Source: Candidatus Kapaibacterium sp. (GTDB taxonomy: Bacteria > Bacteroidota > Ignavibacteria > Kapaibacteriales > UBA4661). Taken from it: DNA of 56,804 bases. Below are positions 1 through 56,804 of this stretch, piece after piece. Under the pieces are notes generated by a model. That model saw only the letters and a program-made list of their open reading frames with translations. It was not told the DNA's origin and ran no database searches. The stretch lies in contig RDXM01000091.1 in the NCBI GenBank assembly GCA_004292595.1, forward strand, positions 1-56,804, given 5' to 3'. A program made the translations under genes and the position numbers. How positions within the stretch are numbered: the stretch's first letter is position 1; each line of letters starts with the position of its first letter.

Positions 1-94
1 CCAAACAGGGAAACAGTATCACCAAAGCACAGCGAATGGTAGCGAACAAAATTGACATACTGTTCGACTATTGTTCCAGTGCTTAGGATGCAAC

Positions 95-119
95 AGCCCC
101 ACGCCTAAAGGCGGGGGCT
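95..119 (+). terminator. GC-rich hairpin, possible terminator of an upstream gene
   Basis: Arms AGCCCC-CGCC and GGCG-GGGGCT pair around a TAAA loop with one bulged A. It is followed only by a weak T run, so it may be a terminator for a gene left of the window or just a structured element. Confidence 0.4.
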
Positions 120-236
120 TCTTGGTTCAACGTCGCCCCTCGTGGTGGCAGACTCCCCAAGCGTTTGTTCGGGCAATTCCTGCCCTACATTATTCAACAT
201 TTTTTTTAGCCCAAAGGCTTTTAAGTTCTTATTTAA

Positions 237-256
237 CAAGGGGTCTTGACCCCTTG
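237..256. repeat. Short perfect palindrome
   Basis: CAAGGGGTC and GACCCCTTG form perfect 9-bp arms around a TT loop. It lies in the non-coding leader of the amylase gene, followed by GCCAAGGC and a T6 run at about 265, so it could act as a terminator or attenuator. No relation to the other repeats of the window was seen. Confidence 0.4.
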
Positions 257-462
257 CCAAGGCTTTTTTCGTAAGTCCTAAGAAAGATGCACGATAGAAC
301 TCTTTTTGTTCAAGAGCAGATAGTCCGACAGTACAGTTTTTCTCGGAAAAGCCAAGTAATAATTTGCGTAGTTGAATGCCTGTCTTTATCTTGCTTTTGA
401 GCGTTTTTACCGTATTTTTTTCTCTTTTGCAAATTCTTTCTTTGTTCTTTTTTCTTTTTTTT

Positions 463-2397
463 ATGACTACCTTTCGTCCTTCTCGTTTCCTTGCTTGTGC
501 GCAGGGGTTCTGCTTTTCGGTATTTTTGTCCTTGATGTTTGCTCTCGGCATTACCTCTTCTGCTTTTGGGCAAGGAAATACAACGCTACAAGCTGTTCAA
601 CGCATTGACCCGCCAAACTGGTGGATTGGTATGAAACTCCCCACCGTGGAATTGCTGGTCTATGGCAAAAATGTTGGCGAGACAGAAATTAAACTTATGC
701 CCTACAAAGGAGTCAAAGTAGAGAAGATTGAAAAGGCGAAAAATCCAAACTATGTCTATCTCACACTTTCTATTGCGCCAAACACAAAGCCTGGCGCGGT
801 GATGTTCTCCTTCCAAAACAAGGGCGCAAGCACGATTCGTAGCTACGAACTTCTTGCCCGCACCCAAAAAGCTCCGCAAGGCTTCAGTGCGAAAGACGCA
901 ATTTATATGCTCATGCCCGACCGCTTTTCCAACGGCGACCCCAGCAATGATGTGGTTTCAGGCTTTCCCGACATCATGCACCGCGACTCCCTGAATGCGC
1001 GTCATGGTGGGGATGTGCAAGGAATTATCAACCGTTTGGACTACATCAAAGACTTAGGCATGACCGCCATTTGGAATACGCCGCTCATTGAAAATAATAT
1101 GCAAAAGTATTCGTATCACGGCTACGCTTTCACCGATTTTTACGCGATTGACCGCCGCTTTGGTACGAATGCCGATTACAAACGCTTCGTGGATTCATGC
1201 CATGCCAAGGGCTTAAAAGCGATTATGGATGTGGTGCTGAATCACTTGGGCGACCAAAATTATCTCGCGCTCGACCCGCCCGCCGAGTCGTGGTTGAACG
1301 ATATTTCTCTGCTCAAAAGTGCTGACCGCAAAAAAGATATTCAAAAGCCCAACTACCGCACCACAACTCACTCCGACCCCTATTCTTCCGACTACGACAA
1401 GCGTGCAACAACCGAGCGATGGTTCGATTGGATGATGCCCGACTTCGACGGACGCGATGCGCATTGTGCCACGTACCTCATTCAAAACATGAAGTGGTGG
1501 GTGGAATACTCTGGCGTGGACGGCTTGCGGATTGACACCTACCCCTATCCAAACAAAGCCTTTGCCGCAGCATGGACAAAAGCAATCGCCGAAGAATACC
1601 CCACACTTGGCATGGTTGGCGAGGTCTGGGTGAGCGAGAGCGTTGCCGTGAGCGCGTACTGGCAAGCAAATGCGCGGAACGCCGACGGTTTTAACTCGAA
1701 TCTACCCGCTATTACGGACTTCCCGATGAATAACGCGCTCGGCTCGGCATTCAACGAAAAAGATGACTGGGGAACGGGCTTGATACGGCTCTACAACACG
1801 CTTGCACAAGATTTTCTCTATCCGAATGCAAACAAAAATGTCATTTTCCTTGACAATCACGACGTTTCGCGCTATTTCTCGGCAGTGCAGGAAGATGTGA
1901 AAAAACACAAAATGGCACTCACATTTTTGCTCACCACACGCGGAACACCGCAGATTTATTACGGTACAGAGATAGCAATGGCGGGCTGGAAAGAGCAAGA
2001 CCCCTTTGTGCGCAGAGATTTCCCAGGCGGCTGGAAAGAAGATTCCGCCAATGCTTTCACCGAAAAAGGACGCACTGCGCTTCAGAATGAGGTGTTTACT
2101 CACACAAAAACACTCGCAAACTGGCGTAAAACCAAGTCGTGCATCCATAGCGGCAAGCTCACGCACTTTGTTCCTTTCGACGGCACCTACACGTATTTCC
2201 GCCACAACGACAGCGAAAGCGTCATGGTGATTTTGAACAACAACGACAGCGAAAAAACAATCCCTACTGACCGTTTCAGCGAGCGTTTGCGCGGCTTTAC
2301 GTCGGCAAAGAATGTGCTGACGGGCGCGGGCGTTTCCGACCTTTCACGTATTACGATTCCTGCAAAAAGCGCACTCGTGCTGGATTTGCAGAAATAG
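463..2397 (+). CDS. Exported GH13 alpha-amylase / cyclomaltodextrinase-like glycosidase
   Basis: Hydrolyses alpha-1,4 glucans or cyclodextrins, probably in the periplasm or at the cell surface. From the ATG at 463 the protein is 644 aa. It opens with a signal peptide ending near SSAFG-Q, then a cyclomaltodextrinase-type N-terminal beta domain (rough residues 45-135, with the WWIGM motif), the (beta/alpha)8 barrel and a C-terminal beta domain ending in SALVLDLQK. The GH13 catalytic triad is visible: nucleophile D358 in GLRIDTYP, acid/base E387 in GEVWV and D464 in FLDNHDVSR. A start at 376 is also open but would add 29 hydrophobic residues encoded by a T-rich tract, so 463 is preferred. It resembles SusA/neopullulanase-type enzymes. 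No SusC/D pair lies next to it, so no polysaccharide utilisation locus is evident. Exact substrate cannot be decided. Confidence 0.9.
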   Translation: MTTFRPSRFLACAQGFCFSVFLSLMFALGITSSAFGQGNTTLQAVQRIDPPNWWIGMKLPTVELLVYGKNVGETEIKLMPYKGVKVEKIEKAKNPNYVYLTLSIAPNTKPGAVMFSFQNKGASTIRSYELLARTQKAPQGFSAKDAIYMLMPDRFSNGDPSNDVVSGFPDIMHRDSLNARHGGDVQGIINRLDYIKDLGMTAIWNTPLIENNMQKYSYHGYAFTDFYAIDRRFGTNADYKRFVDSCHAKGLKAIMDVVLNHLGDQNYLALDPPAESWLNDISLLKSADRKKDIQKPNYRTTTHSDPYSSDYDKRATTERWFDWMMPDFDGRDAHCATYLIQNMKWWVEYSGVDGLRIDTYPYPNKAFAAAWTKAIAEEYPTLGMVGEVWVSESVAVSAYWQANARNADGFNSNLPAITDFPMNNALGSAFNEKDDWGTGLIRLYNTLAQDFLYPNANKNVIFLDNHDVSRYFSAVQEDVKKHKMALTFLLTTRGTPQIYYGTEIAMAGWKEQDPFVRRDFPGGWKEDSANAFTEKGRTALQNEVFTHTKTLANWRKTKSCIHSGKLTHFVPFDGTYTYFRHNDSESVMVILNNNDSEKTIPTDRFSERLRGFTSAKNVLTGAGVSDLSRITIPAKSALVLDLQK

Positions 2398-2450
2398 GCA
2401 TTTGCAGATTAAGATTTGAGAGGCGAGAAATAGCTTCAATACTGGCTTCA

Positions 2451-2526
2451 GTGGCACAGACATTCTTGTCTGTGTTCGTCGCCTAGAACCCTCACCAATA
2501 CTCACAGACAAGAATGTCTGTGCCAC
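2451..2526 (+). repeat. Module A palindromic element, copy 1
   Basis: A 76-bp element with long inverted arms beginning GTGGCACAGACATTCTTGTC and ending in its reverse complement, around a partly conserved ~28-bp spacer. Copies of identical length occur at 11944 (inverted), 20756 and 56742. This copy fills the gap between the amylase and TPR genes and ends 16 bp before the next start codon, so it may also terminate transcription. Confidence 0.9.
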
Positions 2527-2542
2527 TTATTATTTTTTTTGT

Positions 2543-3751
2543 ATGGTATTGAGCGAAATAACATTAGGCACTTCTGCCCGCGCCACAGGACGCATATTTA
2601 TTGGTCTTGTGGTCTTGCTCGTGCAATGGAGCTTTTTCGCACCCGCGCCCGCCGAAGCCCAGTGGGCGCTCATGCGCACCGATGCCGACCAAGCCGTGCG
2701 CATTGGCATTCGTCATATTTACAACCTAGAATTTGACAGCGCGACAGCGGAATTTCAAAAAGTAACGACCGCATATCCGCAGCATCCCGTTGGCTATTTT
2801 CTGGATGCAATGGTGGATTGGTGGGCAATCTACACCAACCAACGCGACAAAAGCCTTGATGAACGCTATCTGCACAAAATAGACCGCATCATTACGCTCT
2901 GCGACAGCATTTTGGGAAATAATCCCAATGACATCGTTGGGCTGTTTTTCAAGGGCGGAATTATCGGCTTTCGCGGGCGGTACTACGTTACGCGGGACAA
3001 CTGGCTGAAGGCTGCTCTCGACGGCAAAACGGCATTCGATATTGTCCAGCGCTGCCAGCAGCTTGCGCCCGGCAACCGAGATGTGATGCTGGGTACAGGC
3101 TTGTATCATTATTTTGTCGAAGCACTTCCAGAACGCTATCCCGCCGCAAAGCCCTTCGTGGCGATGCTCCCGCAAGGCGATAAGCAAATGGGGCTTGCCG
3201 AGCTGCGTTTGGCTTCGCAACAGGCGCGGTATGCGGCGACGGAGGCAAAAGTAGTGCTGTTGCAGGTGTATTTTGGTTTGGAAAAAAATTATGGCGAGGC
3301 ATTAAACGTCGCGCAGGACTTGCACACGAATTATCCCCGCAACCCAGTCTTTAAGGCGTATCTGGCGCGGAGCTACACCTATTTGGGGAACTACGAAAAG
3401 ATGGAGGAAATCTGGCGCGATGTGCTGACAAACTGCATGGATAAACGGCGCGGCTACGATAACATCATTGCCCGCGAAGCAATGTACTACATCGGCTATT
3501 CCCTGAAACAACGCGGCAAGTACGACCTCGCGCTTCAATACTTTTACAAATGCGATGAGTTCTGCCGCAAACTCGACCCCAAGCCCTCAAGCTGGATGTG
3601 CTTGTTGAATAATCACATCGGGAACATATACGACGCGCAAGGCAAACGGGACCTTGCGTTGAAGCAATATCAAAAAGTGCTGTCATGGGACGATGTTTTT
3701 GAAACGCATCGCTACGCACGTCAGTTTATGCAGCGTCCATATGGGCAGTAA
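2543..3751 (+). CDS. Exported tetratricopeptide-repeat protein
   Basis: A 402-aa protein with an N-terminal hydrophobic segment and a likely signal peptide cleavage near PAPAEAQ. The rest is alpha-helical with degenerate TPR-like repeats, clearest at the C-terminal third (pairs of helices around YLGNYEKMEEIW, RGKYDLALQYFYKCDEF and QGKRDLALKQYQKVL). Such proteins usually act as periplasmic scaffolds for protein interactions. The start ATG lies just after module A, so its promoter must be inside or before that palindrome, or it is read through from the amylase. No enzymatic motif is visible and the partner is unknown. Three AT-rich copies of a TGCAGTAA motif follow the gene end (about 3735-3785). 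Confidence 0.75.
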   Translation: MVLSEITLGTSARATGRIFIGLVVLLVQWSFFAPAPAEAQWALMRTDADQAVRIGIRHIYNLEFDSATAEFQKVTTAYPQHPVGYFLDAMVDWWAIYTNQRDKSLDERYLHKIDRIITLCDSILGNNPNDIVGLFFKGGIIGFRGRYYVTRDNWLKAALDGKTAFDIVQRCQQLAPGNRDVMLGTGLYHYFVEALPERYPAAKPFVAMLPQGDKQMGLAELRLASQQARYAATEAKVVLLQVYFGLEKNYGEALNVAQDLHTNYPRNPVFKAYLARSYTYLGNYEKMEEIWRDVLTNCMDKRRGYDNIIAREAMYYIGYSLKQRGKYDLALQYFYKCDEFCRKLDPKPSSWMCLLNNHIGNIYDAQGKRDLALKQYQKVLSWDDVFETHRYARQFMQRPYGQ

Positions 3752-3806
3752 GATATTATGCAGTAAAATGATATGCAGTAAAAGAATAGCACCTGCTTTC
3801 AAACTA

Positions 3807-5471
3807 TCAGTTTTTCTGCCCGCGTTCAAAGACAACGCGCCCGCCAGAAAGCGTTTGCAGAACATTAACTGAGCGCAGTTTATTGGCAGGAAGCGTCATA
3901 ATATCACCGTCCAATATCACCATATCGGCAAGTTTACCAACCTCTAAGCTGCCTTTCACATTCTCTTCAAAACCTGCGATTGCCGCATAAATCGTCATCC
4001 CGCGCAGAGCTGTTTCGCGTGAAAGAGCTTGGTCGGATTGGAAGCCGCCATCGGGCTTGTTTGCTGCATCTTGCCGTGCAACGGCAGCATGAAAACCGTA
4101 CAACGGGTTAATGTCTTCAACGGGAAAATCACTGCCAAGCGCGATAATTCCTCGCTGTTCGTATAATTCCTTAAAAGCGTAGGCAGTTTTTACGCGCTCT
4201 TTGCCCAAGCGTTCTTCTGCCCATGGCATATCGCTGGTGCAGTGCGTCGGCTGCACCGAAGGAATGATGCCGTATTCACGGAATTTGCTCATATCTTTTT
4301 TGCTCACCACCTGCGCGTGTTCGATGCGCCACCGCTTGGTTTTGCCGTAAATATCAAGGTATTTCCCGTACACATCAAGAATGAAGCGGTTTGTCGAATC
4401 GCCAATGCAATGCGTATTTATCTGAAACGGCGTTTTGCTGATACGCGCCGCGAACTGCTCCATCCACGCAGAATCAATCGTGAGAAAGCCGCGTGTTGTG
4501 GGCTTGTCGCTGTACGGAGCAAGCAAACACGCGCCCCGCGAGCCAAGTGCGCCATCTGCCATCACCTTGAATGAGCGCACGGTGAGATACTCCGTTTGAT
4601 AAATTCCTGCCTTCAAATACCGCTCTACATTTTCGTCGGTTGGCGTGAGCATCGCATAGACTCTCATGTTCAGGCGTTTTTCCGCGTAGAGTTTTTTGTA
4701 GGTTTCGCAGAGTTCGTGCGAAATTCCTGCTTCGGCAACGCTCGTCAGCCCGACAGCAAAACAACGCTTTTCTGCGGTGAGAATAGCCGATTCCACTTCT
4801 TGCTGCGTTGGCGAGTTAATACGCAAATACACTTTGTCCATTGCATTATCCAGCACAATTCCCGTCAGTTTTCCTTGCACTTTTTCCACCAAGCCGCCTT
4901 CCACGCGGGTTTCCTCCGTGATGCCCGCAAGCGCGAGTGCTTTGGAATTTGCCACGAGTGCGTGTCCGTCAATCCGCGTCAGGCAGACGGGAACATTGGG
5001 AAACAAGGAATCAAGCGGTTCTTTGGTGGGGAAAGATTTACTTGCCCAATCGTTTTGGTCCCAGCCACGCCCCAAAATCCATTGCCCATTCGGATTTGCT
5101 TTGCGATATGCCACAAGCCGCTCCAATACTTGCTTGTAGGAGGTTGTTCCTTGCAAATCTGCGTATTGCAGCATTTGTCCGTAGCTGTGCAAGTGCGCAT
5201 GAGCATCGTAAAAACCCGGATACACACATTTTCCTTTTGCATCCAGTGTTTTTGCGGCTTTCCAGCTTTTTGTGATGTCGCGGGTTGTCCCCAAGGCTGC
5301 AATTCGCCCGCCTTTGATTGCGACGGCTTCCTGCACAGAAAAACGCCCATCAACCGTGTAAATACGGGCGTTGATGAGAAGAACGTCTGCGCTGTCTTGG
5401 GCGGAAATGCTTGAGGCGAGAAAAAAGAGGGCAAGAGAAAGAATAAGTCTGTGAAGCATGGTTGAGAGCAT
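3807..5471 (-). CDS. Exported amidohydrolase (YtcJ-like, amidohydrolase 3 family)
   Basis: A 554-aa metal-dependent hydrolase of the amidohydrolase superfamily. A signal peptide (LILSLALFFLASSISAQ) places it outside the cytoplasm. The family's N-terminal beta-sandwich is followed by the metal-binding H-A-H motif in FYDAHAHLHSYGQ, a RIDGHALV segment typical of YtcJ-like enzymes, later histidines in INTHCIGD and RIEHAQ, and the terminal Asp region in ALGSDFPVEDINP. The C-terminus returns to the sandwich (GKLADMVILDGD). An alternative ATG at 5459 would shorten the signal peptide by four residues. Substrates of this family are mostly unknown N-acyl or amide compounds. The gene is on the minus strand, convergent with the TPR gene, and 54 bp upstream of its start is the end of the next minus-strand gene. 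Confidence 0.88.
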   Translation of the reverse strand: MLSTMLHRLILSLALFFLASSISAQDSADVLLINARIYTVDGRFSVQEAVAIKGGRIAALGTTRDITKSWKAAKTLDAKGKCVYPGFYDAHAHLHSYGQMLQYADLQGTTSYKQVLERLVAYRKANPNGQWILGRGWDQNDWASKSFPTKEPLDSLFPNVPVCLTRIDGHALVANSKALALAGITEETRVEGGLVEKVQGKLTGIVLDNAMDKVYLRINSPTQQEVESAILTAEKRCFAVGLTSVAEAGISHELCETYKKLYAEKRLNMRVYAMLTPTDENVERYLKAGIYQTEYLTVRSFKVMADGALGSRGACLLAPYSDKPTTRGFLTIDSAWMEQFAARISKTPFQINTHCIGDSTNRFILDVYGKYLDIYGKTKRWRIEHAQVVSKKDMSKFREYGIIPSVQPTHCTSDMPWAEERLGKERVKTAYAFKELYEQRGIIALGSDFPVEDINPLYGFHAAVARQDAANKPDGGFQSDQALSRETALRGMTIYAAIAGFEENVKGSLEVGKLADMVILDGDIMTLPANKLRSVNVLQTLSGGRVVFERGQKN

Positions 5472-5525
5472 GATTATATGCGGTGTTGGTGGTAAAAAGT
5501 GCGGTGAACGAGCATTCTGCCACTG

Positions 5526-6665
5526 CTAAAACGTCCAGACGGCTTCTTCGCCGTCGAGCATGAGCGTAGAGTTTTCGCCAAAGGTGGTGATGTGGTGCGG
5601 CACGTGGTGGTGAAGTTTCATACGCAGTTCGATAATGCCCTGACGCGATGCCGTTGCACGAACAATACGCAGATGAAACGGCTCATGGTTGCTGGTGTGC
5701 AAGGTGGCTTTTATCTCGCGTTTGCCTTCCTTCACCGTGTACGCGCTTGCCTTCAGAAGCCGCACCAAACCATGCGCTTCGATGGAATCCAGTGCAACGC
5801 ACACAGACGTAATATTTTGCAAGAGTTTCGCTGGCGCGTAGTCGCGTACAAGATGCTGCCGCCGTGTGATGCCGTCTTCTACGGGCGGGCAGTTCGGGTT
5901 TGCGGCGCGTTGGTAGGCAGGGTGATATTCCACAACATGAGCTTTGAAGCGGCGTTCAGCTTGCCCAAGATAGCGCGTTGTGGTGATGTACTGCCACGGG
6001 CTTGTAGGCAGCGTATTAGCTTGTTCTGGCGATTGCACTTTCGTTGCAGCAAGCCCGACGCGGCGTGGACACAGGACGCTCGCCGTGCTGGAAGTATAGG
6101 CACTGTCTGTGCTTTGGAGCGCGTGCAAGAGTGCCGCCGAGCCGCCTTCTTGCTCAATGCCAAAGACAAGATGACTACGCTCGGGAAATATCTGCGAAAA
6201 TGGCTTCGGCTCTGGAGGTGCGACTGTCTGCACAGCCCGTGAATCCTTGGTGTTTGGCGGTATTGGTAGCGCGTACATAGCATCGCGGTTGTGGAGTTGC
6301 GCGTAGGTGTCCTGCCCAAATACCTTGAAGGAAAGCCATTCAAAGGCTTGCGGCGCAACCTGAGGCGTGGTGCGCTCTTCGGCGGTGGCGAAGGTTTTGG
6401 CAGGATGCGCACCAAATTCTGTGCGCCAAAAGTCGGACTGCTTCACGGCGTTGTAGGTGGCGGAATCGAGCATAATTTCGACGTGATGCAACAACAGTGG
6501 CGGCACGGGCGCGTTTTTGGGCGCGAGAAGAGTAACGGCGTAGACTTGCTCGGCAAGGGTCGTATTTGCTGGCTTGTCGGGCATTTGAGCAACTGCGGGA
6601 TAACAGTATAAAAACGCAAGAAGCAGCATATGAACGACTGCAAAGCGAGAAAAAATTGTGGTCAT
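5526..6665 (-). CDS. Exported protein, DUF5829-like
   Basis: A 379-aa secreted protein with a signal peptide (LLLAFLYCYPAVAQ). An AGGAG ribosome binding site sits 6 nt before the ATG. The region around HHVEIMLDSATYNAVKQSDF matches what is remembered of DUF5829 proteins, which begin with a vicinal-oxygen-chelate-like 'LNHVxVVLDSATY' strand; further similarity is KVFGQDTYAQL and a central FGIEQEGG segment. The function of that family is unknown. It lies 50 bp downstream of the CHASE2 gene on the same strand, so the two may be cotranscribed. The family assignment is tentative because it rests on motif memory only. Confidence 0.7.
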   Translation of the reverse strand: MTTIFSRFAVVHMLLLAFLYCYPAVAQMPDKPANTTLAEQVYAVTLLAPKNAPVPPLLLHHVEIMLDSATYNAVKQSDFWRTEFGAHPAKTFATAEERTTPQVAPQAFEWLSFKVFGQDTYAQLHNRDAMYALPIPPNTKDSRAVQTVAPPEPKPFSQIFPERSHLVFGIEQEGGSAALLHALQSTDSAYTSSTASVLCPRRVGLAATKVQSPEQANTLPTSPWQYITTTRYLGQAERRFKAHVVEYHPAYQRAANPNCPPVEDGITRRQHLVRDYAPAKLLQNITSVCVALDSIEAHGLVRLLKASAYTVKEGKREIKATLHTSNHEPFHLRIVRATASRQGIIELRMKLHHHVPHHITTFGENSTLMLDGEEAVWTF

Positions 6666-6715
6666 ATGCTGCTCCTTAGGTAGAAAAATTTTGGGAATGA
6701 GCGTTCGGTAAAAAA

Positions 6716-8029
6716 CTATCGTGTTGTTTCTCGAATCCGCTCAATGAGCCGTTTTATTGAACTTTCGTGAATTTCCAATACGTCGGAGGCAAGCAGCACG
6801 ACGGCAAGCATCAAACCCGTTTGGAAGCTGTAATTGATGAGATAAAAAGAGTACATCGCGCCGAGCGTAATCATGCCAGATTGAATTAACTGGATAAGTT
6901 TCATCTCGCCGCCAGCGAAGCTGGGAAAACGAGCAGTTATCCAGTGGAAGAGTGCCATGTTGAAATAACAAATGATAACGGCAATCGCAAATTCCATCCA
7001 TTCTGGCATTTTCTCAATCATTTGGTCGTGAATGAGCATGGAAATCGTATTTGCTTGAATCACGCCCGTGTACATATCGGGCGCACTTTTGCCGATAAAC
7101 ACCTTCGCGGCTGGCGTGTAGAGTTTTCCACGAATGTCGTTAGGATTGTCGAAGGGCTGCCCCATGTAGGTAAGAATCACGATTTTATCACGCACAAGGC
7201 TTCCATACATCGAAACAGCAGAATCTATCGGCATTCCAGGCTCAATGTCAAGCATCACAAATTTATTGTAATTGCCCTTGAAATTGATAATCTCCGTTTC
7301 ATTTTCTCGTTCCTTTACTCGTTTTGCAATACCTGGCTTATACCGCTCGGCAACTTCTAAAGCGAAAGAGTTAAGCGTAGTATCTTTGTACGGAACAGTA
7401 AGCTCTACAAGGCGAATCGTTTGAAGGGAGCGGTTTTCCTCGTCGGGAATGAAGGCATCGTGTCCGAAGGAAACATTCGGCAAACGGAATTTTTCATGCG
7501 GCATCCGAAGTTCGGTGTATTGCGGTTTGGAAGTGTCTTTCACAAAGCCGCTTATTTTCGAGGTGAGAACTACATTTTTTGTTGAGGATAATGCCTCCAT
7601 AAGTGGTAAATCCATATCCGCCTCCTTTTCCGAAGCAAACAGCACATCCACCGCTACCACTTTCGGCTGCATTGCCGATAAAACCTTTATTTGATATGCA
7701 ATTTCTGCACGATTCCGCCCAATGTTCACGAGCGCAATGTCTTGATCCACAGGAAAGTCTTCGCTGTGTGAGCCAAACTCCACATCCTTGAACTCAAAAT
7801 CACTCAGCGCATACTTGATAGGGTCAAAAATTTCAATATTTCCAGGCGAAAAGACAATCAGCGCAATCAATCCAAAAATGGAAAGCGTTGAAAAGAAGTT
7901 TTGTGAATTGAACACGTAATCCCGCAGAAAGCCGCGCCGGGGCTTGGGCGGCGGCGGTACGTGAATACGACGAACCGTTTTAGCAACTTCGCGCATTGCC
8001 TCGCGGCGCATTTTCCATGTTAAAGCCAT
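6716..8029 (-). CDS. CHASE2-domain membrane protein without an output domain
   Basis: A 437-aa inner-membrane protein. The ATG at 8029 is chosen because GAGGGAG lies 9 nt upstream; an upstream TTG at 8047 lacks this. After a basic, proline-containing cytoplasmic N-terminus and one membrane segment (FSTLSIFGLIALIVF) comes an extracytoplasmic CHASE2-type sensor domain (rough residues 75-335: VNIGRNRAEIAYQI, KVVAVDVLF, FGHDAFIPDEENRSLQ, FIGKSAPDMYTGVIQANTI). Three membrane segments then follow and the protein ends in a short basic helix. CHASE2 proteins normally carry a kinase, cyclase or GGDEF output; here there is none, so signalling must go through a partner. The likely operon partner is the DUF5829-like gene 50 bp downstream. 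Confidence 0.82.
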   Translation of the reverse strand: MALTWKMRREAMREVAKTVRRIHVPPPPKPRRGFLRDYVFNSQNFFSTLSIFGLIALIVFSPGNIEIFDPIKYALSDFEFKDVEFGSHSEDFPVDQDIALVNIGRNRAEIAYQIKVLSAMQPKVVAVDVLFASEKEADMDLPLMEALSSTKNVVLTSKISGFVKDTSKPQYTELRMPHEKFRLPNVSFGHDAFIPDEENRSLQTIRLVELTVPYKDTTLNSFALEVAERYKPGIAKRVKERENETEIINFKGNYNKFVMLDIEPGMPIDSAVSMYGSLVRDKIVILTYMGQPFDNPNDIRGKLYTPAAKVFIGKSAPDMYTGVIQANTISMLIHDQMIEKMPEWMEFAIAVIICYFNMALFHWITARFPSFAGGEMKLIQLIQSGMITLGAMYSFYLINYSFQTGLMLAVVLLASDVLEIHESSIKRLIERIRETTR

Positions 8030-8084
8030 ACAATTTTTCTCCCTCAAGTGGACATGATTAGATTTGGCGTGAGAGCTTTTTTAC

Positions 8085-8266
8085 TGGTCAGGTCATCATT
8101 TTTTTTGGACGCAGATGAAGATGATTGAATGGATAAAGATGATTGAACGTGCAGAAAACATCAACAACAGATGAAGTTTGCATTCATCTTGATTTTCATC
8201 AATATCATCTTTATCAATCCAATCATCTTCATCTGCGTCCTACTCTTCATTGCTGAGACCTGACCA
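8085..8266. repeat. 182-bp long imperfect inverted repeat (MITE-like)
   Basis: Outer arms TGGTCAGGTC (8085-8094) and GACCTGACCA (8257-8266) are perfect. Inner 20-bp arms are also perfect (8107-8126 with 8221-8240, beginning GGACGCAGATGAAGATGATT), and a third block around GATAAAGATGAT pairs further in. The whole spacer between pyk and the CHASE2 gene can fold into one long hairpin. The right end touches the pyk stop codon. It could be a mobile palindromic element or a large processing/termination structure between two same-strand genes. Confidence 0.75.
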
Positions 8267-8267
8267 A

Positions 8268-9944
8268 TTACAATTTTTCAATACACAGCATATTCGTTTT
8301 TGAGCGCAATTTGAGTGGGCGACCAATCGAAATAACCACCGTCGCACCTACGGGCAAAAACTTACGCTTGACAAGCATTTCTTTTACTTCTTCAATCGTA
8401 TCGTCGGTTGATTCTGAATCGTGTATCTGCACAGCTTTCACGCCCCAGAGCAAACTCACTTTGCGGGAAACTTTGTCGTTTTGCGTGAAGGCGAAAATTG
8501 GCAAGGCGAACTTGCGCGAAGCCATATACCGCGCAATTTTCCCCGTCGAGGTCACCGCCGCAATCGCGTCCACCTTCATTTCCCGAATAACAGTGCCAAC
8601 CGCACCAGAAATAGCATCGGCAAGCGCGTCGGGGAGATTGATGTCCAGAGCAGCTTCGGCGCGTTTTTTCGTGATTTCTTGCGTACGGAAGGTTTCGGCT
8701 TCGGCAGCTTCGCAAATCATGCGCATATATGCAACGGTTTCCACTGGAAACGCACCAACACTGGTTTCGGCGGACAGCATCACGGCATCTGTACCGTCGA
8801 ACACGGCATTGGAAACGTCGCTGGCTTCGGCGCGGGTTGGACGTGGGTTTTGAATCATGGACTCAAGCATTTGCGTTGCTGTAATGACGGGCTTTGCTTG
8901 GTGGTTGCAGAGCGTAATGATACGCTTTTGCTCAATCGGCACTTGGGATGCGGGAATTTCCACGCCCATATCGCCACGCGCCACCATGATTCCCTCCGAC
9001 ACTTCCAAAATGCTTTCGATATTTTTCAATGCTTCAGGCTTTTCGATTTTGGAAATAATCCACTGGTCGCCGCCGTGTTTCTTAATGTACTCTTTCGCAT
9101 TGGTAACGTCCTCTGCCGTGCGCACGAAGGAAAGCGCGATGTAGTCTGCTTTGTTGTCAATCGCAAAAATAATATCTTTTTTGTCTTTCTCGGTCATGGC
9201 GGGCTGGCTCACGTGAACGTCGGGCATATTGATGCCCTTGCGCGACTTCAGCAAGCCGCCATTTTCCACGATTGCCTGCACGACTTCGCCGTCGCTGCTG
9301 CGTACTTTTACTTTCAGCAAACCGTCGTCGAACAGCACCGTTGAGCCAATTTTTACGTCGGTTGCGAAGGTGGCGTAGCGCACGGGAATAATATCATTGG
9401 GCTTGCCGCGCTTGTTCCAGACCGATTCATCGGCAAGGAAAATATCGGTGCCGTTCATAATGCTGACCGCGCCGTCGGTCAAGTCGCCCACACGCAGCTT
9501 CGGACCTTGCATATCCGCCAAAATCGGGATGTGGATTCCCAGCTCTTTTTCAACAGAACGAATGATTTTGATAGACTCCAAATGTACCTCGTGCGAACCA
9601 TGCGACATATTCAAGCGAAATGCCGTCGCGCCAGCAGCAATAAGATCGCGCACCTTTTCGCTTGATGCAATCGCTGGACCAAACGTGCATAAAATTTTGG
9701 TGCGATGGATAACCTGCTCGTGCGGAATTGCCGCTTTCTTGACAGGGAAACCCATTTGTTCTGCTACCGACGCTACCGAAGGAGCGTTGTTTGATGCGGC
9801 TTTGGCAGCAGTTTTCATAGCAGTTTTTGCAGTTGCTTTTACCGCTTTTTTCGATGCGGCTTTGGTTTTTGCCGCTTTTTCTTTGTGAGAAGCAGCCTTA
9901 GAAGCCGCTTTACTACTTGCTTTCGACGCAGATGCTTTTGCCAT
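8268..9944 (-). CDS. pyk: Pyruvate kinase with Lys/Ala-rich N-terminal extension
   Basis: Catalyses the last glycolytic step, phosphoenolpyruvate plus ADP to pyruvate plus ATP, in the cytoplasm. The enzyme core starts near residue 80 (HRTKILCTFGPA) and contains the expected active-site segments RLNMSHG, SKIEKPEAL (catalytic Lys), VARGDMGVEIP and TATQMLESM, followed by a complete C-terminal allosteric domain; the core of about 478 aa is of normal length. Residues 1-55 are an unusual extension made almost only of Ala, Lys, Ser and Thr (repeated SKAASKAA/KTAAKAA), resembling the tails of histone-H1-like bacterial proteins. The single start fits the ATG at 9944; there is no alternative Met close to the core that would remove the tail cleanly (M43 and M64 are the only others). 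The tail is the odd point, the enzyme call is firm. Confidence 0.97.
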   Translation of the reverse strand: MAKASASKASSKAASKAASHKEKAAKTKAASKKAVKATAKTAMKTAAKAASNNAPSVASVAEQMGFPVKKAAIPHEQVIHRTKILCTFGPAIASSEKVRDLIAAGATAFRLNMSHGSHEVHLESIKIIRSVEKELGIHIPILADMQGPKLRVGDLTDGAVSIMNGTDIFLADESVWNKRGKPNDIIPVRYATFATDVKIGSTVLFDDGLLKVKVRSSDGEVVQAIVENGGLLKSRKGINMPDVHVSQPAMTEKDKKDIIFAIDNKADYIALSFVRTAEDVTNAKEYIKKHGGDQWIISKIEKPEALKNIESILEVSEGIMVARGDMGVEIPASQVPIEQKRIITLCNHQAKPVITATQMLESMIQNPRPTRAEASDVSNAVFDGTDAVMLSAETSVGAFPVETVAYMRMICEAAEAETFRTQEITKKRAEAALDINLPDALADAISGAVGTVIREMKVDAIAAVTSTGKIARYMASRKFALPIFAFTQNDKVSRKVSLLWGVKAVQIHDSESTDDTIEEVKEMLVKRKFLPVGATVVISIGRPLKLRSKTNMLCIEKL

Positions 9945-10248
9945 AATTGGGGTTAAAAAGTGGACAATATGAAAAATGATGGTCGCTTGGAAGGAGAAAG
10001 TAGGTACAAAATGCGCAAAGACCGCATGAAATACCGCATGAAATCATGCTTGGTAGCTCTTCTCTGCGTATCCCTCGTTTTCCTCTCTGAACTGGTGATT
10101 TTCACCGTAACACTTGCACGTTCCCGTAATTTACAAGATTTTTCGATTTAGTACGAAAAACTTTTGCAAGCGGAGAAAAATCAATCTTTCCATAGGAAAG
10201 AACTCTATCGTATATTGCGATTTGTTCGTAAAAATACAAGAAAAATGT
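9945..10248. other. Divergent spacer between pyk and nth
   Basis: About 300 bp separating divergently transcribed pyk and nth, so promoters for both should be here. A 63-codon frame beginning with GTG at 9960 exists, but it lacks a ribosome binding site and recognisable similarity. No hairpin or repeat of the families described elsewhere was seen. Confidence 0.5.
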
Positions 10249-10914
10249 ATGCCCAAACCTCCTTCGCTCACACAAGCAACAAAGCGGCTTGGCGAGATTC
10301 TAACTCGCTTACAAAAAGACTACCCAAATCCTCGCATCGCGCTTGATTACTCATCGCCGTTTGAATTGCTCATTGCCACGATGCTTTCCGCGCAATGCAC
10401 CGACGAGCGCGTGAACAAGGTAACGGCAAAGCTCTTTGTGAAATATCGCTCGGCGCAGGATTACATAAAAGTGCCGCAAGAAGAGCTTGAGCAAGATATT
10501 TTTTCGACGGGATTTTACAAAGCAAAAGCAAAAAATATTCAAGCGTGCTGCGCGAAATTACTTGCAGATTTTCAGGGTGAAGTGCCACGAACACTAGATG
10601 AATTAACGTCGCTCGCGGGCGTGGGACGCAAAACGGCAAATGTCGTTCTCTCGCATTGCTTCGATACGCCCGGCGTGGTTGTTGATACGCACGTTACGCG
10701 CCTTGTCAATCGCTTGGGGCTGTGCGACGGCACAGATGCGGTGCAGCTTGAGTTTGAGTTGATGAAGCTCATGCCCAGCACCGAATGGCGCGATTTCACG
10801 CATTTGATGATTTCGCACGGACGCGCCATCTGCACCGCACGAACACGCCCTTTTTGCGATAGATGCTCGCTTGAAGACCTTTGCGTCAAGAATTTTTCCA
10901 GCGCGAAGAAGTAA
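10249..10914 (+). CDS. nth: Endonuclease III
   Basis: Base-excision repair DNA glycosylase/AP lyase removing oxidised pyrimidines. From the ATG at 10249 the protein is 221 aa, a normal length. It has the helix-hairpin-helix LAGVGRKTANVVL with the catalytic Lys, the catalytic Asp in VVDTHVTRL, and a C-terminal [4Fe-4S] cysteine set. The cysteine spacing reads C-X7-C-X2-C-X5-C (CTARTRPFC DRC SLEDLC) where the classical enzyme has C-X6-C-X2-C-X5-C, a one-residue insertion in the cluster loop. Upstream in-frame codons are open to 10114 but the protein family starts near MPKPPS. accD follows 41 bp downstream on the same strand. Confidence 0.95.
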   Translation: MPKPPSLTQATKRLGEILTRLQKDYPNPRIALDYSSPFELLIATMLSAQCTDERVNKVTAKLFVKYRSAQDYIKVPQEELEQDIFSTGFYKAKAKNIQACCAKLLADFQGEVPRTLDELTSLAGVGRKTANVVLSHCFDTPGVVVDTHVTRLVNRLGLCDGTDAVQLEFELMKLMPSTEWRDFTHLMISHGRAICTARTRPFCDRCSLEDLCVKNFSSAKK

Positions 10915-10955
10915 GATTGACATACTTAAATTTCCCTCACTTTTTATTTTTCATC

Positions 10956-11801
10956 ATGGCTTGGTTCTTTCGTCCCAAAACAGCACTCTCGGAGCGTTCG
11001 CAAGTAACAACCAATATGCCCGACGGCTTATGGACAAAATGCGATAAATGCGCGGAGATTATTTACAAAAAGCAACTCGAAGAAATGTTGTACACCTGCC
11101 CGAAATGCTCGAATCATTTCCGCATTTCCACGCAAGAATACATCAGCATTCTCTTCGATGACCACAGTTTTGTCGAAACACACCAAAATGTGCGCTCCAC
11201 CGACCCCTTGGGCTTTGTTGATACCAAGCCCTACACTAGGCGTTTAGAAGAGGCATATGCAAAATCGCCCTTTCCCGACGCGCTCACCACAGGCTATGGC
11301 ACAATCGAAGGGCGTAAAATCTCGTTTTCGAGCATGAATTTTGGTTTTGTGGGTGGGAGCATGGGTTCGGTCGTGGGCGAAAAATTTGCCCGCGCAGCCA
11401 ATCTTTCGCTGCAAGAGCGCATTCCCTTTATCAACATCTCCGCTTCTGGCGGCGCACGAATGCAGGAAGCCGCGCTCTCGCTCATGCAAATGGCAAAAAC
11501 GAGCGCAAAACTTGCGCAGCTCTCGGAGGCTGGAATCCCGTACATTTCTATTCTCACCGACCCCACCACAGGCGGCGTGAGCGCGTCTTTTGCGATGCTG
11601 GGCGATGTGAACATTGCCGAACCAGGCGCACTGATTGGCTTTGCTGGTCCGCGTGTGATTGAGCAAACGATTCGCAAAAAATTACCCGACGGCTTCCAAA
11701 GCTCCGAGTTCGTTCTCGAACACGGGTTCTTGGATTTAATTGTTCACCGCAAGGAAATGAAGCAAACATTAGCGCGGGTTTTGGGCTTATTGTGCGATTA
11801 A
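10956..11801 (+). CDS. accD: Acetyl-CoA carboxylase carboxyltransferase subunit beta
   Basis: Beta half of the carboxyltransferase that makes malonyl-CoA for fatty acid synthesis, acting with AccA in the cytoplasm. From the ATG at 10956 the protein is 281 aa, the usual size. The N-terminal zinc ribbon C-X2-C...C-X2-C (WTKCDKC and YTCPKCSNHF) is complete, and the crotonase-fold core has INISASGGARMQEA, the SILTDPTTGGVSASFAMLGD segment and the GFAGPRVIEQT signature. It probably forms a short operon with nth (41-bp gap). The accA gene is not in the window. Confidence 0.97.
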   Translation: MAWFFRPKTALSERSQVTTNMPDGLWTKCDKCAEIIYKKQLEEMLYTCPKCSNHFRISTQEYISILFDDHSFVETHQNVRSTDPLGFVDTKPYTRRLEEAYAKSPFPDALTTGYGTIEGRKISFSSMNFGFVGGSMGSVVGEKFARAANLSLQERIPFINISASGGARMQEAALSLMQMAKTSAKLAQLSEAGIPYISILTDPTTGGVSASFAMLGDVNIAEPGALIGFAGPRVIEQTIRKKLPDGFQSSEFVLEHGFLDLIVHRKEMKQTLARVLGLLCD

Positions 11802-11804
11802 GAC

Positions 11805-11908
11805 TATCCTAAAAAAGGTTTGTGGCTTCAGATGTAGTCCACCTCAAAGGTGGACTACATCTCATTCTTTCGCTTTTTAATATGCAATTTTTACCCGCTT
11901 TTAGTATA
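11805..11908 (+). mobile_element. Module B MITE-like element, complete copy 1 (104 bp)
   Basis: Runs from TATCCTAAAAAAGG to CTTTTAGTATA and matches, in opposite orientation, the element at 56024-56125 with only a few differences and a 2-bp indel, while the flanking sequences are unrelated; this fixes the boundaries. The ends are inverted repeats of the type TATACTAAAA, and the outermost TA could be a target duplication. It contains the 33-bp module B palindrome (11830-11862). No coding capacity. Confidence 0.75.
11830..11862. repeat. Module B palindrome, copy 1
   Basis: Perfect 15-bp arms AGATGTAGTCCACCT and its complement around a CAA loop. Other copies are at 35439-35471, 38904-38936 and 56068-56100. 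Here it lies 28 bp after the accD stop and could also work as a terminator. Confidence 0.92.
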
Positions 11909-11914
11909 TCCTTC

Positions 11915-12066
11915 CTTTGTACACGACAAAAAATTCTTCAATAGTGGCACAGACACTCTTGTCTGTGAGTATTGGTGCGGGTCTCAGGTGACGAACACAG
12001 ACAAGAATGTCTGTGCCACCGAAACCAGATTTTATACGCTGTCCAGAGGTTTTGTCGTGTACAAAG
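11915..12066. mobile_element. 152-bp element with terminal inverted repeats and 9-bp direct repeats, carrying module A
   Basis: Perfect 17-bp terminal inverted repeats, CTTTGTACACGACAAAA at 11915-11931 and its complement at 12050-12066, are flanked on both sides by the direct repeat ATATCCTTC (11906-11914 and 12067-12075). This is the signature of transposition with a 9-bp target duplication. The interior is module A copy 2. There is no reading frame for a transposase, so mobility would need an enzyme supplied from elsewhere. The left direct repeat overlaps the end of the module B element by 3 bp. Confidence 0.8.
11944..12019 (-). repeat. Module A palindromic element, copy 2 (inverted)
   Basis: The same 76 bp as at 2451 but in the opposite orientation, as shown by the spacer (AGTATTGGTG...GACGAACACAG matches the reverse complement of copy 1). 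One arm has a C for T change. It sits inside the 152-bp element. Confidence 0.92.
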
Positions 12067-12092
12067 ATATCCTTCACTGCTTTCGTTTCATC

Positions 12093-12152
12093 AACCTTAG
12101 AACGTGCGCAAATGCCGCACACACACGAGTATCTGCGGCATTTGCGAAGGTT
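12093..12152. repeat. Inverted repeat upstream of the TonB-receptor-like gene
   Basis: Perfect 13-bp arms CGCAAATGCCGCA (12107-12119) and TGCGGCATTTGCG (12134-12146) plus outer AACCTT/AAGGTT. It lies between the repeat elements and the start of the barrel protein gene and could be a terminator remnant or a regulatory stem. Confidence 0.6.
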
Positions 12153-12180
12153 TTATTCTTTCCGAAGTTCTCAGACCTGA

Positions 12181-14685
12181 ATGATATTATTGTTGTTGTT
12201 ATTGAGTACGACCAGTTTCTTTCGATATGTTCGACACGTTCGATATTCCCTCCAAAGCGCATCATTACTTGTTCTGATGCTCCTCGCATCGTCGTTTCTT
12301 GCAGCGCAAACCTCTTTGCCAACAGCACCGAAAGCCGCCGTACAAGCATTGCCCACAACACAAGCAAACGTCACGCTTGCAAGCACTTCTCTTCTGAAGA
12401 GTAGCACGATTGCCAGCACCTCTGGCGCGTCGCTCCGTGCGCTCATGGCAGAAAAAACCGCGCTGGCGAGCCTTGCAACGCTCAAAGTGCCGCTCTACAC
12501 GCCGCTCGCAGCGCATGGACGCTTGTTTCTGAACGCTACACACGCATTTATCACGATTGGCAAGCAGGATATTCCGTGGCTGGATTACAACGGTTTTGCG
12601 GAAATTCTTGCCGCGAAAACGCCGATGTTTCCGCTCTTTTTGGGTTCGCAGGGCGCATTCAATCACGGTTCGTTTTTTGGAAGTTCGGTGCGCGATATTG
12701 CCGTCATGGTCAATGGTCGCCCCACGAATGATATTGCGCTGGGTGCGGCGCATTTGGAGCATCTGCCACCAGAAATGATGGAACAAGCGGAAATTTACAT
12801 CGGTTCGGATGCCGTGATTTTGGCGAATAATGCTTCGGGAGCCGCAATAAACCTTCAGGAAATACGCCACAACGTGAAGGATTTTTACACGCGAGCGTGG
12901 ATTAGCCAATCCAACGAGCAATACACAGCCGCCGATGTGGACTTTAGCCACAACGTCGCACCAAACCTCAATTTCACGCTGGGAGCGCGGACGCAATTCG
13001 GCAGCCGCATTTACAACAACACAGGCATTTCATCGTGGAACGCCCGCGCAAAGCTGCATTGGAGCGTGTCGTCGTCGGCAAATGTGTCGCTAAGTTATTT
13101 GCTGACGCAGCACCGAAGCGCTCTGAGCGGCGGTGTTACCTCAGGCAGTGGCTTTGATTTCAACACCAGCGCGACCGTTTTTAATGAGCTTCGGGAAAAC
13201 ACCTTCCGGCACGACCTCACGCTGACCGCCAGTGCCTATCTTTCCCGCGATTCCGCCATAGCAGCCAGTCTGACGGGCTATGCCAGCCTGAACGAGCGCA
13301 GTCTTGAACGGGCTTTGCGGCAAGGAACGGGCTTAAACGGACAGAGAAGCAGTAGCTCTGGTGTGCGCCCCGATACGCTCATGGCAGAATCCACAACGAA
13401 TACCTTCACGGTGGGCGTTACAGGGCGCATAGAAACACGGGTGAGGCTCTTCAACGCGCTGGATGCCGCACTTACGGCGGGCGGGAGCATCAATGCCTCG
13501 AATGTACAAACAAGTGTGTATTGGGACGAGAGCTTGCGCCGTGCAGCGTGGCAGCAAAGCGATTCGTTGCAGGCGGAAGGTCCGATATCACCAGACCTTA
13601 TCATCATTCCTCGCACCCGCGATACCGTCTCTGGTGAAATTGCAGGTTTTGGGCGATTGCAATTCACTCTCTTCGACCGCGTAAACACCAGTGGTGGAGC
13701 GCGGTTCACGCTTTTGAATGGCAGAACATACCTCGCCGTTGGAGCGCGTTTTTCGACATTGTTGCTTGACGAACACAGGACTAGCACAACGGGAACGTTT
13801 GGCACAACGCTCGAACTTTGGGGCGATTTTTCCCGGAGTTCCCGCGCACCAATGCTTTCCGAGCAAGGTATGAATGTTGCAGCCGTAGCACGCTTCTCAA
13901 CAGTAGCCACGATGAGGCTTCCAGAGCTTCAGCCCGAAGTACATACGCTCATTCTTAGTGGGCTTCGCCTTCGTCAGCAAACGGCAAAGAGTGCTTTTTC
14001 GTGTGATGTTACGGCAGCCTTGCGCACTATTCAGAATGAAATCCGCGCTACGCCTGTCTTTCAAGAATTTCCGCATTTTACGATAAATCGCTCAACGCCG
14101 AAGAATCCTATTGTGGTCAATAGCAGATATAGGAAAAATGACCCTTTGCTTGAAGCAGCCAATCGCCTCCCTACGATGCAAACCTCGAACGACACGAGCA
14201 GTTACGCGCTTCTCAGCGCATCGCTCATGGCGGATTGGTACGTGCAGAATGTTCTTTTTGGTGGAAATTTCGTATTTTCTGGCTATGCAAATTGTACGGT
14301 GCCATTTTCCAGAATATCGCAAAACCTCACACAGCTTGTGCCAGAGCGGTTTCCGCTTGTTTCGGCGGGATGTACCGCGCAGTACGAGTACGTTGTGGGG
14401 CGAAGTGTTCTCAGAGCAGGTATCCGCGTCCGCATGATGACGACGGTGCAAACACAAGGTTTTATGCCAACGACGTGGACGTATTTTGACAACGATTTTA
14501 CCACCAATCCCATACAAGGGCTGACGGGAAACGGCATAGATATTGTCGCGGCGGCACGTGTGGGCAATGCGTACCTGCGTGCAACGTACCAAAACGCGCT
14601 CAGTGTTCCTGCGATGACAGTGGGCTTTTATCCGCAATATCCAGCAAATATCAGGCTTTCAGGCTCGTTTACCATTTTAGAGTAA
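12181..14685 (+). CDS. TonB-dependent-receptor-like outer membrane beta-barrel protein
   Basis: An 834-aa protein with a hydrophobic N-terminus (signal peptide ending near ASSFLAAQ). A plug-like domain at about residues 95-225 contains the typical pattern of a 'variable, named' loop followed by SVRDIAVMVNGRPTND and MEQAEIYIGSDAVILANNASGAAIN. The remainder consists of alternating polar/hydrophobic strands (barrel) ending in RLSGSFTILE. Such proteins import large ligands across the outer membrane using TonB, or serve as plugged porins. It lacks the carboxypeptidase-like N-terminal domain of SusC and has no SusD neighbour. No TonB box could be pointed to with confidence. The start could be 12181 or one of the Met codons just downstream (for instance MLLASS). 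The ligand is unknown. Confidence 0.75.
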   Translation: MILLLLLLSTTSFFRYVRHVRYSLQSASLLVLMLLASSFLAAQTSLPTAPKAAVQALPTTQANVTLASTSLLKSSTIASTSGASLRALMAEKTALASLATLKVPLYTPLAAHGRLFLNATHAFITIGKQDIPWLDYNGFAEILAAKTPMFPLFLGSQGAFNHGSFFGSSVRDIAVMVNGRPTNDIALGAAHLEHLPPEMMEQAEIYIGSDAVILANNASGAAINLQEIRHNVKDFYTRAWISQSNEQYTAADVDFSHNVAPNLNFTLGARTQFGSRIYNNTGISSWNARAKLHWSVSSSANVSLSYLLTQHRSALSGGVTSGSGFDFNTSATVFNELRENTFRHDLTLTASAYLSRDSAIAASLTGYASLNERSLERALRQGTGLNGQRSSSSGVRPDTLMAESTTNTFTVGVTGRIETRVRLFNALDAALTAGGSINASNVQTSVYWDESLRRAAWQQSDSLQAEGPISPDLIIIPRTRDTVSGEIAGFGRLQFTLFDRVNTSGGARFTLLNGRTYLAVGARFSTLLLDEHRTSTTGTFGTTLELWGDFSRSSRAPMLSEQGMNVAAVARFSTVATMRLPELQPEVHTLILSGLRLRQQTAKSAFSCDVTAALRTIQNEIRATPVFQEFPHFTINRSTPKNPIVVNSRYRKNDPLLEAANRLPTMQTSNDTSSYALLSASLMADWYVQNVLFGGNFVFSGYANCTVPFSRISQNLTQLVPERFPLVSAGCTAQYEYVVGRSVLRAGIRVRMMTTVQTQGFMPTTWTYFDNDFTTNPIQGLTGNGIDIVAAARVGNAYLRATYQNALSVPAMTVGFYPQYPANIRLSGSFTILE

Positions 14686-14998
14686 ACTGGCAACTGGCAA
14701 CGCTGACCTTACCAAGTGTGCATGAAAATATTTTTTGTATTCTGCGAAGTTTCGTATATTGCGCCTTCTACAAACAGCAATATGGGCGGTGCTTCTGAAC
14801 ACGAAAGCCGCACATCACCTTCTCCTCCACTGCAAACGCCTACGCTAACGCTCCACACGCTACCTCCGTTTCGTTCCGATATTTTTGTGTTCTCTTCGGG
14901 TAATCTTTATCTTACCGAGAAAGATTCTGCCTCGAAGAATTTCTCCCTAAATCGCTGTGTTGTCTCACTTTCTCTTTTTTGGAATGCACCAAAAACGC
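14686..14998. other. Spacer upstream of porU
   Basis: About 310 bp with no supported gene. A TATTTTTG box at 14880-14887 matches the Bacteroidota -7 element, but no TTG lies at the right distance upstream, so the promoter assignment is weak. A 102-codon frame across this stretch has random-looking composition. Confidence 0.4.
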
Positions 14999-17900
14999 AT
15001 GAACATGATTGCCCCGCGCAATGATGCACGGAGTTACGTCCGACAGAATTTTCTTCCTTTTCTGCCTTCCCTTCGGCTTCACTGCTGGAGGATTGCCCTT
15101 GTGTGCGCACTGCTTCTGCCCGTACCAGCTTCCACGCACACACTTTTTGCACAAGCTCCATCGGCACAACCAGCAAAAACATCTGTACAAAAAAGCAATG
15201 TAAATAGCACATACACTGGCGATGGCTTGCCGCAAGGCGTGAAAATACTGGAATCTTCACAAGCACGGCTTGTGGTGGAATACACTCCGACCTTGCTTGG
15301 CTTTGATACTATCAGGGTGCAAGGGCGCATCACGCTTCAACCACGCATTGCGGGCGCAGCCGTTATCGGCGACGAAGCAGGAAGCCCCGTGCGCTTGCAG
15401 ATTCAACTGCCCGTTGCTGTTCCCGCGCCAAATGGTTTCCGCGTGAGCGAGCAATCGGTGCGCAGTGTGCAATCCATTGAAAATCTCATCTCGCCGCGCA
15501 GAACCGTGAACATTCGTCGTGGTGAAGAAGATAGCTCGCCGTACAGCATCAACGAGGCTGCCTACCGCACAGCAGCTTTGCCCGCGTGGGTGGAGATGAA
15601 ATATGCTGGTATCGGACGAGATGCCTACATTGCGCATCTTTCCTTGCGTTCAGCCCGTTTTAATGCCGAGCGCGGCACGATTGAACTTCCCCAAAAAATG
15701 CGCGTGGTGATTGAGTTTAATGCTCTTGAATTTGATGCCCCGCAAAACGCACAAGTCCTTACGAATGAAAGAATTACGCCTACAACACTCTCATTACCGA
15801 ATAGCCAGAACAGCGATATAACACAAACTATCAACGACGGCGCACGAAATCTGTGGCGTATGCAAAAAGCAAGCAATACTGCGGCTTCTGGCGAAATATT
15901 ACTCACGCCCGACCACATTGCCACACCGCCCGTTACACCGCCACAAACGCCCGCGCAATCCTCTGGAAAGCAGACCACAACTGCCTTTTCCGCCGAAGGA
16001 CGCTGGCTCAGAATCGGCGTGGAGCGCGAGGGAATGTACCGCGTAACGGCGCAACAACTCCGCGAAGCTGGCATCACGATAACGGCGCAGGAAGCAGCTT
16101 CCGTCAGGCTCTTCGGTAATGGTGGCGAAGAATTGCCAGAACTTGTTGCGGCAGCAGACAGCAATCGCATGAACGAGCAGCCAATTTTCGTCGAAACCGA
16201 TGCAAGCGGCACTGTTACTGGGCTGGTGTTCTATGGTGCTGCACCGAATGGATTCGCGCTGAAGGACGGCATTATCCAGCACTACGTCAATACCTTTTCG
16301 CGGCGCAATTTCTACTTGCTCAACGTCGGTGCGCCTGTGCGCGGGCTTCGAGCGGCACTGAACGATTCGCCTTCGCCGCTTGCTTTCGCGCCTTCGCACT
16401 ACACCGCACGTGTTTTCCGCGATGATGATAAATTCAATCCATTTGATGCTTCGGGCGACGGCTCAGGGCGGCGGTGGTTTGGCGATCGCTTGTCGTCAGG
16501 CTCGACGCTGCGCTACGAAACGCCCATGCCGAACCTTGTTACCAATGCCGAGCCTATCAGCTACCGTGCGGCGGCGGCATGGAACAATGCTCTCGGCTCT
16601 GGTCGAGGCGGACAAATTTTTATCAAAGAATCTGGACGCGATATTTTGCCAACACCGCTGAGTTTAGTTGGCGCAGAATATCTCTACGATGTGGGCGAAG
16701 TCCGCACCGTTGCTGCAACACTGCCCGCAACAGCTATTCGCAATAATCGGAGCAGTTTAGAGTTTCTCTACTCCAGCAATTCCAGCAGTGGCGATAATTA
16801 CGGCGCAGTTGATTGGTACGAAATTCACTATCCGCGCAATTTTGTTGCGCTTGATAACCAGCTTGATTTTTTTGCCGAACCCTTCAACGGACGCTTCGGC
16901 GTAGCGGAATACAACGTGAGCGGCTTCACGAGCAGCGACCAAATTTACATCGTGGATGCCACAGTGCGCTCACGTCCGCGTTTTCTGCGCAATCTTTCCA
17001 CCGTGCGCCAAAGCGCACAGTTTCGTGCGACTGTCGCAGCAGACAGCTTACCGCCGCGCTTTTTCTTGACCACGCAGATTCTTTCGCCCGCATCGTTTGA
17101 ATTAACCGAATTGGCGAATTTACGCGACACCGCGCTTGGTGCGGAATTGATTGTGATTACCGACAAAGACCTCAAAACCTCCGCCGATGCCTATCGCACC
17201 TATCGCCAATCAACGGGCATGAATACGCGCGTCGTGACGACCGAGCAGATTTACAACGAGTTCAATGGCGGCACACCCGACCCAACCGCGATTCGTGATT
17301 TTCTCGCCTACGCGCTCCGCCGTTGGAAAACCCAAGCTCCGCGCTACGCCTTGTTCTGGGGCGATGGACACTTCGATTATCGCGGGCTTGACCCGACCAA
17401 CAAACCGAAGAATTTTGTGCCAACCTATCAAATCTACGACCCCGATGGCTACATGAACTCGGTGAATACGAACTATATGACCGAAGATTATTTCGTGCAG
17501 CTTGTCGGACAAGATGCCGTCGTGGATATGGTGCTGGGACGCTTGTGTATTCGCTCCAATGCCGAAGGAAACGTGATGCTGTCAAAGATTCGTCAATACG
17601 AAAGCACGGCTTCGTCGGATAATTGGCGCACACAAATTACGATGGTCGCCGACGACGGACCAACAACGAGCATCAGCGCGACCGACCGCAATTTGCACAC
17701 AAGTCAGTCGGAAACCCTCGCAATGGCACTCGTTCCGCCCGATATGCGTACGAGAAAACTTTATATGCCCGATTATCCGACCGAGAATGTTCCGGGTGGT
17801 CGTCGTCGTCCTGCCGTTACGGAAGATTTGATTGCCGCCATCAACGAAGGCTCAGTCGTATTGAACTGGGTAGGGCATGGCAACCCGCGTCTGTGGGCGA

Positions 17901-19366
17901 ATGAGCAGATTTTCTTGAAAGACATCCACATTCCGCGCTTTACGAATTCTGACCGTTTATTTTTTCTCGTGGCTGCAACCTGCGATTTTGCTCGCTTCGA
18001 TAATCTCCGCGAGCAGTCTGGCGCGGAAGAAATGGTTTCTTGCCCGCATGGTGGCGCGATTGGTACGTTTGCCGCCTCGCGCACCGTCTATTCGCTGGAT
18101 AATGCCAATATCAGCCAAGCCTTGTTCGAGCAAATCTTTCGCAACACCAACGGTTTCGCGCCGCCGCGTATTGGCGAAGCATTTTTCCGCGTAAAGCAGC
18201 AATTTAACGCAGGGTCGTTCCAAAATGACCTCAAGTTTTGCTTGCTCGGCGACCCAACCGTGCGCCTTGCCTTGCCGTCGCAGAGCGTGGTGATTGACAA
18301 ATTGAACGGCGCGAATTTGCTGGATAATACCACGCCCGCGCCACAAATCAAGGCACTTTCGACCGTTAATCTTTCGGGCTTTATTGCCGCGCCCGGCAGC
18401 ACAACGCAAGCAGACGTGAGCTTTAGCGGCAATATGCTGTGTAATCTCTACGATACCGACGTACAAAAAGCGGCGGTGGACGTGGACGTAGAGCGCACCA
18501 TTCATAGATTTACTGCGCTTGGCGGATTGCTCAATGTTGGCTCGGCAACCGTACAAAATGGACGCTTTTCCATCAGTTTCACTGTGCCGAAAGATATTAG
18601 TTTTTCTAATGCCAACGGACGAATGTTTTTCTACGGCGTAAGCAGCGACAATAAAAAGTTTGGACGCGGCATGGTTTCTCGCTTCACGCTGGGCGATGTG
18701 GACGAAACCGCCGTGAACGACGGACGCGGTCCAGAGATTCGTATCTTCTTAGATACACGCTCCTTCCGCGCTGGCGACCTCGTGGATTCTATGCCGCGCC
18801 TTATTGCTGATTTGTACGACGAAACAGGCATCAATGCTTCTGGCGCGGGCATCGGGCATGATATTCAATGCTGGATTGACGACAACCCAATTCCAATAAA
18901 TCTGACGCGCAGTTTCCGCGTTTCGCTCTCCGACCCGCGTCGGGGCGAGGTCAATCGCGTATTGCCGAAACTTGCGTCGGGACAGCATCGCATCAGGGTT
19001 CGTGCGTGGGATGTGTTTAATAATTTTTCCGAATCGGAAACCTACTTCCGCGTCGAAGGCGCGAGTGGCTTGATTTTGACCGACGTGCTGAATTTTCCGA
19101 ATCCGTTTGCTGCGTCCACCACGATTCGCTTTCGGCATAATCAACTCACCGAGCAGCCGTATTCGGTCGTCATTGCGAATATCTCTGGCGCACGAGTGCG
19201 CACCTTTCAAGGCACCACCACCGCTCGCACAATGGAAATCCCGTGGGACGGACGCGACGACAACGGCACAGCCGTAAGTTTTGGCACATATTTGTATCGT
19301 ATTTCTCTTACGGGCGCGAGCGGCGAAACCAAGACGGCAAGCGGCTTGATGATGTTTGCGCGGTAA
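14999..19366 (+). CDS. porU: Type IX secretion sortase PorU (gingipain-type C25 peptidase)
   Basis: Cell-surface sortase of the type IX secretion system; in the characterised system it removes the C-terminal signal domain of secreted cargo and attaches the cargo to the surface. From the ATG at 14999 the protein is 1455 aa; starts at 14984 or 15005 are equally possible as no ribosome binding site decides. A signal peptide ends near HTLFAQ. The C25 peptidase domain lies at about residues 700-1080 and shows the catalytic His (H791 in GDGHFDYRG) and Cys (C995 in AATCDFARF). The last ~90 residues form a FlgD-like/CTD-like Ig domain beginning FPNPF and ending SGLMMFAR. Followed after 55 bp by porV, the usual partner, which strengthens the call. 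Confidence 0.92.
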   Translation: MNMIAPRNDARSYVRQNFLPFLPSLRLHCWRIALVCALLLPVPASTHTLFAQAPSAQPAKTSVQKSNVNSTYTGDGLPQGVKILESSQARLVVEYTPTLLGFDTIRVQGRITLQPRIAGAAVIGDEAGSPVRLQIQLPVAVPAPNGFRVSEQSVRSVQSIENLISPRRTVNIRRGEEDSSPYSINEAAYRTAALPAWVEMKYAGIGRDAYIAHLSLRSARFNAERGTIELPQKMRVVIEFNALEFDAPQNAQVLTNERITPTTLSLPNSQNSDITQTINDGARNLWRMQKASNTAASGEILLTPDHIATPPVTPPQTPAQSSGKQTTTAFSAEGRWLRIGVEREGMYRVTAQQLREAGITITAQEAASVRLFGNGGEELPELVAAADSNRMNEQPIFVETDASGTVTGLVFYGAAPNGFALKDGIIQHYVNTFSRRNFYLLNVGAPVRGLRAALNDSPSPLAFAPSHYTARVFRDDDKFNPFDASGDGSGRRWFGDRLSSGSTLRYETPMPNLVTNAEPISYRAAAAWNNALGSGRGGQIFIKESGRDILPTPLSLVGAEYLYDVGEVRTVAATLPATAIRNNRSSLEFLYSSNSSSGDNYGAVDWYEIHYPRNFVALDNQLDFFAEPFNGRFGVAEYNVSGFTSSDQIYIVDATVRSRPRFLRNLSTVRQSAQFRATVAADSLPPRFFLTTQILSPASFELTELANLRDTALGAELIVITDKDLKTSADAYRTYRQSTGMNTRVVTTEQIYNEFNGGTPDPTAIRDFLAYALRRWKTQAPRYALFWGDGHFDYRGLDPTNKPKNFVPTYQIYDPDGYMNSVNTNYMTEDYFVQLVGQDAVVDMVLGRLCIRSNAEGNVMLSKIRQYESTASSDNWRTQITMVADDGPTTSISATDRNLHTSQSETLAMALVPPDMRTRKLYMPDYPTENVPGGRRRPAVTEDLIAAINEGSVVLNWVGHGNPRLWANEQIFLKDIHIPRFTNSDRLFFLVAATCDFARFDNLREQSGAEEMVSCPHGGAIGTFAASRTVYSLDNANISQALFEQIFRNTNGFAPPRIGEAFFRVKQQFNAGSFQNDLKFCLLGDPTVRLALPSQSVVIDKLNGANLLDNTTPAPQIKALSTVNLSGFIAAPGSTTQADVSFSGNMLCNLYDTDVQKAAVDVDVERTIHRFTALGGLLNVGSATVQNGRFSISFTVPKDISFSNANGRMFFYGVSSDNKKFGRGMVSRFTLGDVDETAVNDGRGPEIRIFLDTRSFRAGDLVDSMPRLIADLYDETGINASGAGIGHDIQCWIDDNPIPINLTRSFRVSLSDPRRGEVNRVLPKLASGQHRIRVRAWDVFNNFSESETYFRVEGASGLILTDVLNFPNPFAASTTIRFRHNQLTEQPYSVVIANISGARVRTFQGTTTARTMEIPWDGRDDNGTAVSFGTYLYRISLTGASGETKTASGLMMFAR

Positions 19367-19421
19367 AGGTTGTCATGATTTTTTCGTCAATCAATCACTT
19401 TTTCACTTTTACATTTTTCCC

Positions 19422-20618
19422 ATGAATTTCTCTGCAAAAACACGTGCAATGCGCGGAGCAAGCACAGCACATTCTCAGCAAGCTCGTCTTTATCGGGCAT
19501 TCCGCCTCGTGCTTGCCTACACGATTGCTTGCGGAACGTGGCTCACGGGCGCATCCGTGCTTCAGGCGCAAGCGGTCGGCGGGGCAGCAGGTGGGGCGGC
19601 TGTTCCCTTTATCACGATTGGTCCCGATTCGCGTGCAAGCGGCATGGGCGACGTTGGTACAGGGCTTGCCGACGACGTAAACGCAATCCACTGGAATCCG
19701 GCGGGTTTGGCGTTTCAATACGACCGCCAAATCGGTATCTCGTTTTCGAGCTGGTTGCCACAGTTTAATGCGGGCTTGTCGTACAATCGTTTGAATTACT
19801 CCCAATATGTCAGCGCATTGGGCGGGACCGTTGCCGCAGATGTGTTGGTATTTAATTTGGGTGAATTTATCCGCACCGACCCAAATGGACGCGAAACAGG
19901 GCGTTTCCGCTCGTTTGAATATACCGTCAATGTCGCCTACGCCACGCAACTGGGCGACGACTGGGGCATTGGTTTTGGATTAAAATATATTGAATCAAAC
20001 TTAGGCGAAAGCGCGGGTTCGGGCGGTGGTGGCATTGGTCGTTCGGGCGCAGTAGATTTGTCTGTCCTCTGGAAGCCGCTCAAATTGCGCATTGCCGACC
20101 TCGACCTCAGCGACCGTATCTCGCTTGGAGCGAATATTCGCAATATCGGAAACTCCATGACCTACAACCAATTCGCTGACCCGCTTCCGACACAATTCCG
20201 CGCTGGGCTTGCAACCACCTTTGTTCGGGACGAATACAACGATTTGAAATTTGTTGCTGATTTTGCAAAACTCCTCATCAATCGCCGCACCGATGGTACA
20301 TTTGATGCTGTTCCAGTTGTGCTGGCAACGGGCTGGAATTCACCGAATTTTGAGTTAGCAGGCGGATTTGAATATTGGTACGACCGCACCATTGCTCTGC
20401 GCACAGGCTATTACTTCGAGCCAGCGCGTGTTGGCAATCGCCAGTATTTGACCATCGGTTTGGGTGTGCGCTTCTCGGTTGTCGAATTTAACGGAAGCTA
20501 TATCATTCCGACCGAATCCAATAACCCGCTTGCAAACACCTTGCGCGTGTCGTTGATATTCAATTTCAAAGACGGCAAAGAACTTTTGGGAATTGGAAAA
20601 ACGCCTGCAACCAAGTAA
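19422..20618 (+). CDS. porV: Type IX secretion outer membrane protein PorV
   Basis: A 398-aa FadL-like outer membrane barrel that, in the type IX system, shuttles cargo from the translocon to the PorU sortase. The ATG at 19422 gives a signal peptide ending about LQAQA. The N-terminal motif GPDSRASGMGDVGTGLADD followed by IHWNPAGLAF is the family signature, and the rest shows regular barrel strands ending LRVSLIFNFKDGKELLG. It lies 55 bp downstream of porU and ends before a terminator hairpin at 20661, so porU-porV looks like one transcription unit. Confidence 0.93.
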   Translation: MNFSAKTRAMRGASTAHSQQARLYRAFRLVLAYTIACGTWLTGASVLQAQAVGGAAGGAAVPFITIGPDSRASGMGDVGTGLADDVNAIHWNPAGLAFQYDRQIGISFSSWLPQFNAGLSYNRLNYSQYVSALGGTVAADVLVFNLGEFIRTDPNGRETGRFRSFEYTVNVAYATQLGDDWGIGFGLKYIESNLGESAGSGGGGIGRSGAVDLSVLWKPLKLRIADLDLSDRISLGANIRNIGNSMTYNQFADPLPTQFRAGLATTFVRDEYNDLKFVADFAKLLINRRTDGTFDAVPVVLATGWNSPNFELAGGFEYWYDRTIALRTGYYFEPARVGNRQYLTIGLGVRFSVVEFNGSYIIPTESNNPLANTLRVSLIFNFKDGKELLGIGKTPATK

Positions 20619-20660
20619 TGATAAGCTGTTTAAGCAAAATTGCTCAATACATTTATAGCA

Positions 20661-20697
20661 ATGGATTGTCTCTCTTTCTCTGAGGCAATCCATTTTT
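20661..20697 (+). terminator. Rho-independent terminator after porV
   Basis: ATGGATTG...CAATCCAT stem followed by a run of five T, 43 bp after the porV stop. Confidence 0.8.
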
Positions 20698-20755
20698 GTA
20701 TTTTTCTTCATCAGCTCGCAACAAAATCTCTGCTAGAGCAGAAAATCAGGCTTCA

Positions 20756-20831
20756 GTGGCACAGACATTCTTGTCTGTGTTTTCCGTCTGCATCCAGCAC
20801 TGACATTCACAGACAGGAATGTCTGTGCCAC
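20756..20831 (+). repeat. Module A palindromic element, copy 3
   Basis: 76 bp, same orientation as copy 1 and also preceded by GGCTTCA as in copy 1, but with a diverged spacer (TTTTCCGTCTGCATCC) and one changed base in the right arm. ATCAGG occurs on both sides (left from 20745, right from 20833), a possible but weak trace of target duplication. It lies between porV and the SLBB gene. Confidence 0.9.
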
Positions 20832-20886
20832 TATCAGGTAGGATTATTATCTTTTTCTCGAATATTCTCGCACTTTATTTCTTATT

Positions 20887-22770
20887 ATGTACATTCCTTA
20901 TTCGCAAGCAACCACACGCCTTTCAGGGATTTTTCTTCTCATCATTGCTTTTTCTTCGCCAATACTTTTCGCTCAATCCCGCATGGGAACTGGGCTGGCA
21001 GATGCAGACCGCTTGCTCTCCCAAGAGGCAAGCACGTTTAGTGCTGCAAGCCAAGCACCAAGCGGCTTCCCGACAGATAGCCCCGTGCATCCCGATTACT
21101 ACTATCTTGGCGCGGGCGATGTTCTTATGCTCGAAATCGTTGGTCCCGTCTCGCTTGCCGTGCCGATTGTTGTTTCCCCCGAAAGTACGATTTTACTGCC
21201 ACGCTTTGGCGAAGTCCTCAGTGCAGGAAAAACGCTGACGCAAGTTCGCACGGAAATTCAACGCCTCGTACAAGCCCGCAACCCCAGCAATAAAGCCTTT
21301 CTCACGCTCCAACGCTCGCGCACTGTGTATGTGCGCATCACGGGCAATGTGGCACAGGCAGGCTTGTACACGCTTCCAGCCTCACTCCGCGTCTCAACGG
21401 CGGTGCAGATTGCCAATCAAGAAATTGTGCAGCAAGGAAGCGCAACACCATCAGCACGGGCAGCTTCTGGCGAGCGGCGTAATTCCTTGTTTGCGCAGGA
21501 ATCCTCTCCCAACGGACAATACAGCATTTCCTTTGCGCAGCGCAATATCAAGGTTCTCCACCGCGACGGGCGCAGCGATATTGCCGACGCGCTCCGCTCA
21601 CGCCTCGCTAGCGATGCCGCCGCCGACCCGTGCTTGCGCGAAGGCGATGAAATCTACGTTCCCTTCGAGCATGAGGCGGGCGAGATGGTTTCGATTGCTG
21701 GCGAGGTGCAGCGTCCGTGCATTATTCCCTTCCGCAAGGGCGATAAAATCTCGCTTCTCATAAAAGCAGCCTACGGATTGACCGACAATGCGGACAGCAA
21801 CAGTATTCGCATAACGGAAGCAGTATCGGCGGGCAATGGCTCGGAAAGCGCACGAATACTTGCTTTGCAGGATATTCTTTCTGGCAAGAACGATGGAACG
21901 CTCACGGGCGGCATGAGCGTTCTGGTGCGAGCAAGCGAGCAAGCAACGAAGCGACGCAGCACGGTAACGGTCGTTGGTGAGGTAAAAAATCCAGGCGTGT
22001 ATGCGATTGAATCTGGCACAACCCGCATAAAATCTGTCTTGCAGCTTACGGGCGGTTTTACGGCAAATGCGCATTTACCGCTTTCCAACGTTGTGCGCCG
22101 CGAAAATAAAGCACTAATGTTGCCTTCCAGCTTTAGTTCTGGTGCAAGCATGATGAATTCTTCGCTCGAAGCATTGAAAAATACGCAATACACCACGCTC
22201 ACGCCCGAAGACACGAGCAGCTTCCGTATGCAAGAAAATATGCGCCGTCCGACGGTGGCGTGTGATATTCAGGCACTCATGGAAAAAGGCTCAGAAGTAG
22301 ATAATATCACGCTTCAAGACGGTGATGTGATTATGATTGCTTCCAGTCCGAAAAATGTGTACATCTACGGACACGTGGCAAAACCTGGCTTTGTGGACTA
22401 CACGCCAGAGCGCGACGCGAACTGGTACATCCAGGCAAGCGGCGGTTTTGCGGGCAATGCCGACACGGCACGGACGCGCATTATCAAAGCAAAAAATCGT
22501 TTATGGCTGGAACCCCGCATCACATCAGGTATGCGCAAGGGTGAAACGACGGCGATTGAAGCGGGCGACCAAATCTACATTCCCCGCGTACCAGACAGCA
22601 ACACCAATCTCGGCTTGCAACGGCTCACTGTGGAGCTTCAACGTGATAACTATAAATTGCAAGAGCGGCAAATTGAACTTCAGCAGCAAGGTCAGGTGTG
22701 GCAAATTATTTCGGCGATTGTGGGTATCATTACCGCAGGAGTCGCGGTATATGCAGTCGTGCGCCCATAG
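20887..22770 (+). CDS. Polysaccharide export protein with four SLBB domains
   Basis: A 627-aa protein of the Wza/BexD-like polysaccharide export family. A signal peptide (FLLIIAFSSPILFAQ) is followed by the Poly_export domain (about residues 70-155, YYYLGAGDVLMLEIVG), then four SLBB beta-grasp repeats recognisable by V-x-G-x-V/A-x-x-P/A-G: VRITGNVAQAGLY, VSIAGEVQRPCII, VTVVGEVKNPGVY and VYIYGHVAKPGFV. It ends with a single hydrophobic helix (IISAIVGIITAGVAVYAV), as expected for the barrel-forming helix or membrane anchor. It would form an outer membrane export channel for capsule or exopolysaccharide. No glycosyltransferase or Wzc-type kinase lies beside it. It is convergent with rplL, sharing the bidirectional hairpin at 22828. 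Confidence 0.88.
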   Translation: MYIPYSQATTRLSGIFLLIIAFSSPILFAQSRMGTGLADADRLLSQEASTFSAASQAPSGFPTDSPVHPDYYYLGAGDVLMLEIVGPVSLAVPIVVSPESTILLPRFGEVLSAGKTLTQVRTEIQRLVQARNPSNKAFLTLQRSRTVYVRITGNVAQAGLYTLPASLRVSTAVQIANQEIVQQGSATPSARAASGERRNSLFAQESSPNGQYSISFAQRNIKVLHRDGRSDIADALRSRLASDAAADPCLREGDEIYVPFEHEAGEMVSIAGEVQRPCIIPFRKGDKISLLIKAAYGLTDNADSNSIRITEAVSAGNGSESARILALQDILSGKNDGTLTGGMSVLVRASEQATKRRSTVTVVGEVKNPGVYAIESGTTRIKSVLQLTGGFTANAHLPLSNVVRRENKALMLPSSFSSGASMMNSSLEALKNTQYTTLTPEDTSSFRMQENMRRPTVACDIQALMEKGSEVDNITLQDGDVIMIASSPKNVYIYGHVAKPGFVDYTPERDANWYIQASGGFAGNADTARTRIIKAKNRLWLEPRITSGMRKGETTAIEAGDQIYIPRVPDSNTNLGLQRLTVELQRDNYKLQERQIELQQQGQVWQIISAIVGIITAGVAVYAVVRP

Positions 22771-22827
22771 AAACAGAACAGCGTGATGACCAGTGATGTG
22801 TGAACGCATTTGAACGCACACATATGG

Positions 22828-22864
22828 CAAACGGGCAGGTGAAAGATATTCACCTGCCCGTTTG
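22828..22864. terminator. Bidirectional terminator between the SLBB gene and rplL
   Basis: Near-perfect palindrome CAAACGGGCAGGTGA / TCACCTGCCCGTTTG with a short AT loop, located between two convergent genes. The ends supply only short T runs, but position and stem strength support termination in both directions. Confidence 0.8.
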
Positions 22865-22894
22865 GGTAATACGACGAAAGTATTTGCAAATAAA

Positions 22895-23272
22895 TTACTT
22901 GAGAGTAACTTTTGCACCAGCTTCTTCGAGTTTCTTTTTGATGCTTTCGGCATCGTCTTTGGTCGCGCCTTCTTTGATAATTTTCGGTGCGCCATCAACC
23001 ATGTCTTTTGCTTCTTTCAAGCCCAAGCCAGTCAATTCACGAACAACTTTGATAACATTCAATTTGCTTGCGCCGCCTTCGGTGAGTTCTACGTCAAACT
23101 CTGTTTTTTCTTCAACAGCTGGGGCTGCTGCTGCTGCTGGCATCATTCCGCCCATCATCATGGGAGCAGCTGCCGTAACACCGAATTTATCTTCGAGGGC
23201 TTTTTTGAGTTCAGCAGCTTCGCCAAGCGTAAGCGCACTGATTTTTTCTACGAGTTCTTCTACTTTAGACAT
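22895..23272 (-). CDS. rplL: 50S ribosomal protein L7/L12
   Basis: A 125-aa acidic stalk protein that recruits translation factors. It shows the N-terminal dimerisation helix ([23 protein letters not shown]), an Ala/Met/Gly-rich hinge near residues 36-50 and the conserved C-terminal domain (FDVEL, KIKVVR-like [19 protein letters not shown], and the final GAKVTLK). It is the last gene of the rplKAJL cluster; rpoB, its normal downstream neighbour, is absent and a terminator palindrome follows. Confidence 0.98.
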
Positions 23273-23384
23273 TGTGTCTCCAAATTAAAAGTATGGTGGT
23301 AATATAATTCGTTTTGTACGATGAATAACTGAAACTAAAAAAGGCTATTGCCACGTAACCATGCCGCAAGGCAGGTTATGAGCG

Positions 23385-23912
23385 TTATTGACCAGCTTGC
23401 TTTTTCGCAACTTCTTCCACGAGCGAAGCCACATCACGCATAACTGCGTTGATAGAGCCAACGATGCCCGAAATCGGCGCGTGCAAGCTGCCAATGATGC
23501 TGGCAATCATGTCCTCGCGCGACGGAAGTTCTGAGACCGTTTTAAGCTGCGAACCGTCGAAGGTTTGACCTTCGATGATAGCAAGTTTCAACGCCGGTTT
23601 CTTATCTTTCTCGAAATACTTACGGATAAGTTTTGCCGGAGCAATTGGGTCTTCATACACAAATACGACTGCTGTACTGCCTTTCAAGACGGTATCGGAA
23701 ACATCAAATTTCCCGTCTTCTTTCAGTGCGAGGCGGATAAGTGTATTCTTAGCCACTTTCATTTCAGCATTGATTTTGCGAAACTCTTGGCGCATTGCGC
23801 CAGCTTGTGCTACTGTCACCCCGCCCGCATCCATGAGGTACAAGGATGTTGAGTTTTCGAGCTTACGGACGAGTCCGGCAACAATCTCGCGTTTTTTCTC
23901 TTTTGTAACCAT
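23385..23912 (-). CDS. rplJ: 50S ribosomal protein L10
   Basis: A 175-aa protein that anchors the L7/L12 stalk to 23S rRNA. The N-terminus (VTKEKKREIVAGLVRKLENSTSLYLMD) and the central VAKNTLIRLAL motif are characteristic. The C-terminal helix that binds L12 dimers ends VASLVEEVAKK. It is 112 bp upstream of rplL and 99 bp downstream of rplA. No L10-leader secondary structure was worked out in that gap. Confidence 0.97.
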   Translation of the reverse strand: MVTKEKKREIVAGLVRKLENSTSLYLMDAGGVTVAQAGAMRQEFRKINAEMKVAKNTLIRLALKEDGKFDVSDTVLKGSTAVVFVYEDPIAPAKLIRKYFEKDKKPALKLAIIEGQTFDGSQLKTVSELPSREDMIASIIGSLHAPISGIVGSINAVMRDVASLVEEVAKKQAGQ

Positions 23913-24011
23913 GCTGAGAAATCCGTGGTTAAAATCGTAATGAAAAGTGAGAATATGGGGTGCGATAAAAGTTACAGCCGTTATCGCGGAGTGCGTAATC
24001 GTGGTATTGGT

Positions 24012-24710
24012 TTATTGGATATTCAACAGTTCTGCTTCGCCCACGGGAATACCAGGACCCATTGTGGAGGTAACGTGAACGCTGCGAACATACTTACCCT
24101 TTGCCGTTGCTGGCTTTGAGCGAATAATGCTGGCATAGAATGTACGAAAGTTTTCTTCGATTTTTGCAGAATCAAACGAGCATTTGCCAATCGAAGCATG
24201 AATATTCCCTGCTTTATCAACACGGAATTCAATTTTACCCGCTTTTACTTCGCGCACAGCTTTTGCTACGTCAGTAGTAACAGTGCCACTTTTGGGGTTC
24301 GGCATAAGACCGCGTGGACCCAAGACTTTACCCAAACGTCCTAACTGACCCATTACGTCAGGTGTTGCGATGATAACGTCAATATCCGTCCAGCCGCCTT
24401 GAATTTTTTCAATATACTCTTCAAAGCCCGCATAGTCTGCGCCTGCTGCGATAGCATCTTTGTCGAGTGGTGATTTTGCGATAACAAGCACACGAACAGC
24501 CTTACCTGTACCGTGCGGGAGCGCAACCGTACCACGAACAATTTGGTCAGCTTTGCGAGGATCTACGCCGAGTTGCATAGCAATCTCGAATGATTCATCA
24601 AATTTTGCCGTTGCATTTTTTTTTACGGCTGCAATGGCATCAACAATCGTGTAGTCCTTATTCGGGATAACATTTTTTGCGACAGCCGTATAGCGTTTGC
24701 TGCGTTTCAT
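24012..24710 (-). CDS. rplA: 50S ribosomal protein L1
   Basis: A 232-aa protein of the L1 stalk and, in many bacteria, translational repressor of the L11-L1 message. Signature segments are [23 protein letters not shown]-like [31 protein letters not shown] (shown here across the domain) and the C-terminal STMGPGIPV. The 206-bp gap to rplK is unusually long for this operon. Confidence 0.97.
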
Positions 24711-24916
24711 GATAATTTTTCAGAAAAAATGAGAGAATGCGGTACGTGCGGGCTTTCTGTAACCCTCCCGCTTTGTTCAAGTTTTGAGTTTTGAGTGCTA
24801 CGTGTTAAGTTTTTCTGGGGCAAGTATTGTTGCAGAGGCGCGTAAATACTCATGCTTTAATACTCATACTCTGACGATTTTAGCCCTCAAAACTTATCAT
24901 TCAACACTGCGAAGCA
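24711..24916 (-). other. Long rplK-rplA spacer with short tandem and inverted repeats
   Basis: Most genomes have only a few bases between rplK and rplA; here there are 206. The spacer contains a tandem GTTTTGA repeat (about 24779-24801, AGTTTTGAGTTTTGAGTG) and a matching inverted CTCAAAACT near 24884. These could be a small inserted repeat or fold into a regulatory stem in the mRNA. No reading frame was found. Confidence 0.5.
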
Positions 24917-25342
24917 TTACCCTTCAAGCGTAACGCCAAGGCTGTTTGCTGTGCCGATAACCATCTTTTGTGCTGCTTCAAGCGTATCGCAGTTCATATC
25001 CTGCATTTTCTGTTTAGCGATTTCCTCGACTTGCTGCATGGTAATTTTACCAACTTTATTGCGGTTGGGTTCGGCAGAGCCTTTTTGCAACTTTATTGCT
25101 GCTTTAATAAGCTCCGCAGCTGGGGGCTGCTTGAGTTCAAAGGTAAAGGTTTTATCAGAGTAGAAGGTAATAACCGCTGGAATAACTTGCCCAGCATTTT
25201 TCTGTGTTTTGGCGTTGAATTGCTTCACGAATTCCATACCGTTTAAGCCACGCTGACCGAAAGCGGGACCAACTGGAGGAGCCATTGTTGCAGCACCGCC
25301 TGGAAGCTGAAGTTTGAACGCACCGACTACTTTTTTTGCCAT
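24917..25342 (-). CDS. rplK: 50S ribosomal protein L11
   Basis: A 141-aa protein of the GTPase-associated centre. The N-terminal domain has the conserved [25 protein letters not shown] segment region and the C-terminal rRNA-binding domain ends [19 protein letters not shown]. It lies 84 bp downstream of nusG in the expected order. Confidence 0.98.
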
Positions 25343-25426
25343 GACTATTTACGTAAAAAGAATGAGAGATTTTTATTTGGATTCTTGCTTAGAATATTCA
25401 CATACTTCAGCGTCCGCACTGCTGCT

Positions 25427-25966
25427 TTAGGCTTCCACTTCAATTTGGCTAAAGTCCAGCTCTACAGGCGTTTTACGTCCGAGAATACCGACTTCTACTT
25501 TAAGTTTTTGCTTTTCGTGATTTACTTCTTTCACCGTACCAGAAAAACCTGTAAACGGACCATCAATTACTTTTACAGGGTCGCCTTCTGCAAAGTGTGT
25601 TTCCACAACGGTAATGTTCTTACGCTCTTCGACGCGCCCTAAAATTCTATTAACTTCATCATCGCGCAGCGGGTCGGGTTCTGCTTTTGTGCCGACAAAG
25701 CCCAGCAACGAGGGTGTGTTGGAAATAACATCTTTGACACGATTGTCCAAAACGGCTTTAATAATGATATAGCCAGGGAGGAAGTTTCGTGTGCGCTTGT
25801 ACTTCTTACCGTTACGAATCTCGAAAACGGATTCTTGCGGCACGAGAACATCGGAAAAGCGTTCTTTAATATGCAAACGCTCAATTTCAGCCACAAGAGC
25901 TTTGCGAACACGCTCCTCATGTCCTGAGAACGTGCGAAGTGCATACCATTTAAGGTCTTGGCTCAT
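25427..25966 (-). CDS. nusG: Transcription termination/antitermination factor NusG
   Basis: A 179-aa transcription elongation factor that binds RNA polymerase and couples it to ribosomes or Rho. The NGN domain begins LKWYALRTFSGHEERV and includes FLPGYIIIKAVL; the C-terminal KOW domain is EGDPVKVIDGPFTGFSGTV. It is 191 bp downstream of secE, a gap without a visible gene. Confidence 0.98.
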   Translation of the reverse strand: MSQDLKWYALRTFSGHEERVRKALVAEIERLHIKERFSDVLVPQESVFEIRNGKKYKRTRNFLPGYIIIKAVLDNRVKDVISNTPSLLGFVGTKAEPDPLRDDEVNRILGRVEERKNITVVETHFAEGDPVKVIDGPFTGFSGTVKEVNHEKQKLKVEVGILGRKTPVELDFSQIEVEA

Positions 25967-26157
25967 ACAGTTACTACCCTTAGCTGAAGAAGATTGGTGA
26001 AAGCGCAGCGTCCTAACACGGTGGCGACGAAGAGTGAATTACAAAAGACCCGCTTACATGAAAACCCAACTGTCCTAGAATCTAGCATACACAAAGCGCA
26101 GAGAGTCGCACAAACTTGTCATGGCGTTTGAAGCCTTGCGGCAAGGAAGGTTCTGAG

Positions 26158-26340
26158 TTAAAAGAGGCTTTTCATGAGGAGCGTCATTCCTGTGTCAATA
26201 ACATAGACGCACACAGCAACAACAAGACAGGCAACAATTACAACAGTCGTTGCTTCACGAAGTTGTTCTCGCGTGGGCCAAGAAACTTTGTTCATTTCTT
26301 TGCGCACGTCTTCGACAAACTTTTTGATACTTTCTATCAT
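26158..26340 (-). CDS. secE: Preprotein translocase subunit SecE
   Basis: A 60-aa single-span membrane subunit of the SecYEG channel. It has the short amphipathic helix with the conserved VSWPTREQL motif, followed by one membrane helix (TTVVIVACLVVAVCVYVID). The size is that of the minimal bacterial form. It starts 33 bp after tRNA-Trp, the classical arrangement. Confidence 0.95.
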   Translation of the reverse strand: MIESIKKFVEDVRKEMNKVSWPTREQLREATTVVIVACLVVAVCVYVIDTGMTLLMKSLF

Positions 26341-26373
26341 AACGAATCAAGGAAATATTGAGAGATAAACTTG

Positions 26374-26446
26374 CACGGGCGGCAGGAATCGAACCCGCAA
26401 CCTACGGTTTTGGAGACCGCCACTCTACCAGTTGAGCTACGCCCGT
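26374..26446 (-). tRNA. tRNA-Trp (CCA anticodon)
   Basis: 73 nt. Acceptor ACGGGCG/CGCCCGT, anticodon loop CTCCAAA with anticodon CCA, T-loop TTCGATT. CCA end is not encoded in full. It directly precedes secE. Confidence 0.95.
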
Positions 26447-26615
26447 GTGTGCTATATTTATACGTTTTCACGAAAAAGTTGCCCAATAGAACCAGCACAG
26501 ACGATGCTGCCTGTGCTTGATTGAAGAGTATTTTTCTGCAACTCTTTTGCAACATTTTCGATAGGTGCGAAGCGAGCAACAAATCAAACGAGTTGCCATC
26601 GCAAACGCAAACAAG

Positions 26616-26688
26616 AGCTGATGAGCAGGATTGAACTGCCGACCTCGTCCTTACCAAGGACGTGCTCTACCAACTGAGCTACATCAGC
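26616..26688 (-). tRNA. tRNA-Thr (GGT anticodon)
   Basis: 73 nt. Acceptor GCTGATG/CATCAGC, anticodon arm GTCCTTGGTAAGGAC with anticodon GGT, T-loop TTCAATC. In related gene orders tuf follows this tRNA; here only 169 bp without a gene separate it from tRNA-Trp. Confidence 0.95.
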
Positions 26689-26730
26689 AAAAGAGGACAA
26701 CGTACAACCAAAACGAGGTGAGTTGAAGAG

Positions 26731-26803
26731 AGCGGGAAACGGGACTCGAACCCGCGACCAACAGCTTGGGAAGCTGTGACTCTACCAACTGAGTTATTCC
26801 CGC
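26731..26803 (-). tRNA. tRNA-Gly (CCC anticodon)
   Basis: 73 nt. Acceptor GCGGGAA/TTCCCGC, anticodon stem ACAGC/GCTGT and loop TTCCCAA, giving anticodon CCC for GGG codons. It is a close relative of the neighbouring tRNA-Gly(TCC) and probably arose by tandem duplication. Confidence 0.93.
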
Positions 26804-26867
26804 ACGTTTTCAAAAACTTAAAAACTACTTGAGAAAAACTGCATAACCGCATTTATACAAGTGCCTG

Positions 26868-26940
26868 AGCGGGAGACGAGACTCGAACTCGCGACCAACA
26901 GCTTGGAAGGCTGTGACTCTACCAACTGAGTTACTCCCGC
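26868..26940 (-). tRNA. tRNA-Gly (TCC anticodon)
   Basis: 73 nt. Acceptor GCGGGAG/CTCCCGC, anticodon stem ACAGC/GCTGT and loop CTTCCAA, giving anticodon TCC. It matches the Gly tRNA of the classical Tyr-Gly-Thr cluster. Confidence 0.94.
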
Positions 26941-27003
26941 AAAAAATACTCACTACCGTCAGTCAAAGAACGTTGTTTTTGTTATTACACCTGAATAGTG
27001 CTG

Positions 27004-27086
27004 TGGGTAGGGAAGGATTCGAACCTCCGAAGGCGTAAGCCAGCAGATTTACAGTCTGCCCCATTTGGCCACTCTGGTACCTACCC
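27004..27086 (-). tRNA. tRNA-Tyr (GTA anticodon)
   Basis: 83 nt with the long variable arm typical of bacterial tRNA-Tyr. Acceptor GGGTAGG/CCTACCC, anticodon arm GCAGACTGTAAATCTGC with anticodon GTA. It is the first gene of the tRNA cluster; the spacer upstream (27087-27336) should contain the promoter. Confidence 0.95.
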
Positions 27087-27336
27087 GCTTGTTTACAGGA
27101 ATTTTGCTTGTTCTCTGAACAAAACACCCGTTCAACAATAGCCTACAAATTTATCACTTGTTTTTGAAAAAACAAAATTTTTTTCTTTCGTTCTGTAAAA
27201 TTTCTTTTTTGTTCATACCCTGCTGCCTCATATACCGCTTGAATTCAAGAGTCGTGCATACCGTGTGAAGGTGCAATACTGCTGCCAAGTTGCAAGAACA
27301 CCCGCACTTCTGCCCTTACTTCACAACCAACTATTC

Positions 27337-28446
27337 TCAAATGCGCTCTACTTTCAGAGCTTGCCGAGCAGTATTTTTGCCGCCGTGCATGGCTTCGTGT
27401 ATGTGATACGCAAAATCGCGTATTTCCTCGTCTGTTGTGTCGAAAGAAGCCATCAGGCGCACTTCGCTGGCATCGGGAGCAACATTTTCCTTCCAAACGT
27501 AAAAGAAAAACTGCTCTAACAGCCGCTTAATCACTGGGTTTGGAAGAATTGCAAAGACCGCATTTGCTTGAACATCCTGCGTTATCGCCACATTCGGAAT
27601 CTCACCGAGCGCGGAAGCAAGTGTTTGCGCCATATTGTTGGCGTGGAGAGCATTGTTTCGCCAGAGTTCATTTGTCAGCAAGGCATCGAATTGTGCTGCC
27701 ACATACCGCATTTTTGAGGCAAGCTGCATACTTTGTTTGCGAATGAATGCCGCATGATTGCTCAATTCTCGCACAGTTTCAGCATTGCAAAAAATCACCG
27801 CTTCGCCCAGCATCGTGCCATTTTTCGTGCCGCCAAAACTCACCGCGTCAATTCCGACATCCGTCGTCATGGCACGTAGGCTGCATCCCAGATGTGCTGC
27901 GGCATTTGCCAAGCGTGCGCCATCCATGAACACATACAGCCCGTGCTGCCGCGCAAGCTCCGTGATGGCGCGGAGTTCCGCCAAGCTATACACTGTGCCG
28001 TATTCGCTGGATTGCGTCAGCGCAAGCACGTTTACCTGACTGTGATGCTCCACCCCGAAGCCGTGTAGATGTGGCTGTATCAGCTCTGGCGTAAGTTTGC
28101 CGTCTGGCGTTGGAATGGGAATGAGCTTGCAGCCCGTGAATTTTTCTGGTGCGCCGCATTCATCCACGTTGATATGCGCCGTTTCTGCGCAGAGAATCGC
28201 ATGGAAAGAGCGCGTCATTGCTTGCAGTGCAAGGACATTCGCACCCGTGCCATTGAAGGCAAAATAGCTTTCGGCGTGGTTGCCAAATTCTTCTTTCAAT
28301 CGCGCTTGAACGCTTTTTGTGAGCGCATCCTGCCCGTAGGCAAGTGCGTGTGCGGTGTTTGCGCGAGTGAGTGCTTCTAAAATTGCTGGATGAATACCTG
28401 CGTTGTTGTCGCTGGCAAAGCTCCGAAAAGGCTGCTGTGGTGTCAT
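27337..28446 (-). CDS. ltaE: Low-specificity L-threonine aldolase
   Basis: PLP-dependent fold-type I enzyme splitting L-threonine or L-allo-threonine into glycine and acetaldehyde. The 369-aa protein begins with FASDNNAGIHPAIL, has the substrate/cofactor motifs TGANVLALQA and HINVDECGAPE, the PLP-anchoring Asp in VFMDGARLANA and the Schiff-base Lys K208 in SFGGTKNG. Length fits the family. It is followed on the same strand by the tRNA cluster, separated by 250 bp. The family also includes related beta-eliminating lyases, but the SFGGTKNG motif favours threonine aldolase. Confidence 0.93.
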   Translation of the reverse strand: MTPQQPFRSFASDNNAGIHPAILEALTRANTAHALAYGQDALTKSVQARLKEEFGNHAESYFAFNGTGANVLALQAMTRSFHAILCAETAHINVDECGAPEKFTGCKLIPIPTPDGKLTPELIQPHLHGFGVEHHSQVNVLALTQSSEYGTVYSLAELRAITELARQHGLYVFMDGARLANAAAHLGCSLRAMTTDVGIDAVSFGGTKNGTMLGEAVIFCNAETVRELSNHAAFIRKQSMQLASKMRYVAAQFDALLTNELWRNNALHANNMAQTLASALGEIPNVAITQDVQANAVFAILPNPVIKRLLEQFFFYVWKENVAPDASEVRLMASFDTTDEEIRDFAYHIHEAMHGGKNTARQALKVERI

Positions 28447-28589
28447 GGGAGAAACGTATTGAACCGAAAGGAAAAGACAATAATGTGCTACAATGCTGAC
28501 AAAAACAGCATCGGGCAGTACAGAGAGAACGAAAAATGCTCTTCTCTCAGCACCGCCCGAAATAGAAATTATATCTTCAAAGCGAGTAT

Positions 28590-29474
28590 TTACGCGGCTT
28601 GTGGCAAGGCTGCATCATCAACAGGATGTTTCGCCCACCACGATGCCAGCGTGAGTCCCGCCACATACATCCACAAGCTAAAAACGGCTGCAGGCAAGGC
28701 TGCATCAGGCGAGAAGAACTGAATAGCCAGCGTCATGCCGAGCGTGGTGTTTTGAATTGCCACTTCGATAGAAAGTGTGCGGCATTGTTTCTTGCCAAAC
28801 CCAAAAAGTTTTGCAGAATAATACCCCAACAGCAAACCAATCGTATTGTGCAGCACCATTGCCGGACCAAGTGTTGGCAGTACGCGGAAGAAATTTTCCT
28901 TGTTTTTTGCAAGAACAATCACAATGACCGCTATCAAAAAAATGATAGAAAAAATCTTGTACGGACGCTCCACTGTAAGCGCAAACTTCGGAAATTTCTG
29001 GCGCACGAGCATTCCCAAGCTAATCGGAATGGCGATAATCACAAAGACCAAGCCAATCATATCCGTGTAGGGAACGGCAATGGGCGCACCCGTCAAACCA
29101 AGCGTATTGCTCATAAATGTTACGACGAAGGGCGTGAGAATTGGGCAAAGAATCGTCGAAAGCGTCGTAACAACAACCGCCAAAGCAACATCGGCTTTAG
29201 CGAGATAATTGATAAGATTCGATGTCGGACCCGACGGACACGAGCCGACAATCAGAACGCCCAACGCCAGCATTCCCGTCAGTCCAGTGATTTTGATAAC
29301 CAACAAGGCAGCAAGCGGCATAAAAATAAAATGCCCCACCGAGCCAAGCAAGGCTTGAAGCGGTGTTTGCAATACACGCCGAAAATCGCTTGCGACCAAG
29401 CCCATACCCATTCCAAACATGACTATTGCCAATAAACCCTGCAATAATCCCTTGACCAGCGCATCAAATTGCAT
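28590..29474 (-). CDS. BASS-family (bile acid:sodium symporter-like) transporter
   Basis: A 294-aa inner-membrane protein with about nine to ten hydrophobic helices. The ATG at 29474 is preferred because GGAGG lies 5 nt upstream; 28 extra codons further upstream are open but not needed. Family marks are the crossover-region GSCPSGPTSNLINYLAKADVALAV and the second broken helix near SIEVAIQNTTLGMTLA. These proteins take up organic anions with sodium; the homologues range from bile acids to pantothenate, pyruvate or keto acids, so the substrate cannot be named. ltaE follows on the same strand 143 bp downstream. Confidence 0.9.
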   Translation of the reverse strand: MQFDALVKGLLQGLLAIVMFGMGMGLVASDFRRVLQTPLQALLGSVGHFIFMPLAALLVIKITGLTGMLALGVLIVGSCPSGPTSNLINYLAKADVALAVVVTTLSTILCPILTPFVVTFMSNTLGLTGAPIAVPYTDMIGLVFVIIAIPISLGMLVRQKFPKFALTVERPYKIFSIIFLIAVIVIVLAKNKENFFRVLPTLGPAMVLHNTIGLLLGYYSAKLFGFGKKQCRTLSIEVAIQNTTLGMTLAIQFFSPDAALPAAVFSLWMYVAGLTLASWWAKHPVDDAALPQAA

Positions 29475-29593
29475 ATTTACCTCCGAGAAAATGGAAAAAA
29501 GAAAACCGTACTTTCGTGCAAATGCGCCGTAAAATAACCTATTTTGATAAACTCGCAAATGGAGAAAATGCCTTTTTTATTTTCATCGTGCAT

Positions 29594-30343
29594 TTATCCG
29601 TGCTTGAGCAGTTCTTGTAATTCTGGCAAACTCTGAACACAAGCCGTAGCAAGGCTTTCAGGCTTTTCTATTTTTTCTTGTTGTAGCCATACCGTTCGCC
29701 AGCCTGCTGTGTGCGCTCCTTCGATGTCGCTCACGTAATTATCACCAACATACAACAGCTCTTCAGGCAAGCATTCAAGCTGCTTTTCGGCAATCGTGAA
29801 AATTTCGCGGTGCGGCTTCATCACGCCCACTTCTTCGGAAAGTACCACCGTGTGGAAGAGGTCTTGCCACGCGAACTGGGCGAGTTTACCGCGCTGCTGC
29901 TCGGTGAAACCATTGGTAATCACGCCAAGTTTGAAGCGGTCTTTGAGGATATCCAGCAGTGCATTGGCTCCCTCCAGCACGCGCCAATGCTCGCGGTACA
30001 AGCGCATATATTCCGCACCCATTTCCTTTCCGAGCGTAATTGCCTCTGCTTCGGTAAGGCTTGGTACCTGTGTTTGGAGCGTTTTGGCAAAGCGCATCCA
30101 TTTCAATTCCTCGCCCGAAATGCGACGAAAAGCGAAATCCAGCCACAATGTTTCGTTCACACGACGGTAGGCAGCAAGGAATGGCGCGGTGGTGGAGCGA
30201 AAGAGTTCGCCAAGTTGTGTATGTTCAGTGTATGCCGCCAAAACCCGCATCATTGCTTCTTTCTCAGCAAAAGCGTGGTCAATAAGAGTGTTGTCGAGGT
30301 CGAAAACAATAGCTTTGATGCCGCGAAGAAGGGATTGTTGCAT
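29594..30343 (-). CDS. HAD-family hydrolase (subfamily IA, YjjG-like phosphatase)
   Basis: A 249-aa cytoplasmic phosphatase. Motif I FDLDNTLIDH with nucleophile and acid/base Asp, a helical cap, motif II GVITNGF, motif III Lys in EEVGVMKPHREIF and motif IV YVGDNYVSDIEGAHTAGW are all present. The family dephosphorylates small phosphometabolites, and YjjG relatives act on non-canonical pyrimidine nucleotides. The ATG at 30343 (MQQSLLRG) matches the family start; a further 36 codons upstream are open but look non-coding. The assignment to a specific substrate is not possible. Confidence 0.88.
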   Translation of the reverse strand: MQQSLLRGIKAIVFDLDNTLIDHAFAEKEAMMRVLAAYTEHTQLGELFRSTTAPFLAAYRRVNETLWLDFAFRRISGEELKWMRFAKTLQTQVPSLTEAEAITLGKEMGAEYMRLYREHWRVLEGANALLDILKDRFKLGVITNGFTEQQRGKLAQFAWQDLFHTVVLSEEVGVMKPHREIFTIAEKQLECLPEELLYVGDNYVSDIEGAHTAGWRTVWLQQEKIEKPESLATACVQSLPELQELLKHG

Positions 30344-30642
30344 GAAACGTGCCGTGAAAACAAGGTTGTAAAAAAAGAATGCAAGATAAGGAAATATGGG
30401 GGTTTTGGGGCTGCATATCTTCAAAAAATAGGAGACGTTTTGCCAAGTCACGGAGTGTGCAACGCCGAGAAAAATAAGCTGCGGTGCTTGTTGTTTTCAT
30501 TCCGCTTCCTTCTGTGAAACCTCATCTCAATCCACTTCGTATATCTTCGTATATCTTTGATGAACCATAACTTTTCCGTAACTTATTCCTCTAGGTGCAA
30601 TGGTTGTTTCCTTTGGTTTCATATTTTTATTTTCGTTGCTCT

Positions 30643-33600
30643 ATGGGTGTTCGTAGATTATTTCACCACCAACGTCATCATTATCTGATATTGCTGCTTG
30701 TTGTTCTGCACCGTTTTTCAATGTTTCCACTGTCAGCCCAAGCACAGATTTCTCAAGCACAGCTATTTCACACCGAAACGGCGGAGCTTGGAAAAGCTGA
30801 ATTTACGCGGCTTGGAATTGAACAAGGGCTGTCGCTTGGCAGCGTGAACTGCCTACTACAAGACCGCTACGGCTTTCTCTGGATTGGCACACAGGATGGT
30901 TTGAACCGTTATGACGGCTATTCGTTCAAGATTTATCGCCCGAATAATAGCATAGGCATAACGGACAGCACCATGCTCCAAGAATTTTGGATTTCCTCAT
31001 TGCTCGAAGACAAAGCAGGAACGCTCTGGATTGCGGGCGGGCGTGGACTGCATAGATTTCACCGCGCTACGAATACTTTTGAAAAAATTGCTTTCGCATC
31101 AGAGACGACTCCAAGTAGTGTACGAGTTCTGAATGAACGCCTTTACGAGGATTCTAAGGGCAATATTTGGCTCTGCACGAAAGGAGGAATTATTCGCTAT
31201 AATCCTCGCACCAAAGTCTCTGAACAGTTTTTTGTGCCTATTCCGACCGATACTCCACGCCGACCGAAAAATATTGAAGTCTTTGTCGAAGATATGCTCG
31301 AAGAAGCCGATGGCTCGTTTATTCTCGCGTGTTCGTCCGATGGACTGTACCGTTTTTTTCCGCAAGAGAAGCATCTCGACAAGCGTTTTCAGCGTTTTTG
31401 TCTAAGCAATCTGAATCCCTTGTACACGCAAGCAATTCGCCTGACCCGCGATAAGCGAGGTATGGTCTGGATGGGAACAAATAACGGTCTGATATGTTGG
31501 AATTCTTCGACACTCACTGCCGAAAAAGTTTTTCTTGCTGATTCCACGCTCAAAGCAAAAGCATCACAACGCGATTATTTTTATATCGAAACGACCGTGA
31601 GTGCTCGTGTGCAAGATATTCTTCATAGTCGTACAGGAAAAATTTGGATTGCAACCGAGCGGGGTCTCTTCACACTCGACCCTGCACATAAGCACTTAAC
31701 GCAATTTCTCCACGTTTCGTTCGACCCCACAAGTATTGCAGGGAATATGCCGCGTACACTTGTGGAAGATAATTCTGGTGTTCTCTGGGTGGGCGATTAT
31801 TCATATGGTTTGAGCAAATTACCGCAATTACAACAACGCTTTATCACGTATCGTCATAATCCGCTCGATTCCAACAGCCTCACTGATAACTACATTCGTG
31901 GGCTGTATGAGGACTCGCAAGGAAATCTCTGGGTGTGTGCGCAATTTGGCGGATTGAATATGCTTGACCGCAAAAGCGGGAAATGGACGCATTATCGGTA
32001 TAATCCAAAGAACTCTTCTGCCTCGCTGCCGTCCGACAATATTTGGGCAGTAACTGAGGGTGCAGATGGCATGATATGGGCGGGAATGATTATACACGGC
32101 ATCTGCACAATTAACCCGAAAACACGAGTGGTCAAGCGGTTTTCTGGCTTTCTCTATGACGATGAAAGCGTTCTCTGCCTTCTGCGCGATAATGAAAATA
32201 ACATCTGGGCGGGCGGCTCGGATGTGTATAAAATCGCACCCAATGGGCGTATTCTCAAAACATTTCCTTTTATACACACTCTTTCTACGCAGACAATTTT
32301 TCAAGACCGGCATAGTGTGGTCTGGATTGGACGCGACGATGGACTGTGGAAGGTTATGGCAGGCGATAGCGTCGTGGCTGTACGATTGCCCATAGACAAC
32401 GTTGTTATTACGATGATAAACGAAGATACACAAGGCAATTTATGGATTACTAGCAAAGGGCATGGCGTATTTTGCATGAATCCTGCACGCACGGAATCGC
32501 AGCACTTCACGACCGCCGATGGCTTGCCTCACCAAAACATCTATGCTGCATTGGAAGATGCACACGGCGATATGTGGTTCAGCAGCGATAATGGCATTGC
32601 ACGATTGAACCCGCAAAGCAAGCAAATACGCCTGTACAGCATCGGAGACGGCTTACAATCGCAGGAATTTAATCGGCGGGCGTTTGCGCAAACCTCGCGC
32701 GGCGAAATTCTTTTTGGCGGAATCAACGGTGTCAATATCTTCCAGCCGACATCCTTGCGCGACAACACCACGCCGCCGCGTGTCGTTCTGACGAGTCTGC
32801 AAGTACGCGGCAAAGAAATTGCCGAAGCAGCGCAGCTTTTGGATATGCAAGAGATACGCCTTCCCTATACAGATAATTTTCTCCAGTGTAGCTTTGCCGC
32901 GCTGGACTACAGCAATCCCAGCATGAATCAATATGCCTATAAATTAGAAGGATTAGATGAAGAGTGGATTCAAGCTGGTTCTCGCCACGATGCCACGTAC
33001 ACTAATCTCGCTCCCGGCAGATACACGCTCACCGTCCGTGCTGCCAATGCCGATGGCTACTGGAATACCGAAGGGCGCAGCCTGAGCATCATCATTCTCC
33101 CGCCTTGGTGGCGTACTTACTGGGCATATGGAGGATATGCCGCATTGATTGCGGGTGGATTGTCTGCTATGGTGATGCTGATTTCTCATCGGCAGAAACG
33201 CAATTTTGCCCAACTTCAGGCAGAACGCGAAGCAATATTACTGAACGAAAAAAATCAAGAACTGCTTCAGGTCAATGCAACATTGCAGATGCTGAATATG
33301 GAGAAAAGCGAGATGTTAGGTATTGTTTCGCATGATTTGAAAAATCCCATTGGTGGTGTGCGCGGTTTGGCAGAGCTTATGCAGCAGGGCTATATTGCGA
33401 GCGAACAAATTCCTCTTATCGCAACGCAAATCGTGGAAACAAGCGACCGTATGTTCGATTTGGTCAGTAATCTTTTGGATATGAACCAACTCGAAACAGG
33501 ACAAATGCCGTTCAATATCATAACGGTAAATATGGCGTTGATACTCGGTTTTACGGTGAAATCTTTTCAAATAACTGCTCAGAATAAGGGCATTCATCTC

Positions 33601-34026
33601 CATCTTGATATTGAGCCGATGCTCTTTCCCATCCACGCCGATGAGCGAGCAATGATGCAGGTTCTGGAGAATATCATTTCTAATGCCATTAAATACTCAC
33701 CGCTCGGAAAAAGTATTCGTATTCGCGCTTTCAATGAAGATGCGACCAACAGTGTGCGCATTGAAGTGCAAGACCAAGGACAAGGCTTGACCGAAGAGGA
33801 CAAACGCAAACTGTTTGGTAAATTCACACGCCTTTCTGCGCGTCCGACTGGCGGCGAGCATTCGACGGGCTTGGGGCTGTCTATTGTGAAACGCCTTGTT
33901 GAAGCCATGAATGGTCAGGTGTGGTGCGAATCCGAGTATGGACACGGTGCAACGTTCATTCTTCGTTTCTTGCGCACCGAAGAATATTCAGAACAAACCG
34001 TTCGTCCTCGTGTACTGTCATTGTGA
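30643..34026 (+). CDS. Two-component sensor histidine kinase with beta-propeller sensor
   Basis: An 1127-aa membrane sensor typical of Bacteroidota. A signal peptide/anchor ends near PLSAQAQ. The large extracytoplasmic part is built from two-component-regulator propeller repeats (for example DRYGFLWIGTQDGLNRYDG, KAGTLWIAGGRGLHRF, NSGVLWVGDYSYGLSKL, and several more up to HGDMWFSSDNGIARL), then a Y_Y_Y domain (YAYKLEGLDEEW...YTLTVRAANADGYW). One membrane helix near residues 820-845 leads to a coiled coil, HisKA with phosphoacceptor H897 in GIVSHDLKNP, and a HATPase domain with N-box NIISNAIKYSP and G-box STGLGLSIVKRLVEAM. Unlike many family members there is no receiver or AraC domain at the end and no response regulator next door. 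Start could also be 30595. Confidence 0.92.
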   Translation: MGVRRLFHHQRHHYLILLLVVLHRFSMFPLSAQAQISQAQLFHTETAELGKAEFTRLGIEQGLSLGSVNCLLQDRYGFLWIGTQDGLNRYDGYSFKIYRPNNSIGITDSTMLQEFWISSLLEDKAGTLWIAGGRGLHRFHRATNTFEKIAFASETTPSSVRVLNERLYEDSKGNIWLCTKGGIIRYNPRTKVSEQFFVPIPTDTPRRPKNIEVFVEDMLEEADGSFILACSSDGLYRFFPQEKHLDKRFQRFCLSNLNPLYTQAIRLTRDKRGMVWMGTNNGLICWNSSTLTAEKVFLADSTLKAKASQRDYFYIETTVSARVQDILHSRTGKIWIATERGLFTLDPAHKHLTQFLHVSFDPTSIAGNMPRTLVEDNSGVLWVGDYSYGLSKLPQLQQRFITYRHNPLDSNSLTDNYIRGLYEDSQGNLWVCAQFGGLNMLDRKSGKWTHYRYNPKNSSASLPSDNIWAVTEGADGMIWAGMIIHGICTINPKTRVVKRFSGFLYDDESVLCLLRDNENNIWAGGSDVYKIAPNGRILKTFPFIHTLSTQTIFQDRHSVVWIGRDDGLWKVMAGDSVVAVRLPIDNVVITMINEDTQGNLWITSKGHGVFCMNPARTESQHFTTADGLPHQNIYAALEDAHGDMWFSSDNGIARLNPQSKQIRLYSIGDGLQSQEFNRRAFAQTSRGEILFGGINGVNIFQPTSLRDNTTPPRVVLTSLQVRGKEIAEAAQLLDMQEIRLPYTDNFLQCSFAALDYSNPSMNQYAYKLEGLDEEWIQAGSRHDATYTNLAPGRYTLTVRAANADGYWNTEGRSLSIIILPPWWRTYWAYGGYAALIAGGLSAMVMLISHRQKRNFAQLQAEREAILLNEKNQELLQVNATLQMLNMEKSEMLGIVSHDLKNPIGGVRGLAELMQQGYIASEQIPLIATQIVETSDRMFDLVSNLLDMNQLETGQMPFNIITVNMALILGFTVKSFQITAQNKGIHLHLDIEPMLFPIHADERAMMQVLENIISNAIKYSPLGKSIRIRAFNEDATNSVRIEVQDQGQGLTEEDKRKLFGKFTRLSARPTGGEHSTGLGLSIVKRLVEAMNGQVWCESEYGHGATFILRFLRTEEYSEQTVRPRVLSL

Positions 34027-34066
34027 ATCCTTCATCCTGAATCTTTCCAATCTTCCATCGTGAATA

Positions 34067-35272
34067 CTACTGCTCAATCTCATACCCATATGTTTTCAAA
34101 ATGGTGCGAGCAAGCACGGTTTTATGCACTTCGTCGGGACCATCGTAAATGCGGGCTGCTCGCTCGTGGCGATACCAATACGCAAGCACGGTGTCGTCGG
34201 TAACGCCGAGTGCACCATGCACCTGAACCGCCCTATCCAAGACGTGTTGGAGCATATTTGCCACAAAAAACTTAATCGTGGAAATAGATTCTTTCATTGC
34301 TTTCGCACCCTGTTTGTCAATGCCGTCTGCCGTGTGCAGCACCATATACCGCGCTGCGTCTATCTCGGCGCGGCTTTCTGCAATCCACATTTGAATACTT
34401 TGGCGGCTTGCAAGCGGCTTACCATGCGCCAACTGGCGGGAAATAGCATATCTGCACATAAGCTCCAACGCTCGCTCGGCAATGCCGATAAAGCGCATAC
34501 AATGGTGAATACGCCCCGGACCCAAGCGGTGCTGCGCAAGCGCAAACCCTGCGCCTTCGCTGCCAAGCAGATTCGCAGCAGGGATGCGGCAATTCTCAAA
34601 GCGCACTTCGGCGTGGCTTGCGTAGCTGTCGCCTTCGTCGCCCATGATTTTGATATTCCGTACAAGCGTGTATCCATCCGTTGTTGCGGGCATAATGAGC
34701 ATACTTGCGCGTTTGTGCGGCGCGGCTTCGGGATTCGTAACTGCCATCACAACAAGGAACGACGCGCCATCGGCAGACGAGGTGAACCACTTATGACCAT
34801 TCACAATATACTCATCTCCCTCGCGCACGGCTGTTGTTGCCATATTCACGGGATTTGAGCCTGCAAATTCTGGTTCGGTCATCGCAAAACACGAGCGAAT
34901 TTCCCCGCGCATGAGCGGTTCCAGAAATGTGTGTTTCTGCGCTTCCGTAGCAAATTGATGGAGCAATTCCATATTCCCAATATCAGGAGCTTGGCAGTTG
35001 AAAACATAGTGTCCAAGCGGGCTGCGACCTAATTCCTCGCTCAAAATACCAAACTCGGTGAGCGTGAGTCCCAAGCCGCCATCTGCTTCGGGCAAATGAG
35101 GTGTCCACAAACCTTTTTCTTTCACTTTGCTGCGAAGCGCGTGTAATCTGGGTTCTAAGGCACGAAACGTGCCGTGCAGATAGTCGTGTTCAAGCGGAAT
35201 AATTTCCTCCGCCACAAACGAGCGAACCTGCGGGAGGATAGATGTGATGCGGTCTGTATGGAAAATATTCAT
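34067..35272 (-). CDS. Acyl-CoA dehydrogenase family protein
   Basis: A 401-aa FAD-dependent dehydrogenase that introduces a 2,3 double bond into acyl-CoA thioesters. N-terminal helical domain (LPEADGGLGLTLTEFGILSEELG), the middle beta domain with FAMTEPEFAGSNP and NGHKWFTSSADGA, and the C-terminal helical domain with AVQVHGALGVTDDTVLAYWYRHERAARIYDGPDEVH are complete. The pattern resembles the ACAD10/11 and CaiA-like branch more than short-chain butyryl-CoA dehydrogenases. No ETF or other beta-oxidation genes are adjacent, and it converges on the sensor kinase with a 40-bp gap. The acyl chain preference is unknown. Confidence 0.93.
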   Translation of the reverse strand: MNIFHTDRITSILPQVRSFVAEEIIPLEHDYLHGTFRALEPRLHALRSKVKEKGLWTPHLPEADGGLGLTLTEFGILSEELGRSPLGHYVFNCQAPDIGNMELLHQFATEAQKHTFLEPLMRGEIRSCFAMTEPEFAGSNPVNMATTAVREGDEYIVNGHKWFTSSADGASFLVVMAVTNPEAAPHKRASMLIMPATTDGYTLVRNIKIMGDEGDSYASHAEVRFENCRIPAANLLGSEGAGFALAQHRLGPGRIHHCMRFIGIAERALELMCRYAISRQLAHGKPLASRQSIQMWIAESRAEIDAARYMVLHTADGIDKQGAKAMKESISTIKFFVANMLQHVLDRAVQVHGALGVTDDTVLAYWYRHERAARIYDGPDEVHKTVLARTILKTYGYEIEQ

Positions 35273-35438
35273 GGCATTTGAAATAACAAGTGGAAAGGGA
35301 AGTGGAAAGGATAAAAGCCGAATAAATCTAGGAAGGAGCTAGTATCTATGCGGCTTTGGTGTATCGTTAGCAATCATTTTTTCGGGAAACCCGTATGACC
35401 GCGAAGAAGCGGTAGCACGGGAAGATTGAGGTATTCAC

Positions 35439-35471
35439 AGATGTAGTCCACCTCAAAGGTGGACTACATCT
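35439..35471. repeat. Module B palindrome, copy 3
   Basis: 33-bp palindrome identical in the arms to copy 1, followed by the same CATTCTTTC seen in copy 1, but without the outer parts of the long element. ATTGAG flanks the unit on both sides (35425-35430 and 35481-35486). It lies just past the ftsY stop. Confidence 0.9.
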
Positions 35472-35492
35472 CATTCTTTCATTGAGTACACA

Positions 35493-36596
35493 TCACTCTT
35501 CCTGTTCTTCCAGCTCATTTGCAGCTTCGTCGGCGGTTTCAAAAAGCGCACCGACAAATTCTGCTGGATGAAATTCCTGCAAATCCCCAACTTTTTCGCC
35601 CACGCCAATATAGCGCACTGGAATCTTAAATTCATTCGCAATCGCAATCACCACGCCGCCTTTGGCAGTGCCGTCGAGTTTCGTGAGAATTAAGCCCGTT
35701 ACGGGCGCGACTTTGGTAAATTCTTTTGCTTGCTGAATCGCATTTTGTCCCGTGGTTGCATCCAGCACAAGCCAGACTTCATCAGGTGCAGAGGCTTTGA
35801 GCTTTTTCATCACGCGCCCCATTTTTTCCAGTTCCGCCATCAGCCCTGTTTTGTTGTGCAAGCGTCCTGCGGTGTCAATCAGCACGATGTCTGCCTCGCG
35901 CGACACTGCGGCTTGGAGCGTGTCGAAGGCAACGGCGGCGGGGTCTGCGCCTTGCTGCTGCTTGATAATTTCTACTTCGGCGCGTTCTGCCCATACATCA
36001 AGCTGCTCGGTCGCGGCAGCGCGAAAGGTGTCCGCAGCACCGATGATGACTTTCTTGCCGTCGTCGTTGTAATTTCGCGCCAGTTTGCCGATGCTCGTCG
36101 TTTTGCCAACGCCGTTCACGCCCACAACCATCACCACAAACGGCTTCGTTGCGTCCATTGGCTTGATAGTGTCGCGTCCTTGCAGCAAAATGGTTAAAAT
36201 TTCTTGCTTGATAAAATCGTACAATTCCGCCGCATTGTCCAAACCTTCTTTGCGAACGCGGAGGCGCACAGCAGCAAGAATCGCGGTGGTCGTTTTTACG
36301 CCGATGTCTGCGGTGATAAGAATTTCCTCAATTTCGCCCATCAAGGCTTCGTCAATCTTGCGTCCGGGCAGGAGTGCGCCCGCCAAGCGATTGACAAGAT
36401 TTGTACGGGTTTTGTTCAGCCCTTCGCGCAAACGCTTGAATTTGAGTTTTTCTTTTGTGTTCTGAACCGCCGTACTCATTTTTTCGCGTGTTTCCGCCAT
36501 TTTATCAGATACTTTTTCGCGTGTTTCCGCCATTTTATCGGAAACTTTTTCACGGGCGATGCTGACTTTTTCTTTGAATTTGTCGAAAAGTGCCAT
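35493..36596 (-). CDS. ftsY: Signal recognition particle receptor FtsY
   Basis: GTPase that docks SRP-ribosome complexes at the membrane for co-translational insertion. From the ATG at 36596 (MALFDKFKEK) it is 367 aa. The NG domain shows the P-loop GVNGVGKTTSIGKLA, the RAAATEQLDVWAERA motif, DTAGRLHNKTGLMAEL, and TKLDGTAKGGVVIAIA. The N-terminal A region contains an exact 11-residue duplication (REKVSDKMAET repeated), visible as a 33-bp direct repeat at about 36481-36546. Eighteen further codons upstream are open but do not resemble the family. Confidence 0.97.
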   Translation of the reverse strand: MALFDKFKEKVSIAREKVSDKMAETREKVSDKMAETREKMSTAVQNTKEKLKFKRLREGLNKTRTNLVNRLAGALLPGRKIDEALMGEIEEILITADIGVKTTTAILAAVRLRVRKEGLDNAAELYDFIKQEILTILLQGRDTIKPMDATKPFVVMVVGVNGVGKTTSIGKLARNYNDDGKKVIIGAADTFRAAATEQLDVWAERAEVEIIKQQQGADPAAVAFDTLQAAVSREADIVLIDTAGRLHNKTGLMAELEKMGRVMKKLKASAPDEVWLVLDATTGQNAIQQAKEFTKVAPVTGLILTKLDGTAKGGVVIAIANEFKIPVRYIGVGEKVGDLQEFHPAEFVGALFETADEAANELEEQEE

Positions 36597-36778
36597 AAAT
36601 ATCGTGCTTGTGTTTGAGGAGAGAAAGAGTGTGTCTAGTTCAAAAAACATTGATAGCGCAGAGGAAAATGCGCCGCTTTGTGGGCAATTTCCTCTACGCT
36701 ACCGTAGAATAATCGTCAGTGTCGAAATGTAGGTTGTATGCGCCTTTCAAGGCAATATTTTCTTCATGTATTTCCGCT

Positions 36779-37297
36779 TTACTTCCGTGTCGAATCTTTG
36801 CGCTCTTGCAAGGATTTTCGCAATATCTCTGGAAATTTCGCCTCGAACACCAAAAACTCTGCATATTGCTTTTCGGTCAGCACACCGCGAATAGACTTGA
36901 GCATTTCATTGGTAACATCTTGCAAGTTTTTGTGTTTTTGCAGCATTGATTCTGTTACTTGCTTAATTTTATCATTATTGCCGCTTGCTTTTGCCTTGTC
37001 AAGCTCGTTGGTGGCTTCGTCGAGAGCTTTGCGGGCTTCTTCCACTTTTTTCTGCCCACCATTGTAGCGGACAAAAAACTTTTCTGCCGTTGCATCGTCG
37101 AGGTCAAGTTTTTCAATAAGTTTGAGCTTTTTTAATTGCTTGATTTTCGCTTCGCCTCCCTCTTGCTGTTTTGCTTTGGGTGCGCCCATTGCAATCGCGG
37201 AAGCATTTCCCCAGACGAGAAGGAATACGCTCACAAGCACAAGGCAAATGCTTGGTATTCGCGGCGAAAAGGCAGAAAAACGTCGAAGAAAGGTCAT
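36779..37297 (-). CDS. Periplasmic helical protein in an ECF-sigma operon (Spy/CpxP-like)
   Basis: A 172-aa exported protein when started at the ATG at 37297, which has GGAG 9 nt upstream; starts at 37312 or 37375 (overlapping the anti-sigma stop) are also open. After a signal peptide (ICLVLVSVFLLVWGNASAIA) the mature part is charged and almost purely helical. The pattern LKLIEKLDLDDATAEKFF...LTEKQYAEFLVFEAKFP is reminiscent of Spy/CpxP/CnrX proteins, whose LTxxQ motif sits in this position. In those systems the protein is a periplasmic chaperone or sensor feeding an ECF sigma pathway, consistent with its place as third gene after sigma and anti-sigma. The family call is inference from pattern and context. 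Confidence 0.7.
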   Translation of the reverse strand: MTFLRRFSAFSPRIPSICLVLVSVFLLVWGNASAIAMGAPKAKQQEGGEAKIKQLKKLKLIEKLDLDDATAEKFFVRYNGGQKKVEEARKALDEATNELDKAKASGNNDKIKQVTESMLQKHKNLQDVTNEMLKSIRGVLTEKQYAEFLVFEAKFPEILRKSLQERKDSTRK

Positions 37298-37374
37298 ATA
37301 AAAATTCTCCATGAAATTCGAGAGAGTAGGTAGATTCATACGTTTGGTGGTGGTTGCTGCATTGATGAAGAACA

Positions 37375-38127
37375 TCACATTTCCGTCAGTGCCGCAGCAA
37401 CATTGGCTACGTCTTCATCGCTGATGTTCTGCATATCGGCGGAATTGTCAAAATAACCGTGAAAAGCTGATGTATTGTTGGCAAGGGCTTTCATGGTTTC
37501 TTTGCGCAGCATTTTAGAAGCCATTGTCGTTTCTTGTGTCGAAAACGACGTATTCATTGCGTCAGCGAGTGCTTTGTCGTTCACGCCAGCATCGGCATCA
37601 AGCAAGCCTGATTGAAGCGCATTCGGTTCAGGAATGGCGCGTATTTGCTCAATTTCTTCGGGTTTCAGGTCGAGTGCGGTTTCGTTTGTCTTTGCACCAG
37701 CAGCAATGCCCAAACGCTCACGCAGCGCGTCGGACAGGCGATTTGGCATAACAACCACCGCAAGAATGGCTGCTGCCGCCAAGCTCGGAATCAGAATTCG
37801 GAACCACTGCCAACGCCGCTTGGAACGGGCATTTTCCTCGCGCAAACGCTCCTGCACGTGAACGCCGAGATTGCGCAAGCGTTGAGCATTGGTACGCTCA
37901 AGAATTTCTATTTCGCCTTCAATATCGGCAAAACTTTCTTGGATAAGAGTAAGTTCGGCTTGAAGGTCGGGAAATGCTGGAAGCGAGGCATCAACACGCG
38001 CCGCATCGCTTTCGCTCAGTTCGCCGAAGGCAAAATCGGGTAAGAGAGCTTCAAGCTCTTCGCGGCGGAGCAACGGCGCACCCGCAGGTGGCGATGCCGC
38101 ATTGGAAGTATCGGAATAGATAGCCAT
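37375..38127 (-). CDS. Membrane anti-sigma factor-like protein
   Basis: A 250-aa protein with a cytoplasmic N-terminal region (LEALLPDFAFGELSESDAARVDASL resembles the zinc-less anti-sigma 'ASD' helices), a central basic stretch RSKRRWQW followed by one membrane helix (FRILIPSLAAAAILAVVVM) and an acidic extracytoplasmic tail. GAGGAG lies 7 nt before the ATG. It starts 1 bp after the ECF sigma stop codon and overlaps the next gene, indicating translational coupling. It most likely holds the sigma factor at the membrane until a periplasmic signal, perhaps via the third gene. Confidence 0.78.
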   Translation of the reverse strand: MAIYSDTSNAASPPAGAPLLRREELEALLPDFAFGELSESDAARVDASLPAFPDLQAELTLIQESFADIEGEIEILERTNAQRLRNLGVHVQERLREENARSKRRWQWFRILIPSLAAAAILAVVVMPNRLSDALRERLGIAAGAKTNETALDLKPEEIEQIRAIPEPNALQSGLLDADAGVNDKALADAMNTSFSTQETTMASKMLRKETMKALANNTSAFHGYFDNSADMQNISDEDVANVAAALTEM

Positions 38128-38128
38128 A

Positions 38129-38701
38129 TTATTTTTTCTCCTCTTTCAAGAGGTGCGCTAATTTTTTCACCGCTTGAAAATAGTTCGCCTTCAGTCCGCC
38201 GACGCTTGTGCCGAGAGTTTGAGAGATTTCCTCGTAGGATAATTCGTCAAAATAGCGCATCATAAAGGTTTCGCGCTGTTTGTCGGGGAGTTGTGCCAAA
38301 AGTGTTTCAAATCGTACCTTAAAATCATTGTTTTCAGTAGCTTGTGCAGGGGTAATGCTATGGTCAGGTTCAATTTCTTCAATCACGTCCAATCCCACAA
38401 AATGACGCACTTTTTCTTTCCGCTTCATACCAGAGCAAACATTTTGTGTAATGCGGTATAACCACGTCGTGATGGAGCTTTCGCCGCGAAAATTTTTGAT
38501 ACTCTTCAGGGCTTTGATGAACACTTCTTGTGTTGCGTCATATGCATCGTCCGACGACTTCAAATAGCGAAGTGCCGTAGAATACACGAATTTTTGATGC
38601 TTCCGCACGAACTCATTCGCCGCCGCACTGTTAGATTCGGTGGCTTCTCGCAAGGCGGTTAGAAGTGCGTCATCGTTCTTCACAGCAAGGGCGTAGCTCA
38701 T
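38129..38701 (-). CDS. ECF-type RNA polymerase sigma factor
   Basis: A 190-aa sigma-70 family protein of the extracytoplasmic-function class. Region 2 (SDDAYDATQEVFIKALKSI...ITTWLYRITQNVC) and region 4 (RETFMMRYFDELSYEEISQTLGTSVGGLKANYFQAVKKL) are both present with an acidic linker. It heads a three-gene operon with the anti-sigma and the periplasmic helical protein; such operons usually autoregulate. No convincing -35/-10 of an ECF promoter was identified by eye upstream. Confidence 0.93.
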   Translation of the reverse strand: MSYALAVKNDDALLTALREATESNSAAANEFVRKHQKFVYSTALRYLKSSDDAYDATQEVFIKALKSIKNFRGESSITTWLYRITQNVCSGMKRKEKVRHFVGLDVIEEIEPDHSITPAQATENNDFKVRFETLLAQLPDKQRETFMMRYFDELSYEEISQTLGTSVGGLKANYFQAVKKLAHLLKEEKK

Positions 38702-38844
38702 GGTTGTTTAGCAAATCAAGAATTATACATTGGTAATTTACGTTAATTTGATGATTCGTTCAGGGAAAAAGTTTAATCACGGTCGGATTGTTGCTGGAAA
38801 ATGCTGTTTTGAAGCCTTCATCTTCCCGTCCTGCCCTTTCGTAA

Positions 38845-38993
38845 CCTCGTCTATGCACATACTCTTTTGCCTGCTTGCTGCAAACGTAGGTTTTATGCGA
38901 GTGAAATGTAGTCCACCTTGAAGGTGGACTACATTTGCGGCAACCACAACACACGTATTGATGCGCCCTTCAGACTTGTGTGCATAGACGAGG
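38845..38993. mobile_element. 149-bp element with terminal inverted repeats and 8-9-bp direct repeats, carrying module B
   Basis: Perfect 15-bp terminal inverted repeats CCTCGTCTATGCACA (38845-38859) and complement (38979-38993) are bounded by the direct repeat TTTCGTAA(C) at 38837-38845 and 38994-39002. The module B palindrome (38904-38936) lies at the centre of the element to within one base. No reading frame for a transposase is present. The structure parallels the module A element at 11915-12066 although the terminal repeats are different. Confidence 0.8.
38904..38936. repeat. Module B palindrome, copy 4
   Basis: AAATGTAGTCCACCT and complement around TGA; the outer bases differ from the other copies symmetrically on both arms (AAA/TTT for AGA/TCT), so pairing is retained by compensatory change. 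Confidence 0.9.
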
Positions 38994-39135
38994 TTTCGTA
39001 ACAGTAGAACGGGTTTCACGAAACACCAATCACGGGCAGACGGAAGCAATGACGGGAAAACCTTGCAACTTTTCTCAAAAAAAATCCGTATTCTTGCGCT
39101 TTCTTTTTTACTCAACCGTTCATGGAGAGAACACG

Positions 39136-41607
39136 ATGAAGCATCGCAGCAACATTGCACGATTATTGGCGTGGGGCGTAATGAGCCTTTCCGCCGTGCA
39201 TCTGTCCGCGCAAGCACCCGCCACACCACCACCGACCGCAAACCCAAGCAGCATCAAGGCGTTCAAGGATGTCATTACCGCACAAGCAAAGTCCGATGAG
39301 GGCTTGTTCAACGTGCATCGCATTGAAGAAAAAGTTTTTTTTGAAATTCCGAATAAGCTCTTGGGGAAAGAGATGCTCCTCGTCTCGCGCCAAGCAAAAA
39401 CGCCGCAAGACGGCTACGGTGGCGAGCAGGCGCAAGGAGAATCCGTTATTCGCTGGGAACGCAAGTTCAATCGCATTTTGCTTCGTGCTGTGCAATACAC
39501 CAATGTTGCGGCGGATTCTTTGCCCATCGCAAAAGCGGTGAAAAATGGCAACTTTGAGGAAGTGCTTGCTTCCTTTACGATTCAAGCGCACAACAAAGAC
39601 ACAACGGGTTTCGTGATTGATGTTACCTCGCTCTTCACGAGCGATATTGGCTTGCTCACGCCCCCAAAAGCCAAGCGCGATGCCTATCGCATTGGTGGTC
39701 TCGACCCAAGCCGCTCCTACATTGATTACGTGCGGAGTTTCCCCGAAAACATTGAAATTGAAAATGTTCTCACCTATTCCGCCGACAACGCGCCGCAGAA
39801 TCCCGCTTCGCGCACGATGTCTTTTGCAATGCACCATTCAATGGTGAAATTGCCCGAAAAGCCGATGATGCCTCGTCTTCAGGATTCTCGCGTGGGATAT
39901 TTTTTCATCAATCAAACCGATTTTGGAATGCCGACGCAACGCGCCGAAAAGCGCACCTACATTCGTCGCTGGCGGCTCGAACCCAAAGACGATGCGGCAT
40001 TTGCGCGTGGCGAACTTGTTGAACCGAAAAAGCCTATTACCTACTACATCGACCCCGCAACGCCCGCACAATGGCGACCCGCACTCAAAAAAGGCGTAGA
40101 AATGTGGAATGTCGCCTTTGAGCAAGCCGGCTTCAAAAATGCCATTCGCTGTATTGACGCGCCTTCCGCGAAAGAAGACCCCGCTTGGTCGCCTGAAGAT
40201 GCGCGGTATTCCGTGATTCGCTATTATCCTTCGCCGATTGAAAATGCCTACGGTCCAAACGTGATTGACCCGCGCACGGGTGAGATTTTGGAATCCGATA
40301 TTGGCTGGTTCCACAACGTGATGAACCTGCTTCGCAACTGGTATTTCGTGCAAGCCGTCGCCGACCCGCGCTCGCAAAAACTGCCCTTGCCAGACAGTCT
40401 TATGAGCGAGTTAATAACGTTTGTTTCGGCGCACGAAGTGGGGCATACGCTCGGTTTTCCGCACAACATGAAGGCTTCCAATGCGTATCCCGTCGATTCC
40501 TTGCGCTCGAAAACATTTACCGAGAAGTTTGGCACTGCGCCCAGCATCATGGATTATGCGCGTTTCAACTACGTTGCTCAACCCGGCGACGGCGCAGCAA
40601 TGATGCCGAAAGTCGGTCCCTACGACCTTTTTGCAACAAAGTGGGGCTATCGTCCCATTCCAAGCGCGAAAACGCCCGACGAGGAGCTTGACACGCTCAA
40701 TAAATGGGCGCGTTTGACCGAAACAAACAAAATGTACCGCTTCGGCGCACAGCAATTTGGCGGCGTACTCGACCCCTTTTCCCAAACCGAAGATTTGGGC
40801 GACGACGCGATGAAATCAACCGCTTACGGCATTAAAAACCTTGAGCGCGTGATGCAAAACCTCGTGGACGCGCCCACAAAAGAAGGCTTGGATTACGACG
40901 AATTGAAGGAATTGTACACCGAAGTTTTGGGACAGTGGTTGCGCGAAATTCTTCACGTGGCGAATTATCCGGGCGGCGTGGATGTTGTTTTCAAGACGTA
41001 TGGACAAACAGGCGACCAATACACGCCGCTCCCGAAGGCAAAGCAGCGCGAGGCAGTGCAGTTTGTGGCGGAAAATGCGTGGAAAGCTCCGAAGATGTTT
41101 TTGCGTGAGGACATCTTCCGTAAAATTCAGCCTTCGGGCGCAATCAAGCAACTCATGGACGCGCAAGCCCGCACCGTGCGGACGATGGTGAGCAATGACA
41201 AACTTTTGCGCCTTTTGGAGCATGAGGCGACAGGCGGCGCAAATGCGTATTCGGTGCGGGAATTGTACAACGACATGGAAGCCGCGCTGTTTGCGGAAGT
41301 AAAGCAAGGCAAGCCCGATATTGACGCATACCGCCGCAATCTCCAACGCGCCTACGTGAACGAACTTGGTGCGAAGTTCACATCGGCTTCCGCAGCACCT
41401 CCAAGTTTGCCACAAAACAAAATTTTCAGCGTCATTGGACAGCCAGACGTCTCCAATACTGATGTTCGCAGCATTTCGCGCTTGCAGTTGGAGAATCTGA
41501 AAAACACGTGCCAAAGCGCAACAGGAAAAGCCGCCAACGATGCAACGAAGGCACATTTGAAGGATTTGCTTGCAGTGATTGACAATATTTTGAATCCGAA
41601 AAAATAA
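39136..41607 (+). CDS. Exported zinc-dependent metalloprotease (DUF5117/DUF4953-type)
   Basis: An 823-aa secreted metzincin-like protease. GGAGAG lies 6 nt before the ATG at 39136, and a signal peptide ends near AVHLSAQ. The zinc site is the complete HEXXHXXGXXH motif at residues 433-443 (HEVGHTLGFPH), preceded by ELITFVSA and followed by a Met-turn-like ASIMDYARFNY sequence. The N-terminal half with RIEEKVFFEIPNKLLGKEMLLVSR and the WRLEPKDDAAFARGELVEPKKPI segment, and the size, fit the family annotated as zinc-dependent metalloprotease with DUF5117 and DUF4953 domains. The substrate is unknown; the location is periplasm or outside. It ends before a terminator at 41650. Confidence 0.9.
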   Translation: MKHRSNIARLLAWGVMSLSAVHLSAQAPATPPPTANPSSIKAFKDVITAQAKSDEGLFNVHRIEEKVFFEIPNKLLGKEMLLVSRQAKTPQDGYGGEQAQGESVIRWERKFNRILLRAVQYTNVAADSLPIAKAVKNGNFEEVLASFTIQAHNKDTTGFVIDVTSLFTSDIGLLTPPKAKRDAYRIGGLDPSRSYIDYVRSFPENIEIENVLTYSADNAPQNPASRTMSFAMHHSMVKLPEKPMMPRLQDSRVGYFFINQTDFGMPTQRAEKRTYIRRWRLEPKDDAAFARGELVEPKKPITYYIDPATPAQWRPALKKGVEMWNVAFEQAGFKNAIRCIDAPSAKEDPAWSPEDARYSVIRYYPSPIENAYGPNVIDPRTGEILESDIGWFHNVMNLLRNWYFVQAVADPRSQKLPLPDSLMSELITFVSAHEVGHTLGFPHNMKASNAYPVDSLRSKTFTEKFGTAPSIMDYARFNYVAQPGDGAAMMPKVGPYDLFATKWGYRPIPSAKTPDEELDTLNKWARLTETNKMYRFGAQQFGGVLDPFSQTEDLGDDAMKSTAYGIKNLERVMQNLVDAPTKEGLDYDELKELYTEVLGQWLREILHVANYPGGVDVVFKTYGQTGDQYTPLPKAKQREAVQFVAENAWKAPKMFLREDIFRKIQPSGAIKQLMDAQARTVRTMVSNDKLLRLLEHEATGGANAYSVRELYNDMEAALFAEVKQGKPDIDAYRRNLQRAYVNELGAKFTSASAAPPSLPQNKIFSVIGQPDVSNTDVRSISRLQLENLKNTCQSATGKAANDATKAHLKDLLAVIDNILNPKK

Positions 41608-41649
41608 GCAGAAACAAGCTGCAAAGCTGATACATACTGGGTTTGCAAT

Positions 41650-41686
41650 GAGGGTCTCGCTTCTTTGGCGAGGCTCTCTTTTTTTG
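41650..41686 (+). terminator. Rho-independent terminator after the metalloprotease
   Basis: Stem GAGGGTCTCGC / GCGAGGCTCTC (one or two mismatches) with loop TTCTTTG, followed by a T8 run. Confidence 0.8.
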
Positions 41687-41810
41687 TCTGTTCTGCTGTG
41701 GAAAGATTCTCTTCCAAGATTCCCAAAAAGCGCGTAATTTGCGATTCTTCTCACCCAAAATTGCCTTTCAATTCACCCTCATTTTTACTCTCATTCAACG
41801 TAGGTTTGTT

Positions 41811-42740
41811 ATGAAAATTACCGTAATCGGCGCAGGAAACGTGGGCGCGACGGCTGCTCAAAAAATTGCATACGATGAACTCGCACACGAAGTTGTCATC
41901 GTGGATGTTGTCGAAGATTTGCCGCAGGGCAAAGGTTTGGATATGTTCCAAGCAATGCCAGTTATCGGCTCAGATACGATTGTTACTGGCACAAACACCT
42001 ACGATGCTACCGCAGATTCAGACATCGTGATTATGACCGCCGGACTCGCTCGCAAGCCTGGAATGAGCCGCGACGACTTATTGTTTAAAAATTCGGAAAT
42101 CGTAAAATCGTGCATTGAGCAAGCATATGCGAAATCGCCAAATGCGTTTTTTATCGTTGTTTCTAATCCGCTTGATGTCATGACCTACGTTGCACTCAAA
42201 GCAACAGGTTTGCCACGCCACAAAGTTATCGGTATGGCGGGAGTGCTTGATTCAGCGCGGTATCGCACGTTTATTGCGATGGAACTTGGCGTATCGGTCG
42301 AGGACATCAATGCCTTCGTTTTGGGCGGACACGGCGACACAATGGTTCCGCTTCCACGCTTCACAACCGTAGCAGGTGTGCCGCTTTCAGAGCTTATGTC
42401 ACAAGAAAAAATTGATGCAATCGTCAAGCGCACCGCAAATGGTGGCGCGGAGATTGTCGGCTTGCTCAAAACAGGCAGCGCGTACTATTCGCCATCGGCT
42501 TCGGCAGTGGAAATGGCAGAATGTATCATCAAAAACAAGCGTCGTATTTTGCCATGTGCTGTGTGGTTGGAAGGCGAATATGGCTTGAAGGATGTTGTCT
42601 GCGGTGTGCCGATTGTGCTTGGCAAAAACGGCATGGAGCGCATTTTTGAAATCAAGCTCTCCGACGACGAACAAGCAGCATTGAACAAATCTGCCGACGA
42701 CGTGCGCACGAACATGGCGAAATTAGCAGCGCAGGCGTAA
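41811..42740 (+). CDS. mdh: Malate dehydrogenase
   Basis: NAD-dependent oxidation of malate to oxaloacetate in the TCA cycle. From the ATG at 41811 it is 309 aa, the size of the LDH-like bacterial form found in Chlorobi and relatives. Motifs: Rossmann GAGNVGAT, substrate loop [22 protein letters not shown], and the catalytic His in [11 protein letters not shown] terminator hairpin begins 28 bp after the stop, so it is probably monocistronic. Confidence 0.97.
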
Positions 42741-42768
42741 GTAATGCTTGGTCAATAGACAAAGAAGC

Positions 42769-42803
42769 GGGGCGAAAAATGGACAAGTTTTTCGCCCCTT
42801 TTT
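42769..42803 (+). terminator. Rho-independent terminator after mdh
   Basis: Perfect arms GGGGCGAAAAA / TTTTTCGCCCC with an 8-nt loop and a following T5 run. Confidence 0.92.
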
Positions 42804-42876
42804 GTAATTTGATGTTGAATAAATTTTTCACCACAGTAACAATTTCCCCACTCCAATAACCATTCAAGGGAATTCC

Positions 42877-43749
42877 ATGAAACCTCAGCAAATATCTCGC
42901 AGACAGCCGCGTTTGTCTCTCCCGCTTGTGCTTGCAGCCCTGCTCTTGACAATGCTTGTAAGCTCGTGTGAGCTATTTCAGCCCGCCCAAACAGATAAAT
43001 TCGGCTATCGCACGGGCGATTACACCGTGTATGACGCAGTCGAGCTGGACACAAGCAATAATCCCACTCCCAAAACCTACCGCGTAAGCCGCTCTGTTGT
43101 TCGCACGGGCGTGACGTTGGGCGGACAGTCCGATGCTATTTTAGTGCGCGATAGTACCTTCACCTCTGGCGCGTCGCCACGTATTGCGAGCGTTGATACG
43201 CTTTACTACCGCGTTGCAAATGACGAAGTATTTTACTATTTCGACATCAACGCTGTTGGACGCATTATTCGGCGGATTGCCTCTAGCTTTGGTGCAACAG
43301 TTGATGTGAGTACGCTTGGTATTATGGGCTTGGAGCCAAAATGGATAAAAATCGCTGAATTGCGCGACGCTGCTGGCATGGATTTTCCTTCCGCCGATTT
43401 CTCTGCATCCGCAATGGTTCCTATGTTTGGCTCGCTGAGTGTTGGTTTGAAAGTTACGGGCAAAAATCAAGGTGTAGTAACACAAGCAGTGGGCAGCAAT
43501 TCCTATCGCGCACACCGCCAAGCCCAGAGCTACGCTATCAGCACGGCAATCCCGCTTGCTGGAACACTTCGTTCATCGGCAAGTTTGGAAACTGATTACG
43601 GCATTCCAGCACAGCAAAATACGCCGCGCACGATTATTCGCCTGCAAGAAAACACCGTTGTTTTAGGGAATATTCCTATTATCGGTCGCATCACTGCTCC
43701 AGGCGAACGCCGCACTATCTCGAGTTTCCGCGCAGGAACAACGTTTTAA
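42877..43749 (+). CDS. Putative lipoprotein of unknown function
   Basis: A 290-aa protein with a typical lipoprotein signal: basic N-terminus, hydrophobic LPLVLAALLLTMLV and lipobox VSSC with the modified Cys near residue 29. The mature part is rich in beta-strand-like alternation (for example YRVSRSVVRTGVTLGG and TLYYRVANDEVFYYFDI) and has no catalytic motif that was recognised. It stands alone between the mdh terminator and its own very strong terminator at 43776. A membrane-attached periplasmic or surface role is likely; function not recognised. Confidence 0.8.
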   Translation: MKPQQISRRQPRLSLPLVLAALLLTMLVSSCELFQPAQTDKFGYRTGDYTVYDAVELDTSNNPTPKTYRVSRSVVRTGVTLGGQSDAILVRDSTFTSGASPRIASVDTLYYRVANDEVFYYFDINAVGRIIRRIASSFGATVDVSTLGIMGLEPKWIKIAELRDAAGMDFPSADFSASAMVPMFGSLSVGLKVTGKNQGVVTQAVGSNSYRAHRQAQSYAISTAIPLAGTLRSSASLETDYGIPAQQNTPRTIIRLQENTVVLGNIPIIGRITAPGERRTISSFRAGTTF

Positions 43750-43775
43750 TGCGACTTGTACAGAAAACATTCACA

Positions 43776-43820
43776 TACAAAAGAGGCTCTGACGGGCAGT
43801 ACGTCAGAGCCTCTTTTGTA
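43776..43820 (+). terminator. Very strong terminator hairpin after the lipoprotein gene
   Basis: Perfect 19-bp arms (TACAAAAGAGGCTCTGACG and complement) with a 7-nt loop. The symmetric A/T ends make it usable in both directions. Confidence 0.9.
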
Positions 43821-44028
43821 TCGAACAACACCGCATAAAACGACCTGTTTAGCCGAAAATTGCTACTATCTTATTGCACTTTTTCGCTGATTTTTTTTGT
43901 TGTAGATTCGCTCTACAAGTGCTGAAAAAACGTCCATTTGTTACCGTGTGTCATTTTCAGATTTCTTCTTCAGACCTTGCAATCACCCTTATTCATCATA
44001 TCTATCCCCAGAAAAAGCGGAGGCTTTT

Positions 44029-44457
44029 ATGTCTCGTGGATTTAACCGTGTTGTTCTCATTGGGAACGTTGGAAAAGACCCAGAAGTGCGCTACACCACA
44101 AGCGGCGTGCCAGTTGCAACTTTTGCACTTGCCACATCAGAGATGTGGAAAGATAAAGACGGTTCGCCACAAGAGCGCACCGATTGGCACAACGTCGTTG
44201 CATGGCGCAAACTCGCAGAAATTATTCAAGAAATTGTGAAAAAAGGTTCGCGCCTTTTGGTTGAGGGCAAGATTCAGACCCGTTCCTACGAGAAAAACGG
44301 TGAAAAACGCTACGTTACCGAGATTGTTGCCGATAACGTTCTGCTCTTGGATGGGCGCAAGAATGCGGATGAGTTTGTTCAACATTACGCCGAAACTTCT
44401 TTGAACGCTGGAAATGCTAGTGATTCTAGTCCCTCTGACGAGGAATTGCCTTTTTAG
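44029..44457 (+). CDS. ssb: Single-stranded DNA-binding protein
   Basis: A 142-aa OB-fold protein coating single-stranded DNA in replication and repair. GGAGG lies 5 nt before the ATG at 44029. The OB fold (FNRVVLIGNVGKDPEVRYTTSG, VAWRKLAEI, LLVEGKIQTRSYEKNG) is followed by a short linker and the acidic protein-recruiting tip DEELPF. A terminator follows at 44530. Confidence 0.97.
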   Translation: MSRGFNRVVLIGNVGKDPEVRYTTSGVPVATFALATSEMWKDKDGSPQERTDWHNVVAWRKLAEIIQEIVKKGSRLLVEGKIQTRSYEKNGEKRYVTEIVADNVLLLDGRKNADEFVQHYAETSLNAGNASDSSPSDEELPF

Positions 44458-44529
44458 AATGGTAGTTGCCTGATATTATTTGATACTAGAAAAGTCGTAC
44501 ATAAAAAAAACGAAATTTCCGTAGATTTG

Positions 44530-44571
44530 CGGCTCTGATTGCATTATTTCTGCTCTCAGAGCCGTTTTTTT
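44530..44571 (+). terminator. Rho-independent terminator after ssb
   Basis: CGGCTCTGA / TCAGAGCCG stem with an extended loop and a T7 run. It lies between ssb and the methylase gene. Confidence 0.85.
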
Positions 44572-44622
44572 ATGTATCTTTTCGGCTGCACGTTTTTACT
44601 CTCTCACCTTTTTTTTCGACCG

Positions 44623-46248
44623 ATGAATATAGCGACCAATACTGAACGAAATAGCGACACAGAACAAACCACCGATACTGAGCTAACCACTGAAATACAA
44701 AGCGATAGCGCAGCCCAAAGCAGTGAAGAAATTTCCGAAACCACCGCTTTGGAGAGTTTTATTCCTTCAGAATTTCTTCATAATCCCGAAGTTGCCGCAG
44801 ACAAGGAAAAACCCAACGCACAGAAAAGCGGCACGTTGTTTTTGGTTTCTTCCCACATCGGCAATAGCGAGGATATGACGGCTCGCGCCGTGAAAACGCT
44901 AAAAATGGCGGATGTTGTTGTCGGCGAAGAAGGGAAAACAGTGGCGCGACTTTTGCATGAGAATAAAATTACAAAAAAGCTGGAGGAATTGAACGAACAC
45001 AATGAAGCCACGCAAACAGCCGCGCTCTTGACGCTTCTTCAGCAAGGAAAATCGCTCGCGCTCGTCTCCGATGCTGGTACGCCGCTCTTTGCCGACCCAG
45101 GTGCGCAGCTTGTTCGTCGCTGTATTGAAAAAGGTATTGCGATAAAAGCAGTGCCAGGCGCGTCCAGCATTATGACTGCTCTTGTTACGAGCGGTTTGCC
45201 GATGGATTCTTTCGTTTTTGCGGGCTTCGTCAGCCGCGAACCTTCCGAGCGCATCCAAGAACTGAAGCGGCTTGCAGAGGAATCCCGCACCGTCGTGCTG
45301 CTGGAAACGCCGTACCGCCTTGTTCCTTTGCTGGAAGCTGCTCGGCAAATCATGCCCACACGCCGTGCGTACTTGGGATGCAACCTCACAATGGACACCG
45401 AAACGCATCACTACGGCACGGTCAGCGAATTATACACGAAATTTCTTGTTCTGCGCTTCAAAGGTGAATTTGTGTTCTGTTTCGAGGGCGATAAACACGC
45501 AACAAAATCCAGCGCGAAATTTTCCGCGCCCGCAGAAGCTCGCTCTGAACGCCGCTTTGAACCTCGTGGCGAGGGCAGATTTGAGAAAAAGAGCTTTGGC
45601 GAGAAAAAGAGTTTCGGGGAGCGAAAATTTGGCGAGAAAAAGTTTGGCGACCGAAAATTTGGCGAAAAGAAATTTGGCGAGCGGAATTTTACGGACCGCA
45701 AATTTGAAGCAAAACGATTTGAAGACCGCTCTGAATCTCGCAGCGACGCTCCCGCTGGCGAAAAAAAATTCGGTGAAAAGAAGTTTGGCGACCGAAAATT
45801 CGATGATAGACGTGGCGAGCGCAGTTTCGGCGAAAAAAAATTCGGCGAAAAGAAGTTTGGCGACCGAAAGTTTGATGATAAGCGCGGCGAGCGCGGTTTC
45901 GGTGAAAAAAAATTCGGCGAAAAGAAATTTGGTGACCGAAAATTTGATGACAAGCGCGGCGACCGCAATTTCGGTGAGAAAAAATTTGGCGAAAAGAAGT
46001 TTGGCGACCGAAAGTTTGATGATAGACGTGGTGAGAGGAGTTTCGGTGAGAAAAAGTTTGGTGAAAAGAAATTTGGTGACCGAAAGTTCGATGACAAGCG
46101 TGGCGACCGCAATTTCGGTGAAAAAAAATTCGGCGACCGTAAATTTGGCGAGAAAAAATTCGGCGAAAAGAAGTTTGGTGACCGTAAATTTGGTGACCGT
46201 AAATTTGACAAACCAGGCGACAAACCTAATAAGGATGAAAAAGATTAA
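44623..46248 (+). CDS. RsmI-like SAM-dependent methylase with a long FGEKK/FGDRK repeat tail
   Basis: A 541-aa protein from the ATG at 44623. Residues 1-68 are an acidic Thr/Glu/Ser-rich leader. Residues about 69-292 are a tetrapyrrole-methylase-fold domain related to RsmI, which 2'-O-methylates C1402 of 16S rRNA: GTLFLVSSHIGNSEDMT, SLALVSDAGTPLFADPGAQLV, VPGASSIMTALVTSGLP and VVLLETPYRLVPLLEAA are visible, though HIGN replaces the usual PIGN, so it may be a paralogue with another target. Residues about 293-541 are a low-complexity polyampholyte of FGEKK, FGDRK and DDKRGER units, including five exact-length 24-aa repeats. Such a tail could bind rRNA or drive condensation; this is inference. 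Upstream in-frame codons to 44539 are open but overlap the ssb terminator. Confidence 0.85.
   Translation: MNIATNTERNSDTEQTTDTELTTEIQSDSAAQSSEEISETTALESFIPSEFLHNPEVAADKEKPNAQKSGTLFLVSSHIGNSEDMTARAVKTLKMADVVVGEEGKTVARLLHENKITKKLEELNEHNEATQTAALLTLLQQGKSLALVSDAGTPLFADPGAQLVRRCIEKGIAIKAVPGASSIMTALVTSGLPMDSFVFAGFVSREPSERIQELKRLAEESRTVVLLETPYRLVPLLEAARQIMPTRRAYLGCNLTMDTETHHYGTVSELYTKFLVLRFKGEFVFCFEGDKHATKSSAKFSAPAEARSERRFEPRGEGRFEKKSFGEKKSFGERKFGEKKFGDRKFGEKKFGERNFTDRKFEAKRFEDRSESRSDAPAGEKKFGEKKFGDRKFDDRRGERSFGEKKFGEKKFGDRKFDDKRGERGFGEKKFGEKKFGDRKFDDKRGDRNFGEKKFGEKKFGDRKFDDRRGERSFGEKKFGEKKFGDRKFDDKRGDRNFGEKKFGDRKFGEKKFGEKKFGDRKFGDRKFDKPGDKPNKDEKD
45757..46116 (+). repeat. Five tandem 72-bp repeats inside the methylase tail
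   Basis: Units start at 45757, 45829, 45901, 45973 and 46045, each encoding GEKKFGEKKFGDRKFDD followed by K/R-R-G-E/D-R-S/G/N and F. Synonymous differences between units show selection or age rather than a very recent duplication. Shorter 15-bp units (FGEKK/FGDRK) flank the array on both sides. Confidence 0.95.
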
Positions 46249-46320
46249 GCCGCAATCTCAAGAAGCAAATAACTCAATTCTTACTTACATTTTACGCAAT
46301 TTCCAGAGAGGAATTTGGCT

Positions 46321-46971
46321 ATGGATTTTAATACAAACGAGGTAAGCAGCCTTATGCAGTCGGTGATGTCGCATTTAGAAGGCTGCGTGTATAGCTGCAA
46401 AGCGGATGATGGCTACGCAATTCAATACATTTCTGATTCTGTGCGCCGTCTCACGGGCTTTGAGGCAAATGACTTTGTAAATGGACGCAATCGCACCTTT
46501 TCATCGGTGATTCACCCCGAAGACCGCACGATGGTTGATAGCATGATTTCATCGGCAATCAAAAGCAATGTGGATTGGGATGTGGAATATCGTATTGTCC
46601 GCCGCGACGGTTCGCCAGCGTGGGTGCATGAACATGGACGCGGTGTGTCTGAGGGCGGTAAACTCATGGGTTTGCAAGGTATTATTGTTCGTATTCACGA
46701 CCGCCGAGAGGGCGATAATTCCGACCTTTTGCGCACCCTTGCTGCAAAGAGCGCGGAAATTGAGGAGTCTGGGAATGAAATTGACCGTATCTTGAAGTCG
46801 CTCAACTTGCTTGCGGTAAATGCAACGATTGAAGCCAGCCGTGCAGGTGCGCAGGGTGCGGGTTTTGCGGTGGTAGCGAATGAAGTACAAAACCTCGCTG
46901 TCCGCTCCAAATCGTCTCTGAGCCGTATTCAAAGCCTCATGCGCGAGTTCCGTAAGCTGTTACAGTTCTAA
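46321..46971 (+). CDS. PAS domain fused to a minimal chemoreceptor signalling tip
   Basis: A 216-aa soluble protein; the ATG at 46321 has AGAGGA upstream. Residues about 15-120 are a PAS fold (GYAIQYISDSVRRLTGF, VIHPEDRTMVD, VDWDVEYRIVRRDGSPAWVHEHGRGV, GLQGIIVRIHDR). After a short helix comes a methyl-accepting chemotaxis-type hairpin tip, LLAVNATIEASRAGAQGAGFAVVANEVQNLA (residues about 162-196), and the protein ends almost at once. There are no membrane segments, no HAMP and too little coiled coil for methylation helices. It could still bind CheA/CheW through the tip, or act as a dominant modulator of receptor arrays. A full chemoreceptor is encoded 5 kb away at 52164. Confidence 0.88.
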   Translation: MDFNTNEVSSLMQSVMSHLEGCVYSCKADDGYAIQYISDSVRRLTGFEANDFVNGRNRTFSSVIHPEDRTMVDSMISSAIKSNVDWDVEYRIVRRDGSPAWVHEHGRGVSEGGKLMGLQGIIVRIHDRREGDNSDLLRTLAAKSAEIEESGNEIDRILKSLNLLAVNATIEASRAGAQGAGFAVVANEVQNLAVRSKSSLSRIQSLMREFRKLLQF

Positions 46972-47025
46972 AGAATTATATCATTTCCAAAATTGTACAC
47001 TGTTTTGTCAGAGAAATGAAAAAAT

Positions 47026-47069
47026 AAAAAACCGTAGAGACAGTCGCTATGCTGTTTTTACGGTTTTTT
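47026..47069 (+). terminator. Rho-independent terminator after the PAS-chemoreceptor gene
   Basis: AAAAAACCGTA / TACGGTTTTTT arms with an inner ACAG/CTGT extension, 55 bp after the stop codon. Confidence 0.8.
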
Positions 47070-47131
47070 CGCATTATAACTTCTTCTTCTTCTTCTTCCG
47101 CCAATCAAAAGACCAACGCGCTCTTGTAGAA

Positions 47132-47293
47132 ATGTACAATAATGCTGTCAAGGTCTTTTTTGACAACTTAAATCAAGCATATTCGTCTATCACAGAGAGC
47201 CGTCAATCTATTGAGCAAAGTGTGAGCAAAGTGTTCTCGGTGCAGCAGCAGCAGCCAAACTCATTCTCCCCGCAAAATCTGGCAAGGTGTTAA
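47132..47293 (+). CDS. Candidate small ORF or gene remnant
   Basis: A 53-aa frame from the ATG at 47132 encoding a helical, Gln/Ser-rich peptide (MYNNAVKVFFDNLNQAYSS, then ITESRQSIEQSVSKVFSVQ). The frame is open well upstream of the ATG without another start, the peptide looks more protein-like than random, and its composition resembles phasin-like or coiled-coil proteins. No ribosome binding site is visible. It could be a true small protein or the 3' end of a decayed gene. Confidence 0.3.
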   Translation: MYNNAVKVFFDNLNQAYSSITESRQSIEQSVSKVFSVQQQQPNSFSPQNLARC

Positions 47294-47404
47294 AATGTGT
47301 TAAGGCTGTAACTCGTACCTTCCTTTGTCGTATTTTTGTGTATCAGTCATTCAAACTGTGAACTTTTATTCTTCCCATTTCATTTCCATTCTTGGAGCAA
47401 TTTT

Positions 47405-49018
47405 ATGTCTATGAAAAATAAACCGATGCTTGCTGCCGTTGTGCTAGTTGCTATCGGGGTTGTTTTAGGTGCTGGCTTGGTATCATTTTTTGGTGAAGAG
47501 GGCATCTCGTCTGCCTTTGCGCAAGTGAAGCAGCGTATTGAATTGGGTTCGGGGCAGCCGCCCGTAAAGGTCGAGCCAGCCGCAGCCGCATTGAACAATG
47601 CGTTTGTGGCGGTCAGCAAAGCGGTTAATCCTTCTGTGGTAACGGTTGCCGTTGTTACCGAGCGCAAAGCAGACCCGCGCATGAAGCAATTTGAAGACTT
47701 TTTCGGCTTTCGCTTTGGTCCAGGTCAGGGCGGACGCGGCGGCAACGGTCAAGGTGGCGGGCGTGGCGGTAATGGTCAGGGCAGCGAAGAGGACGACGAC
47801 GCGCCCTTTCGCTCGCAAGGAAGTGGCTCTGGCGTGATTCTCACCCAAGACGGCTATATCGTTACTAACAATCACGTTATCGAAGATGCAAAGGAAATCA
47901 CGATTACCACCTTCGACCGCCACGAATTAAAGGCAAAACTTATCGGACGCGACGAACTCACCGACCTTGCGCTTATCAAAGTAGAAATGAAGCCTGGCGT
48001 ATCGTTCAAGCCAGCATTTATCGGCAATAGTGACGAGTCGAATACTGGTGAGTGGGTGGTGGCGGTAGGCAATCCGTTTGGTACGCTTCAGTCCACAATT
48101 ACTTCAGGCATTATCAGCGCAAAAGGGCGTGGTTTGTCGGGTCGCGGCGGGTATAATGTTGAGAATTACATCCAAACTGATGCGGCTATCAATCCGGGCA
48201 ATTCTGGTGGTGGTTTGTTCAATTTAGAAGGCAAGCTCATCGGCATCAACACAGCGATTGCGACGCATACGGGTACGTTTCAAGGCTACGGTTTTGCTAT
48301 TCCGTCGAACCTTATGCGCTCGGTTGTCGAGGATTTGATTGACGATGGCAAAATCAATCGTGGCTACATTGGCGTAAACATTACGTCGGTGGACGAGGCA
48401 ACGGCAAAGGCTGTTGGCTTAGACAAAGTAACGGGCGTAATGGTGCAAAATGTCTTGAAAAAAAGCGCGGGCGAAGCGGCAGGCTTGCAAACAGGCGATG
48501 TAATTTTGGAAGTTGATGGCGCGACCGTTACTTCGTCCAATGAACTGCAAAGCATTGTTTCTATGCGTCGTGCAGGCGATGTGGTTGCGCTCAGTATCTT
48601 GCGCGACGGCAAGCGCATTATCAAAAACGTAACGCTGAAGGCACGTGAAGACAAGGACGACGTAGCAGTCGCAACGCCTGGCAGCTTACCCAATGGCGAG
48701 GAAAGCAGAAATAACAATGCGCCCGTGAAGTTTGACAATCTCGGTATTACCGTCGAGGCACTGAGCGGCGAGCAGCGTAAGAGCTTGGATGTAGAAAACG
48801 GTGTAGTGGTCTCAAAAGTTGTGCCGTATAGCGAAGCGTCAAAAGTTGGCTTGCGCACTGGAGCAATTATCTTGAAAGCGGATAAACAAGCAATTACCTC
48901 CACAAAGCAATTACGCGATATTTTGAGCGCGAAAAAAGGACAAGCAGTCCTCTTACAAGTGAAAGATGGCGCAACGACGCGCCTTGTAGGAATGGAAGTT
49001 CCCCGCCAAGATGGATAA
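47405..49018 (+). CDS. degQ: Do-like periplasmic serine protease (DegQ/HtrA)
   Basis: A 537-aa HtrA-family protease-chaperone that removes misfolded proteins in the periplasm. GGAG precedes the ATG at 47405. One N-terminal hydrophobic helix (MLAAVVLVAIGVVLGAGLV) may be an anchor or uncleaved signal. The trypsin-like domain has the complete triad H157 (TNNHVIEDA), D187 (LTDLALIKV) and S267 (NPGNSGGGLF). Before it lies a Gly/Gln-rich flexible loop (residues about 105-135, GQGGRGGNGQGGG). Two PDZ domains follow (VQNVLKKSAGEAAGLQTGD and VVSKVVPYSEASKVGLRTG). It ends before a terminator hairpin at 49054. Confidence 0.95.
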   Translation: MSMKNKPMLAAVVLVAIGVVLGAGLVSFFGEEGISSAFAQVKQRIELGSGQPPVKVEPAAAALNNAFVAVSKAVNPSVVTVAVVTERKADPRMKQFEDFFGFRFGPGQGGRGGNGQGGGRGGNGQGSEEDDDAPFRSQGSGSGVILTQDGYIVTNNHVIEDAKEITITTFDRHELKAKLIGRDELTDLALIKVEMKPGVSFKPAFIGNSDESNTGEWVVAVGNPFGTLQSTITSGIISAKGRGLSGRGGYNVENYIQTDAAINPGNSGGGLFNLEGKLIGINTAIATHTGTFQGYGFAIPSNLMRSVVEDLIDDGKINRGYIGVNITSVDEATAKAVGLDKVTGVMVQNVLKKSAGEAAGLQTGDVILEVDGATVTSSNELQSIVSMRRAGDVVALSILRDGKRIIKNVTLKAREDKDDVAVATPGSLPNGEESRNNNAPVKFDNLGITVEALSGEQRKSLDVENGVVVSKVVPYSEASKVGLRTGAIILKADKQAITSTKQLRDILSAKKGQAVLLQVKDGATTRLVGMEVPRQDG

Positions 49019-49053
49019 AGCACTACGTGAGTAACGAATAATGAGATTTGATT

Positions 49054-49090
49054 GGGGTTTATGAGCGATTATCGTTCGTAAACCCATTTT
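49054..49090 (+). terminator. Rho-independent terminator after degQ
   Basis: TGGGGTTTATGAGCGA pairs with TCGTTCGTAAACCCA and is followed by T7, 35 bp after the stop. Confidence 0.85.
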
Positions 49091-49195
49091 TTTGCTTATG
49101 AAGGGCGGGATATTGTTCCTTGACTTCATCTCTCGTGCAGTTGAGTTTTTTCTCTTGATTTGCCGCACCGTACAGCATAATGCAGCAAAAAAGTG

Positions 49196-49226
49196 TTGGT
49201 CATCCCACAAAGGAATCGTATTTTTG
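49196..49226 (+). promoter_or_regulatory. Bacteroidota-type promoter
   Basis: TTG at 49196-49198 and TATTTTTG at 49219-49226 with 20 nt between them match the TTG-N19/21-TAnnTTTG consensus of the Bacteroidota housekeeping sigma factor. It lies about 120 bp upstream of the membrane-protein gene starting at 49349 and after the degQ terminator. Confidence 0.65.
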
Positions 49227-49348
49227 TGTTCTTTATCCGTCTCGGTCTAAGCTCTTGTTACATCATTGCTTGCATTTGTTTTTTCTTCAATGTACATTTG
49301 CTGATGTGCTTGCCACTTTTATCTTTGCAGGTTTTCAAGAGAAACACT

Positions 49349-49912
49349 ATGAATACGCAGAATACGCGCATCCCTCCTTCACTAAAAATGCTTTCCGAAG
49401 CAGATATAGAGAGGCTTGCAGCAATGAAACGCCGGCAGCGTTTTGTCGAATATGTTGGCTTAATTAGCTTACAGGGCTTTCTAGCGGCGGGCTTGCTTCA
49501 TGCAACGCATGAAACGGAGGCGTTGCTGGCAGCACCCGTTTCTTTTGGTTTAGCATGGATGCTGACAAACTCCCGCGAAGAACGCCGAACGCTCGACCAG
49601 CACAATACGCGACGGCTTTTGGGCGATACGATTGAATCATTTGGCTTGGCACTCAGTGTTGCAGTTTTTGTCATTACTGCGCGATATTTTGGCGTAAAAG
49701 TGAGCTTAATGATGACATATCTTTCGGTGATGACACTGCTGTTCTTTTTTGGTTCGTTTGTAAGCGAAACGGTATGGTTTAGTCGTATGTTCCCGCATTT
49801 AGCATTTGAAAACAAGTTGAATTACTTAAAAAATCTGAATCGGTCAATTATTTTTCCATACAACGTTAGTTATTTACGAAGCATTTTACGCAGTGGAAAA
49901 AGAAATTTCTAA
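49349..49912 (+). CDS. Small four-helix membrane protein of unknown function
   Basis: A 187-aa protein when started at the ATG at 49349 (MNTQNTRIPPS). Two pairs of hydrophobic helices are visible (VGLISLQGFLAAGLL, LLAAPVSFGLAWMLT, FGLALSVAVFVITARYF, MTYLSVMTLLFFFGSFV), separated by a charged loop SREERRTLDQHNTRR; the termini are charged. Longer in-frame starts upstream to 49193 would overlap the promoter at 49196. No family recognised. It may be an integral inner-membrane protein; no operon partner. Confidence 0.7.
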   Translation: MNTQNTRIPPSLKMLSEADIERLAAMKRRQRFVEYVGLISLQGFLAAGLLHATHETEALLAAPVSFGLAWMLTNSREERRTLDQHNTRRLLGDTIESFGLALSVAVFVITARYFGVKVSLMMTYLSVMTLLFFFGSFVSETVWFSRMFPHLAFENKLNYLKNLNRSIIFPYNVSYLRSILRSGKRNF

Positions 49913-50024
49913 GATATAACATTTGCCAGAGCTTGCATTAACGGTTTACCATTGACACACATTTTTTGCTTCTCGTTCATAGCGTTTGCGATATATTTTG
50001 ATGTGAATTTTTGATATAAAAATT

Positions 50025-52124
50025 ATGCGATATTCTACTATCATTGCGCGACTTCTGGCATTCAGCCTTGTGGCATTAGAGTTTGTTGAAGTTCCTTTGG
50101 TAATGGCGGAAGCCATTGCCTGCGCTCCTGCTGCGGAATATGACCGTGCGCTACCGTCTGCTTTGCCCATATGCGAAACCGCACTAGAGTCACCTTTTCC
50201 TGCGCTTTCTGCGCCTATTTCCGCTTCGCACGTAAGTGCCGCCGTAACGCTAAACGCACACTTGCGTATAAGTACAGCACTAGTACGGTCATATTCTCGC
50301 AGCCGCAGTCGTTCTCGGAGCAAAGCATCCAGCAAAGCAAGTAAATCTTCTAGCAAATCTTCGAGCAAAAAAAAGCAACAAAAGTCATCCTCATCGGCAA
50401 GAAAATCTGGTGCGAAAGTATCATCACGGAACTCATCCAAATTTTCTCGTGCTTCGTCGGGACGTGGAGGCAGAAAACGCACTTCGCAAAACCATTCCTA
50501 CACACGCTACGAATCGCGGAGGTCGTACTCTAAAGGCAGATACAGCAAGCGATACAGCCGACATAGCGGCAAGTATTCTCGCGGACGGCATCGGTACGCA
50601 CGGCAATATCGTTCTTCGCGCTCCTCGTCTGATACGCGATACGCTCGCGTGTCCGATGCCGTGAGCAGTGTACGCACTGGTCTAGCACAGAATTGGCATG
50701 AAACCTTGAAAGATGCTGAATTGATGCAAGGGGTGCGCTACAAACATTATCTCATCAGCACTGGAAACAAACACTCCGTTCACGTATTGGAAGTAGATAG
50801 AACCAAGCCAGATATTGCTATTGCACTGTTCAAAGGTCAAAATGCAATGAATGGTTTGGAACGTCTGAGCGATATGGCTGCTCGTACCGACTCAACAAAT
50901 GGTGTTCTGCAAGGTATGATAAACGGCAGCTTCTGGAAGTCGCCAGGAAATATGGCACTTGGAGCAACTATCGTCAATGGCGAAGTGCTGGAAATGGGAC
51001 AATACAAAGAGTGGTCGGCGTGCTTTTTTGACCGCCAAAACCGTATGTATATTGAGCGATTCAACATGACAGGAATGATAAAGTTGAAGTCTATCACGCT
51101 GGATATTGACAAAGTTAATCGCCGCACAAACAAGGGTGGGGTGGTGCTGTATAATCACTTTGCAGGAAAAAATGTTCCTGTGCAGCCGCCATTGCAAGTA
51201 GAACAGATGGTAGAAGGCGGCCAACAATCTACTCCCGACGAACTTTCCGACACCAAATCTTCCAAAACAGAATTGGCACGTATGCTGCAAGAGCAACAGC
51301 GCAGTGTAGAGCTAGAGCGCAGTTTGCCGAAAGCCGTGCTGCTGTACTCTGGACAACCTGCCGTCAATGAAGAAGTGCAGTGCCGTGTGATTGAGGTAGA
51401 TACTGGCGCGGTCAATATTCCACAAAATGGAGTTGTGCTTACCTTTGGCGATAACATTGAAGCGGAAGATATTCCAAAGCCAGGGGATAAAATCATGGTA
51501 CAATTCAAAACAAATCTTTTCTCAAGCGTTCCCTTTCTGCACGCGCTTTCTGGCACACCACGCCTTGTCAATCGAGGCATTGCAAAAAATGAGGCGGATT
51601 TTGAGGGCGCACGTGGCGAGCGTTTTATGTCGCAAAAACTCCCTCGTACTGCGCTTGGAATGGACGCAACAGGCACGATGCTCTATTTTGTTGTGGTCGA
51701 AGGTACATCATCAGAAAACAACACAACAGGCATGACAATTCAACAACTCGCTGAGGGAATGAAACAGCTTGGTGCGTACCATGCAATGAGCCTTGACGGT
51801 GGCGCATCAAGCGGGATGGTCGTACGTGGCGGTACGGCAGAAGATATTGGCAGCGAGCGGAGAATCTCACTTGCCTTGGGAGTGGTAAAGCAATCTGCTA
51901 CAGACCGCCCTGCCGCAGCACCGCGTCGCAAGCTCATTTCCAAGCCAGGCGCAACAAAGCCTGATAATAAGTTAGACACCAAGGATTCTAATCAAGCTAC
52001 TCCAAGTGGCATGGAAGCACCAGTATCGCCCGAAAAACCTACTAATGGAAATAGCAGTGGCGGCGGTGGGGCTTCTGGCACAAAGGTTTCCGACACAGAT
52101 AACAGCCCAAGTGGAAAAGATTAA
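50025..52124 (+). CDS. Exported phosphodiester glycosidase-family protein with SR-rich segment
   Basis: A 699-aa protein with a signal peptide (LLAFSLVALEFVEVPLVMAEA). Residues about 88-215 form a highly basic Ser/Arg/Lys/Tyr-rich low-complexity region (SRSRSRSRSKASSKAS, and later repeated S-x-Y/G-R-Y-S units). The C-terminal two thirds match the NAGPA/phosphodiester glycosidase (DUF2233) family: GVLQGMINGSFW, PRTALGMDATGTMLYFVVVEG, and the signature YHAMSLDGGASSGMVVRGG at about residues 585-603. Characterised members cleave GlcNAc-phosphodiester bonds or act on sporulation-related or cell-wall glycans. The protein ends in a Gly/Ser/Pro linker. The basic segment could bind anionic surface polymers or nucleic acid. 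It converges on the chemoreceptor with a 39-bp gap. Confidence 0.85.
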   Translation: MRYSTIIARLLAFSLVALEFVEVPLVMAEAIACAPAAEYDRALPSALPICETALESPFPALSAPISASHVSAAVTLNAHLRISTALVRSYSRSRSRSRSKASSKASKSSSKSSSKKKQQKSSSSARKSGAKVSSRNSSKFSRASSGRGGRKRTSQNHSYTRYESRRSYSKGRYSKRYSRHSGKYSRGRHRYARQYRSSRSSSDTRYARVSDAVSSVRTGLAQNWHETLKDAELMQGVRYKHYLISTGNKHSVHVLEVDRTKPDIAIALFKGQNAMNGLERLSDMAARTDSTNGVLQGMINGSFWKSPGNMALGATIVNGEVLEMGQYKEWSACFFDRQNRMYIERFNMTGMIKLKSITLDIDKVNRRTNKGGVVLYNHFAGKNVPVQPPLQVEQMVEGGQQSTPDELSDTKSSKTELARMLQEQQRSVELERSLPKAVLLYSGQPAVNEEVQCRVIEVDTGAVNIPQNGVVLTFGDNIEAEDIPKPGDKIMVQFKTNLFSSVPFLHALSGTPRLVNRGIAKNEADFEGARGERFMSQKLPRTALGMDATGTMLYFVVVEGTSSENNTTGMTIQQLAEGMKQLGAYHAMSLDGGASSGMVVRGGTAEDIGSERRISLALGVVKQSATDRPAAAPRRKLISKPGATKPDNKLDTKDSNQATPSGMEAPVSPEKPTNGNSSGGGGASGTKVSDTDNSPSGKD

Positions 52125-52163
52125 ACAATTTTTTGTCGTAAGCGATGGAATGCGCTCACTTTC

Positions 52164-54482
52164 CTACAAGCGTATCTGTGGAGATACCGTCGAGGTTGTA
52201 GTAGGTTTTTGCACGACACGTGCTTGCTGCTTGTGCGCACTGAAACCAATGTTAAATTGTCCAAGCATACGCTCAAGGTTTATTGCTAGGTGACTTAAAT
52301 TTTCAATGGCAAGGTTAATTTGTGCCAAGCCTGACGAATTCTGCTCGGTAATTTGCTGAATAACTTCTGCATTGCGCAAAACCTCATCGCTTGCGTGGGA
52401 CTGCTCCTCGCTTGCTGCTGCGAGAGAATAAATCGAACTAGCAACCTCATTCACACGACTGATAATTGCATCCATCGAATACTGCGCCCGATTTGCCGAC
52501 TCCCGACTGCGTTGCACTTCGTTCATTCCTTGATTGATAGAATCAACCGCATCTTCGGTTGCTTCCTGAATATGCTGAATCATTTCGGCAATTTGCTTCG
52601 TTGCGCTTGTGGTGCGCTCGGCGAGTTTGCGGACTTCATCGGCAACAACCGCAAAGCCGCGCCCTTGCTCGCCTGCGCGAGCTGCTTCAATGGCAGCATT
52701 GAGCGCAAGCAAATTCGTTTGGTCAGCAATTTCATTAATAACTTGAATAATTTCACCAATTTGCTGGCTTTGGGTGCCTAGCTCGCGCACCGTACCAGAG
52801 GAACGCTCTACAATCGTGGCAACGGCGTTAATATCGCGCGTCGTCGCTGCGAGAATCACACCGCTTTCGGTGGCAAGCCTCCCTGCATCTTGCGCCGCAG
52901 AAGAAACATGAATTGCTTGGCGTGAGTTGTCGTTGATGCTTTGGCTCATTTGCGCGATTGCCGACACCACAGATGTTACTTCGCTCATTTGCCGGCGTGC
53001 GCCACTCGACATTTCACTGACGTTTGCCGCTATTTCTGTGCTAGCTGCCGCCGTAACGCTCACGGTTTCGTGCATTTTTTCAATGATATTGCGCACATTT
53101 TGTGCTGCCGACGTGAACCCTTCAAAGAGCGCACCCACGTCGTCCTGTTTGTCGTGGTGCAAACGCACGGTTAAGTCGCCTTTGGCAAAGCGATCCATTT
53201 CTTTGAGCATCACTTGGGTGTTTTTTGCGAGATATTCACGTTTTTGCTCGGAATCATGCACTGCCTCGTCCACTTTTTGCTGGATTCCTGCTTTCTCGGC
53301 TTGTAAATCATTAATACCTCGACGAATCTGAAAAATCATTGTATTGACGGATGTTGCCAATTCCCCAAGCTCGTCTTTGCTCAGTACGTTCGATTGTGCT
53401 GCTAAATTACCTGTTTCTACATGATGTGCCGTTTCCACAAGATTATCAATCGCGCCTTTCACATCACGAGTAATGCGCATGACAATAAGCAGTACCGCTA
53501 GCACAATAATAATCACCACAGCAAGATTTACATAGAGCTTGGTACGAAAGCCACTGATGCGCTCATAGAGCAATGTGTCGAGTTCGTCGGTGGTATGATA
53601 CCAGAGCTTGTTTCCTACGCCAGAAGTCATTTTGGTAAGTTCTTCGATATCTGATTGGGCAATGCTGATGACTTCGCTTTGCACGTATTTTTCTTGTAAT
53701 GTTCCTATCAAACTACGCTGTGTGCTGAGATAGACTCGTAAATTTGCATCGAGACTAGGCTTGAGATTGGCAAGAGTGTTATTGTCGTAGGCGGTAGCAA
53801 AATCTGTTTCGATGCCAACTAAGTGTGCGCTCATCAACACAAGCAAGACTTTCACATCCGCACGCTCATTCGCTGTCGCCGCGCCACGCCGAACAGCACG
53901 CTCTACCTGCAAGAGAGCTTGATAGCGCAAATCAGTAAAATCCATCATACGAATCAGCATTACATCCATCACATAATAGGTGTCGAGGTCGGGGTCGAGA
54001 ATGAGATTGGATTTGTCGCCTACCCACACGATAAGAGTGCGGACATCAGCAATCAGGGCATCATGCTCGGCTTGTGATTCTTCCGAGGTCATTGTGCTTA
54101 CTTTTGAAGCCAGCAAATTCCACTTCGCAATAAGATTTGCAGAACGCGCACCAATACTCAACGATTCAGCATATTTTTTATCTGCTTCCTGTAATTCCGC
54201 CAACAAGGTACGCACATTCGTTGCCGTGCGCATAAGATTGTCCTGCGCCGTTCCATCGCCAGACTGAACGCGCTCTGCATACAAGCGATGATAAGAAAAT
54301 TGCCCTAAAAGACCCCGCAATGGTCGTAAATACGCTGTTCCTTCTATTTCTTTTGCCGCAAAATCAATTCCTTTTTTCGATTCTTGAATGAAAAAAAAGA
54401 GCAACACCGCAATTGGAATAGCAAAACCAGCTATAACAAGAGCAAATTTTTTGCCGATAGAGAGATAACGGAGAAACTTCAT
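52164..54482 (-). CDS. Methyl-accepting chemotaxis protein
   Basis: A 772-aa transmembrane chemoreceptor, started at the ATG at 54482 (MKFLRYLS). Membrane helix 1 at about residues 13-32 ([20 protein letters not shown]), a long helical periplasmic domain with two helical bundle-like halves, membrane helix 2 at about 316-338 ([18 protein letters not shown]), HAMP at 339-392, a coiled-coil linker and the signalling domain with the hairpin tip [35 protein letters not shown] at about 584-618. The ligand is unknown. No che genes are next to it; the PAS-mini-receptor at 46321 is the only other chemotaxis-type gene here. Confidence 0.95.
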
Positions 54483-54965
54483 ACAACAAAGGAGAAAAGT
54501 GCGTAGGAAAAAGAGGTATGAGCCGCAGACCAACAGCACATAACCGCATTATTTCTACGGCGAAAAGAAAAATAAAGAGTAGCCAACATCAAGAATGACT
54601 AAATGTGGTTTGTGTGGTATCAACAACCCAACAACGGCTTAACAATCAACAATAGCATTCGGTTCTCAAGACTCAATTTTAATGCCAAAATTGCTAACAA
54701 CGAAGGAGAGACAATAATTTTCCGTACAACCTTGAGTGATAAACCTTGATTATTTTCACAGTTGCGATATATTGCACAGTGAAATTGTAGAAACATATCC
54801 GACGCAATATAAGAATTGAAACGGAAAAGCACATACTTTAGTTATGGAATTTATTGTATTTTTGTGCTGCATGGCGTGTTGGAAGACAAAAATGAACGTA
54901 CTGGTACAGATAAAATCTTCACTTCATAACTACCTATTTTTCAATTACCTAACCCACAAATACTT
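54483..54965. other. Divergent spacer between chemoreceptor and ROK kinase
   Basis: About 480 AT-rich bases with no supported gene. A TATTTTTG box at 54857-54864 is a candidate -7 element for the kinase gene, but no TTG sits at the expected distance. No members of the repeat families were seen. Confidence 0.45.
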
Positions 54966-55904
54966 ATGTATGCAGGTATTGACATCGGCGGAACGAGCAT
55001 AAAATATGGGATTGTGTCGGCGGATGGCGAAATCAAGCAGCAAGCCTCCGCACCGACCAATCCAGAATCTGGTAAAGATGCGATGATTGACCAACTGCAA
55101 AAAATTGCCAAAAAGCTCTCAAGCGAGGCAGAATCTATCGGCGTGGGTTTTCCGTCGGTAGTGAATCCAAAAGATGGCTGTGTCTATCACCCACCGAATT
55201 TGCCTGGATGGGGCATTGTCCCTTTGGTGGAGTTGCTTCAAAGCGTTGCAACTGTCCCGATTGCCATTGATAATGATGCAAACGTCGCTGCATATGCGGA
55301 AGCTGCTTTAGGTGCTGGCAAAAATGATTCGCACTTCCTCTACATCACGCTTGGAACGGGCGTTGGCGGGGGAATTATCATTGACCATCGCATTTTTACG
55401 GGCGAGCGCGGCGGCGGCGGCGAATGCGGGCATATCCTTATCAATGTTGATGCAGAACCAGTTGAAGGGAGCCAGTTGAGCTTTCGCACTGGCACACTCG
55501 AAGAGGCTATCGGGCGGCATGGATTGATTCGTATGGCAAAGCAGATTGCTGGTACGCATCCTGAATCACTCTTGCACAACGTCAAAGAATTGGACGTAAA
55601 AGACATTTCCGATGCTGCTGTGCGCAGCGATAAAGCCGCTATCGAATGCCTCCAACGCGCAGGAAAACTCCTTGGATTGGGCTTGTGTTCTATGTTGGCA
55701 ATATTGGATATGCGTATTGTCGTTGTTGGTGGCGGTATTTCACAAGCCCACCCGATTTTTCTCGACACTGCCCGCGAAATGCTCAAAACACGCTCTTTAT
55801 CAACGATTGCACCCGAAGCAGAAATTCGCACCGCTCGCTTTGGCTCAACGGCGGGATTAGTCGGGGCGGCGATGTTGGGGAAATTCAAACTCCTCTACAC
55901 CTGA
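54966..55904 (+). CDS. ROK-family sugar kinase, probably glucokinase
   Basis: A 312-aa cytoplasmic kinase of the ROK family, ATP-dependent phosphorylation of glucose or a related hexose. The phosphate-binding motif DIGGTSIKYGIV is at residues 6-17, the sugar-binding IDNDANVAAYAEA and the catalytic region LGTGVGGGIII are present, followed by ERGGGGECGHILIN. The usual zinc-binding cysteines of the ROK signature (CxCGxxGCxE) are missing: that stretch reads VDAEPVEGSQLSFRTG. Zinc-less members are known in several phyla, so activity is not excluded, but the exact sugar is uncertain. A strong terminator follows at 55948. Confidence 0.9.
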   Translation: MYAGIDIGGTSIKYGIVSADGEIKQQASAPTNPESGKDAMIDQLQKIAKKLSSEAESIGVGFPSVVNPKDGCVYHPPNLPGWGIVPLVELLQSVATVPIAIDNDANVAAYAEAALGAGKNDSHFLYITLGTGVGGGIIIDHRIFTGERGGGGECGHILINVDAEPVEGSQLSFRTGTLEEAIGRHGLIRMAKQIAGTHPESLLHNVKELDVKDISDAAVRSDKAAIECLQRAGKLLGLGLCSMLAILDMRIVVVGGGISQAHPIFLDTAREMLKTRSLSTIAPEAEIRTARFGSTAGLVGAAMLGKFKLLYT

Positions 55905-55947
55905 AAAAAGAACAATACTGGGTGGTATCACAATGCAGGTCATCAGT

Positions 55948-56003
55948 AAAAAGGGTTGGCAAGAAATGCACAGACAAGCGCATCCTCTTGCCAACCCTTT
56001 TTT
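55948..56003 (+). terminator. Rho-independent terminator after the ROK kinase
   Basis: Perfect 16-bp arms AAAAAGGGTTGGCAAG / CTTGCCAACCCTTTTT with a 23-nt loop and following Ts. Confidence 0.88.
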
Positions 56004-56023
56004 ATCGTGCTGCTACATTGCTC

Positions 56024-56125
56024 TATACTAAAAGCGGGTAAAAATTGCATTAAAAAGCGAAAAAGTGAGATGTAGTCCACCTTTGAGGTGGACTACATCT
56101 GAAGCCACAAACCTTTTTTAGTATA
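56024..56125 (-). mobile_element. Module B MITE-like element, complete copy 2 (102 bp)
   Basis: TATACTAAAAGCGGG at the left and ACCTTTTTTAGTATA at the right are terminal inverted repeats. The sequence is a near-identical inverted copy of 11805-11908, with unrelated sequence outside these limits. It contains the module B palindrome 56068-56100 and lies between the convergent ROK kinase and dioxygenase genes. Confidence 0.78.
56068..56100. repeat. Module B palindrome, copy 2 of the long form
   Basis: 15-bp arms identical to those at 11830, loop TTG. Confidence 0.92.
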
Positions 56126-56133
56126 ATCTTCCG

Positions 56134-56667
56134 TTAGCTTTGCGGCTTTGCAGGACGCTCCATCACCGTGCCACAGTTTTGGCAGGTGCAGTGAGCGGGA
56201 GTGCCGTAGAAACGGTCGAAAATCGGCGGCAACTGCTGAACAATATCGCTGATATACGCAAATTCTTCGTAGAGTTTCGTGCCGCACTGCTCGCAAAACC
56301 ACAGAAAACCGTCCAGTTCTTGCTCTGCGCGTTTGCGTTCCATCACCAAACCAACAGTGTTTGCCACGCGGCGCGGTGAGTGCGGTGTGCGCGGCGGCAA
56401 AAGAAAAATATCACCTTCTCGAATCGGCACATCCACAATGTCCACACCGTCATGGATTTTGAGCGTCATATCGCCTTCGAGCTGATAGAAAAATTCTTCC
56501 CCTTCATTGAAATGAAAATCCTTCCGTGCATTTGGTCCACCAACGACCATGACAATAAAATCCGTGTCGTCATAAACAACGGCGTTGCCAACGGGTGGTT
56601 TCAGCAAATGCCGATGTTCGTCTATCCAAGCACGAAAATTCAGGGGTTTGAAGCTGCGTTGCTGCAT
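56134..56667 (-). CDS. 3-hydroxyanthranilate 3,4-dioxygenase
   Basis: A 177-aa non-haem iron cupin that opens the ring of 3-hydroxyanthranilate to give the precursor of quinolinate, in tryptophan (kynurenine) degradation and de novo NAD synthesis. Cupin metal ligands are visible in DFHFNEGEEFFYQLEG (His, Glu) and LLPPRTPHSPRR (His). The C-terminus has the second, rubredoxin-like iron site with two Cys pairs (CEQCGTKLY and CTCQNCGTVM), as in bacterial NbaC-type enzymes. Length is as expected. The other kynurenine genes are not in the window; the sequence upstream of its start ends the window. Confidence 0.95.
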   Translation of the reverse strand: MQQRSFKPLNFRAWIDEHRHLLKPPVGNAVVYDDTDFIVMVVGGPNARKDFHFNEGEEFFYQLEGDMTLKIHDGVDIVDVPIREGDIFLLPPRTPHSPRRVANTVGLVMERKRAEQELDGFLWFCEQCGTKLYEEFAYISDIVQQLPPIFDRFYGTPAHCTCQNCGTVMERPAKPQS

Positions 56668-56741
56668 AAAAATAAAAAAATAAAAAACTTTGTTGCGCTG
56701 ATGTTATGGAATGGGAGAAAAACAAGTGATTAAAGTCCATA

Positions 56742-56804
56742 GTGGCACAGACATTCTTGTCTGTGTTTGTCGCTTGAAACCCGCACTAACACTCACAGAC
56801 AAGA
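56742..56804 (+). repeat. Module A palindromic element, copy 4, cut by the window end
   Basis: 63 bp of the 76-bp element, same orientation as copy 1, with the spacer TTTGTCGCTTGAAACCC closely related to copy 1. The last 13 bases lie outside the window. It is upstream of the dioxygenase gene. Confidence 0.9.

Follow-up and report, generated by a model that had tools for sequence, protein, structure and literature searches.

REPINs are defined as inverted doublets of a REP sequence, the same REP flanking a RAYT gene (PMC3116915). Members of the IS4 family of insertion sequences duplicate about 7–13 bp of their target, the IS10 subgroup being characterised by 5'-CT ends, 9-bp duplications and a length of 1200–1350 bp (PMC2266710). 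The locus described here brings together features of both. It is found in a window of 56,804 nucleotides (the whole stretch of DNA that was analysed) from Candidatus Kapaibacterium sp., contig RDXM01000091.1, in which a preliminary description had pointed out a 152-bp transposon-like element with an internal palindrome, named module A.

Structure and setting of the 152-bp element

The element is located between accD, the gene of the acetyl-CoA carboxylase beta subunit (10881–11801), and the gene of a TonB-receptor plug domain protein (12181–14685). When the sequence was rechecked, the perfect 17-bp inverted ends, the perfect 9-bp direct repeats and the internal 76-bp palindrome were all found as first described. 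The ends, CTTTGTACACGACAAAA (11915–11931) and TTTTGTCGTGTACAAAG (12050–12066), are complementary at 17 of 17 positions, and immediately outside both of them lies the perfect 9-bp direct repeat ATATCCTTC (11906–11914 and 12067–12075). The inner arms (11944–11967 and 11996–12019) are complementary at 23 of 24 positions, with a spacer of 28 nt. Folded as single-stranded DNA, the element reaches −38.4 kcal/mol, compared with −16.7 ± 2.65 kcal/mol for shuffles (z-score −8.2). With its length of 152 bp, perfect 17-bp ends and no coding capacity, it is within the size range of MITEs (about 70–400 bp). The features of the window are as follows.

11906–11914, plus strand: left target duplication ATATCCTTC, from the sequence; 9-bp duplications are found at many other copies too
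11915–12066, minus strand (the orientation of the family alignment): 152-bp element, read as a MITE with REPIN cargo
11915–11931, plus strand: 17-bp terminal inverted repeat CTTTGTACACGACAAAA; complete IS4-family elements have ends of this kind
11944–12019, no strand: 76-bp REP doublet (REPIN; module A), from its paired inverted arms
11944–11967, plus strand: REP arm GTGGCACAGACACTCTTGTCTGTG, differing at one base from the common arm, which flanks the RAYT gene
11996–12019, minus strand: REP arm, GTGGCACAGACATTCTTGTCTGTG on the minus strand, by sequence comparison
12050–12066, minus strand: right copy of the 17-bp terminal inverted repeat, from complementarity to the left end and matches in the genome
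12067–12075, plus strand: right target duplication ATATCCTTC, from the sequence
2451–2553, plus strand: related copy, REP doublet (2451–2526) and second-type right end (2537–2553), by sequence comparison
20709–20831, plus strand: related copy, left subterminal flank (score 21.5) and REP doublet, ends eroded
56742–56765, plus strand: REP arm of a further copy, interrupted by the contig end, from arm matches

At 20756–20831, left subterminal sequence belonging to this element is still recognisable beside the doublet, its score of 21.5 comparing with a maximum of 14 among 1500 random sites. Next to the doublet at 2451–2526 lies a right end that represents a second type and reads CTCAATACCATACAAAA on the minus strand. 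Two neighbouring features are separate from the element: right behind accD, a perfect 15-bp stem with a 3-base loop (11830–11862) resembles a terminator, and a large C25-family peptidase with a propeptide and a C-terminal Ig-like domain, encoded at 14957–19366, resembles the type IX secretion sortase PorU.

A MITE family with 9-bp target duplications

Allowing up to two mismatches, the 17-bp end was matched 63 times in the 4.6-Mb genome, compared with a single match for the reversed control pattern, so that, taken together with the z-score of the fold, neither the ends nor the fold can be attributed to chance. The majority of the matches pair at one fixed spacing, and the extracted loci of this genome and its relatives yielded 80 distinct paired elements, 64 of which are 151 or 152 bp long. 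A recognisable REP arm is present in 79 of the 80, and no REPIN-less version of this MITE was seen among them. The lone element without the arm (L043:474–592, 119 bp) has the same kind of ends, a perfect 9-bp duplication and a different palindrome, ACAAGGGGTTGCAAGCCCTTGT; an end related to its own was observed near a contig start (L042:300–501), adjoining an apparent IS630-type reading frame.

In other copies the same core is enclosed by a second end sequence, CTNAGTACCATACAAAA, some of these copies also having perfect 9-bp duplications. When the insertions of both end types were compared with their flanks, 20 of 37 distinct insertions in this genome and 30 of 36 in the sister genome G005 turned out to have 9-bp duplications with no more than one mismatch, with a leaning towards G or C at position 1 and C at position 9. 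The preliminary description had regarded the locus as the footprint of transposition with a 9-bp duplication, and had proposed a search of the genome for the 17-bp end and for full-length copies; both the duplications, present at dozens of copies, and the counts of ends and of 151–152-bp elements given above bear this out. The outcome that it had named as speaking against transposition, namely no further ends and no empty site, did not arise, since there are dozens of copies and one empty site.

IS4-family insertion sequences with the same ends

In two related genomes, complete insertion sequences are bounded by the same ends, one of 1196 bp in G009, a genome of the same family as that of the window (C152:1768–2963, with the duplication AAAATTTAT), and one of 1179 bp in G005, which belongs to the same genus (C14:80601–81779, with the duplication GGTACAGAC). 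Each of them contains one transposase gene, and the 9-bp duplication found at both falls inside the range of the IS4 family. The transposases score 212 bits (G009) and 203 bits (G005) against the NCBIfam IS4-family model NF033591, the cut-off of which is 152. The Y-2-R-3-E-6-K signature is exact in the G005 transposase, while that of G009 has 11 residues between E and K, i.e. five extra. Related elements of Bacteroidales and cyanobacteria have the ends CTNAGTACANGACAAAA.

In the genome of the window itself, contigs C19 and C191 end in 126-bp pieces of such an element, encoding the last 41 transposase residues. No complete copy is present in this assembly, which is presumably what a fragmented assembly would show for a repeated element. 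The subterminal sequence of the MITE has no similarity above that of shuffles to the complete IS4-family elements, only the terminal 17 bp being common to them, and the MITE is therefore not a simple deletion derivative of either complete element. Three other candidates were rejected: the IS4-type PF01609 proteins of the genome as parents, their genes not being flanked by these ends; an end near a PF01609-type gene (L077, position 2657), which is part of a separate contig-end fragment; and an 823-bp end pair in L009 with an unrelated gene inside and a poor second end.

It had been proposed at the outset that the element has no transposase of its own and that either the palindrome is captured cargo or the ends belong to a separate family. 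The suggested search for a transposase gene with the same ends was successful, revealing the complete elements of the two related genomes and the two partial copies of the own genome, and both of the proposed alternatives hold, the ends being of the IS4 kind and the palindrome being a REP doublet.

Empty and shared sites in a sister species

The flanks of 15 insertions were joined with a single copy of the duplication, 12 of these were searched in the sister species G005, and the matches were re-aligned to the exact joined-flank sequences. For the insertion at C96:37903–38054 of the genome of the window (G000), G005 has an empty site containing one copy of GCTTCGTCC, the alignment running unbroken over 251 columns with 89% identity. 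The insertion at C93:38729–38879 occupies the identical position in G005, where the duplication is again CCGTACAAC and the element differs at one place. Some insertions must therefore be older than the divergence of these species, and others not. At three further loci an empty site was considered and dismissed: at L028 the insertion is missing in G005, where the target has changed as well, at L011 the alignment across the junction reaches only 72%, and at L170 other sequence occupies the site in G005.

An empty site, as proposed for the accD locus of a relative, was thus found in a sister species for another copy, that of C96; the two genes beside the window's 152-bp element, accD and that of the receptor, stand apart in G005, and none of the other species gave an alignment across the region between them.

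As a separate observation, five of the 36 insertions in G005 (L109, L114, L116, L118 and L124), including a complete insertion sequence, are inside REP-like palindromes. In G000 this holds for none of 37 insertions and for 22 of 4000 random sites. Insertion in G005 may favour REPs, the random-site control having been taken from G000 and not from G005.

The REP doublet and the RAYT-like gene

The genome has 580 arms close to GTGGCACAGACATTCTTGTCTGTG. In a sample of 850 kb, 39 doublets and 49 single arms were found, about three fifths of the arms being in inverted doublets, and extrapolation gives a total of roughly 200 doublets for the genome. There are only two matches to Y1-type tyrosine transposases in the genome. 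A full-length RAYT-like gene on contig C139 has the common arm GTGGCACAGACATTCTTGTCTGTG on its flanks, in inverted copies without a mismatch at 6992, 7494 and 7551; its protein reaches 74.9 bits against the NCBIfam model REP_Tyr_transpos (cut-off 80) and has a Pfam Y1_Tnp match above the cut-off. Since the palindrome is an inverted REP doublet and the same REP flanks the RAYT-like gene, it fits the definition of a REPIN (PMC3116915). A literature search with the REP sequence found nothing.

The REP-flanked RAYT-like gene (C139:6992–7574 of G000; L072, L284) lies in frame inside recG, an open frame of more than 1000 codons running through RecG, RAYT and REP-encoded peptides (VAQTFLSVN). An extra small palindrome, CTGAGGGATTCCCTCAG-like, was observed inside the REP stem at L009:1570–1600, L163:1600–1640 and L174:1400–1440.

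Relationship between doublets and MITE flanks

The 39 doublets of the sample (about 850 kb of large contigs and the window) have MITE flanks on both sides in 15 cases, on one side in 12 and on neither side in 12, with thresholds that 1% of random sites pass per side; since most of the contigs entered the sample by way of one or more intact ends, the proportion with flanks comes out somewhat too high. Another sample was drawn from listed doublets instead of ends: of its 38 doublets, 23 have a flank on one or both sides and 15 have none. Judged from these sequence comparisons, most REPINs of the genome sit in MITEs of varying preservation, including the window copies at 20756 and 2451. The earlier statement that the other occurrences of module A lack these ends is only partly right, as 27 of the 39 doublets, these two copies among them, keep eroded or variant MITE flanks on at least one side.

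Four of the flankless doublets (L263:16202, L276:17755, L277:19188 and L139:16498) have in common the flank AAATAAGTG...GTCAGTA on one side and a GAAGTTTATCCATTTAATT-like flank on the other, which is possibly a third end type. The TA beside flankless doublets was set aside as a target duplication because it also extends the palindrome.

The flankless doublets can be understood in two ways. They may stem from free REPINs still spreading by means of RAYT, next to a MITE family that a REPIN once entered, the MITE then accounting only for the copies with ends. REP-arm matches without MITE flanks are also common in the sister species G001, G006 and G007, as would be expected of such a second population. 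On the other hand, a MITE flank is present on at least one side of 27 of the 39 doublets, a REPIN-less version of the same MITE was not seen, and the flankless doublets may be fully eroded or have ends that were not recognised. The existence of two populations is a serious possibility, if somewhat short of an even chance, and is compatible with the origin proposed below for the element of the window.

The preservation of arms and ends was compared in copies anchored on the left subterminal sequence, which avoids choosing the copies by their arms. Of the 42 anchored places, 33 proved to be real copies. In 23 of these the first arm has no mismatch and in 31 it has one at most, compared with only 9 in which the left end comes that close; the size of this effect is uncertain, as some ends counted as decayed may belong to further end types and as four variants of the arm were accepted. 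That the arms outlast the ends could be explained by selection, by gene conversion among the hundreds of arms or by RAYT activity.

Proposed origin of the element

The 152-bp element is very probably a MITE that carries a REPIN and that relies, in all likelihood, on an IS4-family transposase acting in trans. The sequences show a family of constant length with 9-bp duplications, one empty and one shared site in a sister species, the same ends on complete insertion sequences and a common hairpin arm identical to the REPs around the RAYT gene. Such a transposase, supplied from another place in the genome, would excise the MITE and insert it at a new site, presumably by cut-and-paste, duplicating 9 bp of the target, and RAYT may be able to act on the hairpin. 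The whole unit of 151–152 bp has multiplied as one piece, and the REPIN has thus spread at least partly as a passenger of the MITE.

A function for the host, for instance as a hairpin for the end of transcription or for RNA stability downstream of accD, would suit the position between accD and the receptor gene, the folding far better than that of shuffles and the intact hairpin arms in copies with eroded ends; however, no terminator-like site was called within the 152-bp element, the element has no match in Rfam, the strong stem-loop at 11830–11862 is already present behind accD, and the element is one among many dispersed copies, so that such a function is quite improbable. Movement of an extended REPIN by RAYT alone, with the outer inverted repeats incidental, is scarcely credible: although the common arm is identical to the REPs around the RAYT gene, the 580 arms far exceed the 63 intact ends and 12 of the 39 sampled doublets have no MITE flank, this explanation is largely refuted by the 9-bp duplications right outside the 17-bp ends and by the parent elements of the IS4 family having the same ends, and the IS200/IS605-type tyrosine transposases, the relatives of RAYT, are not known to duplicate their target.

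Beyond the origin of the single element as an IS4-type MITE with a REPIN inside, it is suggested tentatively, as something that is perhaps not the case, that the REPIN population switched its means of spread: at least two IS4-type ends (CTNNGTACACGACAAAA, CTNAGTACCATACAAAA) would have come to enclose one core, moved mainly by DDE transposases in trans, the arms being kept intact by a separate process after the decay of the ends.

REPINs are usually explained by RAYT, whose action on REPINs is hard to observe. A DDE-type family with the same hairpin, 9-bp footprints and lineage-specific insertions makes two spreading systems separable in one genome, and, if the REP arms do persist past the decay of the ends, the genus would offer a test of selection against gene conversion and RAYT activity.

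Comparison with known systems

With the IS4 family the element and its relatives have in common the 5'-CT ends, the 9-bp duplication and, in the complete elements, a DDE transposase scoring above the curated cut-off. They differ in that the element of the window has no transposase and in that the complete elements, at 1179–1196 bp, are just below the 1200–1350 bp of IS10. By their features, the ends and the duplication appear nearest to the IS10 subgroup as tabulated in PMC2266710.

The likeness to REPINs and the REP-RAYT system (PMC3116915, PMC2817692, PMC3733652) consists in the hairpin doublet, the hundreds of arms per genome and the REP beside a RAYT gene, whereas most of the doublets sampled here are inside IS4-type MITEs and the REP begins with GTGG and not with GTAG, the tetranucleotide named in PMC3733652. 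In the part of the literature that was covered, no account of a REPIN carried by a DDE-type MITE was found.

BrickBuilt of Porphyromonas gingivalis (PMC4596501) is likewise a short, non-coding, multicopy MITE with IS-type ends, repetitive cargo and empty sites in relatives; its cargo, however, is a minisatellite, its ends are of the IS5 type and its duplications are variable, in contrast to the REP doublet, the IS4-type ends and the 9-bp duplications found here. The components of the present element are thus all of known kinds, and what is new is their fixed combination, the large share of the REPIN population that is involved and the presence of two end types.
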